Made by a program: the position numbers and the translations under genes | The notes under the pieces: generated by a model | Seen by the model: only the letters and a program-made list of their open reading frames with translations | Told to the model about the DNA's origin: nothing | Databases searched by the model: none | Assembly: GCF_001894745.1 (NCBI RefSeq) | Contig: NZ_BBYF01000008.1 | Span: 176,179 to 240,178, forward strand | From: Paenibacillus sp. NAIST15-1 | GTDB taxonomy: Bacteria > Bacillota > Bacilli > Paenibacillales > Paenibacillaceae | DNA length: 64,000 bases | Reading direction: 5' to 3' | In this document: one piece after another, positions 1-64,000 of the stretch | How positions within the stretch are numbered: position 1 is the stretch's first letter | Layout: every line of letters begins with the position of its first letter

Positions 1-528
1 ACGCTAGAGAGCCTGCGTACCCAAATTGGGTATGTGCCGCAGGATGGATTCCTATTCAGCACGACTATTCGAGATAATATTGCATTCTATAACCGAAATG
101 CTGCAGACGAAGCGGTTGAGGAGGCGGCGAAGCAAGCGGACGTATGGGACAATATTATGGGATTTCCCGATCAGTTCTTTACGAAACTGGGAGAGCGCGG
201 CCTTACCTTGTCCGGCGGCCAGCGTCAACGAACGAGCTTGGCACGGGGAATGATTAAGAACGCGCCCATTCTCATTTTGGATGATAGTGTAAGTGCGGTT
301 GATGTTGTAACAGAGACGACGATATTGAACAATCTCCGGGAAGTTCGAAAGGGCAAGACGAACATCATTATCGCACACCGGATAAGCGCTGTATGCCACG
401 CTGATGAAATTATTGTCCTTGATCATGGCAGCATTGTGGAACGTGGAACACATGAAGAACTGATCCAATCAGGCGGCTATTATGCCTCGCTCTATACGAT
501 TCAAGAGGAGGGGAAGAGAAATGCCTGA
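1..528 (+). CDS. ABC exporter subunit, ATPase domain end (partial)
   Basis: The 3' end of a half-size multidrug-type ABC exporter gene whose start lies before the window. Visible in order are the Q-loop (YVPQDGF), the signature LSGGQRQR, Walker B ILILDD and the H-loop IAHR. After Walker B the usual catalytic Glu is replaced by Asp (DDSVSAVD), which is typical of the degenerate-site subunit of heterodimeric exporters of the YheI/YheH or LmrCD kind. The stop codon overlaps the next gene, itself an ABC exporter half, so the two very likely form one heterodimer in the membrane. The substrate cannot be read from the sequence. Confidence 0.93.
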   Translation, partial: TLESLRTQIGYVPQDGFLFSTTIRDNIAFYNRNAADEAVEEAAKQADVWDNIMGFPDQFFTKLGERGLTLSGGQRQRTSLARGMIKNAPILILDDSVSAVDVVTETTILNNLREVRKGKTNIIIAHRISAVCHADEIIVLDHGSIVERGTHEELIQSGGYYASLYTIQEEGKRNA

Positions 529-2383
529 ACCGACAGCGAACGTAAAGGGCAGGAACAATCATCATCCTGCACAGTCCAAGGAGATAGGCTCACGCATGGC
601 AGGGGCTTCTCCCGAAGAGCGCAGGCAATCGTTTCGCGCTATGTTCGCTTATGCGAAGCCGTATCGCTTGACGTTTCTCGCCATATTTTTATGTACATTC
701 CTTGCAATTGGAGCGGATTTGCTGCAGCCTTATCTCGTGAAGATCGCGATTGACGATCATGTCTTGGCCGGGAAGCACGGTGTGGGCACATTATTTCTGA
801 TTGGCGGCAGCTATTTGCTTCTCGCGCTGCTTAGCTTGCTGTTCACCTATATTCAGGCGAACCTGCTTCAGAAGGTGGGGCAGGGCATTGTCGGCCAGTT
901 GCGGAAGGATCTGTTCAAACATATATCAAAGCAATCGATGTCATTCTTCGATCGCCATTCGATGGGCAGCCTCGTAACGAATGTGTCCAGTGACACCGAG
1001 ACGATCAACCAGTTCTTTACTCAAGTGCTGTTAAGCGTAGTAAGGGACGGCATGTCGCTTCTCTTGATCGTGGTGTTTATGTTTTCGCTCGATGCGAAGC
1101 TTGCGATGTTCTGCCTTATCTTGTTCCCAATTATTTTGGCGATTGCGGTAGCTTTCCGGAAGGCGCTGCGATCTGCTTATCAACGCGCACGGGGTGAGCT
1201 GTCAAGGCTTATCGGATTTTTGGCGGAGAATCTGTCGGGTATGGGCCTCATCCAGGTGTTCCATCAGGAGAAGGAGCAGACAGAGCGCTTCACGGCGCAG
1301 AATCGGAAGTATTTGCAAGAGAATCTGCGCGAGGTGCGCACGAGCATCATGTTCAACCGCTCGTTCGATGTGCTCGGCAATGTGTCGGTCGCATTCATTG
1401 TGTGGCTTGGCGGCATGGCCGTATTGGATACGTCATTGGCGTTCGGAGTTCTGTATGCCTTTATCAATTACATTCGGCAGTTTTTCCAGCCGATCAACCA
1501 TATTACCCAGCAATGGAACACGCTCCAATCCACAATCGTATCTATGGATCGCTTGTGGCGCATCTTCCGCATTCAACCTGAAGTACAGGATCCGAAACCA
1601 GAGCAGGAGCATAATGTAGTTGCCTCTGAAGTGCAGGGCCAAGTCGACTTCAATCATATTCGCTTTGCTTATGTTGATGATCGCGACGTGCTGCATGATC
1701 TGGATTTGCACATTAAGCCAGGTGAGTTCATAGGTATCGTAGGCACGACGGGAGCTGGCAAGAGCTCACTTGTGAACCTGCTCGCGCGTTTCTATGACGT
1801 CAAGCGGGGAAGTATTGAGATTGATGGGGTTGATATCCGCCGACTGCCGCAGCATACGCTGCATCAGATTGTCGGACTAGTGCAGCAGGATCCATTTCTG
1901 TATTCGGGATCCATTCTTGATAATGTCCGCTTATTCCAGGATACCGTATCGCGGGAGGAAGTGATCTGGGCCTGCAAGTCGGTTGGGGCGCACGGCCTGA
2001 TCAAGCGCTTGAAGCATGGCTATGATACAAGGCTGTCTGATCGCGGGAGCGGTCTATCGGCGGGAGAACGGCAGCTGATTTCTTTCGCTCGGATTCTCGT
2101 GTTCCAGCCCCGCATTCTCATCTTGGATGAGGCAACGGCACATTTGGATTCTCATACCGAACAGCTCATCCAGCAAGCGCTTGAAGTGGTCTCAGAGGGT
2201 AGAACGACGCTCGTGATTGCTCACCGTTTATCGACGATTCAGCATGCAGATCGCATTATTGTCATGCGGCATGGCCGCGTTGCAGAGGAAGGGACGAACG
2301 AGTCCCTTATTGCACAGAATGGGTATTATGCAGAGCTGATCCATCATTCGCGTTCGTACCCAAGAACAGCCGAGCAACAATAA
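521..2383 (+). CDS. ABC exporter, fused membrane and ATPase domains
   Basis: Full half-transporter of 620 residues. An N-terminal six-helix membrane domain (about residues 45-325) is followed by an ATPase domain with Walker A GTTGAGKSS near residue 407, signature LSAGERQL near 510, Walker B ILILDEAT near 531 with the catalytic Glu intact, and H-loop IAHRLS. The ATG at 521 was chosen over an upstream in-frame ATG at 482 because it follows a GAGGAGGGG ribosome site and overlaps the end of the preceding gene. It supplies the canonical Walker B Glu that the upstream partner lacks, consistent with an asymmetric heterodimeric drug or lipid exporter. Substrate unknown. Confidence 0.93.
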   Translation: MPEPTANVKGRNNHHPAQSKEIGSRMAGASPEERRQSFRAMFAYAKPYRLTFLAIFLCTFLAIGADLLQPYLVKIAIDDHVLAGKHGVGTLFLIGGSYLLLALLSLLFTYIQANLLQKVGQGIVGQLRKDLFKHISKQSMSFFDRHSMGSLVTNVSSDTETINQFFTQVLLSVVRDGMSLLLIVVFMFSLDAKLAMFCLILFPIILAIAVAFRKALRSAYQRARGELSRLIGFLAENLSGMGLIQVFHQEKEQTERFTAQNRKYLQENLREVRTSIMFNRSFDVLGNVSVAFIVWLGGMAVLDTSLAFGVLYAFINYIRQFFQPINHITQQWNTLQSTIVSMDRLWRIFRIQPEVQDPKPEQEHNVVASEVQGQVDFNHIRFAYVDDRDVLHDLDLHIKPGEFIGIVGTTGAGKSSLVNLLARFYDVKRGSIEIDGVDIRRLPQHTLHQIVGLVQQDPFLYSGSILDNVRLFQDTVSREEVIWACKSVGAHGLIKRLKHGYDTRLSDRGSGLSAGERQLISFARILVFQPRILILDEATAHLDSHTEQLIQQALEVVSEGRTTLVIAHRLSTIQHADRIIVMRHGRVAEEGTNESLIAQNGYYAELIHHSRSYPRTAEQQ

Positions 2384-2664
2384 TCTGCTTAATACGATGC
2401 ATCTTATCTCCTAATAGCAGTTCAGAGCTAGAATGGGAGGTAAGGTGTATTTTCATTTCAGCTTAGCTACTAGTTCTAGCACCCGTGACTTTATTCTAAT
2501 TCCCGCCAAAGAAGCAGCACAGGATGGCTTCTATCACCAAGTTTCAGTTCTCTCGCGATATCCAGCATCAGTATTATCCTCTCATTCACTATTTAATCCT
2601 TGGCCGCATATCATGTGCCGGTACCCACGATTATTCTGTTATTTTATCTAAATTTAGTATTAGA
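2384..2664. other. Intergenic stretch, no gene seen
   Basis: AT-rich spacer between the ABC exporter and catalase genes. A 72-codon open frame on the plus strand has no convincing start context and no recognisable protein features. No clear terminator was found after the ABC gene. The catalase control region begins at the right end. Confidence 0.5.
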
Positions 2665-2679
2665 TTATAATTATTATTG
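2665..2679. promoter_or_regulatory. Candidate PerR box upstream of catalase
   Basis: This 15-mer matches the Bacillus PerR operator consensus (TTATAAT-N-ATTATAA) at all but the last two bases. It lies about 95 nt before the catalase start. A perR gene is present at 59.7 kb in the same window. Peroxide derepression of katA through PerR is established in B. subtilis; here it is inferred from the site only. Confidence 0.55.
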
Positions 2680-2720
2680 ATAAATGCATCTCGGTGTGCT
2701 AAATTAATAACACGCTTAAT

Positions 2721-2736
2721 AATAATAATTATTATT
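2721..2736. promoter_or_regulatory. Perfect AT-rich palindrome, second PerR/Fur-type site
   Basis: A 16-bp perfect palindrome (AATAATAA/TTATTATT) 36 nt upstream of the catalase start codon, inside a longer AT-rich run. It resembles the core of Fur-family operators. Together with the site at 2665 it suggests two-site control by PerR or by the short Fur-like protein encoded after katA. Confidence 0.4.
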
Positions 2737-2772
2737 TAAAACATAAAATAAAAACATGCGGAGGCGATATTA

Positions 2773-4242
2773 TTGAGTAACCCGACGAAACTGACAACAA
2801 ATCAAGGCGCCCCAGTAGCTGATAATCAAAACTCGAAAACAGCTGGACAGCACGGTCCAGTGTTGTTGGAGGATTACCATCTCATTGAGAAGCTTGCGCA
2901 TTTCGATCGAGAACGTATTCCTGAGCGTGTCGTCCATGCTCGCGGTGCAGGGGCGTTCGGTGTGTTTCGTCCGTATCAAAGCATGTCTAAATATACAAAG
3001 GCAGCCTTCTTGCAGGATCCTTCCATTGAGACGAAGGTATTCGTGCGTTTCTCTACGGTCATCCATGGAGGGACATCTCCTGAGACGCTTCGCGATCCAC
3101 GCGGATTCGCTGTGAAGTTCTATACAACCGAAGGCAATTATGACTTAGTAGGCAATAACCTGCCTGTGTTCTTTATTCGGGATGCGATTAAGTTCCCGGA
3201 TATGGTGCACTCCCTGAAGCCGGCTCCACATACGAATATCCAAACACCAGATCATTACTGGGACTTCATGTCGCTGTCTCCTGAATCGACCAATATGTTG
3301 ACATGGTTATTCTCAGACCTGGGTATCCCGGCGAATTATCGAGAAATGGACGGATTTAGCGTACACGCCTTCAAATGGGTGAATGAGGAAGGCAAGGTTG
3401 TCTATGTGAAATATACATGGAAATCACTTCAAGGTGTACGTAGCCTGACTGCAGAAGAAGCGGAGCAAATTCAAGCGAAGGATTTCAACCACGCTACTCG
3501 TGATCTGTATGATTCGATCGAAGCAGAAGACTTCCCTGAATGGGACTTGTATGTGCAAATGATTGAACCATCGCAAGGGGATGATTTTGATTTCGATCCG
3601 CTTGATCCTACGAAGGTATGGCCGGAAGAGCTCGTGCCGATGATGAAGGTAGGGCGGATGACATTGAACGAGAACCCAGCGAACTTCTTTGCAAGTGTAG
3701 AACAGTCTGCCTTCTCGCCAAGCGTACTGGTACCTGGCATCGAGCCATCGGAAGATAAGCTGCTGCAAGGCCGCTTGTTCTCTTATCCGGATACACAGCG
3801 CCACCGTCTAGGGACAAACTATTTGCAAATACCAGTCAATTGCCCGTTTGCCCAAGTTCGGAACCATCAGCGCGATGGAGCCATGAATGTGAATCAGGAT
3901 CCGTCTCCAATTAACTATGAACCGAACAGCCATCCCGGCGCATATGTTGAAGCTGGAGGGCAATACGCAGAGAGCGAAATGCTCCTCGACGGCACGACGA
4001 TGCGGCGTACGATTAGCAAGACGAATGACTTCGGGCAGGCTGGCGATAAGTATCGCAGCTTAACCCCAGAGGAGCAATCGCGATTGATTGCGAACTTGGT
4101 GAACGACCTCAAGCAGGTTAGACCTGAGGTTCAAATGCGCGCATTGTGCAACTTCTTCCGTGCCGATGCGGGCTATGGTGCCCGAATTGCGGCTGGCCTT
4201 GGGATTGACGTAAGTGCGCACACACAGCATATGAACTCATAA
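2773..4242 (+). CDS. katA: Catalase, haem-dependent
   Basis: A 489-residue monofunctional haem catalase that splits hydrogen peroxide into water and oxygen in the cytoplasm. The distal haem His lies in RVVHARGAGAFG (about residue 55), the distal Asn in GNNLPVFFIRD (about 129), and the proximal Tyr ligand in LFSYPDTQRHR (about 338). The length fits the small-subunit KatA clade. The start is a TTG preceded by a GGAGGCGAT ribosome site. Two PerR-like palindromes lie upstream, so peroxide induction is likely. A Fur-type DNA-binding protein follows 50 nt downstream with no terminator between them. Confidence 0.96.
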   Translation: MSNPTKLTTNQGAPVADNQNSKTAGQHGPVLLEDYHLIEKLAHFDRERIPERVVHARGAGAFGVFRPYQSMSKYTKAAFLQDPSIETKVFVRFSTVIHGGTSPETLRDPRGFAVKFYTTEGNYDLVGNNLPVFFIRDAIKFPDMVHSLKPAPHTNIQTPDHYWDFMSLSPESTNMLTWLFSDLGIPANYREMDGFSVHAFKWVNEEGKVVYVKYTWKSLQGVRSLTAEEAEQIQAKDFNHATRDLYDSIEAEDFPEWDLYVQMIEPSQGDDFDFDPLDPTKVWPEELVPMMKVGRMTLNENPANFFASVEQSAFSPSVLVPGIEPSEDKLLQGRLFSYPDTQRHRLGTNYLQIPVNCPFAQVRNHQRDGAMNVNQDPSPINYEPNSHPGAYVEAGGQYAESEMLLDGTTMRRTISKTNDFGQAGDKYRSLTPEEQSRLIANLVNDLKQVRPEVQMRALCNFFRADAGYGARIAAGLGIDVSAHTQHMNS

Positions 4243-4292
4243 CATGCTCTTAAGTAACGACGAAGACAACGATAAGAAAGGTAGGGACCCCC

Positions 4293-4565
4293 ATGAATCG
4301 CAATTCGATGATCTCATTCGTACAATCTGACAGTAAGCGAGAACCCGTACATTTAACACAGCAGAGAGAAGCGGTCTTATCGTTCGTTAATCAAGCCAAG
4401 TCCCCCGCAACCGCGATTGAAATTTATATTGGAATGCGTGCGACCACGAAGCGCATTTCACTCTCTACGGTATATTGCAGCTTGAAATATTTTGTTAAGA
4501 ACGGTATCGTGCGTGAACTGAATGAAGATCACACCTCGAAGCGGTATGAATGCATTGCCAAATAA
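4293..4565 (+). CDS. Fur-family DNA-binding domain only, short
   Basis: A 90-residue protein that aligns with the N-terminal winged-helix domain of Fur/PerR regulators: LTQQREAVLSFV, then an ISLSTVY-type recognition helix and VRELNEDHTSKRYE. It stops where the C-terminal metal-binding and dimerisation domain should begin. The HxH motif and both CxxC zinc pairs are absent. No continuation is visible in any frame before the terminator 42 nt downstream. It lies directly after catalase, so it is probably co-transcribed. It could be a decayed perR paralogue, or a working metal-blind DNA-binding module that competes with PerR; the sequence does not decide. Confidence 0.75.
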   Translation: MNRNSMISFVQSDSKREPVHLTQQREAVLSFVNQAKSPATAIEIYIGMRATTKRISLSTVYCSLKYFVKNGIVRELNEDHTSKRYECIAK

Positions 4566-4606
4566 GTACTTGAATCCTTGATGGATTTTATCATTTACAT
4601 GAGGAA

Positions 4607-4649
4607 GGATAGAGGCTCAGATTTATATCTGAGTCCCTATCCTTTTTTT
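4607..4649 (+). terminator. Intrinsic terminator after katA unit
   Basis: Hairpin with arms GGATAG...CTCAGAT and ATCTGAG...CTATCC around a short loop, followed by seven T. It closes the catalase and short-Fur transcription unit. Confidence 0.85.
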
Positions 4650-4831
4650 GCGTGACCATACCCTGATGTATTCCTTGGCTGCTCCCAATTAGATTGCAAA
4701 AAGAGGCTCTCATTTTTTGGATCTGGGGCATCTGATGATAGCGCTCGAAGACCGGCGATATGGTATATTAAGGGGAGAAATGCGTTTCGCTTGGGTGGCA
4801 CATGGTCAATGATTAGAAGGAGAAATGGGTA

Positions 4832-5509
4832 TTGATGCTTAATCCAGAGCAGCTTCAGTCGCTAATAGAGCAGATTGAGCTTGTTCTGCTGCCTGCAGCA
4901 GACATTCGCAGTCTGAATGGGGACGATCCCGTTCAAGTGTCCAATACACCGGTGGATTGGGAGGTTATTGGCGCAGGGAATTATGCGGTCGTCTTCAGCC
5001 ATAAGCAATATGCCTCTGTTGCCGTAAAAGTGTATGCAGCAGGTAGGAAGGGTTTGGACGACGAAGCGGAAGTATATCGACGTCTTGGCAAGCATCCTGC
5101 CTATTCGGAATGTTATTACGTCGGGCAAGGATATTTGATATTGAAGCGGCTACCTGAGGTAACGCTGTATCACTGCCTCCGGCACGGGATATCGATACCA
5201 CAATCGGTATTGGATGATATTGATGAAGCGCTGGAGTATGCATCCGCACGAGGGTTGACCCCAAGAGATATTCATGGGAAAAATGTCACCAATGATTGTG
5301 GCAAAGGGTATGTCGTGGATGTATCCGATTTTCTGATCCCGCAGCCTGACCGCATGTGGGGAGACTTCAAGCAGGCATATCGGTTGTTGTACAAACCGCT
5401 AGGCTTGAAGTGGGGAGTGCCGGTTCCGGAGTGGCTGCTTGAGCTGCTTCGCAAAAGCTACCAGATGTACCGTAGACGCGCGGCTGCGACGGGCTGCGAT
5501 AAGAACTGA
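4832..5509 (+). CDS. Protein kinase-like protein (YrzF-like)
   Basis: A 225-residue protein with a minimal kinase fold. The glycine-rich loop is GAGNYAVVF (about residue 47), the ATP-anchoring Lys sits in VAVKVY (about 67), and the catalytic loop reads LTPRDIHGKNV, which keeps Asp, Lys and Asn but has Pro-Arg-Asp instead of His-Arg-Asp. The metal-binding segment is DVSDF instead of DFG. This resembles B. subtilis YrzF-type small kinase-like proteins, whose substrates are not known to me. TTG 4832 or ATG 4835 could be the start; an AAGGAG site lies about 10 nt upstream. It stands alone between other units. Confidence 0.7.
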   Translation: MMLNPEQLQSLIEQIELVLLPAADIRSLNGDDPVQVSNTPVDWEVIGAGNYAVVFSHKQYASVAVKVYAAGRKGLDDEAEVYRRLGKHPAYSECYYVGQGYLILKRLPEVTLYHCLRHGISIPQSVLDDIDEALEYASARGLTPRDIHGKNVTNDCGKGYVVDVSDFLIPQPDRMWGDFKQAYRLLYKPLGLKWGVPVPEWLLELLRKSYQMYRRRAAATGCDKN

Positions 5510-5669
5510 CTAAGCGAGTGGGAAGGAAAATACATGGGAAGTAGAAGGTCATTAGTACTAGGAATTCATATTTAGCAATGTCCATACACGGTGTCAGGTA
5601 GGGCTGGCATGCCTCAGTATGGTGCAATATAAATGTAGTCATTATTGCCGCGAAGGGAACGATAAGATC

Positions 5670-6857
5670 ATGTCAACCGAGAGACAAGGCCTGTCTTCAG
5701 ACAAGAAGTGGGACAAGCAAACAGTAGTCGTGCATGATTGTCACGATGAACGGCATTTCGGAGCAGTTACAATGCCGATGTATCAGAACAGTCTGTTTAC
5801 CTTTTCATGCCATAAGGAATTTTATGAGGCATTGGATTCTCCGCTAGAGCACCATCTCTACTCGCGCGGCAACAATCCGAGCGTCAATGAATTAGAGCGT
5901 CGGTTGGCTCTGCTGGAGCGAGGGGAAGCAGCACGCTGCTTCGCTTCAGGAATGGCGGCGATCTCTGCGGCCATTATGTCAGCGGTGAAGGCCGGTGATC
6001 ACGTCATCTGTGTGGATCATGTCTATGGGCCGACTCGTGAAATGCTTGGCAATTACCTGCACCGCTTCGGGATTGAGACGACATTCGTGAATGGGGAATC
6101 GATTGAGAGTATAGAAGCCGCTGTTCGGCCGAATACTTCGATGTTATATCTCGAGAGCCCGACAAGCATGACGATTCGACTTCAGGATCTGCGTGCATGT
6201 GCAGAGCTCGCCAAGCGAATCGGAGCGACAACGATCATTGATAATACGTGGGCGACTCCGATATTCCAGAATCCGCTGGAACTCGGTATTGACTTGGTGG
6301 TTCATTCCTTGACGAAATATATTGGCGGACATAGTGATATTATGGCTGGGGTTATTATCGGTTCACATGAACGGCTGCAAGAAATCGGACGCCAAGAATT
6401 TCTGTTATACGGCGGAATCATGACGCCGCAGACAGCATGTCTTGCGATGCGCGGACTGCGCACGCTCCCACTGCGTATGGAGCGGCTGCAGCAGAATGGT
6501 CTTGCTGTGGCTGCGTATTTGGATGAGCTTCCGTACATTGCACGAGTAAATCATCCCGGACTGACTACTTATCCGCAGCATGAGTTGGCGAAGCAGCAAA
6601 TGAGTGGGTACGGGAGCTTGTTCTCCTTCGAGATGGCGCTTCCGCTTGAGCAGGTGCTGACATGGGCAGATCGGCTGCAAATGTTCCGAATCGGGGTCAG
6701 CTGGGGTGGCTATGAGAGCTTAGTGCAAGTTGTTCGTCCACTAGCAGGGCAAGAGGGAGAAGAGCTTGTCCTCGTACGGCTGTACGCAGGACTTGAGGAT
6801 CCTGAACTGCTCATTCAGGATATGCGCCGCTCCTTCGAACAATTGGGACTATCGTAG
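5670..6857 (+). CDS. PLP-dependent trans-sulfuration enzyme
   Basis: A 395-residue Cys/Met-metabolism PLP enzyme (cystathionine beta/gamma-lyase, methionine gamma-lyase fold). The cofactor Lys is about residue 216 in HSLTKYIGGHSD. The YSRGNNPSVNELE and SGMAAISA segments are typical phosphate- and cofactor-binding regions. ATG 5670 is preferred over an upstream in-frame start at 5619 because homologues begin near this point and an AAGGGAAC ribosome site precedes it. The family members differ in substrate, so beta-lyase, gamma-lyase and gamma-synthase activities cannot be separated from sequence alone. It appears monocistronic and ends at a terminator shared with the opposing gene. Confidence 0.85.
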   Translation: MSTERQGLSSDKKWDKQTVVVHDCHDERHFGAVTMPMYQNSLFTFSCHKEFYEALDSPLEHHLYSRGNNPSVNELERRLALLERGEAARCFASGMAAISAAIMSAVKAGDHVICVDHVYGPTREMLGNYLHRFGIETTFVNGESIESIEAAVRPNTSMLYLESPTSMTIRLQDLRACAELAKRIGATTIIDNTWATPIFQNPLELGIDLVVHSLTKYIGGHSDIMAGVIIGSHERLQEIGRQEFLLYGGIMTPQTACLAMRGLRTLPLRMERLQQNGLAVAAYLDELPYIARVNHPGLTTYPQHELAKQQMSGYGSLFSFEMALPLEQVLTWADRLQMFRIGVSWGGYESLVQVVRPLAGQEGEELVLVRLYAGLEDPELLIQDMRRSFEQLGLS

Positions 6858-6882
6858 AATTAGAGGTATATAGGATGAACAC

Positions 6883-6923
6883 AAAAGAACTGGCTGCGCA
6901 GATAGACGCGTCCAGTTCTTTTT
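6883..6923. terminator. Bidirectional terminator
   Basis: Perfect arms AAAAGAACTGG and CCAGTTCTTTT flank an 18-nt loop, with T and A runs on the two sides. It can serve the PLP enzyme from the left and the minus-strand gene from the right. Confidence 0.8.
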
Positions 6924-6935
6924 GCGTTGCAGCCA

Positions 6936-7373
6936 TCATTTTTCGATACAGAGGGTAATGTTGAACTCGCTCTCTTCATCTTCGATGTAGGCTGCAATCT
7001 TGCGCAGCAAGGCAGCAGCCTGTGATCCTGAAGCTGCTAAGTCATACTTGAACTTCATCTCTTCTTGGGATAGTACAACTTGGTGAGAAGCCGGAGAGAA
7101 GCTGCCCGTTTCATCTCGGAGCGTATAGCTTGCGTTTGCAAGCAGCGACTCGTTGGATGATCGAGGCATAATCGGATTGAATACACTTTTTTTCCCGCAT
7201 AGATCCTCATAAATTTGTAGCTTCTTCAACCAATTGTAATACATCGAAGAGCTCTTGAACCCGAAGCCTTCTGCCATTTCATGAATACGATTGCTTAGAC
7301 GCAGCTTCTTTATGGTATCAATTTGTTCGTCTCTCTCAAGGGACTCAATATCCTGAAGAGAAGGGAAATTCAT
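6936..7373 (-). CDS. Hypothetical protein, HTH-like N-terminus
   Basis: A 145-residue soluble protein that I do not recognise. The N-terminal half (about residues 10-60) is helical and ends in a GFKSSSMYYNWLKKL segment that could be a helix-turn-helix. The C-terminal half is acidic and ends in a short beta-rich stretch. The ATG follows an AAGGAGCTG ribosome site, and a plausible sigma-A promoter (TTGTAT, 17 nt, TATAAT) lies about 50 nt upstream. It is convergent with the PLP enzyme gene and divergent from anmK. Confidence 0.7.
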   Translation of the reverse strand: MNFPSLQDIESLERDEQIDTIKKLRLSNRIHEMAEGFGFKSSSMYYNWLKKLQIYEDLCGKKSVFNPIMPRSSNESLLANASYTLRDETGSFSPASHQVVLSQEEMKFKYDLAASGSQAAALLRKIAAYIEDEESEFNITLCIEK

Positions 7374-7422
7374 ACAATCAGCTCCTTAGTGTGATGAAAA
7401 TCTCTTGGATTGATTTGGATAG

Positions 7423-7451
7423 ATTATAATCTGTCAGGATCAGAAATACAA
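7423..7451 (-). promoter_or_regulatory. Sigma-A promoter for the hypothetical gene
   Basis: On the minus strand TTGTAT and TATAAT are separated by 17 nt, placing transcription start about 40 nt before the ATG at 7373. Confidence 0.5.
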
Positions 7452-7620
7452 TGTGTCAATTGTGTTACGAGGAGCAATTGGTTACATGAGAAATGTACGA
7501 GATGAAGCAGAATGTTTTAATAATTGTTGAAATTACTCTTCAACATGGCTCTTTTCGATCTGCGTAAGCACATCCCTATGAGATTCATGTGGAATGATAA
7601 TTCTATTATTATATCATAAA

Positions 7621-7637
7621 TTGAAATAAAATTTCAA
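7621..7637. promoter_or_regulatory. Palindromic operator candidate upstream of anmK
   Basis: Perfect inverted repeat TTGAAAT-AAA-ATTTCAA in the 399-nt gap between the minus-strand unknown gene and anmK. The TGAAA-N5-TTTCA form is like the operators of RpiR-type sugar-phosphate regulators such as MurR, which control MurNAc recycling genes. No such regulator gene is next to it. The rest of the gap (7374-7772) shows no gene. Confidence 0.4.
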
Positions 7638-7772
7638 AAGCGTATAATAAGATATAGAGGTCAAAAATGACATGTTCTCTCAACAAATAGGGCTTAATGG
7701 ATTCAGCAGCAATTATTTATGAAGGCGTTTACATATCGTGTAGTGAATTGGAGTTTCTAAGGAGGAGAAAGG

Positions 7773-8963
7773 TTGCGCACACGATCATTAGCTGTAAAAT
7801 CGGAACATATTATCATCGGACTAATGTCAGGTACATCACTCGACGGGATTGACGCCGCAGTCGTTCGCATTCAGGGTGCGGGAGTAGAGTCTCGGGCAGA
7901 TATGATCGTCTTTCATTGCAAGGAATATGATGATGAGCTTCGAGAGCGACTGAAAAGATTGTGTACAAGAGGCGGTACGAGTACAGAAGAAATATGTATC
8001 ATGAATGCCTATATGGGGGAAATGCTGGCACAGGCGGCGCGCGAGGCGGCAAGCAATGCTGGAATCTCGATGGAGGACGTCGATTTCATCAGCTCCCACG
8101 GCCAGACAATCTGGCACCAGCCTGTCGTAGATAAGGCAGATCGATGTGCGGTTCCTTCCACTCTACAAATTGGGGATATCTCAATCATTGCCAAGCATAC
8201 GGGTGTCCCCGTTATCGGAGATTATCGGCCGGCGGATATGGCAGTTGGCGGACAGGGAGCGCCATTAACGCCGTATGCGGACTATCTGTTGCTGCGAGAC
8301 TCGGAAGTGGGCAGAATTGCGCAGAACATTGGCGGAATTGGCAATTGTACGATTCTTCCTGCTGGCGGGGATCAGAGTACGGTGACCGCCTTCGATACGG
8401 GTCCCGGCAATATGCTGATCGATCAAGCCATCTATCAATTATCGGGCGGGGCATATGGGTATGACCGCAATGGGGAATGGGCGTCACGCGGCCAGGTGAA
8501 TACTGAGCTGCTGGATGAATTGCTTGCACATCCATACTACGCCGAGCCGCCAGTGAAGACGACTGGACGTGAGATGTTCGGTACGGATTATGCGCTGCAT
8601 TGGATCGAGCATGGCAGAATGCTGGGGCTGTCGGCTGAGGATATCGTTGCGACATTCACCGCATTGACGGCCCGCACGATTGCGGATGCCTATCGGCAGT
8701 TTGTATTTCCTCAACACCGCATACGAGATGTTATTGTCAGCGGAGGTGGAGCACGCAATGCAACACTGATGCGCTGGCTTGCGGAAGAGCTGCCGGAACA
8801 GAAGGTGACAGCCTCTGATGAGATGGGATTGCCGGGAGATGCGAAGGAAGCGATCGCATTCGCCCTGCTTGCAAATGATTTTATACACGGGATTCCGAAT
8901 AATTTGCCTCGTGTTACCGGAGCTGTGCGTCCAACCATTATGGGCAAGCTGGCCATGCCATAA
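7773..8963 (+). CDS. anmK: Anhydro-N-acetylmuramic acid kinase
   Basis: A 396-residue AnmK. The enzyme opens 1,6-anhydro-MurNAc and phosphorylates it to MurNAc-6-phosphate in peptidoglycan recycling. The N-terminal phosphate-binding motif GLMSGTSLDGID (about residues 17-28) and the later DTGPGN, GGIGN and SGGGARN segments are diagnostic. The start is a TTG five nt after a GGAGGAG site. A serine hydrolase of the beta-lactamase fold follows about 100 nt downstream, an arrangement reminiscent of the B. subtilis MurNAc-recycling cluster. Confidence 0.96.
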   Translation: MRTRSLAVKSEHIIIGLMSGTSLDGIDAAVVRIQGAGVESRADMIVFHCKEYDDELRERLKRLCTRGGTSTEEICIMNAYMGEMLAQAAREAASNAGISMEDVDFISSHGQTIWHQPVVDKADRCAVPSTLQIGDISIIAKHTGVPVIGDYRPADMAVGGQGAPLTPYADYLLLRDSEVGRIAQNIGGIGNCTILPAGGDQSTVTAFDTGPGNMLIDQAIYQLSGGAYGYDRNGEWASRGQVNTELLDELLAHPYYAEPPVKTTGREMFGTDYALHWIEHGRMLGLSAEDIVATFTALTARTIADAYRQFVFPQHRIRDVIVSGGGARNATLMRWLAEELPEQKVTASDEMGLPGDAKEAIAFALLANDFIHGIPNNLPRVTGAVRPTIMGKLAMP

Positions 8964-8996
8964 TCCACTTCATAGCTATGCTTGCTATGAAGTGGA
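8964..8996 (+). other. Strong 13-bp hairpin without T-run
   Basis: Arms of 13 nt (TCCACTTCATAGC and its complement) around a 7-nt loop begin at the anmK stop codon. No T-tract follows, so it is more likely an RNA-stabilising or processing element between anmK and the hydrolase gene than a terminator. Confidence 0.6.
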
Positions 8997-9068
8997 TGAG
9001 AATTTCTCGGTAATAGGACTTACGATTGCGTTCTAAGATTCATCACAATGCTGTGGGGGGATTGGGCG

Positions 9069-10166
9069 ATGCCGGAAGGTCGTCTTGCTGCGAACAACGC
9101 ACAGTTTCAGGATGCTAGCGCGCTGATTGATGATGCAATAATGAGTGGAGATATTCCAGGGGCCGTCTCGCTTATTTGGTACGGTGGTCATGCGTTCGAG
9201 TATGCTAGGGGCCATGCAGTGGATACAGATAAGCAGAGGATACCAGTCACGATTGATACCATATACGATTGTGCTTCTTTGACGAAAATTGTCGTGACAC
9301 TCCCGTTACTATTGATGCTGGTTGAGTCAGATAAGCTTAACTTGGATGATCCTGTGGTCACGCACATGCCCGAGTTCAGCGGCAATGGAAAAGATTCGAT
9401 TACGATTCGCCAATTGCTCGCACATACTTCAGGCCTGCCTTCTCATCGGGATCTGTACTCGCAGGGATGGTCATCTGATGAGATTGCTCGCCATCTGGAT
9501 CAAATGGAATTGGTGTATCCACCGGGAGCGGACTGTCAGTATAGTTGTCTCGGCTATATTGTGCTCGGCAGACTTATAGAGCGCGTATGCGGAGAATCAC
9601 TGGCTACAGCGGCGGAACGCATGCTGCTGAAGCCGCTCGGCATGGTGGACAGCAGCTTCAATCCTCCGCAGGAGGCTCGTTCACGAATAGCGGCTACGGA
9701 ATATGATTCGATGCTAGAGGAGCATTGCTGGGGAAGGGTCCATGATGAGAATGCAGCTGCGTTGGGCGGCGTCGCCGGAAACGCAGGGCTGTTCGCTTCG
9801 GCACGCGATCTGGCGCACTATGCCCGCTTGTGGGTAAACAAGGCTGAGCTGGATGGAGCGGAGGGCAATTTGCTGTCTAACCGCGTCATTCAAGAGGCGC
9901 TCCGTTGTCAGACTTCCAATATACCCAATGCAAAGCGAGGACTCGGTTGGGTGCTGCAAGGAGATACCGCTGATTTTGCTGGAACAGGATGGTCAGCCTC
10001 CAGCTTTGGTCATACAGGCTTTACGGGTACAAGCATATGGATCGATCCTGAACGGGATATCGTAGTGGTGCTGCTTACCAATCGCGTGCATTATGGACGG
10101 GATAAGAGTATATCAGAACTGCGACGCCAATTTCATGAAGCCGTCCTAGCAGCAATCACAGAATAA
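9069..10166 (+). CDS. Serine hydrolase, class C beta-lactamase fold
   Basis: A 365-residue penicillin-binding-protein-like serine hydrolase. The SxxK motif is SLTK (Ser70, Lys73). The third box is HTG (about 315-317). The second box reads Y158-S-C160 where family members usually have Tyr-x-Asn. No signal peptide is evident, so it may act in the cytoplasm. Relatives include B. subtilis YbbE in the MurNAc-recycling cluster, and the position after anmK suggests a role in muropeptide turnover. ATG 9069 is favoured by a GGGGGAT site; ATG 9048 is the alternative. Confidence 0.85.
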   Translation: MPEGRLAANNAQFQDASALIDDAIMSGDIPGAVSLIWYGGHAFEYARGHAVDTDKQRIPVTIDTIYDCASLTKIVVTLPLLLMLVESDKLNLDDPVVTHMPEFSGNGKDSITIRQLLAHTSGLPSHRDLYSQGWSSDEIARHLDQMELVYPPGADCQYSCLGYIVLGRLIERVCGESLATAAERMLLKPLGMVDSSFNPPQEARSRIAATEYDSMLEEHCWGRVHDENAAALGGVAGNAGLFASARDLAHYARLWVNKAELDGAEGNLLSNRVIQEALRCQTSNIPNAKRGLGWVLQGDTADFAGTGWSASSFGHTGFTGTSIWIDPERDIVVVLLTNRVHYGRDKSISELRRQFHEAVLAAITE

Positions 10167-10223
10167 AGTTGATTTGTCGGCATGAAACGGAGAATTCACG
10201 TCCCTTTATCACGATTTTCGTCT

Positions 10224-10270
10224 AAAACCGCCTGCTGTTCGCTTTGAGCGTTCGGCAGGCGGTTTTGTCT
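10224..10270 (+). terminator. Intrinsic terminator
   Basis: AAAACCGCCTGC and GCAGGCGGTTTT arms around a 19-nt loop, with a following T-rich stretch, close the anmK/serine hydrolase unit. Confidence 0.85.
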
Positions 10271-10391
10271 TTCGCTATAATAGATGAGCCAAGTTATCAT
10301 TTTGGTTATGCATATTTCATGATATAGGATATAATGGAAATCAGCTGTATGTGGAAATATGTCGTATTTTCAATGTAAAAGGGGTACTACG

Positions 10392-11408
10392 ATGACATTA
10401 CCGATTCTTTATATGGTCATTCCTTGCTATAACGAGGAGGAGGCCTTGCCAATTACGACACCCGTACTCATCGAATTGCTGAAGGGACTCGAACGGGATC
10501 AGCTCGTATCAGCCGACAGCCGTATCGTGCTTGTAGATGATGGGAGCCGAGATGGAACGTGGCAGCAGATCGAGAGGGCCCGCGCCGCTCACCCTGTTAT
10601 TTGCGGATTGAAGCTTGCTCGCAATGCCGGCCATCAGAAGGCGCTGTTAGCCGGACTTATGTACGCGAAGGAGCATGCGGACTGCATCGTGTCGCTAGAC
10701 GCCGATCTTCAAGACGATACCGGAGCCATTCGAGAATTCGTGCGCAAGTTTCATGAGGGATACGAGGTCGTATACGGTGTTCGCAACAGCAGAGCAACAG
10801 ATACATGGTTCAAGCGCTGGAGTGCTGAATCCTTCTATAAAGTGATGCGCAAGATGGGTATCCCATTGGTATACAACCATGCAGATTATCGCCTTATGAG
10901 CCGGAGGGCTGTAGAACACTTGAGCGAATTCCATGAAGTGAACTTGTTCTTGCGAGGAATCGTACCGCTGATCGGATTCCGTTCTACAACAGTTGCCTAT
11001 GACCGTATGGAGCGTGTTGCAGGTGAATCGAAGTATCCGCTTCGCAAGATGCTGTCTTTTGCATGGGATGGCATTACGTCGTTCAGCATCAAACCTATGC
11101 GCTTTGTTACAATGCTTGGTTTCATCAGCCTGGGAGCGAGTATTATTGCCGGAGGATACACGCTTATTTCCAAGCTGACAGGACATACCGTGTCCGGCTG
11201 GGCTTCATTGATGTTCTCGCTATGGTTCATCGGCAGCATTCAGCTGCTGGCGTTAGGTGTGATCGGAGAGTACATCGGGAAGATATATAATGAAGTAAAA
11301 CGCAGACCACCCTATATTGTGGAGACGGTGCTGTCTGACGCATATGTGGCACAGAATGAGGCGCAGCCTTCCTGGCCGGGTGCCCAGCGTGCAGAGGTGA
11401 ACCGATGA
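10392..11408 (+). CDS. GtrB-type polyprenyl-phosphate glycosyltransferase
   Basis: A 338-residue GT2 enzyme. The N-terminal nucleotide-sugar domain carries VIPCYNEEEALP, VDDGSRDGT and the metal-binding SLDADLQDD. Two C-terminal transmembrane helices (about residues 230-285) are typical of GtrB/CsbB/DPM1-like enzymes that load a sugar onto undecaprenyl phosphate at the inner membrane face. ATG 10392 follows an AAAAGGGG site and was chosen over 10359. The stop overlaps the GtrA gene by ATGA, indicating translational coupling. The sugar is not determinable. Confidence 0.9.
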   Translation: MTLPILYMVIPCYNEEEALPITTPVLIELLKGLERDQLVSADSRIVLVDDGSRDGTWQQIERARAAHPVICGLKLARNAGHQKALLAGLMYAKEHADCIVSLDADLQDDTGAIREFVRKFHEGYEVVYGVRNSRATDTWFKRWSAESFYKVMRKMGIPLVYNHADYRLMSRRAVEHLSEFHEVNLFLRGIVPLIGFRSTTVAYDRMERVAGESKYPLRKMLSFAWDGITSFSIKPMRFVTMLGFISLGASIIAGGYTLISKLTGHTVSGWASLMFSLWFIGSIQLLALGVIGEYIGKIYNEVKRRPPYIVETVLSDAYVAQNEAQPSWPGAQRAEVNR

Positions 11409-11932
11409 GCCGTGAGCAAGCGGCTAGGAAGGGCTGGCTGGGATTATTCAGCCGCTATGCGGTTGTCGGCGTGATTAACACATGCATTGGACTTGGGCTT
11501 ATTTATGCACTGATGCACCTTGCTGGATGGGATCACTTCGCATCGACATTTGTCGGGAACACCATAGGGGTGCTGTGCAGTTATGTGCTCAATCGCCGCT
11601 TTACGTTCCAATACGAGGGGGCGCAGCTCAGCAGCTTCATTCGGTTCCTTGTTATTTCCTTGCTCTGTTATGCAGCAGCCTACGTGCTGCTTCATCCTGC
11701 ATTCTCGGCGCTGGTTACGGGGCTGCTAGGCTCGCTGCCGCAATCATGGCAGCAATCGCTGATTGTGTTATGCGAAGCGGGTGCTTACACCGTAACTTCG
11801 TTTGTGCTCCATCGACTGATTACCTTCGCCGCACCATCGTCAGCATCTGAGCCTTCATCCCGTGCGGTGCGAGCGAGTGACGGACAACACGGAGAGGACT
11901 ATGACAACTACCGCAGTGCAGAACGCCAATAA
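11405..11932 (+). CDS. GtrA family membrane protein, putative flippase
   Basis: A 175-residue protein with four transmembrane helices and the GtrA/GtcA hallmarks (RYAVVGVINTCIGLGLIY near residue 16, and SYVLNRRFTF near 58). Family members are thought to flip polyprenyl-phosphate-linked sugars to the outer face of the membrane. It overlaps the GtrB gene by 4 nt, fitting a two-step donor supply system. A short hydrophilic tail follows the last helix. A terminator hairpin lies just after the stop. Confidence 0.9.
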   Translation: MSREQAARKGWLGLFSRYAVVGVINTCIGLGLIYALMHLAGWDHFASTFVGNTIGVLCSYVLNRRFTFQYEGAQLSSFIRFLVISLLCYAAAYVLLHPAFSALVTGLLGSLPQSWQQSLIVLCEAGAYTVTSFVLHRLITFAAPSSASEPSSRAVRASDGQHGEDYDNYRSAERQ

Positions 11933-11942
11933 ATGAAATGAG

Positions 11943-11977
11943 GCGCTTCCCCATCTCGGGGAAGTGCTATTCTTTTT
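11943..11977 (+). terminator. Terminator or attenuator after gtrA
   Basis: GCGCTTCCCC and GGGGAAGTGC arms with a 5-nt loop, then TATTCTTTTT. It separates the GtrB/GtrA pair from the large membrane protein gene starting 23 nt later, so some read-through or a weak promoter must serve that gene. Confidence 0.7.
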
Positions 11978-11999
11978 AGTTAGGAGAGTGATTCTTGGC

Positions 12000-13421
12000 A
12001 TGAAACGAAAAGATTGGGTATCTTGGGGTTCCGTTCTAATCGGTGCTATCATTTTAACATGCATTTTGTTTACTTCACCTTATATCGGAGTAGCAGATAA
12101 CGGAGACTTTGATCGTATCGTGCGGAGCGGGGGGATATCGCCGCTTAATGACACGTTTACATATGAGGACAAATATTTCGGATTTAGTCATTCCAAATAT
12201 GATTACGGCCCATTTGCTGTCAATTATGCGTCTTCGCAGGTGTTGTTTGTCTTCATTGCAGGGCTGCTTGGACGGGTGCTCAATCCATCCTATTTCCCGA
12301 TGCAGGCAATGGGCATTGTATATTCATTGCTGCTATTAAGCACACTGTTCGTCATTGTCCGCTACGCTTGTGCAGGCAAGCGGTGGCTGCAAATCACAGC
12401 AGCGCTCTGTGTGCTGTTCATGTTTTTCGATATTGGATATGTCGGTTATTTTCATTCCTTTTTCGGTGAGTCGGTTTCCCTGCTGTTTCTATTGTTGTCC
12501 ACGGCGATTGCGGTTACTTTGGCAAGGCAGCAGCATCCTTCACTCACTTGGCTAGTCCTATTGTTTGTCTGCGCGTTTATATTGGCAGCCTCCAAGATTC
12601 AAAATGCGCCGGTTGGCTTGGTGTTTGCTTTATATGGGCTTCGATTGTACAAAAAGCGGCCGGATCGAGCTTGGAAGCGGGTGATAGCTGGGGGAGCAGC
12701 CTTCATGATCGCGACAACAGCGCTCATCTATGTGTTCGCGCCTAAAGAGCTGAAGCAAATCAATTTGTATCAGACGATCTTCTTCGGAATTTTAAAAGAT
12801 TCTCCGCATGTGTCAGAGGACTTAGATGCACTAGGCATCCCTCAGAAATATGCGGTTCTCGCTGGAACGAACTATTTTCAATCCGATGTCCCGATTAAGC
12901 AGGATGCGCCTGAGCTTACTGAACATGTTTACTCCAGACTTGGACATATGGACATTGTTGGCTACTATTTGCGTCATCCAGGCCGGATCATTGACAAGCT
13001 TGAGGCTGCCGCTGCGCAGGCGACATTTATTCGTCCTTATTACCTAGGGAGCTATGAGAAGGAATTGGGTGAGCCACGCGGTGCACTATCGTATACCTAC
13101 AGTACTTGGAGTGAGGGCAAGAAGAAACTAATTCCGAAGAACTTTACCTTCTTCTTCATCTTCTTTGTACTATACATTGGCATCGTGCTGAAGGAGTATA
13201 TTCGGAATAAATATAAGCGTCAGATGCTGGATGTCACGCTCATCGTAGCCTTAATAGCGATTATCTCCGTCGCAGTGCCACTTGTCGGCGATGGGGAAGC
13301 CGATTTGGGCAAGCATCTATTCCTGTTCAATGTGAGCTTCGATATTATGATCGTATTTACGGTCATTTGGATCGTGTCACAGGTGCGCCGGATATTCGAC
13401 CGTTCGCCGGAGTTGGAATAG
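12000..13421 (+). CDS. Multi-spanning membrane protein, GT-C-like
   Basis: A 473-residue integral membrane protein with about ten hydrophobic helices. Helix 1 (about residues 8-28) is followed by an extracytoplasmic loop with GVADNGDFDRIV. Acidic residues in the first outer loop are a feature of GT-C glycosyltransferases, which use polyprenyl-linked sugars. With the adjacent GtrB and GtrA it would complete a three-component surface glycosylation system comparable to CsbB/GtcA/YfhO. This function is inferred from context and topology; no exact family was recognised. ATG 12000 follows a GGAGAG site. Confidence 0.7.
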   Translation: MKRKDWVSWGSVLIGAIILTCILFTSPYIGVADNGDFDRIVRSGGISPLNDTFTYEDKYFGFSHSKYDYGPFAVNYASSQVLFVFIAGLLGRVLNPSYFPMQAMGIVYSLLLLSTLFVIVRYACAGKRWLQITAALCVLFMFFDIGYVGYFHSFFGESVSLLFLLLSTAIAVTLARQQHPSLTWLVLLFVCAFILAASKIQNAPVGLVFALYGLRLYKKRPDRAWKRVIAGGAAFMIATTALIYVFAPKELKQINLYQTIFFGILKDSPHVSEDLDALGIPQKYAVLAGTNYFQSDVPIKQDAPELTEHVYSRLGHMDIVGYYLRHPGRIIDKLEAAAAQATFIRPYYLGSYEKELGEPRGALSYTYSTWSEGKKKLIPKNFTFFFIFFVLYIGIVLKEYIRNKYKRQMLDVTLIVALIAIISVAVPLVGDGEADLGKHLFLFNVSFDIMIVFTVIWIVSQVRRIFDRSPELE

Positions 13422-13459
13422 CGGGCGAAATACAGCCATGATATAGCTGCGCATATGGG

Positions 13460-13531
13460 AAATCCCCTCGGGCCGCAGCTGCACATCGTAAGATATCGAT
13501 GATGCAGCTACGGAACTCCGAGGGGATTTTT
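13460..13531. terminator. Large bidirectional terminator
   Basis: Outer arms AAATCCCCTCGG and CCGAGGGGATTT enclose a second imperfect stem built on GCAGCTGC and GCAGCT. T-runs on each side suit the converging GT-C-like and marR genes. Confidence 0.8.
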
Positions 13532-13546
13532 ATACTGCCTAATCTG

Positions 13547-14017
13547 TTATAGATCCTTAACATTGTTATGCATAATGGACAAGATTCTGCGGAACGTTTC
13601 CACTTCTTCCTCTGTTAATCCTTCAATCGTTTTCTGGTAAGCTTCAATGGATGGAGCAAGTATGTCTTCTTTGATTTCTCGGCCTTTGACAGTCAAGTAT
13701 ACACGAAGTGATCTGCGATCCGATTCATGCGTTACTCGATAGATAAAGCCTTTTTTCTCGAGCTTGAACAGCATGCGAGCTACATTCGTCTGGTCTTTAT
13801 GCAGCCGCTCAGCGAGTTCCTTCTGTGTGATTCCTTCCTGCTCCCACAACACCACTAAGATTTCCCATTGGTCGACAGTGATGTCGAAAGGATTTACAAC
13901 CTTCTGATAATAATTCGTAAGCTTCAAATCTGCCCGATGAACAATGACTCCGATATACTTTTCTAATTCCAAATGCGGACCCCCAGATTCATTCACATCG
14001 TTATTATAGTTGTTCAA
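13547..14017 (-). CDS. MarR family transcriptional regulator
   Basis: A 156-residue MarR protein with a winged-helix core: WEILVVLWEQEGITQKEL, then recognition helix DQTNVARMLFKLEKKG and wing RVTHESDRRSLRVYLT. The reading frame can begin at a TTG (14017), but no clear ribosome site precedes it; an in-frame GTG eight codons later is possible. It has its own consensus promoter and a 10-bp-arm inverted repeat over the start region, consistent with autorepression. It lies directly downstream of a glycosyltransferase and MFS pump, so it probably controls that drug-response cassette. Confidence 0.88.
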   Translation of the reverse strand: MNNYNNDVNESGGPHLELEKYIGVIVHRADLKLTNYYQKVVNPFDITVDQWEILVVLWEQEGITQKELAERLHKDQTNVARMLFKLEKKGFIYRVTHESDRRSLRVYLTVKGREIKEDILAPSIEAYQKTIEGLTEEEVETFRRILSIMHNNVKDL

Positions 14018-14037
14018 ATACGCATACTTTGAACAAC
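14009..14037. promoter_or_regulatory. Inverted repeat, candidate MarR operator
   Basis: GTTGTTCAAA and TTTGAACAAC, 10-bp perfect arms with a 9-nt centre, overlap the first codons of marR and lie about 20 nt downstream of its -10 box. Position and symmetry fit an autoregulatory roadblock operator. Confidence 0.55.
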
Positions 14038-14056
14038 CCCTATCGTTGTTATGACC

Positions 14057-14085
14057 ATTATAGGTAAGGACAAATAACGTGTCAA
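14057..14085 (-). promoter_or_regulatory. Perfect consensus sigma-A promoter for marR
   Basis: On the minus strand TTGACA (14085-14080), a 17-nt spacer and TATAAT (14062-14057). An exact consensus promoter implies strong transcription unless repressed. Confidence 0.8.
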
Positions 14086-14137
14086 TGAAGCGGGACAGTT
14101 GTCGATTGAGCGACGAATCCGGGTTACTTCCGTGTCC

Positions 14138-15367
14138 TCAAGGCTGTGCTGCTGCCTTCTCAGCAACGCTCATGACGATCTCGGCAGCCCGTTCATATCC
14201 TCCTGCTTCGCGAAGAGACTTGCCGATGGCATGGGCTTGCTGCTTATAGGAAGGGGTATGCAGCACTTCGAGTAGTGCGCTCCGCAGCACTTCTGGCGTG
14301 AGACTTTGATGATCCACGATAACTCCAGCTCCCCGGTTCTTCACTTGCATGGCAACCATAGGCTGATCGGACGTTAATGGGATCATGACGAGCGGCACAT
14401 CGTAGTATAAGGCTTCACTTGTGCTGTTCATGCCGGCATGTGTAATGAAGACATCCACTTGCTGCAGCACTTCCAATTGCGGCAAGTAGGGTTTAATAAT
14501 GAAATTGTCTGGAATCAAGTCAGCAAGCGGCTCCATATTTGTCTCTTTGCCACAGGCTAAAATGAATGTAATGGATTCATTGCGAAAAGCTTCAAAGCAT
14601 AGCTTGTAAAATTCAATGTTATTGTTCAAAATGCTGCCTAGCGATATATAGACGGTATGTGCGTAAGGAAGCTGGCTGCGATCCAATGTGAAGGTTGGGG
14701 CATCCATGCGCGGTACGATGGATGAGCCAGTGAACACATAGCTGTCGTCCAGCAATTCTGCATTCGGCTGCAAATCACGGCTGAGATGCACGACCTTCAG
14801 CTCTCCATATGCCTTGAAAATATCAGACATGTCGGGAGTGGATAGTTGATAGCGCTCCGCTAATTGCCCCGCGATCTCCATCGAGGAATCATAGATTGCC
14901 TGAATTTCCTGCTCCTCCTGCTCGGTCAGCTGTTGTTCTGCTCCGAGCGGTTTCACGAATACGAACGAAGTGATGGAGCATACAGCAGGGATGCCAAGCC
15001 GCTCTGCAATGATTTGCCCGCCCCAGCCACCTAATAAGTAATCATAAATCAAATAGTCGTAAGAGCCCTGCTCAGTGAGAGCAAGAACCTCTGGAATGAT
15101 AGGTTCAATCATGCCGCGCAGGATGAAATGAATAAATTGGTAAGGATGCATGTAAACTTTCGGCTTCAATATCGGATCATCAGCAAATGATCCTCGGGCG
15201 TACGTGTAAGTGATGACTTTTGCACCTGTTGCTTCAATCCGTTTGCGATATTCCTCGGTGCACACATAAGTGACTTCCTCGCCGCACTTCACGAGCTGCT
15301 GAACCAAGCCTAACGATGGATTCACATGTCCTTCAGCAGGAGTAATGACAACCAATGCACGTGCCAA
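14138..15367 (-). CDS. MGT-type macrolide/natural-product glycosyltransferase
   Basis: A 409-residue GT1 enzyme of the MGT/YjiC group, which transfers sugars from nucleotide donors to hydroxylated small molecules, including macrolides. The acceptor domain starts with ALVVITPAEGHVNPSLGL. The donor-binding signature near the C-terminus contains THAGMNSTSEALYYDVP and PLTSDQPMVA. The TTG at 15367 was chosen because a very strong GGAGGTGGAC site lies just upstream. It follows an MFS pump gene by 24 nt on the same strand, so inactivation plus export of a toxic compound, or modification of the cell's own product, is the likely role. Confidence 0.92.
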   Translation of the reverse strand: MARALVVITPAEGHVNPSLGLVQQLVKCGEEVTYVCTEEYRKRIEATGAKVITYTYARGSFADDPILKPKVYMHPYQFIHFILRGMIEPIIPEVLALTEQGSYDYLIYDYLLGGWGGQIIAERLGIPAVCSITSFVFVKPLGAEQQLTEQEEQEIQAIYDSSMEIAGQLAERYQLSTPDMSDIFKAYGELKVVHLSRDLQPNAELLDDSYVFTGSSIVPRMDAPTFTLDRSQLPYAHTVYISLGSILNNNIEFYKLCFEAFRNESITFILACGKETNMEPLADLIPDNFIIKPYLPQLEVLQQVDVFITHAGMNSTSEALYYDVPLVMIPLTSDQPMVAMQVKNRGAGVIVDHQSLTPEVLRSALLEVLHTPSYKQQAHAIGKSLREAGGYERAAEIVMSVAEKAAAQP

Positions 15368-15391
15368 ATCGTCCACCTCCAATAATGGATG

Positions 15392-16375
15392 CTACATTGA
15401 TGAATGTGACTGTACAATGCTGTGGGCTTTCATTGTAATGCGGAAAGACGTAACGAAACTGAGAACAACGAAGCAGAGTTGCAGAACCAATGCCATCATG
15501 ACACCCGTGAAGATTCCCAATTGCAGGCTTTCACTTAGAGCTACAAGGGCCCCACTTATCCCTATGCTTACAGCTATGCTGAATGAATCGATGAATTGGA
15601 GTGTGGCGGATACCTCGCCCTCCTTGCCTTCCTCAGCCAGCTGCAGAGCAACTGCTCCAATTGTTGGGGTGGCTAGCCCGACTCCAAATCCGGTAATCTT
15701 TATGCTCCGGAAAGAAGGCAGTGTCATACAGAGTGCGAGCACGATAAGAGGGAGCACGAGCCAAAACACGAATCGCCACGATAAATTGATCGAGATGAGG
15801 CCTGCGACATAAGGTCCGATTAATGCAGGAAGAACATAAGCGGCTGAGAAAGCTGCCAATATAGAGGTGCGCAGCGAATCCGGGTATCGAACCGTTACAA
15901 TGTAATAGACACAGGTGACAAGGGAGCCAGCACCAAAACCCTGCAATGCTCTTCCTGCAATGAGCATATACATATGGAAGGAGAGAGCAGCTATGATGAT
16001 GCCAATGACAAAGATAGAGCAAGAGACGAGAACGGATGCAATTACGCCATGCCGATCAATTTGTTTGCCGATAACCATGGTACCGATAAGTTGAAATAAT
16101 AAGAAGGTACTAAAGATCCAGCCATACAAATGGATGCCTTGCAGACTGTGTGCGAGTGTGGGAGCTATGGTAGTAATGGCGAGACCCTCGAAGGCGACAG
16201 TAGATAAAATGAGTATGATGCCGATTGTCAACGCCCGATACGGAACTTGAAAAATTCCGGTGTCTGCAGAACGAATTCCAACACACCTCCGTTCAAAAGT
16301 TATAATTGCCTTGACAATAGTAGTCATAGCAACTAATTGGGTAAAAAGAGACATAACCGTTATGTATGGATGCAA
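15392..16375 (-). CDS. MFS drug transporter, shortened
   Basis: A 327-codon frame with MFS features: helix 1 TIGIILILSTVAFEGLAITT, the loop motif GKQIDRHG and LIAGRALQGFGAGS. After helix 6 (ending near residue 226) the sequence jumps to GFGVGLATPTIGAV, which belongs near the C-terminus in full pumps, so roughly four helices appear missing. The 5' end is uncertain. ATG 16375 lies inside a terminator hairpin and has no ribosome site. A strong GGAGGTG at 16284-16290 points to a TTG that is out of frame with the pump, so a frameshift or an unusual ATT start at 16276 is possible. It may be a decaying gene. Confidence 0.65.
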   Translation of the reverse strand: MHPYITVMSLFTQLVAMTTIVKAIITFERRCVGIRSADTGIFQVPYRALTIGIILILSTVAFEGLAITTIAPTLAHSLQGIHLYGWIFSTFLLFQLIGTMVIGKQIDRHGVIASVLVSCSIFVIGIIIAALSFHMYMLIAGRALQGFGAGSLVTCVYYIVTVRYPDSLRTSILAAFSAAYVLPALIGPYVAGLISINLSWRFVFWLVLPLIVLALCMTLPSFRSIKITGFGVGLATPTIGAVALQLAEEGKEGEVSATLQFIDSFSIAVSIGISGALVALSESLQLGIFTGVMMALVLQLCFVVLSFVTSFRITMKAHSIVQSHSSM

Positions 16376-16395
16376 TACAATGGTTATGTCTCTTT
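16345..16395 (-). terminator. Terminator hairpin in MFS leader (attenuator candidate)
   Basis: Perfect 14-bp arms (AAAGAGACATAACC and its complement) with a 23-nt loop, followed on the minus strand by five T. It lies about 20-70 nt downstream of the predicted transcription start and upstream of the strong ribosome site for the pump gene. A smaller CATAAC-C-GTTATG repeat (16352-16364) shares one arm and could form a competing structure. Such leaders control several Gram-positive antibiotic-resistance genes. Confidence 0.6.
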
Positions 16396-16420
16396 GTCGT
16401 CCTAGATAGTTGCTACGACT

Positions 16421-16449
16421 ATTATATTCACGGCAATCATTTATGTCAA
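16421..16449 (-). promoter_or_regulatory. Perfect consensus sigma-A promoter for MFS/MGT unit
   Basis: On the minus strand TTGACA (16449-16444), 17-nt spacer, TATAAT (16426-16421). It drives the leader hairpin and then the pump and glycosyltransferase genes. Confidence 0.85.
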
Positions 16450-16489
16450 TACCTGTAAATTTGAATATTCACTTAGCTGGAGCTGCAGA

Positions 16490-17137
16490 TTACCATCTGA
16501 TCCACAGGTTTCCCTTCCAAGTCGGGATATTCGCCCAGCGCTTTCCTTTTGCATCATATTTCACTGTACGCACGGTTACCGTCTGCGGCTTCAATTCTCC
16601 AACCTTCTTGCCATCAATGGCTTGATAGAGTGGAGTTATTGCTGTTAACTTGACACGCTGGCTTTGTTCTGGATTTAGTATCCATGCTTTGCCTTGATAA
16701 CTATTGATCTGATACCAGGTAAATCCGGACTCATCAATTTGCTCATTGATAATAGGAAGTGTCTGCGCTGCAAGATTGCCCGTCTGCTTGCCGTTGGGTA
16801 TGTTATATATGGTTGTATTGGGGCCGACTGCAACGAGTTTGGAGTAGGCATTCGGGTCTTTCATCCACGCTGTACCCATCCATGTAAACACTCGATACCA
16901 AGTCGTATTGTGCTCATCCTTCGATGCTGCTTCAATTGAAATCACCTGGGGCTCCAAGAGGCCTACTATTTTACCGCTGATTGAATCATAGAGAGTCGTG
17001 TTTTGTTTCAGGTCTATCGACACGATTTCTGTCGTAACAACTCCAGTTGTATCTGCTGCTTGTGCGGCAAATGCTCCTGTTGCAGCTATCGTACTGAACG
17101 TCAAAGTCATAGCCATCACTGCCACTAATTTCTTCAT
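16490..17137 (-). CDS. Secreted protein with three SH3-like repeats
   Basis: A 215-residue exported protein. A signal peptide (MKKLVAVMAMTLTFSTIAAT, then an AFA-AQA cleavage region) is followed by three tandem repeats of about 55-60 residues. Each starts with a TLYDS/TIYNI/PLYQA type strand and ends in an aromatic GxxW motif (MGTAWMKDP, YQGKAWILNP, WKGNLWIRW). These look like bacterial SH3 domains that bind cell wall. No catalytic domain is present. ATG 17137 follows GAGAGGAG. Likely a cell-wall-associated binding protein of unknown target. Confidence 0.8.
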   Translation of the reverse strand: MKKLVAVMAMTLTFSTIAATGAFAAQAADTTGVVTTEIVSIDLKQNTTLYDSISGKIVGLLEPQVISIEAASKDEHNTTWYRVFTWMGTAWMKDPNAYSKLVAVGPNTTIYNIPNGKQTGNLAAQTLPIINEQIDESGFTWYQINSYQGKAWILNPEQSQRVKLTAITPLYQAIDGKKVGELKPQTVTVRTVKYDAKGKRWANIPTWKGNLWIRW

Positions 17138-17334
17138 TATTGAATTCTCCTCTCTCATGGTTATACAATGGTATGGTTTACTGCTAAGGTGAACATTCCG
17201 ATTACTGGTTACTGGACTTGTTGTCAGATACCCACTTTTATGTTAGGCCTTCTCGAGGATATTGAAGTTTGCGATGAGGACATGAAGGTATCATTTATAG
17301 GTGACATAAGGAATGTTCCCCCGCCTTGTTTAGT

Positions 17335-17351
17335 ATGTAACCGGTTTACAT
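17335..17351. promoter_or_regulatory. Short inverted repeat, possible operator
   Basis: ATGTAA-CCGGT-TTACAT, 6-bp arms, 36 nt before the start of the membrane-anchored protein gene. Symmetry suggests a repressor site; nothing identifies the factor. Confidence 0.3.
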
Positions 17352-17386
17352 GGTAGTGAAACAATATTTTGGAAGGAATGATAAGA

Positions 17387-17959
17387 GTGAAGACATTGTG
17401 GAAATGGCTGCGCCGTGGATTGTTGACGGTCATCGTATTGTTTATTCTGCTTGCTGGAGCGGCGTATTTTTACATTCAACCGACTACGGTATTAGGCTGG
17501 CCTCCTCAAGTGGATGTGTCCTTGTCTGAACGTTTGGAGCAAATCGTACACAATCGTTCTCTTACGATACAATTTAGCGAAGAAGAGATTAATGGACTGG
17601 TATCCAAGCATATGCAGGAGACAGAACCTTATCGCTCGTTGAAGGAAAAGTGGAATATTAGTGGGATGAAGACAGAGCTTGCGAACAATGAATTGGAAGC
17701 AACGATTCAATTGGAGCCTATCTCTTATGTTCAAGCAGAGCTCAAGATTACATTCCAATTGGAGTGGGATGATAGCAGTCAATCGGTACGTATAGTGCCG
17801 ACTGATGCTCGCGTGAAGGACATTTCAATCCCTCTCTCATGGCTGTCACTGCAGACGAAGGAATTTTCCTTATCGTCAGAACTGCCGCATTTAGTTAAAG
17901 TAAAAGAAGTGAAGTTCTTAGAGGATGGCTGGAAGTTCCGCTTTGGGCTGAAGCTTTAG
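17387..17959 (+). CDS. Membrane-anchored YpmS-like protein
   Basis: A 190-residue protein with one N-terminal transmembrane helix (about residues 10-32) and an extracytoplasmic beta-rich domain with a segment QFSEEEINGLVSKHM. The layout matches the B. subtilis YpmS (DUF2140) type of anchored protein of unknown function. GTG 17387 was chosen because GGAAGGA lies 9 nt upstream. The gene stands between the secreted SH3 protein (opposite strand) and a MarR regulator. Confidence 0.65.
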   Translation: MKTLWKWLRRGLLTVIVLFILLAGAAYFYIQPTTVLGWPPQVDVSLSERLEQIVHNRSLTIQFSEEEINGLVSKHMQETEPYRSLKEKWNISGMKTELANNELEATIQLEPISYVQAELKITFQLEWDDSSQSVRIVPTDARVKDISIPLSWLSLQTKEFSLSSELPHLVKVKEVKFLEDGWKFRFGLKL

Positions 17960-18050
17960 TACGGAGTAAGATAAGCCTATTTGATGCCGATTGCTAGGTT
18001 CATGTTAGGGTAAGTGTGTTAGATAGGACGATAGAAAAGGACGTGACAGT

Positions 18051-18506
18051 TTGCCTAATCGTGAACAACTGCTCCAATTGCAGATGAATTTCCGCTCTAT
18101 GCTGCGTGGGATGCGCACCCAATGGGATCGGCATTTGGAACTGCATAATCTCAATGTAAATATGACTCAATTTGCAGTACTGAATCTTCTATTTCGCAAT
18201 GGGGCAATGAAAGTAACAGATGTAGCGAAGGAGCTTCGCTTGACACCTGGAGCCGTAACGGGCATAACCGATAAGCTCACCTTGCTGCAATATGTTATAC
18301 GCAATCGAGATGCACTTGATCGTCGCATTCATTATTTGGAGCTTACAGAAGCCGGACATGAGAAGGTCAAGGCAGTAGAAATCCAGCGTGAGATTGTGTT
18401 CTCGCGCTTCTTCGAAGGAATTCCGGATGAAGAGTTGCTTCATTTCATACACATCTGTAAGCAAGTCAACCTCAATCTGGATGAAATATCACAAGTTGGG
18501 GAGTAA
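18051..18506 (+). CDS. MarR family transcriptional regulator
   Basis: A 151-residue MarR-type regulator: MTQFAVLNLLFRNGAMKVTDVAKEL, recognition helix TPGAVTGITDKL and wing VIRNRDALDRRIHYLELT. The helices on both sides should form the dimer interface. The start is a TTG after an AAAGGA site. The cystine-type symporter gene begins 74 nt downstream on the same strand without a terminator between, so it may control that transporter. Confidence 0.88.
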   Translation: MPNREQLLQLQMNFRSMLRGMRTQWDRHLELHNLNVNMTQFAVLNLLFRNGAMKVTDVAKELRLTPGAVTGITDKLTLLQYVIRNRDALDRRIHYLELTEAGHEKVKAVEIQREIVFSRFFEGIPDEELLHFIHICKQVNLNLDEISQVGE

Positions 18507-18579
18507 TAATAGCATCACATGATGCTGGATGGAATTATGGACATGAGAATGTCCGCGCCTCCTGCGACCAAGGAGTGAA

Positions 18580-19986
18580 ATGACCGTGAGCAACGGTTGG
18601 TGGTTGATCGTTCATGCTGTTGTTGTGCTTGGACTCCTCTATATGCTGTATGTCATGCAGAAGAGGCATGTGTCCTTTACGAAGCGGGTATTTGCTGGGC
18701 TCGGCTTAGGGATTGTATATGGAGCGATTCTCCAGCAGCTATATGGAGCTGGGCATGATATTGTACGTGTGCTCAACGATTGGGTGTATATCGTGGGTGG
18801 TGGCTATGTACGTCTGCTGCATATGGTCGTCATTCCGCTGATTATCGTATCTATCATTTCCGCGATCTTGCATGTGACGACGAGAACGGGTGTTGGCAGG
18901 ATGAGTGCAGTGATTATAAGCATCCTGATCGCGACGACTGCCGTTGCAGCTGCTGTCGGCATCGCATCTGCGCTGGCCTTCAATTTGTCCGCTGTGAATA
19001 TGGAGGCGGGACAACAAGAGACAGAACGTGGGCAGCACTTGAGTGAACAGGTCGGAGAAGTGCGTGATATGACGATCCCGCAGCAGGTACTGGAGTTCAT
19101 ACCTACGAATCCATTTCTCGATATGACAGAGGGAAGAAGAACTTCTACCATTGCAGTTGTTATTTTCTCTGCCTTTGTTGGAATTGCAGCATTAGGTGTG
19201 GCTAGGAAGAAGCCTGAGCATGGGCGCACGTTCGCCTCTATCATTGATTCGCTACACGCGGTTGTTATGCGGATGGTGACATTGGTGCTTCGATTAACGC
19301 CGTATGGTGTTCTTGCGTTGATGATTCGCGTTGTGTCTACGACAGCACCAGCGGAGATATGGAAGTTAGGCCGATTCGTAATTGCTTCTTACGTTGCACT
19401 GATTGTCATGTTTATCATTCACCTGCTGCTTCTTGGGCTATCGGGGATATCACCTGCACGATACGTGAAGCTCGCAACTCCTGCCTTGGTATTTGCCTTT
19501 ACGTCACGTACAAGTGCAGGTTCTATTCCGATCAATGTGGAGACACAGAGGGATAAACTTGGAGTACCGGAGAGTTTTGCGAATTTTAGTGCGTCGTTCG
19601 GCGCTTCAATGGGGCAGAATGGATGTGCCGGCATATATCCTGCCATGCTGGCCGTTATGATTGCACCTACTGTGGGAATGAATCCGCTCGATCCATGGTT
19701 TATTCTGCAGCTCATAGCGGTAGTTGCGATCAGTTCCTTCGGTGTTGCGGGTGTTGGAGGAGGAGCTACATTTGCCGCACTAATCGTGCTGTCCTCGATG
19801 AATTTGCCGGTTGGCTTGGCGGGACTGTTAATTTCTGTAGAGCCCCTAATTGATATGGGGCGCACCGCGCTAAATGTAAATGGATCCATGCTGGCGGGCG
19901 TATTATCCTCTCGTTGGCTAAGACAGTGGGACAAGGAAGCATTTCTCCGTGGTGAGAGCCGTTCACTTTCCGGGGAAGAATCTTAG
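18580..19986 (+). CDS. tcyP: TcyP-like cystine/dicarboxylate symporter
   Basis: A 468-residue membrane carrier of the dicarboxylate/amino acid:cation symporter family. Hairpin-loop segment FAFTSRTSAGSIP and the following ASFGASMGQNGCAGIYPAML are typical of the L-cystine carrier TcyP. Eight helices plus two re-entrant loops fit the length. ATG 18580 or GTG 18586 can serve as start; GGAG lies close upstream. Cystine uptake would link to the trans-sulfuration enzyme at 5.7 kb only loosely. The unit ends at a clear terminator. Confidence 0.85.
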   Translation: MTVSNGWWLIVHAVVVLGLLYMLYVMQKRHVSFTKRVFAGLGLGIVYGAILQQLYGAGHDIVRVLNDWVYIVGGGYVRLLHMVVIPLIIVSIISAILHVTTRTGVGRMSAVIISILIATTAVAAAVGIASALAFNLSAVNMEAGQQETERGQHLSEQVGEVRDMTIPQQVLEFIPTNPFLDMTEGRRTSTIAVVIFSAFVGIAALGVARKKPEHGRTFASIIDSLHAVVMRMVTLVLRLTPYGVLALMIRVVSTTAPAEIWKLGRFVIASYVALIVMFIIHLLLLGLSGISPARYVKLATPALVFAFTSRTSAGSIPINVETQRDKLGVPESFANFSASFGASMGQNGCAGIYPAMLAVMIAPTVGMNPLDPWFILQLIAVVAISSFGVAGVGGGATFAALIVLSSMNLPVGLAGLLISVEPLIDMGRTALNVNGSMLAGVLSSRWLRQWDKEAFLRGESRSLSGEES

Positions 19987-20024
19987 TTGAATATGATATG
20001 AACGGTTAAGTATTACAAAAGGCT

Positions 20025-20054
20025 AAAGGCTCGTCATACGGACGAGCCTTTTTT
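20025..20054. terminator. Terminator between convergent genes
   Basis: AAAGGCTCGTC and GACGAGCCTTT arms with a 5-nt loop, followed by T6 on the plus strand. It closes tcyP and may also serve the small gene on the opposite strand. Confidence 0.85.
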
Positions 20055-20089
20055 GTTATTCTTGTATGCTGCATAGAGCGATATGGCGA

Positions 20090-20254
20090 TTATGATACTC
20101 GTCTTCCCGTCACAAGGGAGATGATGAACAGAACGAGGAAGATAAAGAACAGTACTTTGGCGATGGATGCTGCTGCTGCTGCGACGATCCCAAAAAAACC
20201 AAACACACCTGCAATTACAGCGATTACTAAAAATATAGCTGACCATGTAAGCAT
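20090..20254 (-). CDS. DUF1328 small membrane protein (YtjA-like)
   Basis: A 54-residue protein found by reading the minus strand. It starts [20 protein letters not shown], continues with an AAAAA-SIAK stretch and ends TGRRVS. Two hydrophobic helices around a small alanine-rich turn and a final short basic tail are the DUF1328/YtjA pattern, often stress induced. An AAGGAGGAAC ribosome site sits 7 nt before the ATG. Its leader contains an 8-bp hairpin (20298-20321). It is divergent from the YtxG-like gene, which has a sigma-B-type promoter. Confidence 0.88.
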
Positions 20255-20383
20255 AAGCAGTTCCTCCTTGATAGAATGTTACGAAAAAGGTTTGGGCCGA
20301 GCAGCTTGTCTATGCTGCTCGATTGTCGTGGCTTGCATGATGATTACCACAGCGGGAGGACAGCTAAACAATTGGGTATTTTT

Positions 20384-20409
20384 GTTTCACAGTTCTGCTT
20401 TCAGGGTAT
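20384..20409 (+). promoter_or_regulatory. Sigma-B-type promoter before ytxG-like gene
   Basis: GTTTCA, 14-nt spacer, GGGTAT. This matches the B. subtilis sigma-B consensus (GTTTaa-N12-14-GGGtAt) closely. The ytxG homologue in B. subtilis is a sigma-B-dependent general stress gene, and sigB is encoded 8 kb away. Confidence 0.7.
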
Positions 20410-20476
20410 TTATTCATAATTGGTATACGGAAAAATGTGTTATGCTTGGGAATGCGGAGAAAGGCGGTATTCATCT

Positions 20477-21073
20477 ATGTTATTGGAAATTAGTGCATTA
20501 CTTGCAGCAGCAGCGTTTGCGGTGCTGGTGTTCTATCTGATTCAAACACTGCTGTCAGCCAAGCGCTCTCTGGAGCGGGCTGCCGATACCCTTGAGCAAG
20601 TACAGCAGACCGTGAATTTATTGAGTGGCGACTTGCAAGGTGTCGCCAAAAATGCGAATGAACTCTCTCTAGAGCTGTCTGAGCAATTAAAGAAGATGGA
20701 GCCAGTGATGGACTCTGTTCAACATGCCGGTGAAGCCTTGAACGAGATCTCAATCGCTGCGAAGCAGGTATCAGTAGGACTGGTTAAGGGGGTACGTCGA
20801 GCCGCAGGGAGATTTGAACGTAAGCCCACCCCTGATAGACGAGTGTCTAAGGAGCATCAGGCAGCAGCGTCTGCGCCTGTATCAGCACCGCTGCAGGCGG
20901 ATACTGCTGTGATAACACAGGAGCCACTGGGTGAAGCCGAGCATAAGCAAGAACGTGAACAATCACCGCAGGGACAAAGCCATTCCCATTCCACAGCTAG
21001 CCAACAGCAGGATTGGAAGGAATGGGTCGATATTGGGACGAAGCTGTGGCAATTGTGGAGACAGCGCGCATAG
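20477..21073 (+). CDS. ytxG: YtxG-like DUF948 general stress protein
   Basis: A 198-residue protein with one N-terminal transmembrane helix (about residues 3-24), a long coiled coil (about 25-100, ERAADTLEQVQQTVNLLSGD...) and a Gln/Ala/Pro-rich low-complexity tail. This is the DUF948 layout of YtxG, a general stress protein of unknown mechanism. ATG 20477 was chosen as the first start that begins directly before the helix. A sigma-B-type promoter lies about 70 nt upstream. In B. subtilis ytxG and ytxH are adjacent; here the YtxH-like gene lies on the other side of the sigB operon. Confidence 0.8.
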   Translation: MLLEISALLAAAAFAVLVFYLIQTLLSAKRSLERAADTLEQVQQTVNLLSGDLQGVAKNANELSLELSEQLKKMEPVMDSVQHAGEALNEISIAAKQVSVGLVKGVRRAAGRFERKPTPDRRVSKEHQAAASAPVSAPLQADTAVITQEPLGEAEHKQEREQSPQGQSHSHSTASQQQDWKEWVDIGTKLWQLWRQRA

Positions 21074-21078
21074 TGCGG

Positions 21079-21121
21079 GAGAGCCGGTTAACAGTTTGGT
21101 TAACCGGCTCTCGTTTTTTTT
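21079..21121 (+). terminator. Intrinsic terminator
   Basis: Perfect 14-bp stem (GAGAGCCGGTTAAC and complement), 6-nt loop, then T-run. It separates ytxG from the rsb operon. Confidence 0.9.
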
Positions 21122-21245
21122 CACAGGCAAGTAACAAAAAGAGATGATCTTCTTTGGCCTTTTCCGGTATAGTGGTAGTTGGGAATTATGGGGGGCTATG
21201 TCGAAAAGGCACGAACTATATCATAATCGATGAGGGGAGGAGAGT

Positions 21246-22391
21246 ATGATGAACGTTCTCGTCGTTGATGACAATCCGACGAATGTCATGCTCATTCGGG
21301 AAATCCTTCGTAAAGCTGGCTATGACGGAGTGCAGACTGCTTCGTCAGCCCATGAGATGTATCAAGTTCTTGGGATGGATGGGCCTCTTGGGCCTATGTA
21401 TGTACCGGATATTGATCTTATTTTATTGGATATGATGATGCCGGAGATTGATGGACTGGAAGCTTGCAGCACGATCCAACAATACTCTGAGCTTCGGGAC
21501 ATTCCGATTATTATCGTAACGGCGATTGGGGATTCCAATATGCTCGCAGAGGCATTGGATGCGGGTGCGGTTGATTATGTCACGAAGCCGATTAACAGGG
21601 TGGAGCTGCTGGCTCGAATCCGGCTAGCGCTGCGCTTGAAGCGGGAGAAGGATTGGCATAAGGAACGTGATCGCCATATTCGCGATGAATTAAGCTTGGC
21701 CGCGAAGGTGCAGAGCTCTGTGTTGACAGAGCCTTATCAAGATGAACATATTACGATCAAGGCACTATATCAGCCTTCTGAGGAGCTGGCGGGAGATCTG
21801 TATGCTTGGTTCCCGCTGGGCCAAGGCAGATATGGAATTATCATAATCGATGTTATGGGGCACGGCGTATCCTCTGCGCTGCTGTGTATGTTCATTGCTT
21901 CCGTTCTACGGGACGCCGTTATGCAGATCGAACAGCCGGATCTTGTGCTTAAGCGATTGAATACGAAATTCCATCAGCTTCATATGAACGGGAATTTAAT
22001 GCTCTATTATATGACTGCATTATATGTGGTTGTTGATACGAACAAGGGATGCATCCAGTATGCGAACGCAGGACACCCTCCTGGCGTTGTCATGATGGAG
22101 GACGGTGAGCTCATAACCTTGGAATCTACCGGATATCCAGTAGGCATGTTCCCAGAGCTTGAAGTAGAGACCAAAGAAGTAAAATGCGACTCACGTGCTC
22201 GAATTGCAATGTATACGGATGGGTTAATGGAAACGGCAGGCAACAGCGTGGAAGAGGCTATGGAGCGCATTGCCAATATTCTTCGACACGAGAAGACGTT
22301 GCAGAGCAGTTCATGGGACGAGCTGTTTGCACCTGGTTCTGATGAGGACAGTGAGGATGACAAGTGTCTGATTTGGGTGGATGTTCATTGA
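21246..22391 (+). CDS. rsbY: Receiver-PP2C phosphatase, RsbY-like
   Basis: A 381-residue response regulator. The N-terminal receiver (about residues 1-125) has VVDDN, the phospho-acceptor Asp62 in ILLDMMMPEIDG, and the conserved Lys in VTKPI. The C-terminal PP2C/SpoIIE phosphatase domain (about 165-378) has the metal-binding segments AGDLYAW and DVMGHGVSSAL and ends DDKCLIWVDV. In Bacillus cereus RsbY of this design dephosphorylates RsbV-P and so frees sigma-B, activated by the kinase RsbK. Here the RsbK-like gene follows after 20 nt, and rsbV/rsbW/sigB lie in the same direction, supporting that role. Confidence 0.9.
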   Translation: MMNVLVVDDNPTNVMLIREILRKAGYDGVQTASSAHEMYQVLGMDGPLGPMYVPDIDLILLDMMMPEIDGLEACSTIQQYSELRDIPIIIVTAIGDSNMLAEALDAGAVDYVTKPINRVELLARIRLALRLKREKDWHKERDRHIRDELSLAAKVQSSVLTEPYQDEHITIKALYQPSEELAGDLYAWFPLGQGRYGIIIIDVMGHGVSSALLCMFIASVLRDAVMQIEQPDLVLKRLNTKFHQLHMNGNLMLYYMTALYVVVDTNKGCIQYANAGHPPGVVMMEDGELITLESTGYPVGMFPELEVETKEVKCDSRARIAMYTDGLMETAGNSVEEAMERIANILRHEKTLQSSSWDELFAPGSDEDSEDDKCLIWVDVH

Positions 22392-22411
22392 TTTAGAAGG
22401 AGGAGCAGACA

Positions 22412-25400
22412 GTGAAGTTACGCACGAAATTAATCGCTGGCTTCGTTCTGTTCATGCTTATCATATCCGGACTTGGCTGGGTGTCTTATGATCGCATGAG
22501 CAGCTTGCAGCAGGATCTGGATCAGATTTATACGGACAGCTTCCGCAAAGTGGAACTTGCCTTTTTGATTCGGGACGACATGGACAATATCGCCAGCGTG
22601 CTGGTGACCGATATGCTAAACCCGAATGTTAACGGCGAAGAACTGTTGCAAAAAGGGAAGGTTTACCGTGATGATATTGTTAAATCGTTCAGGGAGTTGA
22701 CGGCACAATATTCAACGGCGCAAGAGAAGAAGCTCATCGAGCTGGCGATACGCGATTGGGACAAGTACGACGAATTCGTCAACAAGTCAGTAGAGCTCAC
22801 CACCAAGAATAAATATGAAGAAGCCAACGCATTGCGAAATAAAGAGGGATTGGAATATCAACGCAACTTGAAAAACAGTGTGGCCGATTTGGCCAATCAT
22901 CATGAGATGTCGATTGACAATCAGGTGCTGGAAGCGAAGAAGCATTACGAGCAGTCGATTACTTTGACGGCCGGTATCATGGTGCTGGGGCTTGTCGTTT
23001 CCTGCGCGATTATGTTGTGGGTCATCCCGAGTGTGACACGGAATTTGAATACGATGTCCATCATGATGCGCAGTCTTGCCCGTGGAAGGCTTCGTATTGT
23101 ACGTAAGCTTGAGCCGCATACGAATGATGAGATTGGAGAAGTCATTCAAGTGTTCAAGCGGATGGCAGAAGACTTGGAAGCACGCAAGAAGAATGAGGAA
23201 TTGTATCGGAAGGCTCAAGAAGAGCAGGCATGGATCGATGGAAATGCAGCACGTGTTACAGAGCTTCTGAATGGAGCCGCTACATTGAATCAGGTTGGGC
23301 AGATGTTCATTAGCGAGTTCGTGCCGACACTTGGTGGACAATATGGCGCCCTGTATATTCGAAATGAGACGGATCAACCAGATGTATTCGAACTGTTCGG
23401 TACTTATGCAGCTACTGACGATTTGAAGGCTGAGCGAACAATGGTTGTTGGGAAAGGCCTGCTCGGTCAATGTGTCGTGGATGAGAAGCCAATCATTATA
23501 AGCGACATGAAGGATTGCTCCATTCGAATTGAATCGGGCGTATGTCAATCTCAACCGATTGAGCTTATCTTATTCCCGATTATGTTCGAACGCAGAGTGA
23601 TTGCGGTGTTAGAGATGGCATCATTGACGAAGATGTCACCTGTACAGCATCGACTGCTCGAAAAGCTCGCACAGAAGCTCGGGGTCATCGTGCATACGAT
23701 CTCTGGACGCTTGCGTGTAGAGGAATTGCTGCGTGAGTCACAGGCGCTTACCGAAGAACTGCAATGCCAGTCTGAGGAACTGATGACACAACAGGAAGAA
23801 TTGAAGCGCTCGAACGAGCATCTGGAATCGCACACAGAAGCATTGAAGCGTTCTGAGGAGATGCTCCAGCGTCAACAGGAAGAACTGGAACACTACAATA
23901 CGGAACTGATCGCGAAGACACGTGCGCTGGAAGAACAGATGCTGGCAACCCAAGAGAAGAACGAAGAGCTCGAAGGGGCGCGAACGATATTGGAACGCCA
24001 GACATTGCAGTTGGCCTTGGCTTCGAAGTACAAGTCTGAGTTCCTCGCTAATATGTCTCATGAACTGCGTACTCCGCTTAACAGCCTGCTGGTGCTGTCC
24101 CAATTGCTGGCGGAGAATAAGGAAGGGAACTTGGGACAGAAGCAGGTCGAGTATGCGCGTACGATTAACATGTCCGGTTCGGATCTGCTTAAAATGATTG
24201 ATGAAATCTTGGATTTGTCCAAGATCGACGCAGGCAAGATGCAGTTGAATTTTGAAACTGTCTATTTGAGCGAATTGGCCTCCTTTATGAGCGACAGCTT
24301 TGAGACAATTGCAGAGCAGAAAGGGCTTGAGTTCAAGGTAGAGATAGATCCAGATCTGCCAAGCTCCCTAGTAACTGATGGGCATCGAGTGAAGCAGGTT
24401 GTACGCAATTTGATTGGCAATGCATTTAAATTCACAACGAAGGGCTCAGTAACCCTTCACATTGCGAAGGCGAAGCCGGAGCAATTGCCTTCCCCGCTTC
24501 AGGAAGCGGATGAGCCTTATTTGGCGATACATGTTGTAGATACCGGGATCGGCATTCCGAAAGATAAACAAGATTTGATCTTCGAAGCGTTCCAGCAGTT
24601 GGATGGTACAACTAGCCGAAATTACGGCGGCGCAGGGCTCGGTCTGTCCATCAGCCGAGAGTTGGCAAGACTGCTTGGCGGCAAGCTGCAGCTGGTTAGT
24701 CGAGAGAAGGAAGGCAGTACGTTTACCTTCTTCCTTCCGATGAAGGCGGTAGAGCCTTCATCAATTCCAGTTAACTCCACCGTTGCTTTGTATGAAAAGG
24801 CGATCGCAGAAGCCCAAGCGGCACTAACCGTAGAGGGCGAAGAGGGGCATACATCAGAGGAACGCAGTAAGCTCGTCAAGCCTCATCTGCCGCAGGTATC
24901 TGCGAACCATGAGGGTATGCCTCTTACTGCTTGGGAAGAAGCGTTGCTCAAGGAAGTCGCTGTTTCTGAAGAAGTGGACGGACATAAGTGGCCATTTGGA
25001 GAGAAGAAGCTGCTGATCGTTGAAGATGATGGTCCGCAGCGACAGTCTCTAATTGCCTTAATTGAAGGAGCGGACGTAGCCGTTACCGCGGTCTCTACCG
25101 GGACGGAAGCACTCAAGGTACTCGGGGAAGAGAAGTTCGACGGCATGGTGCTGGATTTGCTGCTTCCTGATATGACAGGTTTTGAATTAATGGATGAAAT
25201 TAGTCACCACTCCCGAATCCGTCGTATCCCGATCATTGTATACACTGGCAAACTGCTGGATGCGAAGGAAGAGACGGAACTGAAAAAGCGTGCACAGAGC
25301 ATCATTATTAAGGATGTGAAGTCTCCTGAACGTCTGCTGCAAGAAACGATGATTCTCTTGAAGCGTTCGGAGGAAGTTCAGCTAAGCGATGAAAAAGAAA

Positions 25401-25798
25401 ACCAGGGACCAAGTGATATGCTGCTGTCAGGCAAGCGGGTACTGCTCGTCGATGATGATGTGCGCAATGTATTTGCGCTATCAAGCGTGCTAGAGCAGTA
25501 CGATATGAATATCGTGTATGCTGAAAATGGACGCGAAGCACTTGAAGCATTGGATGGGGAAGAGAATTTCGACCTCGTTCTCATGGATATGATGATGCCG
25601 GAGATGGATGGCTATGAAGCGATGCGCCGCATTCGCGAACAGCCTCGATTCGAGAAGCTGCCGATCATAGCACTGACGGCGAAGGCGATGAAAGAAGATC
25701 GCAATAAGTGCATTGAGGCAGGAGCGTCAGACTATGTCAGCAAGCCATTTCAGACGGAACAGCTGCTTTCATTGATGCGAGTATGGTTATATAAATAA
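22412..25798 (+). CDS. rsbK: Hybrid sensor histidine kinase, RsbK-like
   Basis: An 1128-residue membrane kinase. In order: transmembrane helix (about residues 8-28), extracytoplasmic CHASE3-like helical domain, second helix (184-204), HAMP (to about 260), GAF (about 275-430), long Glu/Gln-rich coiled coil (about 440-535), HisKA with His550 in SHELRTPLNS, HATPase (GTGIGIP-type and GGAGLGLS motifs), then two receivers with Asp915 and Asp1059. This is the architecture of B. cereus RsbK, which phosphorylates the RsbY receiver. GTG start after AGGAGGAG. A CheR-type methyltransferase follows, and the coiled coil is the natural place for methyl-accepting glutamates. Confidence 0.92.
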   Translation: MKLRTKLIAGFVLFMLIISGLGWVSYDRMSSLQQDLDQIYTDSFRKVELAFLIRDDMDNIASVLVTDMLNPNVNGEELLQKGKVYRDDIVKSFRELTAQYSTAQEKKLIELAIRDWDKYDEFVNKSVELTTKNKYEEANALRNKEGLEYQRNLKNSVADLANHHEMSIDNQVLEAKKHYEQSITLTAGIMVLGLVVSCAIMLWVIPSVTRNLNTMSIMMRSLARGRLRIVRKLEPHTNDEIGEVIQVFKRMAEDLEARKKNEELYRKAQEEQAWIDGNAARVTELLNGAATLNQVGQMFISEFVPTLGGQYGALYIRNETDQPDVFELFGTYAATDDLKAERTMVVGKGLLGQCVVDEKPIIISDMKDCSIRIESGVCQSQPIELILFPIMFERRVIAVLEMASLTKMSPVQHRLLEKLAQKLGVIVHTISGRLRVEELLRESQALTEELQCQSEELMTQQEELKRSNEHLESHTEALKRSEEMLQRQQEELEHYNTELIAKTRALEEQMLATQEKNEELEGARTILERQTLQLALASKYKSEFLANMSHELRTPLNSLLVLSQLLAENKEGNLGQKQVEYARTINMSGSDLLKMIDEILDLSKIDAGKMQLNFETVYLSELASFMSDSFETIAEQKGLEFKVEIDPDLPSSLVTDGHRVKQVVRNLIGNAFKFTTKGSVTLHIAKAKPEQLPSPLQEADEPYLAIHVVDTGIGIPKDKQDLIFEAFQQLDGTTSRNYGGAGLGLSISRELARLLGGKLQLVSREKEGSTFTFFLPMKAVEPSSIPVNSTVALYEKAIAEAQAALTVEGEEGHTSEERSKLVKPHLPQVSANHEGMPLTAWEEALLKEVAVSEEVDGHKWPFGEKKLLIVEDDGPQRQSLIALIEGADVAVTAVSTGTEALKVLGEEKFDGMVLDLLLPDMTGFELMDEISHHSRIRRIPIIVYTGKLLDAKEETELKKRAQSIIIKDVKSPERLLQETMILLKRSEEVQLSDEKENQGPSDMLLSGKRVLLVDDDVRNVFALSSVLEQYDMNIVYAENGREALEALDGEENFDLVLMDMMMPEMDGYEAMRRIREQPRFEKLPIIALTAKAMKEDRNKCIEAGASDYVSKPFQTEQLLSLMRVWLYK

Positions 25799-25846
25799 CA
25801 GGTAAGCAATATGTTGACATGATGAATGAAGGAGCAAGGATAAGAT

Positions 25847-26713
25847 ATGAACGGAAACGGGCTCGGTTTACATGATGAGAGAAGAAGGCCCCAGGATTCG
25901 GACCGAGAACGCATTGAGATTGAATTGCTGTTAGAAGGGGTTTATCGAGTTTATGGTTATGATTTCCGGGACTATGCGTATCCTTCGCTCAAACGGCGCA
26001 TTTGGCATCAAGTGCATGAGGAAAAGGTAGACACGATTTCGGAGCTGCAGGGCCGAGTACTCTATAATCGGGAATGCTTGCAGCGTTTTGTCCGCAGCCT
26101 GTCGATCCCCGTTACCGAAATGTTCCGGGATCCCTCCATGTTCTTGGCATTTCGTCAACAGGTCGTCCCTATGCTGCGTACGTATCCGTATATTCGGATA
26201 TGGCATGCGGGTTGCTCGACAGGAGAGGAAGTATACTCCATGGCGATACTGCTTCATGAGGAAGGGCTGTATGAGAAGACCAGGCTGTATGCAACCGATA
26301 TGAATCCGCTATCGCTGCAAAAAGCCAAAGAAGGCGTATGCCCGATGGACAAAATGCGCACATACACCAAAAATTATTTGGAGGCGGGCGGGACAAGCTC
26401 TTTCTCCGAATATTATACGGCTTCTGGAGAGGGCGTTGTCATTCATCCTTACTTGCGTAAAAATGTAATTTTTGCAGAGCATAACCTGGCAACAGATCGA
26501 TCCTTTAATGAATTTAACGTCATCCTATGCCGCAATGTAATGATTTATTTTAATGAGCCGCTGCGCAACCGGGTTCATGATCTTTTCTATGAGAGCTTGG
26601 CGCCACTAGGTGTGCTTATTGTCGGAGGCAAGGAATCCTTGCATTTTACAGGGAGAGAATCTCAATACGAGGAGATCGATCGTAACGAGAAGATTTATCG
26701 TAAAATACGATAG
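25847..26713 (+). CDS. rsbM: CheR-type methyltransferase, RsbM-like
   Basis: A 288-residue SAM-dependent glutamate methyltransferase of the CheR family. The helical N-terminal domain is followed by a Rossmann domain with [17 protein letters not shown] (SAM binding, about residues 120-135), [15 protein letters not shown], and [16 protein letters not shown]. No chemotaxis genes are nearby. In B. cereus the CheR-like RsbM methylates RsbK and dampens sigma-B activity, and the gene order here (kinase, methyltransferase, rsbVW-sigB) supports the same. No CheB-type demethylase gene is visible in the cluster. The start is an ATG at 25847. Confidence 0.88.
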
Positions 26714-26724
26714 GAGGCACAATT

Positions 26725-27933
26725 GTGAACACCTTGGAACCAATCAATATTTTGCTCGTTGACGATAGGCGCGAGAATTTACTTGCACTTGAGGCCGTGT
26801 TGTCCGAGGAAAGCTATCGCTTGGTCAAGGCTACTTCAGGCGAGGAAGCTTTGCGCCACTTGATGAAAGAGGAATTCGCCGTTATTGTGCTGGATGTTCA
26901 AATGCCAGGCATGGATGGGATCGAGACGGCCAAATGGATTAAGGCTCGCGAGAAGACGAAGAATATTCCGATAATATTCGTATCCGCGAACTATAAGGAA
27001 ACCGAGCATTTATTTGCTGGATACTCAGCGGGTGGGGTTGACTATATGGTCAAGCCATTCGTCCCCCATATTTTGAAGTCGAAGATTCATAGCTTCGTTG
27101 GTATATTCCTGGCACAGAAGCGGCTGCAGGCGCAGAAGATGCTTCTCCATCAGAAGACGAAGGAACTTGAGCGGATGAACAGTGAGCTGGCAGCTGCAAA
27201 GGAAGCAGCGGAGCGTGCGGCACTTGCTAGAACACAGTTTTTAGCAATGATGAGCCATGAGATTCGAACGCCGATGAACGGGGTGCTCGGAATGGTTGAT
27301 CTGCTGCTCGACACTGAGCTGACAAGTGAGCAATCGAACTATGCGGAGTTGATCCGCAAGAGCGCCGATACACTGATCAGGACGATTAATAATATTCTTG
27401 ATTTCACCAAGATGGAATCAGGCAAGCTGGAATTAGAAGAATTTCCGTTCGATATGAACTCGCTCATTACAGAAGTTTATGAGCTGTTCATGGTCGAGGC
27501 GAATAAGCGGGATTTGACCTTGTCGTATTCAATGGATGAGGATGTGCCATCGTTATTGTATGGAGATATGCTGCGCGTCAGGCAGATCCTTATTAATCTC
27601 GTAGGAAATGCAGTCAAATTTACGAATCGTGGGAATGTCAGCATTTATGTGTCCATTATCGAAACGAAGCGCACGGGGGAAGGCAATAAGTTCCATGTCC
27701 AGTTCGATGTACGGGATACAGGAATCGGTATTCCAGTCGATAAGATGGAAGGGCTGTTCCAGCCATTCGCACAGCTTGACTCTTCTATGAACCGCAAGTA
27801 TGGCGGAAGTGGATTGGGGCTTGCCATTTGCAAGTCGCTTGTCCAATTGATGGACGGGGATATTCGTGCCATACCGGTACCAGAAGGGGCCCTATTTACA
27901 TTTGACGTATGGTTGAAGGAATGTGGCGAGTAG
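26725..27933 (+). CDS. Receiver-histidine kinase hybrid
   Basis: A 402-residue soluble protein with an N-terminal receiver (Asp57 in [13 protein letters not shown]), a short coiled coil, HisKA (His178 in [10 protein letters not shown]) and HATPase ([23 protein letters not shown]). It has no membrane helix and no separate output domain. It starts at a GTG after TAGGAGGC, 11 nt behind the methyltransferase gene. Its place between rsbM and rsbV suggests that it feeds a second signal into the phosphorelay, perhaps phosphorylating RsbY or the RsbK receivers. That role is inference; I know of no fixed name for it. Confidence 0.9.
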
Positions 27934-27954
27934 CCGTCGCATTCTTTTCCCATT

Positions 27955-27980
27955 GTTTCGATTTAGATGATGAAGGTTAT
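27955..27980 (+). promoter_or_regulatory. Sigma-B-type promoter before rsbV
   Basis: GTTTCG, 14-nt spacer, GGTTAT, 50 nt before the rsbV start. An autoregulatory sigma-B promoter at this position is known in B. subtilis and B. cereus. It shares the GTTTC -35 and exact spacing with the ytxG and ytxH sites here. Confidence 0.65.
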
Positions 27981-28029
27981 TTACCAATAAAGTACATTTA
28001 ACAAGTTTACCTATGTATAGGAGAGGAAC

Positions 28030-28353
28030 ATGATGAACGGAAAAAAGTTTGCAGTTAAGACGGTACAGCAAGAGGGACAAGTAATTGTCCAGACTTGTGG
28101 AGATTTGGATTTGGCAGCAGCGAAAGAGTTTCGTTCCACGATGGAACCGATTGTGAACGATGCGAACACAGAGCTTACCTTAGATCTGAAAGAGCTGACG
28201 TATATTGATAGCACAGGGATTGGAATCTTGATCTCGATATTGAAGATGCGTCATGAGCAGAAGTCAGCTTTCCGTATTGTAAATGTACCGACACATGTCC
28301 AAAAACTATTTGATATGACAGGTATTTCGAAATTTCTGACCCCACAAGCCTAA
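28030..28353 (+). CDS. rsbV: Anti-anti-sigma factor RsbV
   Basis: A 107-residue STAS-domain protein. The phosphorylatable serine is Ser61 in YIDSTGIGIL. Unphosphorylated RsbV binds RsbW and releases sigma-B; RsbW phosphorylates it, and the RsbY phosphatase reactivates it. ATG 28030 (or the adjacent 28033) follows a GGAGAGG site. It heads the rsbV-rsbW-sigB unit behind a sigma-B-type promoter. Confidence 0.95.
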   Translation: MMNGKKFAVKTVQQEGQVIVQTCGDLDLAAAKEFRSTMEPIVNDANTELTLDLKELTYIDSTGIGILISILKMRHEQKSAFRIVNVPTHVQKLFDMTGISKFLTPQA

Positions 28354-28386
28354 CAAATGAACGATGAAAGGGACTGAATCAGAATT

Positions 28387-28845
28387 ATGGAACACGCAAG
28401 AGAATGGAAGCGCGTTAAGTTATCATTGCCAGCACAAGCCGAATATGTGGAGTTGGCACGGTTGACTTTGTATGGCATCGCAAGCCGTATCGGATTCTCC
28501 TATGAGGATATAGAAGATATGAAGGTAGCGATTTCGGAAGCTTGCAATAATGCAGTGCTATATGCGTATGATTCGCAGGGTGGAGTCGTTGAAGTACTGT
28601 TTGAGGTTGCTGAGGATGAGATTGGGATCATCGTACAGGATGAGGGAGCGAGCTTTGATGCAGCAAGCAAGACCAGTGGGGTGGAAGGCTTGCATGACAA
28701 GCAGCTTGAAGATATTCAGGCCGGTGGTCTTGGATTTTATTTAATGCAGGCGTTGATGGATGAGGTTGAAGTGATGAGCGTCGATGGTCACGGCACCGTT
28801 GTGAAGATGAAGAAGCGCCTGCAGCGAAGCGGGGAACTTCTATGA
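28387..28845 (+). CDS. rsbW: Anti-sigma factor / serine kinase RsbW
   Basis: A 152-residue GHKL-type kinase. The N-box EACNNAVLYAY (about residues 55-65), the DEGASFD segment and the GGLGFYLMQALMD lid/G2 region match RsbW. It binds and blocks sigma-B and phosphorylates RsbV on serine. Its stop overlaps the sigB start by ATGA, so the antagonist and the sigma factor are translationally coupled. Confidence 0.95.
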   Translation: MEHAREWKRVKLSLPAQAEYVELARLTLYGIASRIGFSYEDIEDMKVAISEACNNAVLYAYDSQGGVVEVLFEVAEDEIGIIVQDEGASFDAASKTSGVEGLHDKQLEDIQAGGLGFYLMQALMDEVEVMSVDGHGTVVKMKKRLQRSGELL

Positions 28846-29612
28846 GTGCTGTCCCTCAACAACATTCATCCGAGGAAGCAACACGGCTCATACATGAATA
28901 TCAAGCTACAAATGATAATGAGATTGCAACGATCCTCATTCAGAGATACGATCCCATGGTCAAGATGGCCGCAGGCAAGATTTCACGCAACCGTCCGGAC
29001 TTGTATGAAGATTTGATGCAGGTCGGCAATATGGCATTGATTCGCTTATTGAAGCAATTCGATAGTTCGTTAGGTGTTCCGTTCGAAGCTTATGCGATGA
29101 AAAGTATGATTGGGCATATGAAGAACTTCTTGCGGGACAAGTCATGGTATATACAAGTTCCACGCCGGATTAAGGAAAAAGGTGCGCTCGTACAGCAGAC
29201 CATTGATGAGCTGACAATGAAGCTTGAGCGGTCGCCTAATGTAAATGAGATTGCGGAGAAGTTGGAATTGTCCGTCGAAGAAACTGTCGAAGTTCTAGCC
29301 GGTCGAGAGTGCTATCATTACGTCTCCTTAGATACCCCATTATCGCAGGATGAGAGTGCTGCGACATTGGGAGAGCTGATTCGCTCTGAAGCCGACGATT
29401 ATGAATCGGTGGAACGCAAGATGGATCTGATGGAGGCTATGAAGGAACTCAAGCCGGAAGAACAAAATGTATTGGCACTTATATTTAATGAAGGATTATC
29501 ACAGCGCTCGGCTGCGGATCGTCTCGGCATTTCCCAAATGAGCGTATCGCGCATCCAGCGGCGTGCAACGGAGAAACTTAAGAATATATTGACATCGAAT
29601 AATTCTTCGTAG
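28842..29612 (+). CDS. sigB: General stress sigma factor SigB
   Basis: A 256-residue group 3 sigma factor. Region 2 includes DLYEDLMQVGNMALIRLLKQF and YAMKSMIGHMKNFLRDKSW. Region 3 starts with VPRRIKEKGALV. Region 4 ends with NEGLSQRSAADRLGISQMSV. This is the SigB type within the SigB/F/G family, and the partner genes rsbV and rsbW confirm SigB rather than the sporulation factor SigF. A terminator follows immediately. Three promoters of its predicted specificity lie in this window. Confidence 0.95.
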   Translation: MSAVPQQHSSEEATRLIHEYQATNDNEIATILIQRYDPMVKMAAGKISRNRPDLYEDLMQVGNMALIRLLKQFDSSLGVPFEAYAMKSMIGHMKNFLRDKSWYIQVPRRIKEKGALVQQTIDELTMKLERSPNVNEIAEKLELSVEETVEVLAGRECYHYVSLDTPLSQDESAATLGELIRSEADDYESVERKMDLMEAMKELKPEEQNVLALIFNEGLSQRSAADRLGISQMSVSRIQRRATEKLKNILTSNNSS

Positions 29613-29614
29613 AA

Positions 29615-29656
29615 AAAATGAAGATGCTTGTCTGTATAGACAGCATCTTCATTTTG
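29615..29656 (+). terminator. Intrinsic terminator after sigB
   Basis: AAAATGAAGATGCT and AGCATCTTCATTTT, 14-bp arms, with an inner GTCT/AGAC stem. It closes the rsb-sigB unit three nt after the stop. Confidence 0.88.
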
Positions 29657-29709
29657 TGTCTGCTATGATGGTATAGATGCAATTCTCATGAAAGATTAGA
29701 TACCGTTCA

Positions 29710-30093
29710 CTATTCCTTCTTCAACTCGTCCGCAATTTCCTCTGCTACGTCTGCAGATGCTTCCTTCAACTGATTTGCAGTGTTGGCTGTTGCTTCCTTT
29801 ACGGTTGCAGCGAACTCCTTGGATGCTTCTTTCACGCTGCTAACGACTGCACCCGCTTTTGATCCAACCGTTTTTACGGTTTCAGCTGTGCGGGATCCAA
29901 GATCTGTCGCCATTTCTTTTGTTTTGCCGCCTACTTGCTGTGCCTTATCGCTTATATCTGAGCGCAGCTCGCGTCCGGATTTCGGCGCAAGCAGCAGAGC
30001 TGCAGCCGCTCCTATCGCGCCCCCAATGAGAAGTCCCTTTACAAATGTGTTGCAATCCATTTTTGCGTTATTGCATTCTGTGTTTTGACTCAT
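29710..30093 (-). CDS. ytxH: YtxH-like general stress protein
   Basis: A 127-residue YtxH-family protein. A short N-terminal segment with two cysteines precedes a glycine/alanine-rich helix (LLIGGAIGAAAALLLAPKSG, about residues 20-40), the family hallmark with the APKSG motif. An alanine-rich amphipathic repeat region follows (K-E-A/T-V/A heptads), resembling LEA-type stress proteins. B. subtilis YtxH is sigma-B controlled. Here a GTTTCA-N14-GTGTAA promoter lies about 50 nt upstream. The gene converges on sigB. Confidence 0.88.
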   Translation of the reverse strand: MSQNTECNNAKMDCNTFVKGLLIGGAIGAAAALLLAPKSGRELRSDISDKAQQVGGKTKEMATDLGSRTAETVKTVGSKAGAVVSSVKEASKEFAATVKEATANTANQLKEASADVAEEIADELKKE

Positions 30094-30137
30094 ACTAACC
30101 TCTCCTTTTGTGTGTAGTCGAAAGTCTTACTAGAGGA

Positions 30138-30163
30138 TTACACAATTTTAGGAGGTTTGAAAC
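30138..30163 (-). promoter_or_regulatory. Sigma-B-type promoter before ytxH-like gene
   Basis: On the minus strand GTTTCA (30163-30158), 14-nt spacer, GTGTAA (30143-30138). The -10 differs from GGGTAT at two positions, but -35 and spacing equal those of the ytxG promoter. Confidence 0.5.
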
Positions 30164-30184
30164 AGAGGCACCCATTATCTGTAC

Positions 30185-30886
30185 CTATCGAGCGCTTCTC
30201 TTGCGGTCTCTCAGCCACTGCATCGCCATAATGGTAAACAGAAGCCAGATTGCACCTGCCGTGTATCCGCCCAGCACATCGGTTACGTAATGAACACCCA
30301 AATAAATGCGGCTAAGCCCGATGCATACAATAAGTAATACCGTAAGCACAAGCACATATCCGGCAGGCTTGCCCTGTTCTTTTAAGTGAACCCATATTAA
30401 ATATCCAATCATGCCGAAGAAGGCAGTACTAACCATGGAGTGACCGCTTGGAAAGCTGTAGCCATTTTCAACGACCCAGTGTTCCCAGTCTGGTCTTGCC
30501 CGCTGGAAGCAGATCTTCAGGCCTTCATTGACCAAGGCGCCTCCCAGCGAGACAGTCAGAAGGCTTATGGCGTCCCATCTGCGCTTGTACACGAAGGCAA
30601 GGAGTACAATAAGTATGCCAGCCAATGGTACAACGACACGGCTAGATCCGATATGGGTGATCCATGTGACGACAGTTGTTAAGGTAGGGGAGGCTGCTTG
30701 GCGTACCGTATCCGTTACGTAGCGATCGAAGTCAGTCGTTTGATTCAGAAGAACACTTCTAGTGATAAAAAAGAAAACGATAGCCAAGATAAGTGTCGCG
30801 GCAGCTCCCCCTAGAAGATTTAGTGCGAACTTGCGTTTTGCTTCTGGCGTAACGCCCCGATATTGTTGTTTCACAGTTGTCAACAC
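30185..30886 (-). CDS. PAP2 family phosphatase
   Basis: A 233-residue integral membrane phosphatase with about six helices. The three catalytic boxes are KICFQRARP, SFPSGHS and SRIYLGVHYVTD. Family members remove phosphate from undecaprenyl pyrophosphate, phosphatidylglycerol phosphate or other lipid phosphates at the outer face of the membrane; the exact substrate is open. The start is GTG 30886 or TTG 30883 after AAAGGAGAA. No partner gene is obvious. Confidence 0.9.
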   Translation of the reverse strand: MLTTVKQQYRGVTPEAKRKFALNLLGGAAATLILAIVFFFITRSVLLNQTTDFDRYVTDTVRQAASPTLTTVVTWITHIGSSRVVVPLAGILIVLLAFVYKRRWDAISLLTVSLGGALVNEGLKICFQRARPDWEHWVVENGYSFPSGHSMVSTAFFGMIGYLIWVHLKEQGKPAGYVLVLTVLLIVCIGLSRIYLGVHYVTDVLGGYTAGAIWLLFTIMAMQWLRDRKRSAR

Positions 30887-31029
30887 TTCTCCTTTAGGTG
30901 TATGTTTACATTACAAGATGTCCGCTGATGCTTCTTAAAGCACGAATTATGGACAAAAGGTAAATATGTAATATCAATAACATATTTCCATGCTTTGTTG
31001 CAACTGGAAGAAATGAAAGGAAGACGAAC

Positions 31030-32037
31030 ATGAATGAACGTCTAGTGGAGGAAACACGTAATGGCTGGCTGGAGTGCGAGCATCGTGGTGCAATCTGTGG
31101 TGTCGATCGCCATCTGCAGCCTCAATATGCGCTCGGAGATATATATACACCGATGTTCCTGCGTTCGGCAGGCAAGCCACTGCAGGCGATCCCTGTTGTT
31201 CGCAGTGGGACACTTGAGCATTATGGGCTGCAAACTCGAGATTTAGCGTTGATGACAGCGTCTCATCGAGGAGAATCCATTCATATTGATACGATGGAAC
31301 ACATTATGCAGTGTGCGGGACTTGAAGAGAATCATTTGATTTGCTCGCCCTCTTTTCCATTGAACGAAGAAGTGAAAGAGCAGTATTTGCGCGATGGAGG
31401 AGAACGCCGGAGAGCGTATCATAATTGTGCTGGCAAGCATTTCGGCGTCCTTGCATGGAGCCATATGATGGGCTGGGATCTGGCGACTTATACGGAACCT
31501 GAACATCCCGCACAGCAAGAGATTACACGTACAATCGGCGAGATGGCAGGTGTTGATCCAGAACAGATGCATGCAGGTACAGATGGCTGTGGTTTCCCGG
31601 TGTATGCACTTCCGCTTCAAGGACTCGCAACGGCGTATGTGAAGATCGCCTGCCCAGAGCTTATTAAGGATGAACCGACTCGCCAGGCTGCAGAGCGCAT
31701 TCGCAATGCAATGCAGGAGCATCCATTATTAGTTGGCGGTACGAATCGGGTTGACTCGCTGTTGATGGAAGATAAGAACATCATAGCCAAGGGCGGCTTC
31801 AAAGGGATATTTGCCTTCGGACTTCGTCGTGAAGGTCTGGGCTTCGCCTTCAAGGTAGCGGATGGTTCAGATGAGGAATGGGCGCATATTGTTGCATCGA
31901 TTCTCGAACAGATTGCTTATGAGGAGAAGTCGACAATTGAGCGTATTCGTCGCGTGTTCCCAGGCACAATTCGGAACGACAACGGCCGTGTGGTCGGAGA
32001 ACAGAAGACGGTATTTCAGCTTCAAGCATTGAAGTGA
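31030..32037 (+). CDS. Asparaginase II family protein
   Basis: A 335-residue protein of the Rhizobium-type L-asparaginase II family, unrelated to the classical AnsA/AnsB enzymes. Recognisable segments are RSAGKPLQAIP, ASHRGE, HNCAGKH and AGTDGCGFPVYALP, which carry the catalytic Ser/Cys/Lys set of that family. It would hydrolyse asparagine to aspartate and ammonia. The ATG follows a GGAAGA-type site. The CutC gene follows 53 nt later on the same strand. Confidence 0.85.
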   Translation: MNERLVEETRNGWLECEHRGAICGVDRHLQPQYALGDIYTPMFLRSAGKPLQAIPVVRSGTLEHYGLQTRDLALMTASHRGESIHIDTMEHIMQCAGLEENHLICSPSFPLNEEVKEQYLRDGGERRRAYHNCAGKHFGVLAWSHMMGWDLATYTEPEHPAQQEITRTIGEMAGVDPEQMHAGTDGCGFPVYALPLQGLATAYVKIACPELIKDEPTRQAAERIRNAMQEHPLLVGGTNRVDSLLMEDKNIIAKGGFKGIFAFGLRREGLGFAFKVADGSDEEWAHIVASILEQIAYEEKSTIERIRRVFPGTIRNDNGRVVGEQKTVFQLQALK

Positions 32038-32090
32038 GCGGTATGATGCGCAATTTCGTTGTAGTATGACATCATAGAAGAGGTGAGCTA

Positions 32091-32795
32091 ATGAATCCCA
32101 TACTCTTAGAGGTTATCGGTACGACAGTGCAAGAGGTGAAGGAAGCGGCGCTGCATGGAGCAGATCGCATTGAACTGATTACTGCATTTTCAGAAGGGGG
32201 ACTAACCCCTAGTCTCGGGCTCGTTGAAGAGGCTATAGCTTCCGTAAGTATTCCGGTTAATGTGATGGTACGGCCGCATAGCCGTTCATTCGTGTATGAT
32301 GCTGACGATCGAGCAACAATTGTGCGCGATACTCGCTTGTTACGTGAAACTGGAGCGAATGCTATTGTTTTTGGCGCGCTTACACCGGAAGGGAAGGTAG
32401 ACGTTGATCTGCTTGAGAGAGTGTTGGAGGCAGCCGGCGATTTGCCGCTGACCTTCCATCGCGCGATCGATAAGTCTGCCGATCTGCTACAAGCCTTGGA
32501 TGTTCTGCTTGCTTACCCACAGGTGACTACTGTACTGACATCGGGCGGTCAGCCAAGCGCTCTGCAAGGCCTTGCGTGTATCCAGTCCATGGTGCGGCAG
32601 GCTGCTGGCTCGAATCTGGGGATTTTAGCTGGCAGTGGACTGACCGCGGAGACAGTGGTTGATTTCACAAGGGAAGCAGGAGTGAAGCAGGTTCATTTTG
32701 GATCGAATGTACGCATAGGCGGTCATGCCCTAGCACCAATTGACCCTGAACGTCTGCGGGCTTTGCGGTCGTCGCTCAATACAATTACGGTATAA
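32091..32795 (+). CDS. cutC: CutC family protein
   Basis: A 234-residue TIM-barrel protein of the CutC family, long annotated as copper homeostasis protein. Diagnostic segments are GADRIELI near residue 24, MVRPHSRSFVY near 61, FHRAIDKS near 122, and LTSGGQPSAL near 147. A direct copper role is doubtful in many bacteria. An AGAGGTGAG ribosome site precedes the ATG. It may be co-transcribed with the asparaginase gene and ends at a strong terminator. Confidence 0.92.
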   Translation: MNPILLEVIGTTVQEVKEAALHGADRIELITAFSEGGLTPSLGLVEEAIASVSIPVNVMVRPHSRSFVYDADDRATIVRDTRLLRETGANAIVFGALTPEGKVDVDLLERVLEAAGDLPLTFHRAIDKSADLLQALDVLLAYPQVTTVLTSGGQPSALQGLACIQSMVRQAAGSNLGILAGSGLTAETVVDFTREAGVKQVHFGSNVRIGGHALAPIDPERLRALRSSLNTITV

Positions 32796-32797
32796 AT

Positions 32798-32852
32798 AAA
32801 AATAGCTCCCGAGCCGCTTTGCTTATGCACTGTGCGCTAGGAGCTATTTTTC
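32798..32852 (+). terminator. Terminator after cutC
   Basis: AAAAATAGCTCC and GGAGCTATTTTT arms flank a 30-nt loop. It can also terminate the convergent DUF1128 gene. Confidence 0.82.
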
Positions 32853-32888
32853 GTTTGGTTGCAACTGGTGATGCGATACGACAAAGTG

Positions 32889-33113
32889 TTAGGAACGGCG
32901 TAATTTGCCGAGCTCAGAGACAATCGCCTCTACTTCACTGATGCTGAAAGCAGGCTTGCTCATAATGATATCGTAAATATCCTTGATGTCGTCATATTGC
33001 TCTACGGAGAACGCAGAGGACTGCATCGCTGCTGCCGTAGCCATCTTCAATTTATCCTTGATCACATCAATCATCATTTCTACATTGGCTTGCGTTCTTT
33101 CATTGGAAACCAT
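32889..33113 (-). CDS. DUF1128 family small protein (YfkK-like)
   Basis: A 74-residue soluble helical protein with the DUF1128/YfkK pattern: an N-terminal amphipathic helix, a central YDDIKDIYDIIMSK segment and a C-terminal EVEAIVSELGKLR. Function unknown. The ATG follows an AGGAGGA site in the opposite strand. It is convergent with cutC. Confidence 0.82.
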   Translation of the reverse strand: MVSNERTQANVEMMIDVIKDKLKMATAAAMQSSAFSVEQYDDIKDIYDIIMSKPAFSISEVEAIVSELGKLRRS

Positions 33114-33275
33114 GGTTCTCCTCCTTAGACGCTATTGCGATAACGTCCTATTCAACATGTCCGTATTGTATCACGAAAGCAGTGGAAACAAAACGATATC
33201 CTCGCCTAATTCAATGTTCGTCTCCGAGGCATTTCTTATGCTTCCTTCCTTATTGTGCCTTGCTTGGCATCAGTG

Positions 33276-33345
33276 GAATTGTACAGTAGAATGTGAATCA
33301 TGAAGCAGATTGAATCATGCAGCAGAATGAATTATGAAGTAGGAT
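33276..33345. repeat. Four degenerate 17-nt tandem repeats
   Basis: Units begin at 33276, 33295, 33312 and 33329, with consensus GAATyATGAAGyAGaAT. Units two to four are directly adjacent; a 2-nt insertion follows the first. They end 39 nt before the yyaC start. Period 17 does not keep a reading frame, so they are more likely a DNA or RNA feature than coding. Confidence 0.6.
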
Positions 33346-33384
33346 TGATCAAGAAGTACAAAGAACAGAAGGAGCTCTCCGCCC

Positions 33385-33942
33385 ATGCAAGTCAACGGCA
33401 GTATGAATAAGGTATACGAACAGAGCGGCCAGAGAACGCGCTGCACGATAGATCGTCTCCAAGATTGGCTGCGGCAAGTCGCAGACAAGCATCAAGGTCA
33501 GGACGTTATGTTCGTCTGCATCGGTACCGACCGATCCACAGGAGATGCGCTTGGACCCTTGGTTGGCACCCGACTTGCGCAGCATGGCTTGCAGGTGGTA
33601 GGGACGATGGAAGAGCCATGTGATGCCACGAATTTGCAATCCCGGTTATCTGCGCTGCGGGATCATGTTGTGACGGTTGCAATCGATGCTTGCCTCGGAC
33701 ATCCAGGCTCCGTAGGACAATATCTGGTCAGCCACTCCTCCTTACAGCCAGCAGAATCGGTCGGCTTAGCTATGCCGGAAGTGGGTCAATACAGCATTGC
33801 TTGTGTCGTGAATGTGAATGGCCCGAAGCCGTATTGGACATTGCAGACGACTTCCTTGCATCACGTCATGAAGATGGCGAACGAAATAGCGGATGCTATC
33901 ATCGAATCATTTCTTCCCGAGCCAAGCATAAATACCGAATAA
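33385..33942 (+). CDS. yyaC: YyaC-type sporulation protein
   Basis: A 185-residue protein of the YyaC family, a fold related to germination and hydrogenase maturation proteases. Hallmarks are VCIGTDRSTGDALGPLVG near residue 45, IDACLG near 97 and CVVNVNGPKPYW near 138. In Bacillus it is produced during sporulation; a proteolytic role is suspected. This supports an endospore-forming host. An AAGGAGC site lies about 10 nt before the ATG. Confidence 0.88.
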   Translation: MQVNGSMNKVYEQSGQRTRCTIDRLQDWLRQVADKHQGQDVMFVCIGTDRSTGDALGPLVGTRLAQHGLQVVGTMEEPCDATNLQSRLSALRDHVVTVAIDACLGHPGSVGQYLVSHSSLQPAESVGLAMPEVGQYSIACVVNVNGPKPYWTLQTTSLHHVMKMANEIADAIIESFLPEPSINTE

Positions 33943-33968
33943 CCTCCATACAAATGATGTCGTGGGCC

Positions 33969-34005
33969 AAAAAAAGATGGAGCCGGATCGCCCTCCGCCT
34001 CCATC
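33969..34005 (-). terminator. Minus-strand terminator of toxin transcript
   Basis: On the minus strand GATGGAG and CTCCATC arms are followed by seven T. It lies about 60 nt beyond the stop of the small toxin-like gene and overlaps the tail of the yyaC transcript. Confidence 0.75.
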
Positions 34006-34042
34006 ATTCGGGTTCATACAGATGTGCGTGTTAAGCTGTACC

Positions 34043-34072
34043 GATCCGTTCTGGGGGAACGGATCATTTTTT
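34043..34072 (+). terminator. Plus-strand terminator, nested
   Basis: GATCCGTTC and GAACGGATC arms with a 5-nt loop, then A and six T. It ends transcripts coming from yyaC or from an antisense RNA. It overlaps the stop codon of the small minus-strand gene. Confidence 0.8.
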
Positions 34073-34159
34073 ACTTTCCCGGTCCGTCAGCTTGATGATG
34101 AGCTGAACTAACCCGAGAATAAATGCACTCGTGGCAAAGAAAAGTTCGAACCCTTGCAT
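34064..34159 (-). CDS. Putative holin-like type I toxin peptide
   Basis: A 31-residue peptide: MQGFELF, a single hydrophobic helix (FATSAFILGLVQLIIKL) and a charged tail TDRESKK. The pattern (xxFEL, one helix, KL-T/D-R tail) resembles the putative holin-like toxins of Firmicutes type I toxin-antitoxin loci. A GGGGGGGTG ribosome site precedes the ATG. The mRNA would end at the terminator at 33969, while plus-strand transcripts end at 34072, so sense and antisense RNAs overlap over about 100 nt at their 3' ends, as in bsrG/SR4 and txpA/ratA. The rest of the gap, 34160-34415, shows nothing else. Confidence 0.55.
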   Translation of the reverse strand: MQGFELFFATSAFILGLVQLIIKLTDRESKK

Positions 34160-34415
34160 ATTGTTCACCCCCCCTCTATTCCATATCGCAGATTACTGGT
34201 GCGGGCAATGCTTGGAGTTGGCTGCTGATTCAGGCATTTATGGGTAGTGTAATATACTATATATGTATGGATGTTTTTGGAATGAAAGAATGCTTTGGAC
34301 AAGCTTTTTTGAAAATTTTGTGTAATGGTAATTAAAGGTGCATATTTCGGCAGGTTCTGCATAAAATGAAGGCTTGCGAATTTGAGAACGTACCAGAAGG
34401 AGAGAGGGATAAGCG

Positions 34416-35210
34416 ATGACAAGAATACAGGTGGATGCTAACTTTACGATGAATGTAGAACAGCAAGGACAAGGTCCTGCTGTCCTATTGCTTCATGGCT
34501 ATTGTGGAAGTTCGAAATATTGGGAAGCGATAATGCCGATGCTGGCGCAGAACTATCGCGTCATTGCTCCAGATTTGCGAGGTCATGCCAAGTCAGATTC
34601 ACCTGTAGGCGCATATACCATTGGACAAATGGCTGACGATGTGCTTGCGCTTGCCGATAAGCTCGAGCTATCGCAATTTGTGCTGCTTGGTCACTCTCTT
34701 GGTGGATATATTACGCTGTCGTTCGCTCAGCGCTATAGCAGCCGCTTGCATGGGTTCGGGCTGATCCATTCCACGAGCTTGCCGGATACCGAAGAGGGCA
34801 AGCAGAATCGCTTGGCCGTTGTCGAGAAGCTGCAATCGCAGGGTATCGTTCCTGTTGTGGACGGATTAATCCCGAAGCTGTTCGCGCCACAGCATCTTGA
34901 AGAGCATGCCTTGCAGGTGAGCAGGGCGAAGGAGATTGGATATTGCACACCGCCGCAAGGAGCTGCTGGAGCAGCGCTTGCGATGAGAGAGCGAACTGAT
35001 CGGACTTCGGTATTGCAAGGAACTGAGTTACCCGTGCTGTTAGTAGCGGGAGAGCACGATCAGATTGTGACAGCAGATAAAGCCTTTACGGCGAGCGGGG
35101 ACAATATTTCGCAGGTTACGATAGAGAAGGCGGGTCATATGAGTATGATGGAGACGCCAGCGACACTTGCGGATGCGCTGCACACCTATTTAGCTAATGT
35201 ATTTCAGTAA
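34416..35210 (+). CDS. Alpha/beta hydrolase
   Basis: A 264-residue alpha/beta hydrolase. The nucleophile Ser is in GHSLGG (about residue 94), the acid Asp in GEHDQ (about 214), and the His in AGHMSMME (about 242). The oxyanion-loop motif LLHGYCGSS is near residue 23. Relatives include 3-oxoadipate enol-lactonase and carboxylesterases; no aromatic-degradation genes are near, so the substrate is unassigned. The ATG follows AGGAGAGAGG. It is monocistronic. Confidence 0.9.
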   Translation: MTRIQVDANFTMNVEQQGQGPAVLLLHGYCGSSKYWEAIMPMLAQNYRVIAPDLRGHAKSDSPVGAYTIGQMADDVLALADKLELSQFVLLGHSLGGYITLSFAQRYSSRLHGFGLIHSTSLPDTEEGKQNRLAVVEKLQSQGIVPVVDGLIPKLFAPQHLEEHALQVSRAKEIGYCTPPQGAAGAALAMRERTDRTSVLQGTELPVLLVAGEHDQIVTADKAFTASGDNISQVTIEKAGHMSMMETPATLADALHTYLANVFQ

Positions 35211-35269
35211 GAGGCAGCAGAAGTGTTCTGATGTATTAGGGACAACGATGATATGGATGACCACGTCTA

Positions 35270-35301
35270 GGGGAGCTTCACTTGAGGAAGCTCCCCTTTT
35301 T
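35270..35301 (+). terminator. Intrinsic terminator
   Basis: GGGGAGCTTC and GAAGCTCCCC arms, 7-nt loop, then T5. It separates the hydrolase from the SdpR-like gene. Confidence 0.9.
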
Positions 35302-35368
35302 CGCTATACTTGACTTACTTTTTGGATGTCTGAATCCGAATATTATGTACATGAAGCGAGGCTTTGAC

Positions 35369-35650
35369 ATGAATGAGGCGTTTAAAGCACTTGCAGATCC
35401 GACTAGGCGACAGATTATAACCTTGTTGAAGGATAAGGATATGACGGCAGGAGACATCGCCGATCACTTTAATATGACGAAGCCAAGCATCTCTCATCAT
35501 CTGAATGGGTTGAAGCAAGCGAAGCTCATTCTTGATGAGCGGCGAGGCCAGCATATATGGTACTCACTCAATACAACCGTATTGCAGGAGGCTCTCGGCT
35601 GGTTTCTTGATATCATTTCATACCAGGGGAAGCGAGGGATGGATGATTAA
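35369..35650 (+). CDS. sdpR: ArsR-family autorepressor, SdpR-like
   Basis: A 93-residue winged-helix repressor: NEAFKALADPTRRQIITLL, recognition helix MTKPSISHHLNGLKQA and wing DERRGQHIWYSL. No metal-binding cysteines are present, which fits SdpR rather than a metal sensor. ATG 35369 was preferred over upstream in-frame starts because the domain begins there and a GCGAGG site precedes it. It overlaps the SdpI-like gene by one nt. In B. subtilis SdpR represses sdpRI and is sequestered by SdpI when toxin is present. Confidence 0.82.
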   Translation: MNEAFKALADPTRRQIITLLKDKDMTAGDIADHFNMTKPSISHHLNGLKQAKLILDERRGQHIWYSLNTTVLQEALGWFLDIISYQGKRGMDD

Positions 35651-36321
35651 TGAAACTACTGGATCACAGTCTGGAGAGAAGGGCATTTCTTGTATTGTTT
35701 GTGTACAACGTGATTGTAGCTGGACTGTTGTGGCTGGCATATCCGAAGCTTCCAGAGAGGATTGTATCCCATTTCAACTACTATGGCGCTCCTGACGGGA
35801 CAATGGAGAAGACGATAGTTTTTATCATATTCTCTGCTATCTTAATACTGATCCCCGTACTTTTGCCGTTCATTCGACGTGCAGATCCGCAGCAGCACAA
35901 TTACAAGAAATTCGAATCCACATACATATGGTTCGGCTGGGCATTGTCTGTGTTCCTGCAAGCTATATTCGGCGTCGTGATCGGCTATCATCTAATTAAC
36001 GGGTTTCCGGTGCAATCTCTGATATTAACTACGCTCGGATTGTTGTGGATGTTCCTTGGCAACATGTTTGGACGTGTGCGGTTCAACTATTTTTTCGGTA
36101 TCCGTACGCCGTGGACGCTTGCAGACGAACAGGTATGGCGCAAAACGCATCGTCTGGCCGGCAAGGTGTGGCTTATATCGGGTTTACTAGCATGTGCTGG
36201 AGCATGGCTGCTGCCCCTCCACTGGGGTGGATATATCGGTTTACTTGTAATAGCGGTATCAGTCTTTGTCCCCATGATTTATTCCTACCTTGTCTTTCAA
36301 TCTAAAATACGGCCGAGGTGA
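35650..36321 (+). CDS. sdpI: SdpI-like immunity membrane protein
   Basis: A 223-residue protein with six predicted helices. The N-terminal half contains a DUF1648-like segment (PKLPERIVSHFNYYGAPDG), the C-terminal half the SdpI signature (GNMFGRVRFNYFFGIRTPW and WRKTHRLAGKVW). SdpI protects against the SDP cannibalism toxin and captures SdpR. The toxin genes sdpABC are not in the window. Start and stop codons interlock with the upstream repressor gene. Confidence 0.85.
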   Translation: MKLLDHSLERRAFLVLFVYNVIVAGLLWLAYPKLPERIVSHFNYYGAPDGTMEKTIVFIIFSAILILIPVLLPFIRRADPQQHNYKKFESTYIWFGWALSVFLQAIFGVVIGYHLINGFPVQSLILTTLGLLWMFLGNMFGRVRFNYFFGIRTPWTLADEQVWRKTHRLAGKVWLISGLLACAGAWLLPLHWGGYIGLLVIAVSVFVPMIYSYLVFQSKIRPR

Positions 36322-36326
36322 TGGTG

Positions 36327-37094
36327 ATGCACCAACGTGATTATTTACTCCGGTTAATTGAAGAGATGACTCGTATGTTTGGTCAAGCGCTTGGACTAAA
36401 GGAAAAGAAGAAGCGTGAGCAACTGATTGTCGAATGGGATGAATTGTTGCAGCGCCGTTTTCGGATTAGCGGGGAACTGGCTGACAAGCTTCCGGCAGAG
36501 GACATCATACGACTGTTCCGGACGGGAGAGCGGCTGCATGCAGATGAGATCCAAGCATTGGCGATTGTACTGTATGAGCGGGCTAAGTTGGATTGGGAAC
36601 GAAGCAGGCATGATGATGAGTCGTCGCCGTTTGGCGCTGCCGAAGTGCCGCGATATGGTGAGAGCATGATGGGAACTGACAATGACGAGACAATATATAT
36701 TCTGCGATTGATGAAGTCGTACGAGCTTTTGCTGGAAGCGACCTCGCAAGGTAGTGATCGGAGGCTGCTTCCGGTTCAAGACTCGATGGAAGCGATATAT
36801 CAGGTAATCAAAGGCTATCATATTGATAATCGCTTAAGGGAGAAGATGTGGCGCTGGTTTGAGAAGGAGGGTCGTCTGGCTGAAGCAGAGGACTCTTTGT
36901 TTGAGTGGTTGAACAGTGGAGAGCGGCATCATCCTGAGCAGGCAGCAAGTCGATATACGCAAGCGTTGAAGTTCTATGAACGACTTGATGCAATGTCGGA
37001 TGAGACGCTTCTAGAAGGCGGATTAAGCCGAGAAGAGGTCATCTCGGGCAGGGAAGACGTAAGTAAGAGTACAGCATGGCAAATGGAACGGTAG
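36327..37094 (+). CDS. Hypothetical helical protein
   Basis: A 255-residue soluble protein, predominantly helical, with no domain that I recognise. The N-terminal region (HQRDYLLRLIEEMTRMFGQAL) looks like an amphipathic helix, and the C-terminal half has helix pairs suggestive of TPR-like packing. Several starts overlap the sdpI stop; ATG 36327 follows GAGGTGA at good distance. It sits between sdpI and a methyltransferase gene on the same strand and may be co-transcribed with both. Confidence 0.75.
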   Translation: MHQRDYLLRLIEEMTRMFGQALGLKEKKKREQLIVEWDELLQRRFRISGELADKLPAEDIIRLFRTGERLHADEIQALAIVLYERAKLDWERSRHDDESSPFGAAEVPRYGESMMGTDNDETIYILRLMKSYELLLEATSQGSDRRLLPVQDSMEAIYQVIKGYHIDNRLREKMWRWFEKEGRLAEAEDSLFEWLNSGERHHPEQAASRYTQALKFYERLDAMSDETLLEGGLSREEVISGREDVSKSTAWQMER

Positions 37095-37107
37095 GAGTTA
37101 TAAGCAG

Positions 37108-38310
37108 ATGGAACAATTAACAGAGTTAGTTGAACGAGTGATTACAGAACAAATCTTAAGCAGTGCAGTGCTTAGCCAACTGCGGCGCAAGCCTGAGGAG
37201 GGCTACACCAAGGTGCTGCTCAAGCCGGTGCAGTTGCGCGGACAGATTCAGATCCAGTTCGAGTATCATTATGATAATAAGGTGACGCATGATAATGTCC
37301 CGTTAACAGAAGCGGCTGCGAAGGTGATGTCTTTATTCGAGAGTACATTCAAGCAGGGACTGTTGCGGACAACAGAAGGCGATTACCAAGTGTTGATCAG
37401 CAAGAAATTCAAGGTAACGATTCGCAAGCAAGCGGCAGTTGTGCGCAAGGTTGAAGTGTCACATAACCGCAAGAAGCAATATGTGTTGAACGAGGGAGTT
37501 CCGGTTCCATTCTTGGTCGAACTGGGCATCATGGGCAAGGAAGGCAATGTGATTGCAGCGAAATATGATAAGTTCCGCCAAATCAATCGTTTCCTCGAAA
37601 TGGTGGCGGATGTGCTGCCGCATCTGCCGAGCAATCGTACGGTCCGCATTATCGATTTTGGCTGCGGCAAATCGTATCTAACGTTCGCGCTGTATCATTT
37701 TCTGCATGTAGAATCCAAGCTCCCGGTTCACATTGTAGGGTTGGACTTGAAGCGGGACGTCATCAAACGGTGCGAGGCGCTTGCTAGGCGCCTTGACTAT
37801 GACGGACTCTCCTTCCAAATGGGGGATATCGCCCAATATGAAGGTGCCGATGAGGTCGATATGGTGGTGACGCTGCACGCTTGTGACACCGCGACAGATG
37901 CAGCGCTAAACAAGGCTGTACGGTGGGGAGCTCAAGTTATCTTGTCGGTTCCATGCTGCCAGCATGAATTGAACCGTCAGGTGGAGCAGAGCGTGCTGGA
38001 GCCCTTGTTGAGACACGGCATATTGAAGGAACGTTTCAGTGCCTTGGCGACGGATGGACTGCGGGCGAAGTTGCTTGATTGCGTAGGATATCGTACACAA
38101 TTGCTCGAATTTATTGATATAGAGCACACACCCAAGAATATTTTGATTCGTGCGGTTCGCGGTGAAGAACCTGCTGGGCAGGTAGAAAAGACTGACCCGC
38201 AAATGTGGAACGAGTATGAGACGTTCAGACAGTTTTTGAACGCAGATCCGTACTTGGAGCATGCCCTGCAGGAGCTGTTGGAAGCTCGTGGCTGCAAGCG
38301 CACAGTATAA
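37108..38310 (+). CDS. SAM-dependent methyltransferase
   Basis: A 400-residue protein with a Rossmann methyltransferase core: IIDFGCGKSYLTFALYHFL (about residue 185), VGLDLKRDVI and VVTLHACDTATDAAL. The segment SVPCCQHEL (about 290) resembles a catalytic CC pair seen in METTL25/TRM13-like RNA methyltransferases. The N-terminal third is a separate domain, possibly for RNA binding. Substrate unknown. Thirteen nt separate it from the upstream hypothetical gene. Confidence 0.8.
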   Translation: MEQLTELVERVITEQILSSAVLSQLRRKPEEGYTKVLLKPVQLRGQIQIQFEYHYDNKVTHDNVPLTEAAAKVMSLFESTFKQGLLRTTEGDYQVLISKKFKVTIRKQAAVVRKVEVSHNRKKQYVLNEGVPVPFLVELGIMGKEGNVIAAKYDKFRQINRFLEMVADVLPHLPSNRTVRIIDFGCGKSYLTFALYHFLHVESKLPVHIVGLDLKRDVIKRCEALARRLDYDGLSFQMGDIAQYEGADEVDMVVTLHACDTATDAALNKAVRWGAQVILSVPCCQHELNRQVEQSVLEPLLRHGILKERFSALATDGLRAKLLDCVGYRTQLLEFIDIEHTPKNILIRAVRGEEPAGQVEKTDPQMWNEYETFRQFLNADPYLEHALQELLEARGCKRTV

Positions 38311-38322
38311 GTATCTAAGGCT

Positions 38323-38355
38323 AGAGCCCTCTCCGTTGTGTAGAGGGTTCTTTTT
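38323..38355 (+). terminator. Intrinsic terminator
   Basis: AGAGCCCTCT and AGAGGGTTCT arms with one G-U pair, then T5. It ends the sdpRI/methyltransferase run. Confidence 0.8.
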
Positions 38356-38783
38356 GATGTGGGGGATAGGCAGGCTCATAAGCTGAATTGGTTCTTAGTT
38401 ATGATCCAACGAATATGGGCGGCTCTCGTTACATCGCATAATGTAGGGCCTGCTCCTTCTCTAGTGAGCTACATACATGAACTCCTTGGTCGAGCGACTC
38501 TATCCAGCAGTATGCTTCTCTTCAAATTCCCTCCGTTTTGGACGATATATAAAGGAAGGTAGTATGGAACAGGAACAGTAACAAATCAATGCCCATTAAA
38601 AGAATCTATAGCTGCATGGTTATAGAACAGGGCAAAGTGAGTTGTTGCAATAGAACAAGCAGGACGCCTATGTCTGGCTCGATCTTCATACAGCAAGAGC
38701 AAGATTAACGTGAATAGTGAAACGAAGCGAAGCGGAGCAAGGGGATAAACTGCGAACGAAGAACCTAGGAGGTTGAACGGTCA
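38356..38783. other. Intergenic region before PilZ gene, no gene seen
   Basis: About 430 nt without a credible gene; a 67-codon frame has no ribosome site. An AGGAGG site at the right end belongs to the PilZ gene. The segment near 38630-38670 has short words reminiscent of a cyclic-di-GMP riboswitch, but it lacks the rest of the motif. Confidence 0.5.
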
Positions 38784-39461
38784 ATGACGGGAGCTTATGT
38801 AACGGATGCTCCAGAGCATTTGTTAATGTCGCTTTTGCACAGTCGTACAGTGCTTGAGGGCGACAACTGCATTGCAACGGGAGTATTGTCTTATTTAGAA
38901 GGAGATGTCATGGAGGTAGAACTGCCAGAATTCGAGCGGTTTGAACTTGGAGAGGCGCTGAAGGTGACCATATATTCGCCGGTAGGCATATTTAATTTCC
39001 ATACTCAGGCTGTGGCACGGCATGAAGGGTCGTTGATGCTTATTCATCCGCCGCATCAACAGCGTAAATTTACAGATCAACGCTTATTTCCGCGAATAGA
39101 GGTACGCAAGCATGGATACGTACTGCCTCCACGACCGGCGGAAGGAATGGCAATTACGCCGACGCCAATACCGATTCATATCGAAGATATTAGTTTGAAT
39201 GGGATCGGTTTCAACATTAAGGGGAACGCTTCATTCGTGGAAGGAAGCGAATTAGAGGCTGAACTGCAGCTTGGATTTGCTGTTCCTTGCCGCTTAACGA
39301 TTGCTCGTATGGCGAGTCGGGAAGACGATATCTTCTATGGAGCCAAGCTTCAGGTAACCAGTGATCCTGCACAACGGTCCCTGCGTGCATTTATTATGCG
39401 GGAACAGATTAAATCACATATTGATCGCAAATCAAAAAATTCAATAACAGCTCGCCCATAA
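38784..39461 (+). CDS. PilZ domain cyclic-di-GMP receptor protein
   Basis: A 225-residue YcgR-type protein. An N-terminal beta domain (about residues 1-95) is followed by a PilZ domain with the RxxxR-type motif DQRLFPRIEVR (about 100) and the DxSxxG-type motif EDISLNGIGF (about 133), which bind cyclic di-GMP. Such proteins modulate motility, polysaccharide export or attachment. An AGGAGGTTG site lies 8 nt before the ATG. No diguanylate cyclase gene is in the window. Confidence 0.88.
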   Translation: MTGAYVTDAPEHLLMSLLHSRTVLEGDNCIATGVLSYLEGDVMEVELPEFERFELGEALKVTIYSPVGIFNFHTQAVARHEGSLMLIHPPHQQRKFTDQRLFPRIEVRKHGYVLPPRPAEGMAITPTPIPIHIEDISLNGIGFNIKGNASFVEGSELEAELQLGFAVPCRLTIARMASREDDIFYGAKLQVTSDPAQRSLRAFIMREQIKSHIDRKSKNSITARP

Positions 39462-39536
39462 CATGCTAAAATAGCAATGTACTTCACCATTACATAGAAT
39501 AGAAATGGTAGGAGAGAAAGGGAGGGAGGGAGCAGC

Positions 39537-40976
39537 TTGAAGCGCGCTTCTCGTCATGTAAGGAACTTATTAATCGGATGTCTTGGCATCGTGCTCCTAT
39601 TAAGCGCCTTACCAACATCGACGTCAGCAGCTGGGCTAAATAATCGATACCCGACTAAGGTATTTGAGGTATTCACAGACGTTGCAATGAATCAGGAAGG
39701 GCGTCAGAAGATTAAGGCCGAGTTAATTCAGCCATCTGTTACGAATGTTACGTATCAGGAAGTGGTGAACATTGATCCTGCAATTGCCGAAGTAAAGGTA
39801 GATTTACCTAACGAAGAATACGTGGTGACGCCGCATAGTCCAGGATCGACTACGGTCGAGTTCAAATGGACCCAAGGGGATGGAACGGTGCTTCATCATA
39901 AGTTTGTCGTTGCGGTAGTCGACCCCTCACAGGGTAATATTATTCCTCGGATTAGAGAACCTGAACAGGAAAGTTATGTGCAGCTGGGGTCTTCTGAAAT
40001 CAATGATTTCCAATATATATTTGAGAATGTAGATTGGAGATCCAACTTACCGGTACCTTATAACGAGCTTCGCTCTGGAAATGGATTCAATAATATAACA
40101 CCTGTTAATCAGAAAAGATATATTTTCAGCGCTGTGGCTCAGAACGCAGTGGATACTAGATGGGTATTCAAAGTAACAATAAAAGATACGAACGGTAAAG
40201 ATATATCCGCTACATACTATAAGGACTATAAAATCAATCGATCGCCCAGCCTGAAAAATAATTTCGATCGAACGCTGCATTTGACTCCTGGCGGTGAAGC
40301 AAGTCTTGAGCTGTCAAGATATTTTGAGGATTTAGACAATGATGAATTATTCTTTACTGCAGTCTCGGCAAACGGCCTGGTCTCATGCGAGATTAATGGG
40401 GATAACCTGTTGTTGCGTGCGAGAGCCGATTCCGCAGAGGGCATCGAGAAAATCACGATTACTGCGGATGATCAACGACAAGGTATTCCTGTGCATGGAA
40501 CATTAAGCATGTACATCAGCAAACCGCGCGAAGTTGGCATTGCCGGTACTTATCCAGAAGTAGATAACGGCTTTGAAGTGATGCCAGCTGGCTCCGGTGA
40601 GTATTACATGGCTCCATTTGAACAGTATCTGCCTTCCTATGCAGAGCTCGAACAGAAGGTTGCATCAGGTAATGCTCGTAAGGGAGAACTGACAAGTGGG
40701 GGCAGCCTTACATTCATCATTGATCAACAAAAGGGCCAATCTAAAGGATTTGATGAAGGACAGTATGGTCTCTATCTGTTCGATGGAACGACGGTCACGC
40801 TGGAGCGAGCGATTGAACTGTCCGGCAAAGAGAAAGTCATTCGTGAATTGAAGGAGCTGGCTGCCGCAAGAGGCGAATCATCCTATCAGATTGTGGACGC
40901 GCAGCAATGGCTGTTCACGAAGGGTGACAATAATTTTGTTCGCGCTAAGATCGTGATGGCGATTCTCGCAGAATAA
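39537..40976 (+). CDS. Exported protein with cadherin-like region
   Basis: A 479-residue protein with a signal peptide (about residues 1-31, basic start, hydrophobic core, ends TSAAG). The middle part (about 230-320) has FDRTLHLTPGGEASLELS, YFEDLDNDELFFTA and ITADDQRQG, which match cadherin-like/dystroglycan-type beta-sandwich domains. The N-terminal part (35-130) also looks beta-rich. No sortase signal or membrane helix is present at the C-terminus. The start is a TTG after GGGAGGGAGG. Function unknown; likely surface or spore-envelope related adhesion or structural protein. Confidence 0.7.
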   Translation: MKRASRHVRNLLIGCLGIVLLLSALPTSTSAAGLNNRYPTKVFEVFTDVAMNQEGRQKIKAELIQPSVTNVTYQEVVNIDPAIAEVKVDLPNEEYVVTPHSPGSTTVEFKWTQGDGTVLHHKFVVAVVDPSQGNIIPRIREPEQESYVQLGSSEINDFQYIFENVDWRSNLPVPYNELRSGNGFNNITPVNQKRYIFSAVAQNAVDTRWVFKVTIKDTNGKDISATYYKDYKINRSPSLKNNFDRTLHLTPGGEASLELSRYFEDLDNDELFFTAVSANGLVSCEINGDNLLLRARADSAEGIEKITITADDQRQGIPVHGTLSMYISKPREVGIAGTYPEVDNGFEVMPAGSGEYYMAPFEQYLPSYAELEQKVASGNARKGELTSGGSLTFIIDQQKGQSKGFDEGQYGLYLFDGTTVTLERAIELSGKEKVIRELKELAAARGESSYQIVDAQQWLFTKGDNNFVRAKIVMAILAE

Positions 40977-40992
40977 CAAGCAGTATCGTCAG

Positions 40993-41022
40993 AAGGTCAA
41001 CCTAAGGGTTGGCCTTCTTTTT
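40993..41022 (+). terminator. Intrinsic terminator
   Basis: AAGGTCAACC and GGGTTGGCCTT arms, 3-nt loop, then CTTTTT. Confidence 0.85.
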
Positions 41023-41080
41023 GATTGTCCATCATAATAAATATAGAATTGGTAGAATCGGGAAAGAAGGGGGAGTGCAG

Positions 41081-43177
41081 ATGAAGGTGGATTTACAACA
41101 AGATGGCCATGGCAATTTTGTTGTTTTGTATGTTGGAATCGGGATAATCTTCGCTGTGCTTCTTGTTGGGTTATGGAAGCAGGGGCTGTTCTATGATCGC
41201 GATGTGGGAATGCTATCCCTCCTGCTCTGCGCAGCTTCTGTATGTATGCTTGTCGCATGGAAGTGGGATGCAGTCCTTCCATTGCCACTCATATATCCGC
41301 TTCCCCTGCTCATCGGATATTTCATTAGCTGGGTGTTAGGGCCTGCAACCGTATATGGCACAGAGATGCAAATCCTAAGAACCGCGATGCTGCAAGCTTG
41401 GATTATACTGCTCGCCATTATGCTGCACAGAGGGGGGGATCAGGCTAAGCGGCTCATTACAGGTTCAATCATGTTAGTCGGATTCTTAATCAGTGGCAGC
41501 GCTCTTGGCATGCTCTATGGATGGATACCGAATGAATCAGGTGTGATGGTGAGTCAGAATTCAGAATTGTCGGCGTTTGGATTTCGATTAGGTGGGGTTG
41601 TCCAATACCCGAATACGCTTGGTGTACTTGCCGGGGCGTTCGCGTTACTGCACTTGAACGGTGCAGCCTGTGCGGCGGCTAAAGCTCGAAGCCAACGGAG
41701 TGGAAGTGTTCATGTACGGGTTGTCTCTACCAAATGGCTGCTTGCGGCTGTGCCGATTGTTCCCCATTTGGTCGTCCTTGGTCTTACCGAATCAAGGGGA
41801 TCCTGGATCGTGTTCGGTATCGTATTGCTGGTTGGAATCTGGAGCGCTCGCGACTATCGTGCGGAGTACGTGACGACGTTTTTGTGGTTCGGAGCATGGT
41901 CTTTCCTAGCGGCCGCATGGAGTGCCTCGATGTGGCAGAGTGGGGATGGGTGGCTGCCGATGCCTGTTTGGTTCGCTTGGATCGGTTCAATTGTACTGTT
42001 CAGCGGCGTAATGCTGAGTCTGTCTCAGAACCGTTGGCTACGAAATGGGTTGATTCTCATCATACTTCCAATGCTTATGATAGCAGGCATTCACTTGCTG
42101 CCTACAGGGGCAAGCAGTCGGATTACGGATCATTATGCTACTGCAGGAGCGCGAACATTGTTCTATAAGGATGCAATTACTCTGTGGAAGGAACATCTTT
42201 GGTTCGGCGCAGGCGGAGATTCATGGCGGCAGCAGTTTGCACGCATACAGAGCGAGCCGTATGTTGGCAAGGAAGTGCACGGCAGCGTGCTGGATATGCT
42301 GCTTGATGTAGGGCTGGTATTTACAATGCCTGCAATAGGGTTAGTATTAGCAGCATTGCTGCTAGCATGGCGTCGGCATGCCGGATTCGGATTGGCCGCA
42401 GCGATGCTGCTTGCACATAGTCTGATTGATTTCGACATGTCGTATGGGCTAGTGACGCTGCTGTTCGCATTGCTGCTAACGCTGGGCTTGTACGATGAGA
42501 GCCTCAATCATGGCTCTCCAAGGATGCGTTTCGCGCTGTGGCAGGTAGGCACGAAGCGCGGGAAGCGTCTCGCGGCACTGCTGCTTGCCGCTCCGCTGGC
42601 AGCCGCAATCGTGCTCGCGTCGTGCCACCTCGTGGCACAACAGCTCGCCGCGGCCGCCAGCGCTGCTGCCGACAAGGCCACAGGCCCTGTCGGCATGGCC
42701 CGCGCGCATGCGCAGCAAGTGGCTGCGCTGCGCTGGGCGCCCGCGAACACGGCGCTTCGCATCGCCGTGAGCCGAACCTTGCCTCCGCAGGAGGCGCTTG
42801 CCCTTCTGCAGGAAGGGCTGCGCTACGAACGCGATGGCAAGGGGCTCTACCGTGCGCTCGCCTTGGCAAGTGCACGCCTTGGCCGCGCCGATGATGCCGC
42901 CGCTTGGTGGGAGGCGGCGGTTAGCAGCGACCGCTTCGATCGCGTGCTGCAGACCGAAGCCATTGAGAAGCTGTCGCTTGCGGCGCACTACAGTGCAGAT
43001 CGCCTTCAAGCGGCCGCATATGCGAACGCAGCAGGCAAGATGTTCCGGCGATATGAAGCGGAGGCACATCATGTCCTTCTCATGAGCAATCCTGCGAACG
43101 GCAAGCGTTTCGCAATGACGGAGGAAGCGAAGCGGGCTTACAGCTCGATCGTTTCGTTGATCACGAGGGGACAGTAG
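41081..43177 (+). CDS. O-antigen ligase-type membrane protein with TPR-like tail
   Basis: A 698-residue protein with about a dozen transmembrane helices (residues 10-480) and an O-antigen ligase/Wzy-like core: GGVVQYPNTLGVLAGA near 175, ESRGSW near 235, and WFGAGGDSWRQQF near 375. The last 190 residues are Ala/Arg-rich and helical, like a TPR tail. ATG 41081 follows GGGGGAG; upstream in-frame starts run through a terminator. Members polymerise or transfer glycans at the outer membrane face. DNA for the tail is strikingly GC-rich, unlike the rest of the gene. Confidence 0.8.
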   Translation: MKVDLQQDGHGNFVVLYVGIGIIFAVLLVGLWKQGLFYDRDVGMLSLLLCAASVCMLVAWKWDAVLPLPLIYPLPLLIGYFISWVLGPATVYGTEMQILRTAMLQAWIILLAIMLHRGGDQAKRLITGSIMLVGFLISGSALGMLYGWIPNESGVMVSQNSELSAFGFRLGGVVQYPNTLGVLAGAFALLHLNGAACAAAKARSQRSGSVHVRVVSTKWLLAAVPIVPHLVVLGLTESRGSWIVFGIVLLVGIWSARDYRAEYVTTFLWFGAWSFLAAAWSASMWQSGDGWLPMPVWFAWIGSIVLFSGVMLSLSQNRWLRNGLILIILPMLMIAGIHLLPTGASSRITDHYATAGARTLFYKDAITLWKEHLWFGAGGDSWRQQFARIQSEPYVGKEVHGSVLDMLLDVGLVFTMPAIGLVLAALLLAWRRHAGFGLAAAMLLAHSLIDFDMSYGLVTLLFALLLTLGLYDESLNHGSPRMRFALWQVGTKRGKRLAALLLAAPLAAAIVLASCHLVAQQLAAAASAAADKATGPVGMARAHAQQVAALRWAPANTALRIAVSRTLPPQEALALLQEGLRYERDGKGLYRALALASARLGRADDAAAWWEAAVSSDRFDRVLQTEAIEKLSLAAHYSADRLQAAAYANAAGKMFRRYEAEAHHVLLMSNPANGKRFAMTEEAKRAYSSIVSLITRGQ

Positions 43178-43326
43178 TTCATGGACGTTAACCAGAATTC
43201 GGAGCGCTGGTCGCCTTCATTTGACGTCACCAGGATACCGGACTTTTCTCATGAAGTTGAAGGTGAACTTTGAACATGCTGTGCCTGCCGGCACGCCGAT
43301 AGGTGCGGAATCTCGAACAACTCAAG

Positions 43327-43368
43327 AAAAAACCGGCCTCGTCGCAGATAATGCGAACAGAGGCCGAT
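43327..43368 (-). terminator. Minus-strand terminator
   Basis: GGCCTC and GAGGCC core with a neighbouring C-G pair, 19-nt loop, then a T-run on the minus strand. It would end transcripts from the MFS exporter gene or from the peptidase remnant. Confidence 0.65.
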
Positions 43369-43385
43369 TTGAACTTTCCGCTGAA

Positions 43386-43544
43386 TTAATATTCGCCACT
43401 CCAAGGCGGTACGATCAGATTAATAGCATCGTCCCGCAGCATCCGGTTGAAATCAGCGGTACGTACCTTCGCTGGAGCGAGTACGTCAATGTTGCCAGCA
43501 CGATAAACAATATGAAAATGACATCCATAAGACGGGAAGTTGGC
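43386..43544 (-). pseudogene. Remnant of S66 (LD-carboxypeptidase/MccF-like) gene
   Basis: A 52-codon minus-strand fragment without a start codon: ...RTADFNRMLRDDAINLIVPP W-S-G-E-Y then stop. The DFNRM-x-x-DD-x-I-x-x-IVPPW-x-GE pattern is like the N-terminal part of S66 peptidases, which act on peptidoglycan peptides or microcin C-type conjugates. Everything before and after is missing, and stop codons lie just upstream in frame. The rest of the 43178-43589 gap has no credible gene; a 135-codon plus-strand frame overlaps this remnant and the MFS gene end. Confidence 0.4.
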
Positions 43545-43589
43545 TTATTTTCAGGCTCTATACTGGAGTCTTTTGATCTGCATAAACCG

Positions 43590-44897
43590 CTACCCGGAAA
43601 CCTCCTGCATTTCTTGCGGCTGCGTTGATTGGAACCTGGTCGGCCATAATACGTGCTGAAAACTCAGGCATATGACGCCAATGATGAAGACAACTGTTCC
43701 CAGCAAGAAAAACACATTGCTCACACCCATTCCACGGATCAGTAAGCCTCCGATTAAAGGCGCACCTACCATCATCGTGCTGGCGGACATATTTTGAATG
43801 CCAAAGATCCGGCCTGTCATACCCTCAGGAGTTTCTTTCTGTAGGACATAGTTATAAGTCACAATAGACATCCCGTTTCCAATACCGATCACAAGTCCCA
43901 AGACGATGCTCCATATTTCATGCGAATCCACCCTTAAGAGTCCCATGCTTCCAAAAGCAGCTCCAATCAACGCGGCTCCTCCCCCGATCCCAAGTCCATA
44001 CCTCACTTTGCCAAGACGGTTCAGCAATAGGATGGTGATAAACGCTCCGACTCCTGTGGCAGCCACCATCCAGCCAAGCAAAGACTCGTTATGAGGGGCA
44101 ATTTCCCGATACAACGTCGGAAACTGGAAATCGATCATCAAAATAATCAGCATAATGATCATATTCACGATAAAACTACTAAAAAGAATCCGGCGCTGCA
44201 GCAGCAATACCCACCCTTGCTTCCATAATTGGGCGAAGTTCATCTTAGTTCCTGCGCCGTTTTCCGAGTCATCAGAATTCTCCCGATTCTCTGCTTTTGC
44301 ATTTTCATCGATATGCCGCATTGTATATAGCAAGATGCAGGAGAAAAAGCGCGTGATGGCATTCACCAAAATACATAATTGTGGGGAGATCACTGTTAAA
44401 GCCACTGCGCCGAGCAGGGGCCCCGCGATTTTGGAAAATTGATTAACGAGTCCGTTATACGAGGTTGCTTTGAGCAGTTGATTCTCCTGAACTACCTGGC
44501 GCGTTAACGCTTGATGCGCTGGAACGCGGAATACTCCCATTGTGGCGCGAAACGCAAGCAAAGGCAGCATCCAGTACATGCCGGGAACAAACAGCAGCAA
44601 TATGGTGAGCAGCGTCTCGGCTGCATCGGCCAACAGCATGAGATTGACCTTCTTCCAGCGGTCGGCGATTACACCGGCGAAAGATCCGAACAGAATGCCG
44701 GGGAGAGCGATCATCACCGGAATCAAGGCGATCATAAACGGATCCGCATGCCAGCGGTATGCCACCAGAATCTCAATTGCAAAGACGTCGAACCATTCGC
44801 CGAAAGATGAGACTGCATAAGCCGAGTACATTTTAGTAAAAACCGGGTTTTTCCAAATAGATGTCTGGCGCCCGTTAGATACAGATGTGGTAGACAT
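43590..44897 (-). CDS. MFS exporter (MFS_3/enterobactin exporter-like)
   Basis: A 435-residue transporter with twelve helices. Motifs include SSFGEWFDVFAIEILV in helix 1, GVIADRWKKVN after helix 2, RVPAHQALTRQVV and LKATSYNGLVNQ. A hydrophilic central loop (about residues 200-225, rich in Glu/Asn/Asp) separates the two halves. This subgroup exports siderophores or macrolides; the substrate here is unknown. The ATG follows GGAGGAAAAA. It lies 61 nt behind a SARP-like regulator on the same strand, which probably governs it. Confidence 0.9.
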   Translation of the reverse strand: MSTTSVSNGRQTSIWKNPVFTKMYSAYAVSSFGEWFDVFAIEILVAYRWHADPFMIALIPVMIALPGILFGSFAGVIADRWKKVNLMLLADAAETLLTILLLFVPGMYWMLPLLAFRATMGVFRVPAHQALTRQVVQENQLLKATSYNGLVNQFSKIAGPLLGAVALTVISPQLCILVNAITRFFSCILLYTMRHIDENAKAENRENSDDSENGAGTKMNFAQLWKQGWVLLLQRRILFSSFIVNMIIMLIILMIDFQFPTLYREIAPHNESLLGWMVAATGVGAFITILLLNRLGKVRYGLGIGGGAALIGAAFGSMGLLRVDSHEIWSIVLGLVIGIGNGMSIVTYNYVLQKETPEGMTGRIFGIQNMSASTMMVGAPLIGGLLIRGMGVSNVFFLLGTVVFIIGVICLSFQHVLWPTRFQSTQPQEMQEVSG

Positions 44898-44958
44898 GAA
44901 TTTTTCCTCCGCTAAATCAGAATTACTCTCACTTTAACGAAGAAATATCAGGGGATTA

Positions 44959-46128
44959 TCAGACAGAACCTAAAATCCGCTCAATCATCTGTTCTATAGG
45001 CTGTTTATATGCCTCCAGCTTATACCGCCGTTCAAACTCATTATATCGAGTCTGGAAGGTTCGCAGCAGTTTGGAATCGTTATATGACGTTTTCAAAAAA
45101 TGGAGCGTACCAACGATCAACCGAGCGAGCAGCGGTACATGATGCGCCGTTTCGCCGGCCTCAAGGCCATATTCGAATGCAGCTGCTGCTTCCTGGGGGC
45201 AGCCTTGAAGCAGCAGCAATTTCCCTCTTAAACCATGGTAGGCGCTGATTTCCCGCAAATAAGGAGCTTCAGCCAGCATGTCTTCGATCTGCCTAGAGCA
45301 CCGCTCCGCCTCCTGGATACTGCCTGCGACCAAATGAATATGCATTTCCGACATGGCAATATGAACCTTGAAGGTATCCAGCTTACCTTGCTCCTTTTCA
45401 ATGATCCGATAAGCTTCTTGCACTCGCTGCAGATCCTCTTCAACACGACCGTTATCTGCATAAAGACCGAGGATATTTAACACTTTCAGCTCACGATGCA
45501 TCTCAAACGGCAAAATACCCGATTCTATTGTCCGTTCAAAGTAATTCAGACTTTTTGCCGGTTCCATGTAAAAAGAGTAGTAAAATATCAGCAGCCAATA
45601 TAATTTATCTGGGTTCTCCGCACTGCTTTCCAGAAACCAGTCCAGATCTGCCCGCACAAACCTCAGAAACATTCGATGGGAGGGACTGATATTCACGCCA
45701 AGAAGCTCTTGCTGATTGACAAGGGCTAACATCGATTGGCTTTGCCCTAACATGAGATAGGTGTCCAACAACTGCCCGATTTGCTTCTGCAATCCACTAT
45801 CCGTCAGCGACGGAACCGCAAGTCCCAGCGTTTCTTTTATTGTGAGGCCGTAGCAAAGTCCCCGCACGGTGATCAGTTGAACTTTTCCGCTCCATGGTTT
45901 CATTCTTTTTCGGAGCCGATACACATGATCATCTACCGTTCGCTCGCCCGGATATTCCATTGGCCATACCTGATCCAGCAGCTGCTCCCGGCTAAAGACC
46001 TTGCCACGATTTCGGTACAGAAATTCGAGCAGCGCGTATTCTTTCGCAAGCAAGTTGATTGTCTCAGCCTGAAAGCTGACAGAATAATCACGAGGTTCAA
46101 ACGCAAGCCCGGCCACCATAATCAGCAT
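44959..46128 (-). CDS. SARP-like regulator: OmpR-type wHTH plus TPR
   Basis: A 389-residue regulator. An OmpR/PhoB-type winged helix (about residues 15-100: LLAKEYALLEFLYRNRGKVF, then ERTVDDHVYRLRKRM and VRGLCYGL) stands at the N-terminus without a receiver. The remainder is a helical repeat region like TPR/BTAD, for ligand or protein sensing. ATG 46128 starts two nt after the preceding stop codon; a longer frame runs into that gene and is ignored. It is placed between a 2-hydroxyacid dehydrogenase and an MFS exporter on the same strand, suggesting one operon. Confidence 0.78.
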   Translation of the reverse strand: MLIMVAGLAFEPRDYSVSFQAETINLLAKEYALLEFLYRNRGKVFSREQLLDQVWPMEYPGERTVDDHVYRLRKRMKPWSGKVQLITVRGLCYGLTIKETLGLAVPSLTDSGLQKQIGQLLDTYLMLGQSQSMLALVNQQELLGVNISPSHRMFLRFVRADLDWFLESSAENPDKLYWLLIFYYSFYMEPAKSLNYFERTIESGILPFEMHRELKVLNILGLYADNGRVEEDLQRVQEAYRIIEKEQGKLDTFKVHIAMSEMHIHLVAGSIQEAERCSRQIEDMLAEAPYLREISAYHGLRGKLLLLQGCPQEAAAAFEYGLEAGETAHHVPLLARLIVGTLHFLKTSYNDSKLLRTFQTRYNEFERRYKLEAYKQPIEQMIERILGSV

Positions 46129-46130
46129 CC

Positions 46131-47084
46131 TCAGTATTCCTTGTCGTAATCGACAATGCTGCGAGCAGGACGTCCCTGTGCGATATAGGCCTTGAGATTC
46201 TCGATAAACAGCTTCGTAGCTCGTTCCTTCAATTGCTCGGTATTGCCTCCAATATGAGGAGTCATGATGACATTGTCCATGGACCATAACGGATGATCCT
46301 CAGGCAATGGCTCAATGTCGAACACATCGAGGCCAGCGCCTGCGAGGTGACCGCTGTTCAAGGCGCCGATAAGAGCATCCGTCTTCACCGATGCACCCCG
46401 TCCAACGTTGATAAACAGTGCCCCTTGCTTCATGGCAGCGAACCTATTTTCATCATATAAGTTTATCGTCTGAGATGTCTTTGGCAGTATGTTGACGACT
46501 ACGTCGCATTCAGATAGAACTTCATTCAGCTGCTCGAACGTGTACAAGCCGTCGACATAATCAGTCGGTTGAACGGAGCGGCGTACGCCTAGAACACGCA
46601 TCCCGAACGCCTTGGCAATTCGTGCAACCTCAGCCCCGATTTGACCGATGCCGATAATCCCCATGGTCTGGCCCAGCAGTTCCGTATAATTCCCTTTACT
46701 GTCCCATACGTGTCGATCTTGGTTGCGAATCGCTTGTGGCAGATTGCGAGTGAAGCCGAGCAGCATCGCGAATACCGTCTCCATCATCGGGACGGGATGC
46801 ACACCCCCCGCCGTAGTCAACATTACATCGTGCTTGCGGAGTGTATCCATCGGAATATAATCGGCACCAGCCGTCCACAGCTGTATCCAGCGAAGCGGGG
46901 AATCATCATGGAGGCATTCCTCGATGATAGCAGGCGACCAACCGAAAATAACTTCAGCTTGTCGGAATACGTCTCGATCGAGCTCCTTAGCTCGTCCAGC
47001 AATGATATTGTATTCGGGAGCAGCGAGGCGAATGCCCTCTAGAAGTTCTGGCGGCAAAGCTAGTGCACATACGATATTTTTCAA
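46131..47084 (-). CDS. D-2-hydroxyacid dehydrogenase
   Basis: A 317-residue NAD-dependent dehydrogenase. The Rossmann motif is MGIIGIGQIGAEVARIA (about residue 140), the catalytic Arg is in NVGRGA (about 228), the Glu in FDIEPLPEDHPLW (about 260), and the His in TPHIGG (about 277). It reduces 2-oxo acids or oxidises D-2-hydroxy acids; the exact substrate is unknown. TTG 47084 was chosen over ATG 47108 because a strong AAGGAGG site lies 8 nt before it. It heads the run with the SARP-like regulator and MFS exporter. Confidence 0.9.
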   Translation of the reverse strand: MKNIVCALALPPELLEGIRLAAPEYNIIAGRAKELDRDVFRQAEVIFGWSPAIIEECLHDDSPLRWIQLWTAGADYIPMDTLRKHDVMLTTAGGVHPVPMMETVFAMLLGFTRNLPQAIRNQDRHVWDSKGNYTELLGQTMGIIGIGQIGAEVARIAKAFGMRVLGVRRSVQPTDYVDGLYTFEQLNEVLSECDVVVNILPKTSQTINLYDENRFAAMKQGALFINVGRGASVKTDALIGALNSGHLAGAGLDVFDIEPLPEDHPLWSMDNVIMTPHIGGNTEQLKERATKLFIENLKAYIAQGRPARSIVDYDKEY

Positions 47085-47226
47085 GATGAAGTCCTCCTTA
47101 GCGTCCATTTTCTAACATCATAACTCGAATCCGATTGGTGCGTCTATGAGTGCTCCGTAGGTTGCTGGACATTAGAAATAGGCTGAACGGATGGTAACCG
47201 ACAGCCTGCATGAGCGATTATAGCAG

Positions 47227-47538
47227 TTAGCCTCCGAATGCTTGCCGGAAGCTGGAGGATAATTTCGCTTGATCTACATTCCACAGTGCGGCAAGCTCTT
47301 CGCAGACGGTCTCGTCCCACCAATCGGACAGCTTCTTGCGGTTGGCACCGTTCTCGTGAATCCAGATCAAGTTCTCAATCACTTTGCGATAGTATAGTTC
47401 TTCTCCTTGTTTGACGAGATCTTCGGGAATCCAGACGTTCATCCGCTTAATGGTTCGATACAACTCATTGTTGCAAGCACGGCGAATTCTTCTGGCTGTG
47501 GGGAGAGGCCTTGTATGAGGCTCCTTCGGGGCTTTCAA
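47227..47538 (-). CDS. Small hypothetical protein
   Basis: A 103-residue protein with a basic N-terminus (PTARRIRRACNNELYRTIKR) and a helical, tryptophan-rich C-terminal part (LIWIHEN, LSDWWDETVCEELAALWNV, SSSFRQAFGG). Related short proteins in Bacillales are sometimes labelled dehydrogenase, but no enzyme motif is visible here. TTG 47538 follows GAAAGGAG and is preferred over ATG 47562. It is alone between the dehydrogenase and the cupredoxin genes. Confidence 0.65.
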   Translation of the reverse strand: MKAPKEPHTRPLPTARRIRRACNNELYRTIKRMNVWIPEDLVKQGEELYYRKVIENLIWIHENGANRKKLSDWWDETVCEELAALWNVDQAKLSSSFRQAFGG

Positions 47539-47612
47539 TGGATGACGACTCCTTTCCTGCATATATGTTCATCATATGCAGGCATCCTACCCAGGTTCCT
47601 TGTGGCCACGCG

Positions 47613-48071
47613 CTATTTCGAATCGATTACGATATACCCTACCATAGGGCCTTCATGCTGCATATCCGGATGGGTTAAGCAGACGATGCGATGAATGCCT
47701 TCTTTGGCAGTAAAGGTGATGACGGTTTCTTTGTCTTTCTCGATGCTGCCTTTTACATTCATGCTCTCGATTTCGAAATCATGCTTTTTTCCGTTAATTC
47801 CGCGAATACGAAGCTCTACTCGCTCACCGGCTTTGGCGTGAACGGTACCCGGAATAAATTGATACACTTCGATTTCTTTCCCATTATCCAGTTTGGACTT
47901 AACCTCTCCTGTAACCATGTGGAGAATTCGAGTCGATTGAGGTGCTGCCTCAACTGCCCGTTCCGACCGCACGGTTTCATAGCGCCAGAACGCTGCAGCT
48001 ACTAATATGGCGGAGAAGACGATTGCACCAATTCGCAATTGTTTGCGAGAGACAATCCAAAAACGTGTCAA
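47613..48071 (-). CDS. Membrane-anchored cupredoxin-like protein
   Basis: A 152-residue protein with an N-terminal signal anchor (about residues 12-30) and a cupredoxin-like beta-sandwich. Copper ligand candidates are the His in KKHDFEI (about residue 96) and the Cys, His and Met in CLTHPDMQHEGPM (about 131-143), as in blue copper and CuA-like domains. It would act outside the membrane in electron transfer or copper handling. The start is a TTG after AAAGGAGG. No oxidase genes lie next to it. Confidence 0.75.
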   Translation of the reverse strand: MTRFWIVSRKQLRIGAIVFSAILVAAAFWRYETVRSERAVEAAPQSTRILHMVTGEVKSKLDNGKEIEVYQFIPGTVHAKAGERVELRIRGINGKKHDFEIESMNVKGSIEKDKETVITFTAKEGIHRIVCLTHPDMQHEGPMVGYIVIDSK

Positions 48072-48333
48072 ATTGTGAAACCTCCTTTGCCCAATTGAGT
48101 ATCACTTATTAGTGCTTGTTCATAACATTTCATTTGCAGGCAGCCATTACTAGAGAAGATATAAGGTACAAGCTTGTGCTTAGTCCAAGTGTATGCATGG
48201 CCAGGGTAGCGCATGACTTGTGTTATCCCATGGGTAAGGAGCATCAAGATCGAACAAGCCAAAGTCATGATTGGAGTCATGGCGATCCATATGTTAGAAT
48301 AAGCTGGGAATTAAAAAGGGAGAGAGACGAGCT

Positions 48334-48951
48334 ATGGCATGGATACATGATATGATCAATATGCTGCTTCATTGGGTGCAGCAGCTTGGGGAATGGGGAA
48401 TAATGCTGGGGCTCATGATTGAAGTCATTCCGAGTGAAATCGTGTTAGCCTACGGCGGATATTTAGTATCGATTGGCAAGGTCAGTTTTATCGCTGCGAT
48501 TATTTTCGGCACAATTGGTGGTGTCTTTGCGCAACTCATCGTATATGCAATCGGCAGATATGGCGGGCGGCCCTTCTTGGAGAAGTTCGGGAAGTACATC
48601 CTGATACGCAAGCACCATATTGAGAAGTCGGAAGAGTGGTTCCAGAAGTATGGAACAGGCGTAATCTTTTCTGCACGATTCGTTCCGGTCGTCCGTCACG
48701 CGATTTCCATACCAGCAGGAATATCCAAGATGCCGGTAGGAAAATTTACGCTTCTGACAACGCTGGCTGTAATCCCATGGACCATCCTATTTGTTTATTT
48801 GGGGTACGCGCTTGGAGATCAGTGGGAACATATTAATGAGAAGGCGGCACCTTATGTTCAGCCATTTATTTTGGTTGCACTTGCTGGCCTTACCCTATAT
48901 TTTGTTATCAAATATATGAAATCCAAGCGAAGAGAGGGGAACCCGAAATGA
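48334..48951 (+). CDS. DedA family membrane protein
   Basis: A 205-residue DedA/SNARE-associated (VTT domain) protein. Hallmarks: IEVIPSEIVLAYGGYLV near residue 29, the FGTIGGVFAQLIVYAIGRYGG stretch, and the re-entrant motif SARFVPVVRHAISIPAG near 112. Bacterial members flip undecaprenyl phosphate or phospholipids; the specificity is not evident. The ATG follows a GGGAGAGAG site. The stop overlaps the next gene by ATGA. Confidence 0.92.
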   Translation: MAWIHDMINMLLHWVQQLGEWGIMLGLMIEVIPSEIVLAYGGYLVSIGKVSFIAAIIFGTIGGVFAQLIVYAIGRYGGRPFLEKFGKYILIRKHHIEKSEEWFQKYGTGVIFSARFVPVVRHAISIPAGISKMPVGKFTLLTTLAVIPWTILFVYLGYALGDQWEHINEKAAPYVQPFILVALAGLTLYFVIKYMKSKRREGNPK

Positions 48952-49514
48952 GCAAACATGTAGCGAATGTGATAGGTCAAGGAATTTCACCACAAGCATT
49001 TATCGACTCCATGCAGAAGAACAAGGAAGCCTTCATTTCCTGGTATGATCAATTTGCTTGGTCCAGTGAAGAAGAGAAGAAGTTCTTCGAATCGCTTCAA
49101 TATCGGGACGATCTCCGGTGCTTAATCTTGGCGGCAGATTGGTGTGGAGATGCGGTACGTAATGTGCCTGTTGTGTTCCGCGCTATGGAAGCAGCAAGCA
49201 TTGACACGGAAGTCTTAATTATGGAACAGTTCCCTGAGGTTATGGATCAATTCCTGACGATGGGCGGACGCTCTGTTCCAATCGTCATCTTCGCTGATAC
49301 GGGCGGTTACGTTCTCGGTCAATGGGGACCTCGTCCAAGTGACGTACAGGCACATATGATCCGATTCAAGGAAGAGAACCCGGATCGTGAAGCTCCGGAT
49401 TATCAAGATAATTTGAAAGTAGTCAGACAGCGTATTCTCGAACAATACGGCGAGGGAACGGGCTATCATGCTCGAATTACGTCTGAATTGAGAGAACTGC
49501 TGTCGGGCTTTTAA
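48948..49514 (+). CDS. Thioredoxin-like protein with single cysteine
   Basis: A 188-residue thioredoxin-fold protein. The expected CxxC site reads DWCGDAVRN (about residue 65), with only the first Cys. The cis-Pro loop is GGRSVPIVIF (about 108). A helical N-terminal extension (1-50) and C-terminal tail (145-188) flank the fold. One Cys suggests isomerase- or peroxidase-like chemistry rather than dithiol reduction. It overlaps the DedA gene by 4 nt and precedes an MBL hydrolase by 23 nt, so the three form one operon. Confidence 0.78.
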   Translation: MSKHVANVIGQGISPQAFIDSMQKNKEAFISWYDQFAWSSEEEKKFFESLQYRDDLRCLILAADWCGDAVRNVPVVFRAMEAASIDTEVLIMEQFPEVMDQFLTMGGRSVPIVIFADTGGYVLGQWGPRPSDVQAHMIRFKEENPDREAPDYQDNLKVVRQRILEQYGEGTGYHARITSELRELLSGF

Positions 49515-49537
49515 TATAGCAAGGAGCTGACAAGACA

Positions 49538-50161
49538 TTGTTTACAATTCAAAGTTTCAATTTAGGTCCTGTCCAAACAAACGCCTATCTATTGACAAAT
49601 GAAGATACGAAAGAAGCGGTTGTCATTGATCCAGGCATGAATCCAGATCGGCTGCTGCAAGCGCTCGATGGACTAAACGTTAAGGCAATATTGTTGACAC
49701 ATGCGCATTTCGATCACATTGGCGGTGTGGATCTTGTGCGTAAGGCACATCCGTGCCCGGTGTACATTCATGAGCTTGAGGCGGAGTGGCTGACAACACC
49801 GGAACTTAATGGCTCGACCATGTGGCCGCAAATGTCTCCGCCAATGTCCATGAAGCCTGCGGAACACTTGCTGCAAGATGGGGATACACTGGAGCTGATC
49901 GGTTATTCCTTCTACGTCATGCATACACCTGGCCATTCGCCGGGCAGTGTGAGCTTCTTGCATGATAAGCACTTGTTCGCAGGTGACGTTCTTTTCCGGG
50001 AAAGTGTGGGGAGAACAGACTTGAGAGACGGCAGCATGAAGACACTGGTGAACTCTATTCATAAGAAGCTGTTCACACTAAGCGACGAAGTGACGGTATA
50101 CCCCGGACATGGTCCGACTACAACAATTGGATACGAGAAGAAGCACAACCCATTTGTCTAA
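49538..50161 (+). CDS. MBL-fold hydrolase, glyoxalase II-like
   Basis: A 207-residue metallo-beta-lactamase-fold hydrolase. Zinc ligands are in THAHFDHIGG (about residues 53-59), HTPGHSPGS (about 130), GDVLF (about 149) and GHGPTT (about 188). The length and layout match the YqgX/GloB-type group. The start is a TTG about 11 nt after AAGGAGC. It ends the DedA/thioredoxin-like operon before a terminator. The thioester substrate is unassigned. Confidence 0.9.
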   Translation: MFTIQSFNLGPVQTNAYLLTNEDTKEAVVIDPGMNPDRLLQALDGLNVKAILLTHAHFDHIGGVDLVRKAHPCPVYIHELEAEWLTTPELNGSTMWPQMSPPMSMKPAEHLLQDGDTLELIGYSFYVMHTPGHSPGSVSFLHDKHLFAGDVLFRESVGRTDLRDGSMKTLVNSIHKKLFTLSDEVTVYPGHGPTTTIGYEKKHNPFV

Positions 50162-50179
50162 TACGATTTTGCAGTACAT

Positions 50180-50230
50180 AAGCGCTTGGCACTCCTGATT
50201 CCTGATGAACAGGGAGACCGAGCGCTTTTT
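50180..50230 (+). terminator. Terminator after MBL hydrolase gene
   Basis: AAGCGCTTGG and CCGAGCGCTT arms (one mismatch), 28-nt loop, T-run. Confidence 0.8.
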
Positions 50231-50264
50231 GATGCTCACTTTATCCAATATCCATAGATCCATT

Positions 50265-50294
50265 TTGCTAGCCAATCCTCGCTCGTGATATGAT
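50265..50294 (+). promoter_or_regulatory. Sigma-A-like promoter before short terminator unit
   Basis: TTGCTA, 18-nt spacer, TATGAT. Transcription from here would reach the hairpin at 50318 after fewer than 20 nt, giving either a very short RNA or an attenuated leader for the M24 peptidase gene. Confidence 0.4.
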
Positions 50295-50317
50295 CAGGGA
50301 AGCATACAGCAACGATG

Positions 50318-50354
50318 GGACTGCCTACTACTATGTATCGCAGTCCTTTTTTTT
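50318..50354 (+). terminator. Terminator in leader of M24 peptidase gene
   Basis: GGACTGC and GCAGTCC arms, 15-nt loop, then eight T. It lies 67 nt upstream of the peptidase start and 90 nt after a first terminator, so it does not belong to the upstream operon. Confidence 0.75.
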
Positions 50355-50420
50355 ACATAACAGATACAAGTGCAAATAAAACGGCAGATATCATTTCCTA
50401 ATACGAGGAGGAGTCAGTTG

Positions 50421-51644
50421 ATGCATTCCGAACAGCGAATACATGCAGCAATTATCGAAGAGCATCGCAATCGAATCGCTCGCCTGCAGCAGAAGATGGA
50501 GCTTGCTGGTATCGATTTGTACTTAGTTACACACAACGTGGATATATATTACTTAACCGGCTCCATGCAGACCGGCTATGTGCTCGTACCGAGATGCGGC
50601 GAACCTGTCTATTTGGTGAAACGCAGCTATCTGCGTGCGCAAAAGGAGTCGATCATTCGCGTTGCTCCGCTCGGTTCGTTCCGTCAGCTTGGTGAGACGA
50701 TCCGCTCATACTATGCGGAGCTGTTCCAAGTTAAGGAAGCTGTCGTCATTGCTACAGAGTTCGATGTTCTACCTGTTCAGCAGTATGAGAGATTGAAGAC
50801 GGTCATTCCAGATGCGAATTGGACAGACGGATCAATCCTATTCCGGGAACTGAGAATGATTAAGTCCTCTGATGAACTGGATCGCATTCGGGTTGCCGCA
50901 GCTGCTGCACATAAGGTGCTTGCTGCTGCTGCAGATTACATCCAGCCGGGAATGACAGAACTAGAACTCATTGCGTACATTGAACGAGAATTCCGACTGC
51001 AGGGCCATGTTGGAATGATCCGAATGCGCGGCTTCAATCAGGAACTAATAACTGGCATGGTGGCATCAGGAAGTGCAGGCGCAGAACCGACTTATTTCGA
51101 CGGCCCCGCTGGAGGGCTTGGACTGACACCTGCAAGTCCACAAGGATCTAGCCGTAAGGCGATTGAAGTGAATGAACCTATTCTGATCGATTTCGGCTGC
51201 TGCATCGATGGATATGTAATTGATCAGACCCGAACCCTTGTCATTGGGGAACTGGACGATGAACTCCAGCGTGCTTATGATGCTTCGGAAGCGATATTGC
51301 GTGCAACTGAGGAACACTTGAAGCCGGGAACGGTATGCGAGACATTGTACGAAGACGCGGTTGATATGGCGAAATCGTATGGATTGCAAGAGCATTTTAT
51401 GGGGTATGGTGAGGATCAAGTCAAGTTTCTTGGACATGGAATTGGTATGGAAATTGATGAATGGCCTGTATTGGCCCGCGGGTTCAAGCAGCCGCTTCAG
51501 GAGGGGATGGTAATTGCTATCGAACCTAAATTCACTTTCCCGGGACGCGGTGTCGTAGGTATAGAGAATACATACCTCATTACTGCTGATGGATATGAGA
51601 AGCTAACGACTGCGGAGGAAGGATTGCGAATCATTTCTTTGTGA
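50421..51644 (+). CDS. M24 family Xaa-Pro peptidase
   Basis: A 407-residue two-domain protein. The creatinase-like N-domain (about 10-150) is followed by a pita-bread metallopeptidase domain. Metal ligands are the Asps in IDFGCCIDGYVIDQTR (about residues 255-270), His in FLGHGIGMEIDE (about 340), Glu in IAIEPKFTFPG (about 375) and Glu in GIENTYLI (about 389). ATG 50421 follows GAGGAGGAG; an upstream frame start overlaps the leader terminator. It cleaves X-Pro peptides, or may be a related creatinase-like hydrolase. Confidence 0.9.
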   Translation: MHSEQRIHAAIIEEHRNRIARLQQKMELAGIDLYLVTHNVDIYYLTGSMQTGYVLVPRCGEPVYLVKRSYLRAQKESIIRVAPLGSFRQLGETIRSYYAELFQVKEAVVIATEFDVLPVQQYERLKTVIPDANWTDGSILFRELRMIKSSDELDRIRVAAAAAHKVLAAAADYIQPGMTELELIAYIEREFRLQGHVGMIRMRGFNQELITGMVASGSAGAEPTYFDGPAGGLGLTPASPQGSSRKAIEVNEPILIDFGCCIDGYVIDQTRTLVIGELDDELQRAYDASEAILRATEEHLKPGTVCETLYEDAVDMAKSYGLQEHFMGYGEDQVKFLGHGIGMEIDEWPVLARGFKQPLQEGMVIAIEPKFTFPGRGVVGIENTYLITADGYEKLTTAEEGLRIISL

Positions 51645-51803
51645 ACATAGACAATAGCTAGAGTCGGATGTACAGCTTTTATCGTATGCAATATAGAGAG
51701 GCTGCTTTTTGTGACCAATTGCGATACTCGTACGTATACATTTACAGAAACCATAAATTCTAGTACCATATAGAATACATCTAACGGATGGGAGGCATGG
51801 ACA

Positions 51804-52184
51804 ATGCTGCCTTTGGGAGAGAAAGTAGTCATTGTTGCCGACCGTTTCGAACAACATTTGCCTATCGGGGAATACGGCTATATTATTGCCTATGACCGCA
51901 ATGCAGACAACGCATTCGACTATGTCATCCGAGTTCCGAGAGCAAACCGCAACTTTTTCGTGCCAGCATCCGATGTCGATCAAGAGGAACGGTTGCTGCA
52001 GCAGGAAGCGGACCGCATCGAACGGGAAGCACTTATCGATTATGCACTGGCGACCCATAATGAATCATTATTCCGTCGAATTATGAACGCAGACGCAGAG
52101 CCTGATAGCGAAGAGAGCGAACAGGACGGAGCAATGTCACAAGAAGAGTTCATTCGCCAAGTGAATTTAAGAGCTTGGATTTGA
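51804..52184 (+). CDS. Small hypothetical protein
   Basis: A 126-residue acidic protein. The N-terminal 60 residues are beta-rich (LGEKVVIVAD, GEYGYIIAYDRN, YVIRVPRANRNFFVPASD) and look like a small SH3/KOW-type barrel. The rest is helical and very acidic (DAEPDSEESEQDG). I do not recognise the family. The ATG follows a GGGAGG site. It precedes the gat operon but is separated from it by a terminator and promoter. Confidence 0.75.
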   Translation: MLPLGEKVVIVADRFEQHLPIGEYGYIIAYDRNADNAFDYVIRVPRANRNFFVPASDVDQEERLLQQEADRIEREALIDYALATHNESLFRRIMNADAEPDSEESEQDGAMSQEEFIRQVNLRAWI

Positions 52185-52192
52185 AGAAGACG

Positions 52193-52229
52193 CCGATCAC
52201 CGGTCATTCCGGTGCTTCGGTGTTTTTTT
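52193..52229 (+). terminator. Intrinsic terminator
   Basis: CACCGG and CCGGTG arms with an outer CCGA/TCGG pairing, then T7. Confidence 0.82.
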
Positions 52230-52257
52230 GCATCCATTACTTTATCAGAATGACGCG

Positions 52258-52286
52258 TTGAGTTGATTCCGCTTCTAAGCTATAAT
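52258..52286 (+). promoter_or_regulatory. Sigma-A promoter of gatCAB operon
   Basis: TTGAGT, 17-nt spacer, TATAAT, 48 nt before the gatC start codon. Confidence 0.75.
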
Positions 52287-52333
52287 AAGGGGATGAATTT
52301 GGCCTTGATGGCGCAAGGAGGAACAGGCTGCCG

Positions 52334-52621
52334 ATGAGCATTCACGTACAAGACGTCGAGCACGTTGCTAAGTTGGCAAGACTCGACTTGAGCAATGAAG
52401 AGAAAGAGCGTTACACGGAACAGCTGAACGCGATTCTAAAATATGCAGAAAAATTAAATGAATTGAATACCGATGACGTCACGCCAACGACTCATGTTCT
52501 ACCTATACGGAACGTGATGCGTGAGGATGAAGCGCGTCCTTCACTGCCGATAGAGAAGGTAATGGCTAACGCACCGGAAGAAGAAGATGGTCAGTTCAAA
52601 GTACCGGCCGTTCTGGAATAA
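52334..52621 (+). CDS. gatC: Asp/Glu-tRNA amidotransferase subunit C
   Basis: A 95-residue GatC. Hallmarks are HVAKLARLDLSNEEKERY near the start and the DVTPTTHVLPIRNVMREDE segment. GatC stabilises the GatA-GatB contact in the amidotransferase that converts Glu-tRNA(Gln), and often Asp-tRNA(Asn), to the amide form. First gene of gatCAB, with an AAGGAGGAAC ribosome site. Confidence 0.97.
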   Translation: MSIHVQDVEHVAKLARLDLSNEEKERYTEQLNAILKYAEKLNELNTDDVTPTTHVLPIRNVMREDEARPSLPIEKVMANAPEEEDGQFKVPAVLE

Positions 52622-52645
52622 AGCGAATAAGGGAGGATGCCCGCA

Positions 52646-54103
52646 TTGACACCACTTGAGATGTCATTAACGGAAGCAAGACAAGCAATACAAGAGCGCA
52701 AGCTCTCCGTCTCTGAATTGGTGGACGCGTCATTCCGACGCATTGCCAGCACGGATGAGCAAGTGCAAGCATTTCTTACTATGAATGAAGAGGGTGCCCG
52801 TAACGAGGCAGCGGCAATCGACAAGCGCATCTCGGCAGGAGAACAGATCGGCTTATTGGCTGGTATCCCTGCAGGGGTTAAGGACAACATCGTAACGGAA
52901 GGAATGCGCACAACATGTGCAAGTAAATTCCTTGATAATTTCGTACCTGTATATGACGGTACGGTATCCCGCAAGTTGAAGGAAGCGGGTGCCATTACAA
53001 TTGGTAAGCTGAACATGGACGAATTCGCAATGGGCGGATCCAATGAGAACTCTGCTTATCGCACGACTCGCAACCCGTGGGATTTGGAACGTGTTCCGGG
53101 CGGATCTAGCGGTGGTTCCGCGGCTTCCGTAGCAGCTGGACAAGTTGCGTTCGCGCTAGGCTCTGATACAGGCGGATCAATCCGTCAGCCAGCTTCCTAT
53201 TGTGGAGTCGTTGGCTTGAAGCCGACATACGGTCTCGTTTCTCGCTTCGGCTTGGTTGCATTCGCATCTTCATTGGATCAAATCGGTCCAATTACGAGAA
53301 ATGTGGAAGATGCAGCCCTTGTGCTCCAAGCGATTGCAGGCCACGATAAGATGGATTCCACTTCGGCGAAGGTAGAAATTCCGGATTATGCAGCACAGCT
53401 GACAGGCGATGTGGCTGGTCTGCGCATTGGCGTGCCTTCTGAATATATTGGACAAGGTGTCGATCCGAAGGTGAAGGAAGCTGTGCTCGCTGCCTTGAAA
53501 GTATTCGAGGATATGGGTGCGACATGGGAAGAAGTATCGATGCCGCATACCGAATATGCAGTAGCGACCTACTACCTGCTTGCTTCCTCGGAAGCTTCCT
53601 CCAACTTGGCGCGCTTCGATGGAGTTCGCTACGGAGTGCGTGCGGACAACCCTGACAATCTGCTGGATCTGTATCATCGTTCTCGCAGTGAAGGCTTTGG
53701 ACAAGAAGTGAAGCGCCGCATTATGCTGGGTACGTATGCACTAAGCTCAGGCTACTATGATGCCTATTACTTGAAGGCGCAGAAAGTCCGCACTTTGATT
53801 AAGCGTGACTTTGACGAAGCATTTAACAAGTTCGATATTTTGCTCGGGCCGACAGCACCGACTACGGCATTCCGTATCGGCGAGCAAATTAATGATCCAT
53901 TAGCGATGTATTTGAATGATATATTGACGATTCCGGTCAGCTTGGCTGGCGTTCCAGCAATTAGCGTACCATGCGGGTTGGCGGATGGATTGCCGGTTGG
54001 CTTGCAATTGATTGGCAAGGCGTTCGACGAAGCGACTGTGCTTCGTGCAGCCCATGCGTTCGAACAACGCACGGAGTTCCATAAGCTGCGTCCGCAGTTG
54101 TAA
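52646..54103 (+). CDS. gatA: Asp/Glu-tRNA amidotransferase subunit A
   Basis: A 485-residue amidase. The Ser-cisSer-Lys triad lies in [10 protein letters not shown] (Lys, about residue 77), [14 protein letters not shown] (about 150-165) and [15 protein letters not shown] (catalytic Ser about 175). It releases ammonia from glutamine for GatB. An ATG at 52637 touches the GGGAGG ribosome site, so TTG 52646 with 9-nt spacing is the likely start. It lies 24 nt after gatC. Confidence 0.97.
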
Positions 54104-54120
54104 TTGAGGAGGCTTACGAC

Positions 54121-55563
54121 ATGCCAAGTACGAAATATGAAACGGTTATTGGCTTGGAAGTGCACGTTGAGCTGCACACCAACTCGAAAATCTTTTGCGG
54201 TTGCTCTACCGAATTCGGAGCACCGCCTAATACGCATACTTGCCCGATTTGCTTAGGGCATCCCGGCGTACTGCCGGTATTAAACCACCAAGCGGTAGAA
54301 TATGCAATGAAGGCTGCTATGGCGTTGAACTGTGAAATTGCTCCGGTAAGCAAGTTTGACCGGAAAAACTATTTCTACCCAGACTCTCCGAAAGCATATC
54401 AAATCTCTCAGAACGATCAGCCAATTGGGCAGAACGGCTGGATTGATATTGAAGTGAACGGAGAAACGAAGCGGATCGGCATTAACCGACTACACTTGGA
54501 AGAAGATGCAGGCAAGCTGACGCACGTAGATGGCGGTTATGCTTCTCTCGTCGATTTCAACCGTGTCGGCACACCGCTCGTAGAGATTGTATCTGAACCC
54601 GAGCTTCATTCACCAGAAGAAGCGAAGGCTTATTTGGAAAAGCTGAAGGCAATTATGCAATATTGCGACGTATCCGATGTGAAGATGGAGGAAGGCTCCC
54701 TTCGCTGTGATGCGAACATCAGCATACGCCCGATTGGCCAGAAAGAACTGGGTACGAGGGCAGAATTGAAAAATATGAACTCCTTCCGCGGCGTTCAACG
54801 TGGTCTTGAATATGAAGAGGAGCGCCAAGCTGACATCCTGGATGAAGGCGGTAAGGTTGTTCAGGAAACTCGCCGCTGGGATGAAGCGCAAGGGCGTACG
54901 CTCACGATGCGCAGCAAGGAAGAGGCGCATGACTATCGCTACTTCCCGGATCCGGATCTCGTTACACTCATTATTGATGACGAGTGGAGAGAGAGTGTGC
55001 GGGCATCGATTCCAGAATTGCCGGATGCACGTAAAGCTCGCTACACGAGCGAATATGGCTTGACGAGCTACGATGCAGAAGTCATTACGGCATCGAAGAA
55101 GCTGGCTGACCTGTTCGAGGAGAGTCTTCAATATACGAAGGATGCCAAGGCAGTAGCCAACTGGATTATGGGTGACTTACTCGGATACTTGAACGCGAAT
55201 GGCCTTGAAGCGGATGCTTCAAAAGTTACTGGCCAAGGCTTGGGCGAAATGATCGGCTTGATTGAGAAAGGCACGATCAGTTCCAAAATCGCCAAGACGG
55301 TCTTCAAAGAGATGCTGGAGACGGGCAAAGCTCCTCAAGCTATTGTTGAAGAGAAGGGACTTGTCCAAATTAGTGATGAAGGCGCCATTAAATCTGTCGT
55401 CGAGCAAGTAATCGCAAACAACCCACAATCGGTTGAAGATTACCGTGCCGGCAAACAGAAGGCGATTGGATTCCTCGTGGGACAAGTAATGAAGGAGACG
55501 AAGGGTAAGGCCAACCCGGGTCTTGTGAACGAATTGCTTGTTCAGTGCTTGAGCGAGCTGTAA
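54121..55563 (+). CDS. gatB: Asp/Glu-tRNA amidotransferase subunit B
   Basis: A 480-residue GatB. The N-terminal kinase domain begins [13 protein letters not shown] and contains [13 protein letters not shown], the zinc-site C-x-x-C ([11 protein letters not shown]) and [11 protein letters not shown]. The C-terminal helical YqeY-like tail binds the tRNA. It activates the carboxyl group by phosphorylation and accepts ammonia from GatA. Last gene of the gatCAB operon, AGGAGG ribosome site. Confidence 0.97.
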
Positions 55564-55650
55564 ATGTAAGCTATAGATAAAAAATGAAGAATCGATTAGG
55601 GCTCCGTAGGACGGATGGGTAACATATCTGAACGTTGGAGCCAGGCATGG

Positions 55651-55673
55651 AAGCGGAGTGAATCTCCGCTTTT
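55651..55673 (+). terminator. Short terminator
   Basis: AAGCGGAG and CTCCGCTT arms, 5-nt loop, then TTC. It separates gatB from the acetyltransferase gene. Confidence 0.65.
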
Positions 55674-55738
55674 CGTGTAGATTCAAGTTATTTTCATGTA
55701 GTCGTATACTCTGTTATTCCGAAAGGGTAGTGAAAGAC

Positions 55739-56191
55739 ATGATACGTCAGTTGGATATGAATGATGTTGCAACATTGGATCAACTCTGGAACCTGCAACA
55801 GGCGGCATACCGGATTGAAGCAGACATGATTGGCTTTGACAAGATCCCCCCTCTGATGGAAACGGTAGAAGACCTGCATAATACCACGGAAACATTCTAT
55901 GGCTGGTGGGATGAGAATCAGTTGGCTGGAGCGGTATCCATCGAAATGACAGGGCCTGTAATTATGGAGATTTGCAGATTGATGGTTCGGCCGGATTATT
56001 TTCGGAGAGGGATCGGTGCAAGTTTGTTAGCTCATGTACTGCATATGCCAGATGTTCATACGCACCGTATTGCAACGGGAGCTCGCAATCTTCCTGCGCT
56101 GACACTGTATGAACGCGAAGGCTTCCGATATGTGCGCGACGAGGAGATTGCGCCGGGCATATCGCTGCGTCACCTGGAAAGAAGGAGGTAG
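55739..56191 (+). CDS. GNAT family acetyltransferase
   Basis: A 150-residue GNAT protein. The acetyl-CoA binding motif is LMVRPDYFRRGIGASLLAHV (about residue 80), followed by NLPALTLYEREGFRYV (about 118), typical of the family's end. The acceptor is unknown. ATG 55739 was chosen because the domain starts there; an in-frame GTG at 55730 is also possible. The MgtC gene starts 6 nt after its stop. Confidence 0.85.
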   Translation: MIRQLDMNDVATLDQLWNLQQAAYRIEADMIGFDKIPPLMETVEDLHNTTETFYGWWDENQLAGAVSIEMTGPVIMEICRLMVRPDYFRRGIGASLLAHVLHMPDVHTHRIATGARNLPALTLYEREGFRYVRDEEIAPGISLRHLERRR

Positions 56192-56197
56192 TCGGAT

Positions 56198-56929
56198 ATG
56201 GAATTGCTCGCGGAGATACCTGCAAATAGTCCGTGGGTAATTGATGATTTTTCATTAACGCTTAGATTGCTGCTTGCGATGCTGCTTGGCGGCTTGATTG
56301 GATTGGAGCGAGAACAAGCGAATCATCCAGCGGGGCTGCGAACACATATATTAGTTTGCGTTGGTTCGGCACTTATCATGCTGTTGTCCATTTATGGCTT
56401 CTCCAGCTTCGTGTACGAAGGAAATGTCCGTGTGGATCCTGCTCGTCTCGCTACAGCAGTAATTACAGGCATTGGTTTTCTTGGCGCAGGTACAATTATT
56501 TTTACGGGCAAATCAATCGCAGGACTTACGACAGCGGCCTCTTTATGGGTCGTTGCGGCGATTGGACTGGCAGTAGGTGCTGGATTCCAATATGCAGCTG
56601 TGGTGACGACAATCCTAGTTATCGTGATTTTGTTCGGATTCAACAAGGTAGAACAGCGTTACTTCGGTGGCAAGCGCACTCGCGTTTTAACATTAGATGC
56701 GGATTCTACTTCTGAATTTCTTCATGAGCTCCATGTCTTCATGGAAACCCATGATGTTACCGTCAAGAAGATGATGTTCCAACGCTTATTGAATCAACCT
56801 GGCGATCCGATGGTGGAGAAGCGAGCAGAATTGCAGCTCGTTCTTGGCGTCCCCAAACAGTTCGACATGTTCGTATTTGTAGAGCAACTCGAGCGAGTGC
56901 AAGGGGTTCGCACTGTTACCTTAGAGTAA
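56198..56929 (+). CDS. MgtC/SapB family membrane protein
   Basis: A 243-residue protein. Five N-terminal helices carry the MgtC pattern: LLAMLLGGLIGLEREQ, HPAGLRTHILVCVGSALIML, GIGFLGAGTI and TTAASLWVVAAIGLAVGAG. A cytoplasmic ACT-like domain follows (about 165-243). Members inhibit F1F0 ATPase or aid growth at low magnesium in some bacteria; the role in Bacillales is less clear. GGAGGTAG lies before the ATG. Confidence 0.92.
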   Translation: MELLAEIPANSPWVIDDFSLTLRLLLAMLLGGLIGLEREQANHPAGLRTHILVCVGSALIMLLSIYGFSSFVYEGNVRVDPARLATAVITGIGFLGAGTIIFTGKSIAGLTTAASLWVVAAIGLAVGAGFQYAAVVTTILVIVILFGFNKVEQRYFGGKRTRVLTLDADSTSEFLHELHVFMETHDVTVKKMMFQRLLNQPGDPMVEKRAELQLVLGVPKQFDMFVFVEQLERVQGVRTVTLE

Positions 56930-56960
56930 GAGTCCAAAGCGATCCTAGACTAAAGTCGGT

Positions 56961-56990
56961 GAAACCTTCCTAGACTCAGGAAGGTTTCTT
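56961..56990 (+). terminator. Intrinsic terminator
   Basis: GAAACCTTCCT and AGGAAGGTTTC arms, 6-nt loop, T-rich tail. Confidence 0.82.
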
Positions 56991-57087
56991 TCATTTCTGT
57001 ATCCAACGTACAATGAATATAAGCTTAATACGTACGGTAGAGCGAATTCGCACAATGAATTTTGCTGGGTAGAGAAGGGAAGAGACT

Positions 57088-57678
57088 ATGGTGTATCGTA
57101 AGACAACTCAATTTTCGGATGAACTGATCGTCAGTCAAGTGCAGCAAGGTAACGAGGAAGCAATGCGTATTTTAGTGGAAAGACACCGTCCATTTGTGAT
57201 AACGTGTATTTGTCAGACGGTACAAGATCGTTATTTGGCGGAAGATATCGCCCAAGAGGTATTCGTGAAGGCGTATCGCCATATTCATTCATTTCGGGGT
57301 GACTCGAAATTTACGACATGGCTGTATCGGCTAACGAAGAACCAGATGATTGATATATTGCGCAAAAAACGGAAAGAAGGCCGGGTAGAACGGCTTGAGC
57401 CGCACCATATGGCATCCTTTCAGCTTCATGATGTTGCTGATATGCCGGAAGAACGCGTGATGAAGAAGGAAAAATGTGAAGAGGTTCACGAAGCACTTCG
57501 GGCATTGCCAGAGAAATATCGTATGGTCATGGAGTTGTACCACATGCGCCAGCGGACATACGCAGAAATTGCGCAGATGCTCAAGATGCCAGTTAGAACG
57601 GTTGAAACTAGATTATATCGCGCTAAGATGCTGTTTAAGCGAGCGTGGCAGGAACATGCCGGATTAGGAGCTATGTAA
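57088..57678 (+). CDS. ECF-type RNA polymerase sigma factor
   Basis: A 196-residue ECF sigma factor. Region 2: EDIAQEVFVKAYRHIHSFRG and KFTTWLYRLTKNQMIDILRKKR. Region 4: LPEKYRMVMELYHMRQRTYAEIAQMLKMPVRTV and RLYRAKMLFKRA. It belongs to the SigW/SigX-like group of envelope-stress factors. A typical ZAS-type anti-sigma gene does not follow. Instead come a TM2-like membrane protein after 12 nt and a DUF4097 protein, one of which may be the antagonist. Confidence 0.93.
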   Translation: MVYRKTTQFSDELIVSQVQQGNEEAMRILVERHRPFVITCICQTVQDRYLAEDIAQEVFVKAYRHIHSFRGDSKFTTWLYRLTKNQMIDILRKKRKEGRVERLEPHHMASFQLHDVADMPEERVMKKEKCEEVHEALRALPEKYRMVMELYHMRQRTYAEIAQMLKMPVRTVETRLYRAKMLFKRAWQEHAGLGAM

Positions 57679-57690
57679 GGAGGGAAGGAC

Positions 57691-58371
57691 TTGGCTGATA
57701 GAAAAGATGATCAATTACATGAACCTCACAATCAAGGATTCCGTGAGCAGTCTGCTAAAAAGGAGCAGGATGAGCAGTTTTTGCGTAAGCGTCTGGAACA
57801 ATTAGCGCGGAGAGAACGCATGTCTCATGCTCATGAGAATCATCAAGGATATGGCCCAGGCCCAGGAGCGCCCATACCACCGCCTCCGATGTATGGAGCA
57901 ATGCCGCAGAAGAAGAGCAAGTTTCTTTCTTTGTTTTTGTCCTTCATTTTCCCTGGAGCAGGTCATTTCTACTTAGGGTTAATGCAGCGCGGGCTGCTTA
58001 TTATGATGATGCTGGCCTTGGATATCGTAGCTATCGTGTATTTTACAGCAATAGATGCGAAAGTGAATGTACCGCTTGTCGTATTGTTAGGATTAATGCT
58101 GCCGGTGATTTACTTTTTTAACTTGTTTGATGCCTTGCAATGTACGGAACGTGTCAATCATCAAGCGATGTTTGGTGGCATAGAGCCGACCAGACAAGGG
58201 CCGCTCTTAGGGCTTTTTCTTCTGTTCGGGGGAATAGTTATGCTGCTATTAACCGTAGATCCAGCGTGGCTTCGTTGGTTCTTTACGTATGCGGGATCCT
58301 ACGCGGGAGCGGCTCTTCTTATTGGTGGCGGTATCTTTCTGCTTGTGAAGGAATCGAATAAGAGACGCTGA
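57691..58371 (+). CDS. Membrane protein with hydrophilic N-terminus
   Basis: A 226-residue protein. The first 75 residues are charged and then Gly/Pro-rich (PGPGAPIPPPPMYG). Five hydrophobic helices follow, beginning with a TM2-like stretch FLSFIFPGAGHFYLGLMQRG. The long cytoplasmic N-terminal tail in an ECF sigma operon could bind the sigma factor, but no anti-sigma motif is visible. The start is a TTG after GGAGGGA, 12 nt behind the sigma gene. Confidence 0.82.
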   Translation: MADRKDDQLHEPHNQGFREQSAKKEQDEQFLRKRLEQLARRERMSHAHENHQGYGPGPGAPIPPPPMYGAMPQKKSKFLSLFLSFIFPGAGHFYLGLMQRGLLIMMMLALDIVAIVYFTAIDAKVNVPLVVLLGLMLPVIYFFNLFDALQCTERVNHQAMFGGIEPTRQGPLLGLFLLFGGIVMLLLTVDPAWLRWFFTYAGSYAGAALLIGGGIFLLVKESNKRR

Positions 58372-58397
58372 CGGACAACCGAAGGAGATGGTCTTCA

Positions 58398-59594
58398 GTG
58401 GTTAAGGTAGGGAGAATTACTGCTTCGCTGCTGCTTGTCGCTGTCGGAATCATGCTGCTCAGCGATCAGTTGTTTGGATATCATACATTGCGATTGTTAT
58501 TAACATGGTGGCCCTTGTTATTTATTATATGGGGGATCGAATATATTTGGACTGGCGTGTACCACAGCAAGCGGGGGGATAATCGTCGTCTGCGCTTGGA
58601 TTTTTTAGGCATGTTCGTTTCTGTTTTTATTGCAGTCTCCGTCTTCATGATTTCTCAGCCTTCCCTGTTCCGGGATTGGGTACGAGGCATTCAGTTCGAC
58701 TTCTCCATGATGAAGGAGATGGCAGGTGATAATGGGATAAATGTCCGCTTGCCGAAGCTGGAACATTCGATATCAGGGGATATATCGAAGCTCGTTGTTC
58801 GCAATAACAATGGGGAGATTCGGATTCAGACTGGGAATGTAGAGAATATGGATGTTGAGCTAAGTGCAATTGTAAGCGGAGTGGATAGAGAGCAGGCGCA
58901 ATCGCTGGCTAACCAATCTGGAGCATCCATCGATAATAAGCCTTCCGAACATACATTGACGATTACCGCGAACGGCTCGAAATTTGCATTAGGGAATCGG
59001 CCAATCCGCATTGATATGATCATCACCATTCCGGCTCATGTTATGTGGAAGACGGATGTGATGACGAATAATGGGGATATCGCGATCCATGATATGAAAG
59101 CCGAAGCAGTGGCGAAGAGCAACAATGGTGATATTAAGCTGCTTAATATTGAAGCCCCAGTACAGGGAGAGACACTGAATGGTAATCTCTTTGTGCAAAA
59201 TATACGCGGTGATGCCAAAGTATCTACCATGCGTGGGGATATTACGATGTACGACATCAGTGGGAAGTCGATGGCGGATACGAAATCAGGAGATATCGAC
59301 ATTCATGAATCGGCTGGTGCAGTCCAAGCAGAGACCTTGAGTGGAGACATGCTTGTTGAGTCAGAGAACATCGGCGGCAACTGGAAATTGCAGAATATGG
59401 CGGGTGATACCACCATTGGCATACCAGAGGGGGCTGATGTTACATTGCAAGCGATGAATCGTTTTGGAGACATCGATATAGATTCGGATTTTCCCTTCCA
59501 TGTCGTAAAGAATAAAGTAGAGGGTACAATAGGAAATGCTACGTATCAAGTCAATTTGGACACGAATGGTGACATAAGCATACGAAAACGGTAA
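58398..59594 (+). CDS. LiaF-type membrane anchor plus DUF4097 beta-solenoid
   Basis: A 398-residue protein. The N-terminal part has three to four helices (about residues 7-90, LTWWPLLFIIWGIEYIW) like LiaI/LiaF proteins. The extracytoplasmic or cytoplasmic C-terminal part repeats short strands ending in N/S-G-D-I, such as NNNGEIRI, NNGDIAIHD, NNGDIKLL, RGDITMYD, KSGDIDIHE and LSGDMLVES, a DUF4097 beta-solenoid. Such proteins accompany envelope-stress regulators in Bacillales. GTG start at 58398 after GAAGGAGATG. Last gene of the ECF operon. Confidence 0.85.
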   Translation: MVKVGRITASLLLVAVGIMLLSDQLFGYHTLRLLLTWWPLLFIIWGIEYIWTGVYHSKRGDNRRLRLDFLGMFVSVFIAVSVFMISQPSLFRDWVRGIQFDFSMMKEMAGDNGINVRLPKLEHSISGDISKLVVRNNNGEIRIQTGNVENMDVELSAIVSGVDREQAQSLANQSGASIDNKPSEHTLTITANGSKFALGNRPIRIDMIITIPAHVMWKTDVMTNNGDIAIHDMKAEAVAKSNNGDIKLLNIEAPVQGETLNGNLFVQNIRGDAKVSTMRGDITMYDISGKSMADTKSGDIDIHESAGAVQAETLSGDMLVESENIGGNWKLQNMAGDTTIGIPEGADVTLQAMNRFGDIDIDSDFPFHVVKNKVEGTIGNATYQVNLDTNGDISIRKR

Positions 59595-59613
59595 CAGCGC
59601 GACGTATTAAGGA

Positions 59614-59643
59614 TTGACAAAACAAAAAACTTCCACGTACAAT
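59614..59643 (+). promoter_or_regulatory. Sigma-A promoter of perR
   Basis: TTGACA, 18-nt spacer, TACAAT. The region after the -10 (GATTATTTTCTGAGAATC) is a weak, imperfect dyad that could be a PerR site. Confidence 0.6.
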
Positions 59644-59740
59644 GGACATATAGAGATTATTTTCTGAGAATCGTTACAATCTACGATTTGTTGGGATAAC
59701 CCGTATAGAACTAATGTGAGCGTAGAAGGCGGTGGACAAG

Positions 59741-60181
59741 ATGAAAACGCGGGTTCAACATGCATTGGGACATCTGAAAATGTCCGGAGTACGCATCACG
59801 CCACAGAGACATGCGATATTGGCTTACTTGATGGATGCGATGAATCATCCGACAGCAGATGAAATATATCGAGCACTCGAGCCGGATTTTCCGAGCATGA
59901 GCGTTGCTACCGTATATAACAACTTGAAGTTGTTTATTGAAGCGGGGCTCGTTCATGAGTTGACATATGGGGACAGTTCTAGTCGATTTGATGCCAATGT
60001 AACAGATCACTATCATGCCATTTGCGAGCGATGCGGCAAAATTGTTGATTTCGCTATTCCTGAATTAATGGAATCGGTGGAGAAATCGGCTGCAGAGGCT
60101 ACTGGTTTTAGCGTACGCGGACATCGGATGGAAGTGTATGGTGTATGTCAATCCTGTGTGGAATCGACTAAGGAGCAATAG
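59741..60181 (+). CDS. perR: Peroxide-responsive repressor PerR
   Basis: A 146-residue Fur-family regulator. The winged helix (about residues 10-80) ends in [20 protein letters not shown]. Regulatory metal ligands correspond to [21 protein letters not shown] and KIVDF; the Asp in IVDF is the PerR-type residue where Fur has Glu. Structural zinc Cys pairs are CERC and CQSC. ATG 59741 follows AAGGCGGTGG. PerR senses peroxide by iron-catalysed His oxidation. The katA PerR-like boxes at 2.7 kb are candidate targets. Confidence 0.93.
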
Positions 60182-60219
60182 GTGATGGTCGATATTCAAT
60201 ACAATGCAGAAATGTAAAT

Positions 60220-60257
60220 GCGCGCGGCAGTTCATGCTTGCGCGCTTTTTTATTTTA
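60220..60257 (+). terminator. Terminator after perR
   Basis: GCGCGC arms at 60220-60225 and 60240-60245, 14-nt loop, then T-rich tail. Confidence 0.7.
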
Positions 60258-60299
60258 TCGAATCCAATGATGCAGTCTGAAGAAGTAGGAGTTGACTAT

Positions 60300-62054
60300 A
60301 TGAGAAGCAATGGAGTGGGGAGAGGTGCTCCGCATTATCGAACCGGCGGAAAGAACCGTAAAAAAGGGAAGGGAGGAGGATGTCTCTTTATTCTGATTGG
60401 ACTCGCCATCCTGGCAGCGAGCGTGTGGAAAGGATGGGATGGTATCAGGGATTGGTTACCTGGTCAGAATAAGGCTGACTCCCAGATCTCTCAGGTAGAA
60501 CAGCCCTTGATCTGGGATGGTGCCTGGACGGGATATGGGACGAAAGGCAAAGGTGAGAATTTGCTCATACCTGTTCAGGCATTGTCTGATAAGCTTTCTA
60601 TTGTGTATGAGAATAGTTCCGAAACCGTCATTATGACAAGTTCTAAGGACGTTGCTTCAGTTGCGCTTGGACACTCAACGGGAAGCTTGAATGGTCGAGC
60701 TAAACAGTGGTCAGCTGCTGCTGAACAAATTGGCGGCGACATTTATGTTCCAATGACTGCGTTGAAGGAAGTATACGGCTTGCGTGCGAAGCAGTACACT
60801 TCGAATGGTGCGGTTCAACTAAGCACACCGGGGCAGACTCTTCAACAGGGGATCGTCATTCAGCAAAAGGATGATGCCAAAATAGCCTTGCGTGAAAATG
60901 CTAGTTATCAAGCTCCCTCCTTAGAGAAGCTTGCAAGTGGAACGCAAGTCACGGTCTGGGGTGAAGAGGGAGACTGGCTCCGGATTGAGGCGGAAGGCGG
61001 CAATGTCGGTTATGTTGCTAAAGACGAGATTCAGCGTAAGGGAAGTGTAGCAGTTCCTTCAATCTCGCCAGCGCCTGTTCCTGCGTTTGTAAAGGAGAAG
61101 CGACCAGTAAGCTTGGCTTGGGAAGCTGTGTACTCGCGTAATCCGGATCCAACCAAGCTGCCCGCGATGCCAGGGACGAATGTTATTAGCCCAACGTGGT
61201 TCAGCTTGGCTGACAACGAGGGAAATGTAGATGAGAAGGCAGATCCGCGTCTTGTACAATGGGCGCATCAGAATGGGAAGCAGGTATGGGCGCTGTACAG
61301 CAACAGCTTTGATCCAGACCGAACTACAGCTTCGCTTGCAACCTTCGACAAACGTAACCGAACGATAGCACAATTGGTTAAGCTCGCAGAGAAATACAAC
61401 GTTGACGGCATTAATATTGACTATGAGAACGTAAATGTTGAAGATCGTGATAATTTAACGCAGTTTGTACGAGAGCTTACTCCTCGTCTACATGCGAAGG
61501 GTCTTGTTGCATCGATTGATGTGACGGCGAAGTCTGGGAGCGGCAGATGGTCGCAATTTTTGGATCGGGAACAGCTGGCGCGTTCCGTCGACTTCATGAT
61601 GGTTATGGCTTACGATGAACATTGGGCGACGAGTCCAACTGCTGGTTCTGTTGCATCCTTGCCATGGACAGAGAATGCTATGAAGCGAATTATGGAAGAG
61701 GATAATGTGCCTCCGCATAAGCTCGTGCTTGGAATGCCGCTATACACACGGATATGGACAGAGACAACAGAAGGCGGAGAGGTGAAAGTATCCTCTAAGG
61801 CTGTTGGTATGCAGAAAGTTCAAGACTTGATTCAGGATCGTAAGTTGAAGCCTGTTTATTCGGAGAGTGCAGGTCAGCACTATGTCGAATATGAGGAGGA
61901 AGGCGCAACTCAGAAAATATGGATCGAGGATAAACAATCGATTCAATCCCGCATTCAAATGGCAGAACGTCTAAAGCTCGGCGGAGTCGCTGTATGGGCC
62001 CGAAGCTTCGCCAATGAAGGCATATGGAACGTTCTTCGATATCGAAACTCTTAA
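60300..62054 (+). CDS. SH3/GH18 spore-type glycoside hydrolase
   Basis: A 584-residue enzyme. A membrane anchor (about residues 23-44) is followed by a copper-amine-oxidase-N-like stalk (about 70-185), an SH3 domain (about 190-250) and a GH18 hydrolase domain (about 265-580). The catalytic motif DGxxxDxE is DGINIDYE with Glu376. The product line SMVMAYDEHW-like (FMMVMAYDEHW, about 435) matches YdhD/YaaH/SleL-type N-acetylglucosaminidases that act on spore cortex or cell wall. ATG 60300 follows TAGGAG. It sits between perR and ygzB. Confidence 0.88.
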   Translation: MRSNGVGRGAPHYRTGGKNRKKGKGGGCLFILIGLAILAASVWKGWDGIRDWLPGQNKADSQISQVEQPLIWDGAWTGYGTKGKGENLLIPVQALSDKLSIVYENSSETVIMTSSKDVASVALGHSTGSLNGRAKQWSAAAEQIGGDIYVPMTALKEVYGLRAKQYTSNGAVQLSTPGQTLQQGIVIQQKDDAKIALRENASYQAPSLEKLASGTQVTVWGEEGDWLRIEAEGGNVGYVAKDEIQRKGSVAVPSISPAPVPAFVKEKRPVSLAWEAVYSRNPDPTKLPAMPGTNVISPTWFSLADNEGNVDEKADPRLVQWAHQNGKQVWALYSNSFDPDRTTASLATFDKRNRTIAQLVKLAEKYNVDGINIDYENVNVEDRDNLTQFVRELTPRLHAKGLVASIDVTAKSGSGRWSQFLDREQLARSVDFMMVMAYDEHWATSPTAGSVASLPWTENAMKRIMEEDNVPPHKLVLGMPLYTRIWTETTEGGEVKVSSKAVGMQKVQDLIQDRKLKPVYSESAGQHYVEYEEEGATQKIWIEDKQSIQSRIQMAERLKLGGVAVWARSFANEGIWNVLRYRNS

Positions 62055-62090
62055 TCACGCAATGATACTTTTTATAAGTTAGAAATAAGA

Positions 62091-62125
62091 AAACCGTCTA
62101 TCTAATCAGATAGGCGGTTTCTTCG
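62091..62125 (+). terminator. Terminator after GH18 gene
   Basis: AAACCGTCTATCT and AGATAGGCGGTTT arms, 4-nt loop, with one G-U pair, then a T-containing tail. Confidence 0.78.
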
Positions 62126-62249
62126 TTAAGTCTGTTATATTCGGTTCACTCTTGCGAGTGAGGCTCGTGAAAACATAGATGTCTGGTCATGGTGTTGTGG
62201 GAATCAACGAGTCAATGCGTGAGAAATCTCTTTGTAAGTCATTCTTCCC

Positions 62250-62651
62250 TCACTTTGATACGGTAACATCCTTCTTACTGTCTTGATCTAAGTTGCTTTC
62301 TGGGGCGATGTTTTCTGCGGTTGCCTTGTCCGGATCAAGGGTAAGAATCGTTCTACAGAACATGCAGCGATCCGTTCTGCCGAGTATTTTGGTCTGGCGA
62401 CCACACTCTGGACATTCAAGAATTACAGCACTAGTGGACAACATGCCAGCCCAGAAGTAAATCGCGACACTTCCCAAGAGGAGTATCATTCCCAGTACCA
62501 TGAATACTCCAGCGAAGGGGCGTCCTTGTATGCCCCACATGAGAATGCCGGATGTGCCGAGCACCATCATTCCCATTCCGGCTAATGTAAGTACAAGTCC
62601 CCACAATCGAAACTCATTGATTTTACTTGTTCTAAAAAGACGTTGTTTCAT
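62250..62651 (-). CDS. ygzB: YgzB-like zinc-ribbon membrane protein
   Basis: A 133-residue DUF2614/UPF0295 protein. Two helices (about residues 17-38 and 45-68) are followed by a zinc ribbon with CPECGRQTKILGR and CMFCRTIL, and a disordered acidic tail. Function unknown. In B. subtilis ygzB lies next to perR and ygxA near an rRNA operon; the same neighbours are found here. A GGAGAG site is upstream on the minus strand. Confidence 0.87.
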   Translation of the reverse strand: MKQRLFRTSKINEFRLWGLVLTLAGMGMMVLGTSGILMWGIQGRPFAGVFMVLGMILLLGSVAIYFWAGMLSTSAVILECPECGRQTKILGRTDRCMFCRTILTLDPDKATAENIAPESNLDQDSKKDVTVSK

Positions 62652-62771
62652 CGCAGCCTCTCCATTTCAAGATTGAAAATGTTTTCGAAGGAAGAAGGAA
62701 AGAGAGTTTCTATGTAGAATTATAAACTATCATTTGATGTAAAAGAAAGCCAAAAAAGCGTGGGGTCGAGA

Positions 62772-63662
62772 ATGAAACATGTATTGGATAACTCCATAGA
62801 TCAATTAATTGGTGCGACTACAGTCAGCGGTCTTTATATATTGGATCGCAGCCAATTGGATGCTGATATGCACCAATATATTGATTGGGATCGCTATGTG
62901 CTGGTTGTTGATGAAGCGTGTCCGTCCCATCCTTTTGAGTCGATGGAAGTATCGGCCGATGACAGCTCAGTTGCACGCTGGATTTGCATCCACCCAGATA
63001 GGTGGGAGGAATGGATCGTTTCGGATGAGGCGAGGTCACTGCTTCCGTTTTACGGGCGTGGCAATATTCGCGTAGATCGCGATGGATTGCTTGCAAGTTG
63101 GCAGGAAAGATTGATTCAAGAAGAGAAGACTCCGAACCAGATGCAATACATGAAGACATATGCGCTGTTTTTGGAGGCATATAATCAAGCGAAGCATTTA
63201 CGGAAGCTGGAATACATGCTAGACGCTTATCGATGTGTGGATTTCGCATTCTATTATTGGGCGTCGCTTGCCATAATGGAGCAAGGAGAGATGCCTAGAC
63301 AAGCGTTATGGCAGCAAGTGAAGAAGTTAAATCTAGGTGTCTATAAGATGTACGAAGAATTCACTGCAAGCTCTGAGACGATGCCGCAGCGAATTGAACT
63401 TGCGTTGCTTGCTTGCGAGTTCTCTCTCTCATCGAAGAGTGTAGAATGCTGCGCACCATTGCTGAATTGGCTGAAGCAAGCGAAGGGGCCAGTTCCGATA
63501 TCGGATATTATGCAGCACCAAGAATTCAAGTGGATGGCCGGTTATATGCCAGCTCTACTAAATAAGCTTACACATCGCGGTTGTGTAAAGGAACGTTTGA
63601 TTGAGCATGCTAGTCCATATGGCAAGCTAGGGTATACTCGGGCCTATGAATGGGCTGGTTGA
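62772..63662 (+). CDS. ygxA: YgxA-like nucleotidyltransferase-fold protein
   Basis: A 296-residue protein of the YgxA family. The N-terminal part (about 1-110) resembles a nucleotidyltransferase-like domain, and the C-terminal half is helical (YMKTYALFLEAYNQAKHLRKLEYMLDAY). Function unknown. It is conserved directly upstream of an rRNA operon in B. subtilis, as here. ATG 62772 is preferred to GTG 62760, though the ribosome site is weak in both cases. Confidence 0.85.
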   Translation: MKHVLDNSIDQLIGATTVSGLYILDRSQLDADMHQYIDWDRYVLVVDEACPSHPFESMEVSADDSSVARWICIHPDRWEEWIVSDEARSLLPFYGRGNIRVDRDGLLASWQERLIQEEKTPNQMQYMKTYALFLEAYNQAKHLRKLEYMLDAYRCVDFAFYYWASLAIMEQGEMPRQALWQQVKKLNLGVYKMYEEFTASSETMPQRIELALLACEFSLSSKSVECCAPLLNWLKQAKGPVPISDIMQHQEFKWMAGYMPALLNKLTHRGCVKERLIEHASPYGKLGYTRAYEWAG

Positions 63663-63689
63663 CGGATGCACAATCACAGAAAGTTGAGT

Positions 63690-63727
63690 CGCTGCATGAC
63701 AGCTCATGCAGCGTTTTAACTTTTTTT
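63690..63727 (+). terminator. Terminator after ygxA
   Basis: CGCTGCATGA and TCATGCAGCG arms, 4-nt loop, T-tract. It insulates ygxA from the rRNA promoters. Confidence 0.85.
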
Positions 63728-63737
63728 AAATAAAGTG

Positions 63738-63767
63738 TTGACTTGGGTTTGAAATATATGATACATT
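63738..63767 (+). promoter_or_regulatory. rRNA promoter P1
   Basis: TTGACT, 18-nt spacer, TACATT, about 25 nt after the previous terminator. First of two tandem rRNA promoters. Confidence 0.7.
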
Positions 63768-63856
63768 AATACTCGCCTCTTCGAGAGAAGCACTTCGAAC
63801 GAAAGCTGAATAAGCAATCATTCGAAAGCTCGAAAAAAGAATTTAAAAAAAAGTGC

Positions 63857-63885
63857 TTGACTCTAAGAAGTGAACATGATATATT
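63857..63885 (+). promoter_or_regulatory. rRNA promoter P2
   Basis: TTGACT, 17-nt spacer, TATATT. Second rRNA promoter, about 120 nt downstream of P1 with the same -35. Confidence 0.75.
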
Positions 63886-64000
63886 ATAAAAGTCGCCGCT
63901 GACAAAGTGGTGAGAAAAAGAAAGTAACTAAGAGATTGGTTACTGACTGAAATTGTTCTTTGAAAACTGAACAACGAGCAACGTTTGTGAATGAGGTAGT
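63886..64000 (+). other. rRNA operon leader with boxA
   Basis: Leader RNA of an rRNA operon running off the window. TGTTCTTTGAAA at 63954-63965 is the Bacillales boxA-type antitermination element, followed by ACTGAACAACGAGCAACG, a sequence seen just before many Bacillales 16S genes. The 16S gene itself lies beyond position 64000. Confidence 0.75.

Follow-up and report, generated by a model that had tools for sequence, protein, structure and literature searches.

The SigB-activating module of a Paenibacillus genome, studied here in a window of 64,000 nucleotides (the whole stretch of DNA analysed), includes a Rec-controlled histidine kinase, RHK, which is predicted to act after the sensor kinase RsbK and ahead of the phosphatase RsbY in a phosphorelay, a reading to which we assign a probability of roughly 0.52. 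RHK, encoded by the gene at 26725, is the new element, modules of the RsbK/RsbY/RsbM type in Paenibacillus being already in print (PMC9847131). The available part of that paper reports rsbK, rsbY and rsbM in two Paenibacillus genomes and names no receiver-kinase partner, gene order, losses or order of action. Among the literature matches listed, no title or abstract opening mentioned a receiver-kinase as part of a sigB module, and LvrB of Leptospira came nearest. The two-component SigB route is well described in Bacillus cereus; among the matches listed a single paper, a genome comparison, treats RsbK and SigB of Paenibacillus. The 2011 work of De Been et al. on RsbK-type kinases in Gram-positives is said to mention Paenibacillus.

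The host of the module is a relative of Paenibacillus alvei. An earlier note on this DNA had described seven co-directional genes, and the ORF list and Pfam domains confirmed all seven, intact and at the expected coordinates, among the following features.

20384..20409, + strand, SigB-type promoter 5' of the DUF948 (YtxG-like) gene, GTTTCA-N14-GGGTAT
21246..22391, + strand, rsbY, receiver and PP2C (SpoIIE) phosphatase, 381 aa (ORF, Pfam REC+SpoIIE/PP2C)
22412..25798, + strand, rsbK, membrane hybrid kinase, 1128 aa (Pfam)
25847..26713, + strand, rsbM, CheR-type methyltransferase, 288 aa (Pfam CheR_N+CheR)
26725..27933, + strand, RHK gene, Rec-controlled histidine kinase, 402 aa (Pfam REC+HisKA+HATPase)
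26893..26895, + strand, codon of the RHK acceptor Asp57 (residue alignment)
27915..27948, + strand, hairpin with T-rich tail in the RHK/rsbV gap, terminator-like with a weak tail
27955..27980, + strand, SigB-type promoter 5' of rsbV, GTTTCG-N14-GGTTAT
28030..28353, + strand, rsbV, STAS anti-sigma factor antagonist, Ser61 (ORF, Pfam STAS)
28387..28845, + strand, rsbW, anti-sigma factor kinase (ORF, Pfam HATPase_c_2, NCBIfam)
28842..29612, + strand, sigB, sigma regions 2-4 (Pfam), best match SigB

Alignments show the catalytic residues of the RsbY receiver and phosphatase, of RsbK and of RHK, as well as the RsbV serine, to be intact. The earlier reading of RsbY-RsbK-RsbM is borne out, the seven genes being an RsbK/RsbY/RsbM-type SigB module. 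RsbK has the Pfam domain order 4HB_MCP-HAMP-GAF-signalling helix-HisKA-HATPase-REC-REC, with key residues His 550, Asp 915 and Asp 1059, and thus the features of the B. cereus type (membrane sensor, HAMP, GAF, signalling helix, HisKA, HATPase and C-terminal receiver), the likeness being one of domain architecture and not of B. cereus sequence. Its sensor, previously labelled CHASE3-like, is actually 4HB_MCP_1, and the CheR-type methyltransferase gene adjoins rsbK (ORF list and Pfam). RsbW scores above the cut-off of PRK04069 (170 vs 145 bits) and below that of TIGR01924 (147.5 vs 155.05 bits), whereas SigB, at 217 bits, falls below the curated 315-bit cut-off of TIGR02941, which is still its best match (NCBIfam); its synteny with rsbV and rsbW is the ground for naming the gene SigB. 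Of the five best sigma matches in the genome, no other is a SigB candidate; the remaining four are, in our reading of the ORFs, SigF (in a spoIIA-like operon), SigG (in a sigE-sigG-like pair) and two RpoD-like factors.

The RsbK-RsbM-RsbY system of B. cereus shares the GAF and signalling-helix hybrid kinase, the CheR-type methyltransferase, the receiver-PP2C protein, RsbV-RsbW-SigB and the lack of a stressosome, as far as the accessible parts of the reports go (PMC4574943, PMC12848376, PMC7522486). The window differs in adding RHK, in having 4HB_MCP for CHASE3 and two RsbK receivers vs one, and in carrying its genes in one row. The RsbRST stressosome and RsbQP routes of Bacillus subtilis have the RsbV-RsbW-SigB core in common with the module, whose input, unlike theirs, is two-component phosphotransfer; no RsbR- or RsbS-type STAS proteins were found genome-wide. 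The three STAS matches of the genome are SpoIIAA, one in a 595-aa frame, and RsbV.

A single operon had been proposed for the seven genes. The module is instead probably two transcription units, because the SigB-type promoter and the hairpin separate RHK from rsbV. This promoter scores at least 9 in 59 of 91 relatives vs 7.9% of simple shuffles, and hairpins with a T-rich tail occur at 13 sites in the window vs 6.5 expected. For the sensor block, the promoter scan found no SigB promoter signal; a sigma-70 promoter scan of the window found 14 vs 14.2 expected, and in the window neither Rfam (gathering scores) nor a tRNA search gave any match. The DUF948 (YtxG-like) gene flanking the module is likely a SigB target, its SigB-type promoter recurring in 79 of 90 relatives vs 10.2% of shuffles. 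The upstream YtxH gene was rejected as a target, only 18 of 90 scoring at least 9 (shuffles 6.9%).

Gene order was compared in 140 of 181 sigB-bearing genomes of the family, drawn from the best-scoring listed places, with genera g16 and g17 outside these 140 loci. Gene calls were BLAST bit thresholds on ORFs, by which a broken gene can count as absent, and contig ends truncate 7 of the 140 loci, in which genes may therefore be hidden; in L056 the sole missing call is RsbW, and in L057 and L121 RHK is two ORFs. The complete seven-gene order is present in 88/140 loci and is not unique to one assembly, and RHK is found in 99/140. The description of RHK as an "added component" does not agree with this frequency, nor with its position next to RsbM in genomes whose trio lies apart from sigB. 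A further 80 named loci were selected by RsbM and therefore cannot show its loss; the named and unnamed sets overlap, and the RHK alignment of 180 rows includes the window and genomes common to both. The RsbM protein search took the best 120 of at least 7999 candidates and has no bearing on distant taxa.

The RsbY acceptor Asp and three PP2C Asp positions are kept in 139/139 aligned rows including the window, the RsbK His and last receiver Asp in 92/92, and the middle receiver Asp in 88/92 (one of the four without it is a gap), while RHK keeps His178 in 180/180 rows and Asp57 in 174/180. Of the segments compared, the RHK receiver, at a mean identity of 0.846, ranks second in conservation, after the RsbK DHp (0.899) and ahead of SigB (0.829); the RsbK signalling helix reaches 0.781 over 88 loci. 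The RsbY acceptor Asp is also kept in all 36 loci with rsbY and no cassette at sigB, and therefore other kinases can presumably act on RsbY. Differences in the RsbY recognition helix (PTN..IRE vs AMN..VQE) were discarded as a sign of RHK dependence: they track phylogeny, following one genus with and without RHK.

In the window protein, the receiver spans aa 9-121 and is followed by HisKA with His178 and by HATPase; a structure model of moderate quality (pLDDT 77.7, pTM 0.48) runs receiver helix 5 into the DHp as one helix, aa 114-195. The absence of an output domain, as previously claimed, stands for this protein; 72 of the 99 relatives carry a longer form of 540-580 aa, in which a second, C-terminal receiver was identified in L034 (the one tested) and in the consensus of 30 aligned. 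In a fold search, LvrB (8vc9) ranked sixth, matching over the full length at 17-19% identity; orthology is not claimed, and domain placement differs (rmsd about 26 between LvrB and the RHK model). The REC-DHp-CA layout of the LvrB type is present in RHK, whose acceptor Asp and His are both intact. The heptad register of LvrB relative to the His was not found to be the same in RHK by hand comparison, and no claim is made of it. In the LvrA-LvrB-LvrC system, the receiver at the N terminus of a REC-DHp-CA kinase is phosphorylated by another kinase, and the REC-DHp-CA kinase in turn phosphorylates a receiver protein of a sigma-factor partner switch (PMC13269768); in contrast to the present module, the available part of that paper mentions no methyltransferase or PP2C phosphatase, and LvrC is a receiver-anti-sigma protein. 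We read RHK as a putative LvrB-like Rec-controlled kinase between RsbK and RsbY.

Natural gene losses bear on the order of action. Five genomes without a local RsbK keep RsbM and an intact RHK receiver, and each of them holds a distant RsbK-type kinase (4/4 searched together, plus HW567, where the genome-wide search covered distant RsbK-type kinases with a query other than the local RsbK). The idea that loss of the local RsbK alone kills the RHK receiver was accordingly abandoned. In a four-species clade without local RsbK, the receiver has a dN/dS of 0.000-0.024, which indicates purifying selection. By comparison, six RHK genomes lack both RsbK and RsbM at the locus, and in these the receiver is deleted (5) or its Asp replaced by Asn (1); they are exactly the six receiver exceptions among the 180 rows. 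No RsbK-type kinase (E<=1e-70 or 1e-90) and no RsbM (1e-60) was found in these six genomes, in which the kinase core of RHK survives. In the five receiver-deleted genomes, the core, which adjoins rsbY with no RsbK, evolves at a dN/dS of 0.14-0.23. The clade of eight lacking RsbK and RsbM has five members that keep the RHK core only; the other three have lost RHK itself, L210 on its own and L212 together with L037, the latter pair being nested among the receiver-less genomes at weak nodes (0.48-0.86). Each loss pattern arises twice on the tree, so that the contrast amounts to four independent events, 2 vs 2, with an exact chance of 1 in 6 and with "absent" set by thresholds. Distant RsbK-type kinases are also present in some RsbK-bearing genomes and missing from others.

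Outside these loci, the RsbK-RsbM-RHK trio is found in other genera unlinked from sigB. The view that outgroup sigB loci lack the cassette altogether was rejected, RsbM and an RHK-like match being found elsewhere in the genome in 11 of the 15 outgroup genomes searched. In all 11 with RsbM, an RHK-like kinase match lies <2 kb from it, away from sigB, and the RsbK tail, RsbM and RHK are contiguous in 6/6 of these loci read. In one outgroup genome, G014 (90% complete, 280 contigs), the receiver of an RHK-like kinase is intact, RsbM being absent from its neighbourhood and not found at 1e-60, and three further genomes have a second RHK-like kinase away from RsbM. Eight loci were read in other families: next after rsbK-rsbM, 3/8 have this receiver (53-57% identical) on a different, PAS-PAS-HisKA kinase core, 4/8 have RsbY and 1/8 a receiver-LytTR protein. 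Conceivably, though less likely than not, RsbK-RsbM-RHK forms a portable cassette for sensing, with the RHK receiver as the part that stays constant and gates whatever core it is fused to, one serving RsbY and SigB in Paenibacillaceae and a PAS-PAS-HisKA core elsewhere. The receiver would then collect phosphate from methylation-tuned sensors of the RsbK type, one or more of them, and in other families of Bacilli the same sensor would drive another pathway, possibly the sporulation relay.

The relay would proceed as follows. In unstressed cells, RsbM would methylate the RsbK signalling helix and keep RsbK off, in the manner reported for B. cereus. When stress sets in, RsbK would autophosphorylate and pass phosphate to Asp57 of the RHK receiver, whose phosphorylation may tighten the coiled-coil helix into the kinase core, as shown for LvrB, and release autophosphorylation at His178. 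Phosphorylated RHK would then phosphorylate the RsbY receiver, in place of the direct RsbK to RsbY step, and RsbY in that state would dephosphorylate RsbV, which would free SigB from RsbW; SigB likely boosts rsbV-rsbW-sigB through its own promoter. RHK may also be a collecting point, taking phosphate from distant RsbK-type kinases as well. The step through RHK is not obligatory, because the sister species L058 and L059 keep RsbK and RsbM while a search at E<=1e-75 found no RHK in them, and because direct phosphorylation of RsbY by RsbK is described for B. cereus. These two species, the direct B. cereus step, G014, the extra RHK-like kinases, the small number of loss events, four, the uneven spread of distant RsbK-type kinases, the RsbY acceptor kept without the cassette, the middle RsbK receivers that lack Asp and the moderate RHK model all speak against the relay.

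A rather doubtful alternative is that RsbK and RHK each phosphorylate RsbY, the RHK receiver being a separate input for other kinases or feedback. It would account for RsbK without RHK in L058, L059 and the RsbY-adjacent loci of other families, for the persistence of RHK without local RsbK in 10/140 loci, and for the intact receiver of G014. However, it leaves unexplained why dead receivers occur, within the 99 RHK loci, solely where neither an RsbK-type kinase nor RsbM was found, and why other families retain this receiver next to RsbK-RsbM on another kinase core. A second input, as the earlier note suggested, is possible, and the loss order, by which natural losses appear to order the pathway, fits the relay better.

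The same pattern of losses can be read through the methyltransferase: RsbM might methylate the RHK linker helix as well as RsbK, with the receiver as an inhibitory reader of methylation, as in B. cereus RsbK, where receiver and methylated helix act together according to the accessible text (PMC4574943). All 93 RHK loci with RsbM keep the receiver residues and none of the six without it does, and conservation of the linker helix is high in loci that have RsbM. This reading is nevertheless unlikely, given that the RsbK signalling helix is far longer than the linker, whose conserved residues are in part those of HisKA kinases in general, and that G014 keeps its receiver with no RsbM found; RsbM also tracks the RsbK-type kinase in the genomes tested, and therefore their effects on the receiver are inseparable. 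Very improbable is a brake, in which RHK would drain the RsbK signal as a phosphate sink or an RsbY phosphatase. RHK has no predicted effector domain and carries the H-E-x-x-T motif, which goes with phosphatase activity in HisKA kinases; the pure sink that had been suggested fits poorly, however, because in five genomes the core outlives both its own receiver, the sink part, and RsbK.

If the relay is true, SigB of Paenibacillus would be under a methylation-tuned kinase-to-kinase relay. The natural series of reduced modules (full, no RsbK, kinase core only, RsbY alone) makes the job of each part directly testable, and the exchange of one receiver between kinase cores would illustrate how a sensor can be reconnected to a different output.

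The source genome (6.77 Mb) carries seven intact, co-directional genes which, from ORF reading and matches to domain and family profiles, encode RsbY, RsbK, RsbM, a receiver-histidine kinase (RHK), RsbV, RsbW and SigB, confirming the RsbY-RsbK-RsbM SigB module claimed in the earlier note. The features of this region are:

20420-21073, YtxG-like (DUF948) gene
21246-29612, seven-gene SigB module
26725-27933, forward strand, RHK
27915-27948, hairpin of 14 pairs between RHK and rsbV
27955, SigB-type promoter GTTTCG-14-GGTTAT upstream of rsbV
29710-30093, YtxH-like gene

This kind of module is itself already known. RsbY is a receiver-PP2C phosphatase, the best scoring of four PP2C matches above the cut-off in the genome, and RsbM a CheR-type methyltransferase. 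RsbK comprises 4HB_MCP_1, HAMP, GAF, a long signalling helix, HisKA, HATPase and two receivers, its sensor matching 4HB_MCP_1 and not the CHASE3-like domain first proposed. SigB scored under the NCBIfam equivalog cut-off, yet of the five best-scoring sigma matches genome-wide no other is a candidate for SigB; the three STAS matches in the genome include no separate stressosome gene. Besides the RpoD-like sigma factor of 376 aa (L005), the genome has another of 298 aa at G000:C5:405283-405966 (locus L004). The genus also contains Paenibacillus alvei DSM 29.

SigB was present in 181 of the 197 Paenibacillaceae genomes searched, and gene order, whose comparison the earlier note had proposed, was determined from ORF calls in 140 SigB loci besides that of the window, 7 of them truncated by contig ends. 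The complete order recurs in 88/140 loci, and RsbV-RsbW-SigB with divergent rsbY in 31; the others lack RsbK and RsbM (6), RsbK (4), all three of RsbK, RsbM and RHK (3), these and RsbY (3) or RHK (2), with single loci reading RsbY-RsbW-SigB, missing only RsbW, or holding RsbY, RsbV, RsbW and SigB without RsbK, RsbM and RHK. Among 80 named loci retrieved through RsbM, 76 are complete, one begins at a contig end and three lack RsbK (P. arenosi, P. assamensis and Paenibacillus sp. HW567). One 12.9-kb locus (L033, in a 3.8-Mb genome) retains RsbY, RsbW and SigB, no RsbV, RsbK, RsbM or RHK being called between RsbY and RsbW; without RsbV, RsbW might lock SigB there.

RHK had been described as an added component of the sigB operon, a view contradicted by genera whose sigB lacks RsbK-RsbM-RHK. 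RsbM lies elsewhere in 11 of the 15 such genomes searched, each time no more than 2 kb from an RHK-like match, and the RsbK tail, RsbM and RHK are contiguous in all six loci read, two of which, read full-length, hold the whole trio with neither RsbY nor sigB adjoining. RHK therefore goes with RsbK and RsbM and is not an add-on to the sigB operon. Among the four RsbM-less genomes, three gave no RHK match at 1e-75; the fourth (G014) encodes an RHK-like REC-PAS-HisKA-HATPase protein with intact receiver (L264), although RsbM was found neither within the 504 bases preceding it nor elsewhere in the genome, which stands against a strict RsbM-RHK rule. Second RHK-like kinases distant from RsbM occur in three outgroup genomes (G004, G047, G058; L261-L263), the one in L263 lying immediately 3' of where another RsbK-like kinase ends, with no RsbM between.

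RHK varies in form. It is REC-HisKA-HATPase of 396-414 aa in the window's genus and 540-580 aa long in 72 of 99 RHK-bearing loci, where both the single protein tested and a consensus of 30 aligned sequences show a C-terminal receiver. Two proteins of one genus measure 673-679 aa, and the one of them tested has an inserted PAS domain; the outgroup protein tested (L273) is REC-PAS-HisKA-HATPase-REC. In an AlphaFold model (pLDDT 77.7), a single helix, residues 114-195, links receiver to DHp; the best fold matches are the kinase cores of GacS and RetS, and the LvrB match spans the whole length but places the domains differently.

Elsewhere in the class, RsbM was detected at E<=1e-50 in 39 of 250 genomes, 18 of them outside the family. 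In all eight outside loci read, RsbM is preceded by a gene that matches the C-terminus of RsbK, and in four RsbY follows RsbM convergently. The protein after RsbM is a receiver-LytTR protein in one; in three (L285, L286 and L288, Bacilli, about 1.6-3.6 kb) it is REC-PAS-PAS-HisKA-HATPase, its receiver 53-57% identical to that of RHK and its kinase core of another type, which by its H-box presumably resembles sporulation kinases. The occurrence of this receiver on a different core independently supports it as RsbK's partner, and the swap perhaps wires the same sensor to another pathway.

Losses placed on a phylogeny built from SigB, RsbW and RsbY bear on the order of action, which would run from sensor to RHK receiver, RHK core and RsbY. 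Local RsbK alone was lost twice (a four-species clade and HW567), and RsbK and RsbM disappeared jointly on two occasions, in L218 and in a clade of eight. RHK alone was lost once (L058 with L059). All five genomes that lost just local RsbK keep the RHK receiver residues intact and carry a distant RsbK-type kinase; in the four-species clade this receiver is strongly constrained (dN/dS 0.000-0.024; SigB 0.009-0.074). The distant kinase tested (L238) is CHASE3-HAMP-GAF-HisKA-HATPase-REC, with the signalling-helix pattern of RsbK and the domain layout of B. cereus RsbK, and the remaining ones match it across nearly their full length. Such kinases, recorded at L238 and L247-L256, all lie away from sigB; within the window's genus, 6 of 19 genomes carry one, namely the four that lack RsbK and two that have it. 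No RsbK-type kinase or RsbM was found genome-wide in the six RHK genomes lacking both locally. There, L218 keeps whole RHK with its acceptor Asp replaced by Asn, and five of the clade of eight are reduced to the kinase core, which is 255-308 aa long and whose start overlaps rsbY. RHK is gone in the other three: L210, the earliest to branch, and the pair L212 and L037, placed within the receiver-less species at weakly supported nodes. After receiver loss the core shows dN/dS of 0.14-0.23, vs 0.04-0.11 in the other groups compared, still far below 1. The losses are read as removing sensor and methyltransferase first, RHK receiver next and RHK core third, while RsbY stays. This order matches the prediction of a sensor-RHK receiver-RHK core-RsbY relay, the argument resting on four independent events, two per side (exact chance 1 in 6).

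Promoter scores were counted over loci carrying RsbK, with simple shuffles as control. A SigB-promoter score of at least 9 is reached upstream of rsbV in 59/91 loci (vs 7.9% of shuffles) and upstream of rsbY in 12/91 (vs 10.1%), the latter representing little or no signal. Together with the hairpin, these counts suggest that rsbV-rsbW-sigB is probably transcribed apart from the sensor block, as a unit that would activate itself. The YtxG-like and YtxH-like genes flank the module in many relatives too; of the two, the former has the conserved SigB-type promoter (79/90 loci at this score vs 10.2% of shuffles; YtxH 18/90 vs 6.9%).

Published work on B. cereus describes RsbY as phosphorylated by RsbK, whose signalling helix is the methylation target of RsbM and whose receiver has an inhibitory role (PMC4574943). 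RsbK, RsbY and RsbM are on record from two Paenibacillus genomes, and orphan RsbK-like kinases from B. subtilis and relatives (PMC9847131); in Leptospira, a kinase-to-receiver-kinase relay is described as feeding a sigma-factor partner switch (PMC13269768). The literature searched contained no report uniting the RsbK-RsbY-RsbM module with such a relay in one system. What appears new here is the conserved receiver-kinase as a putative relay element, a role backed by the loss series and with a proposed mechanism, which would set this module apart as a variant of the known kind.
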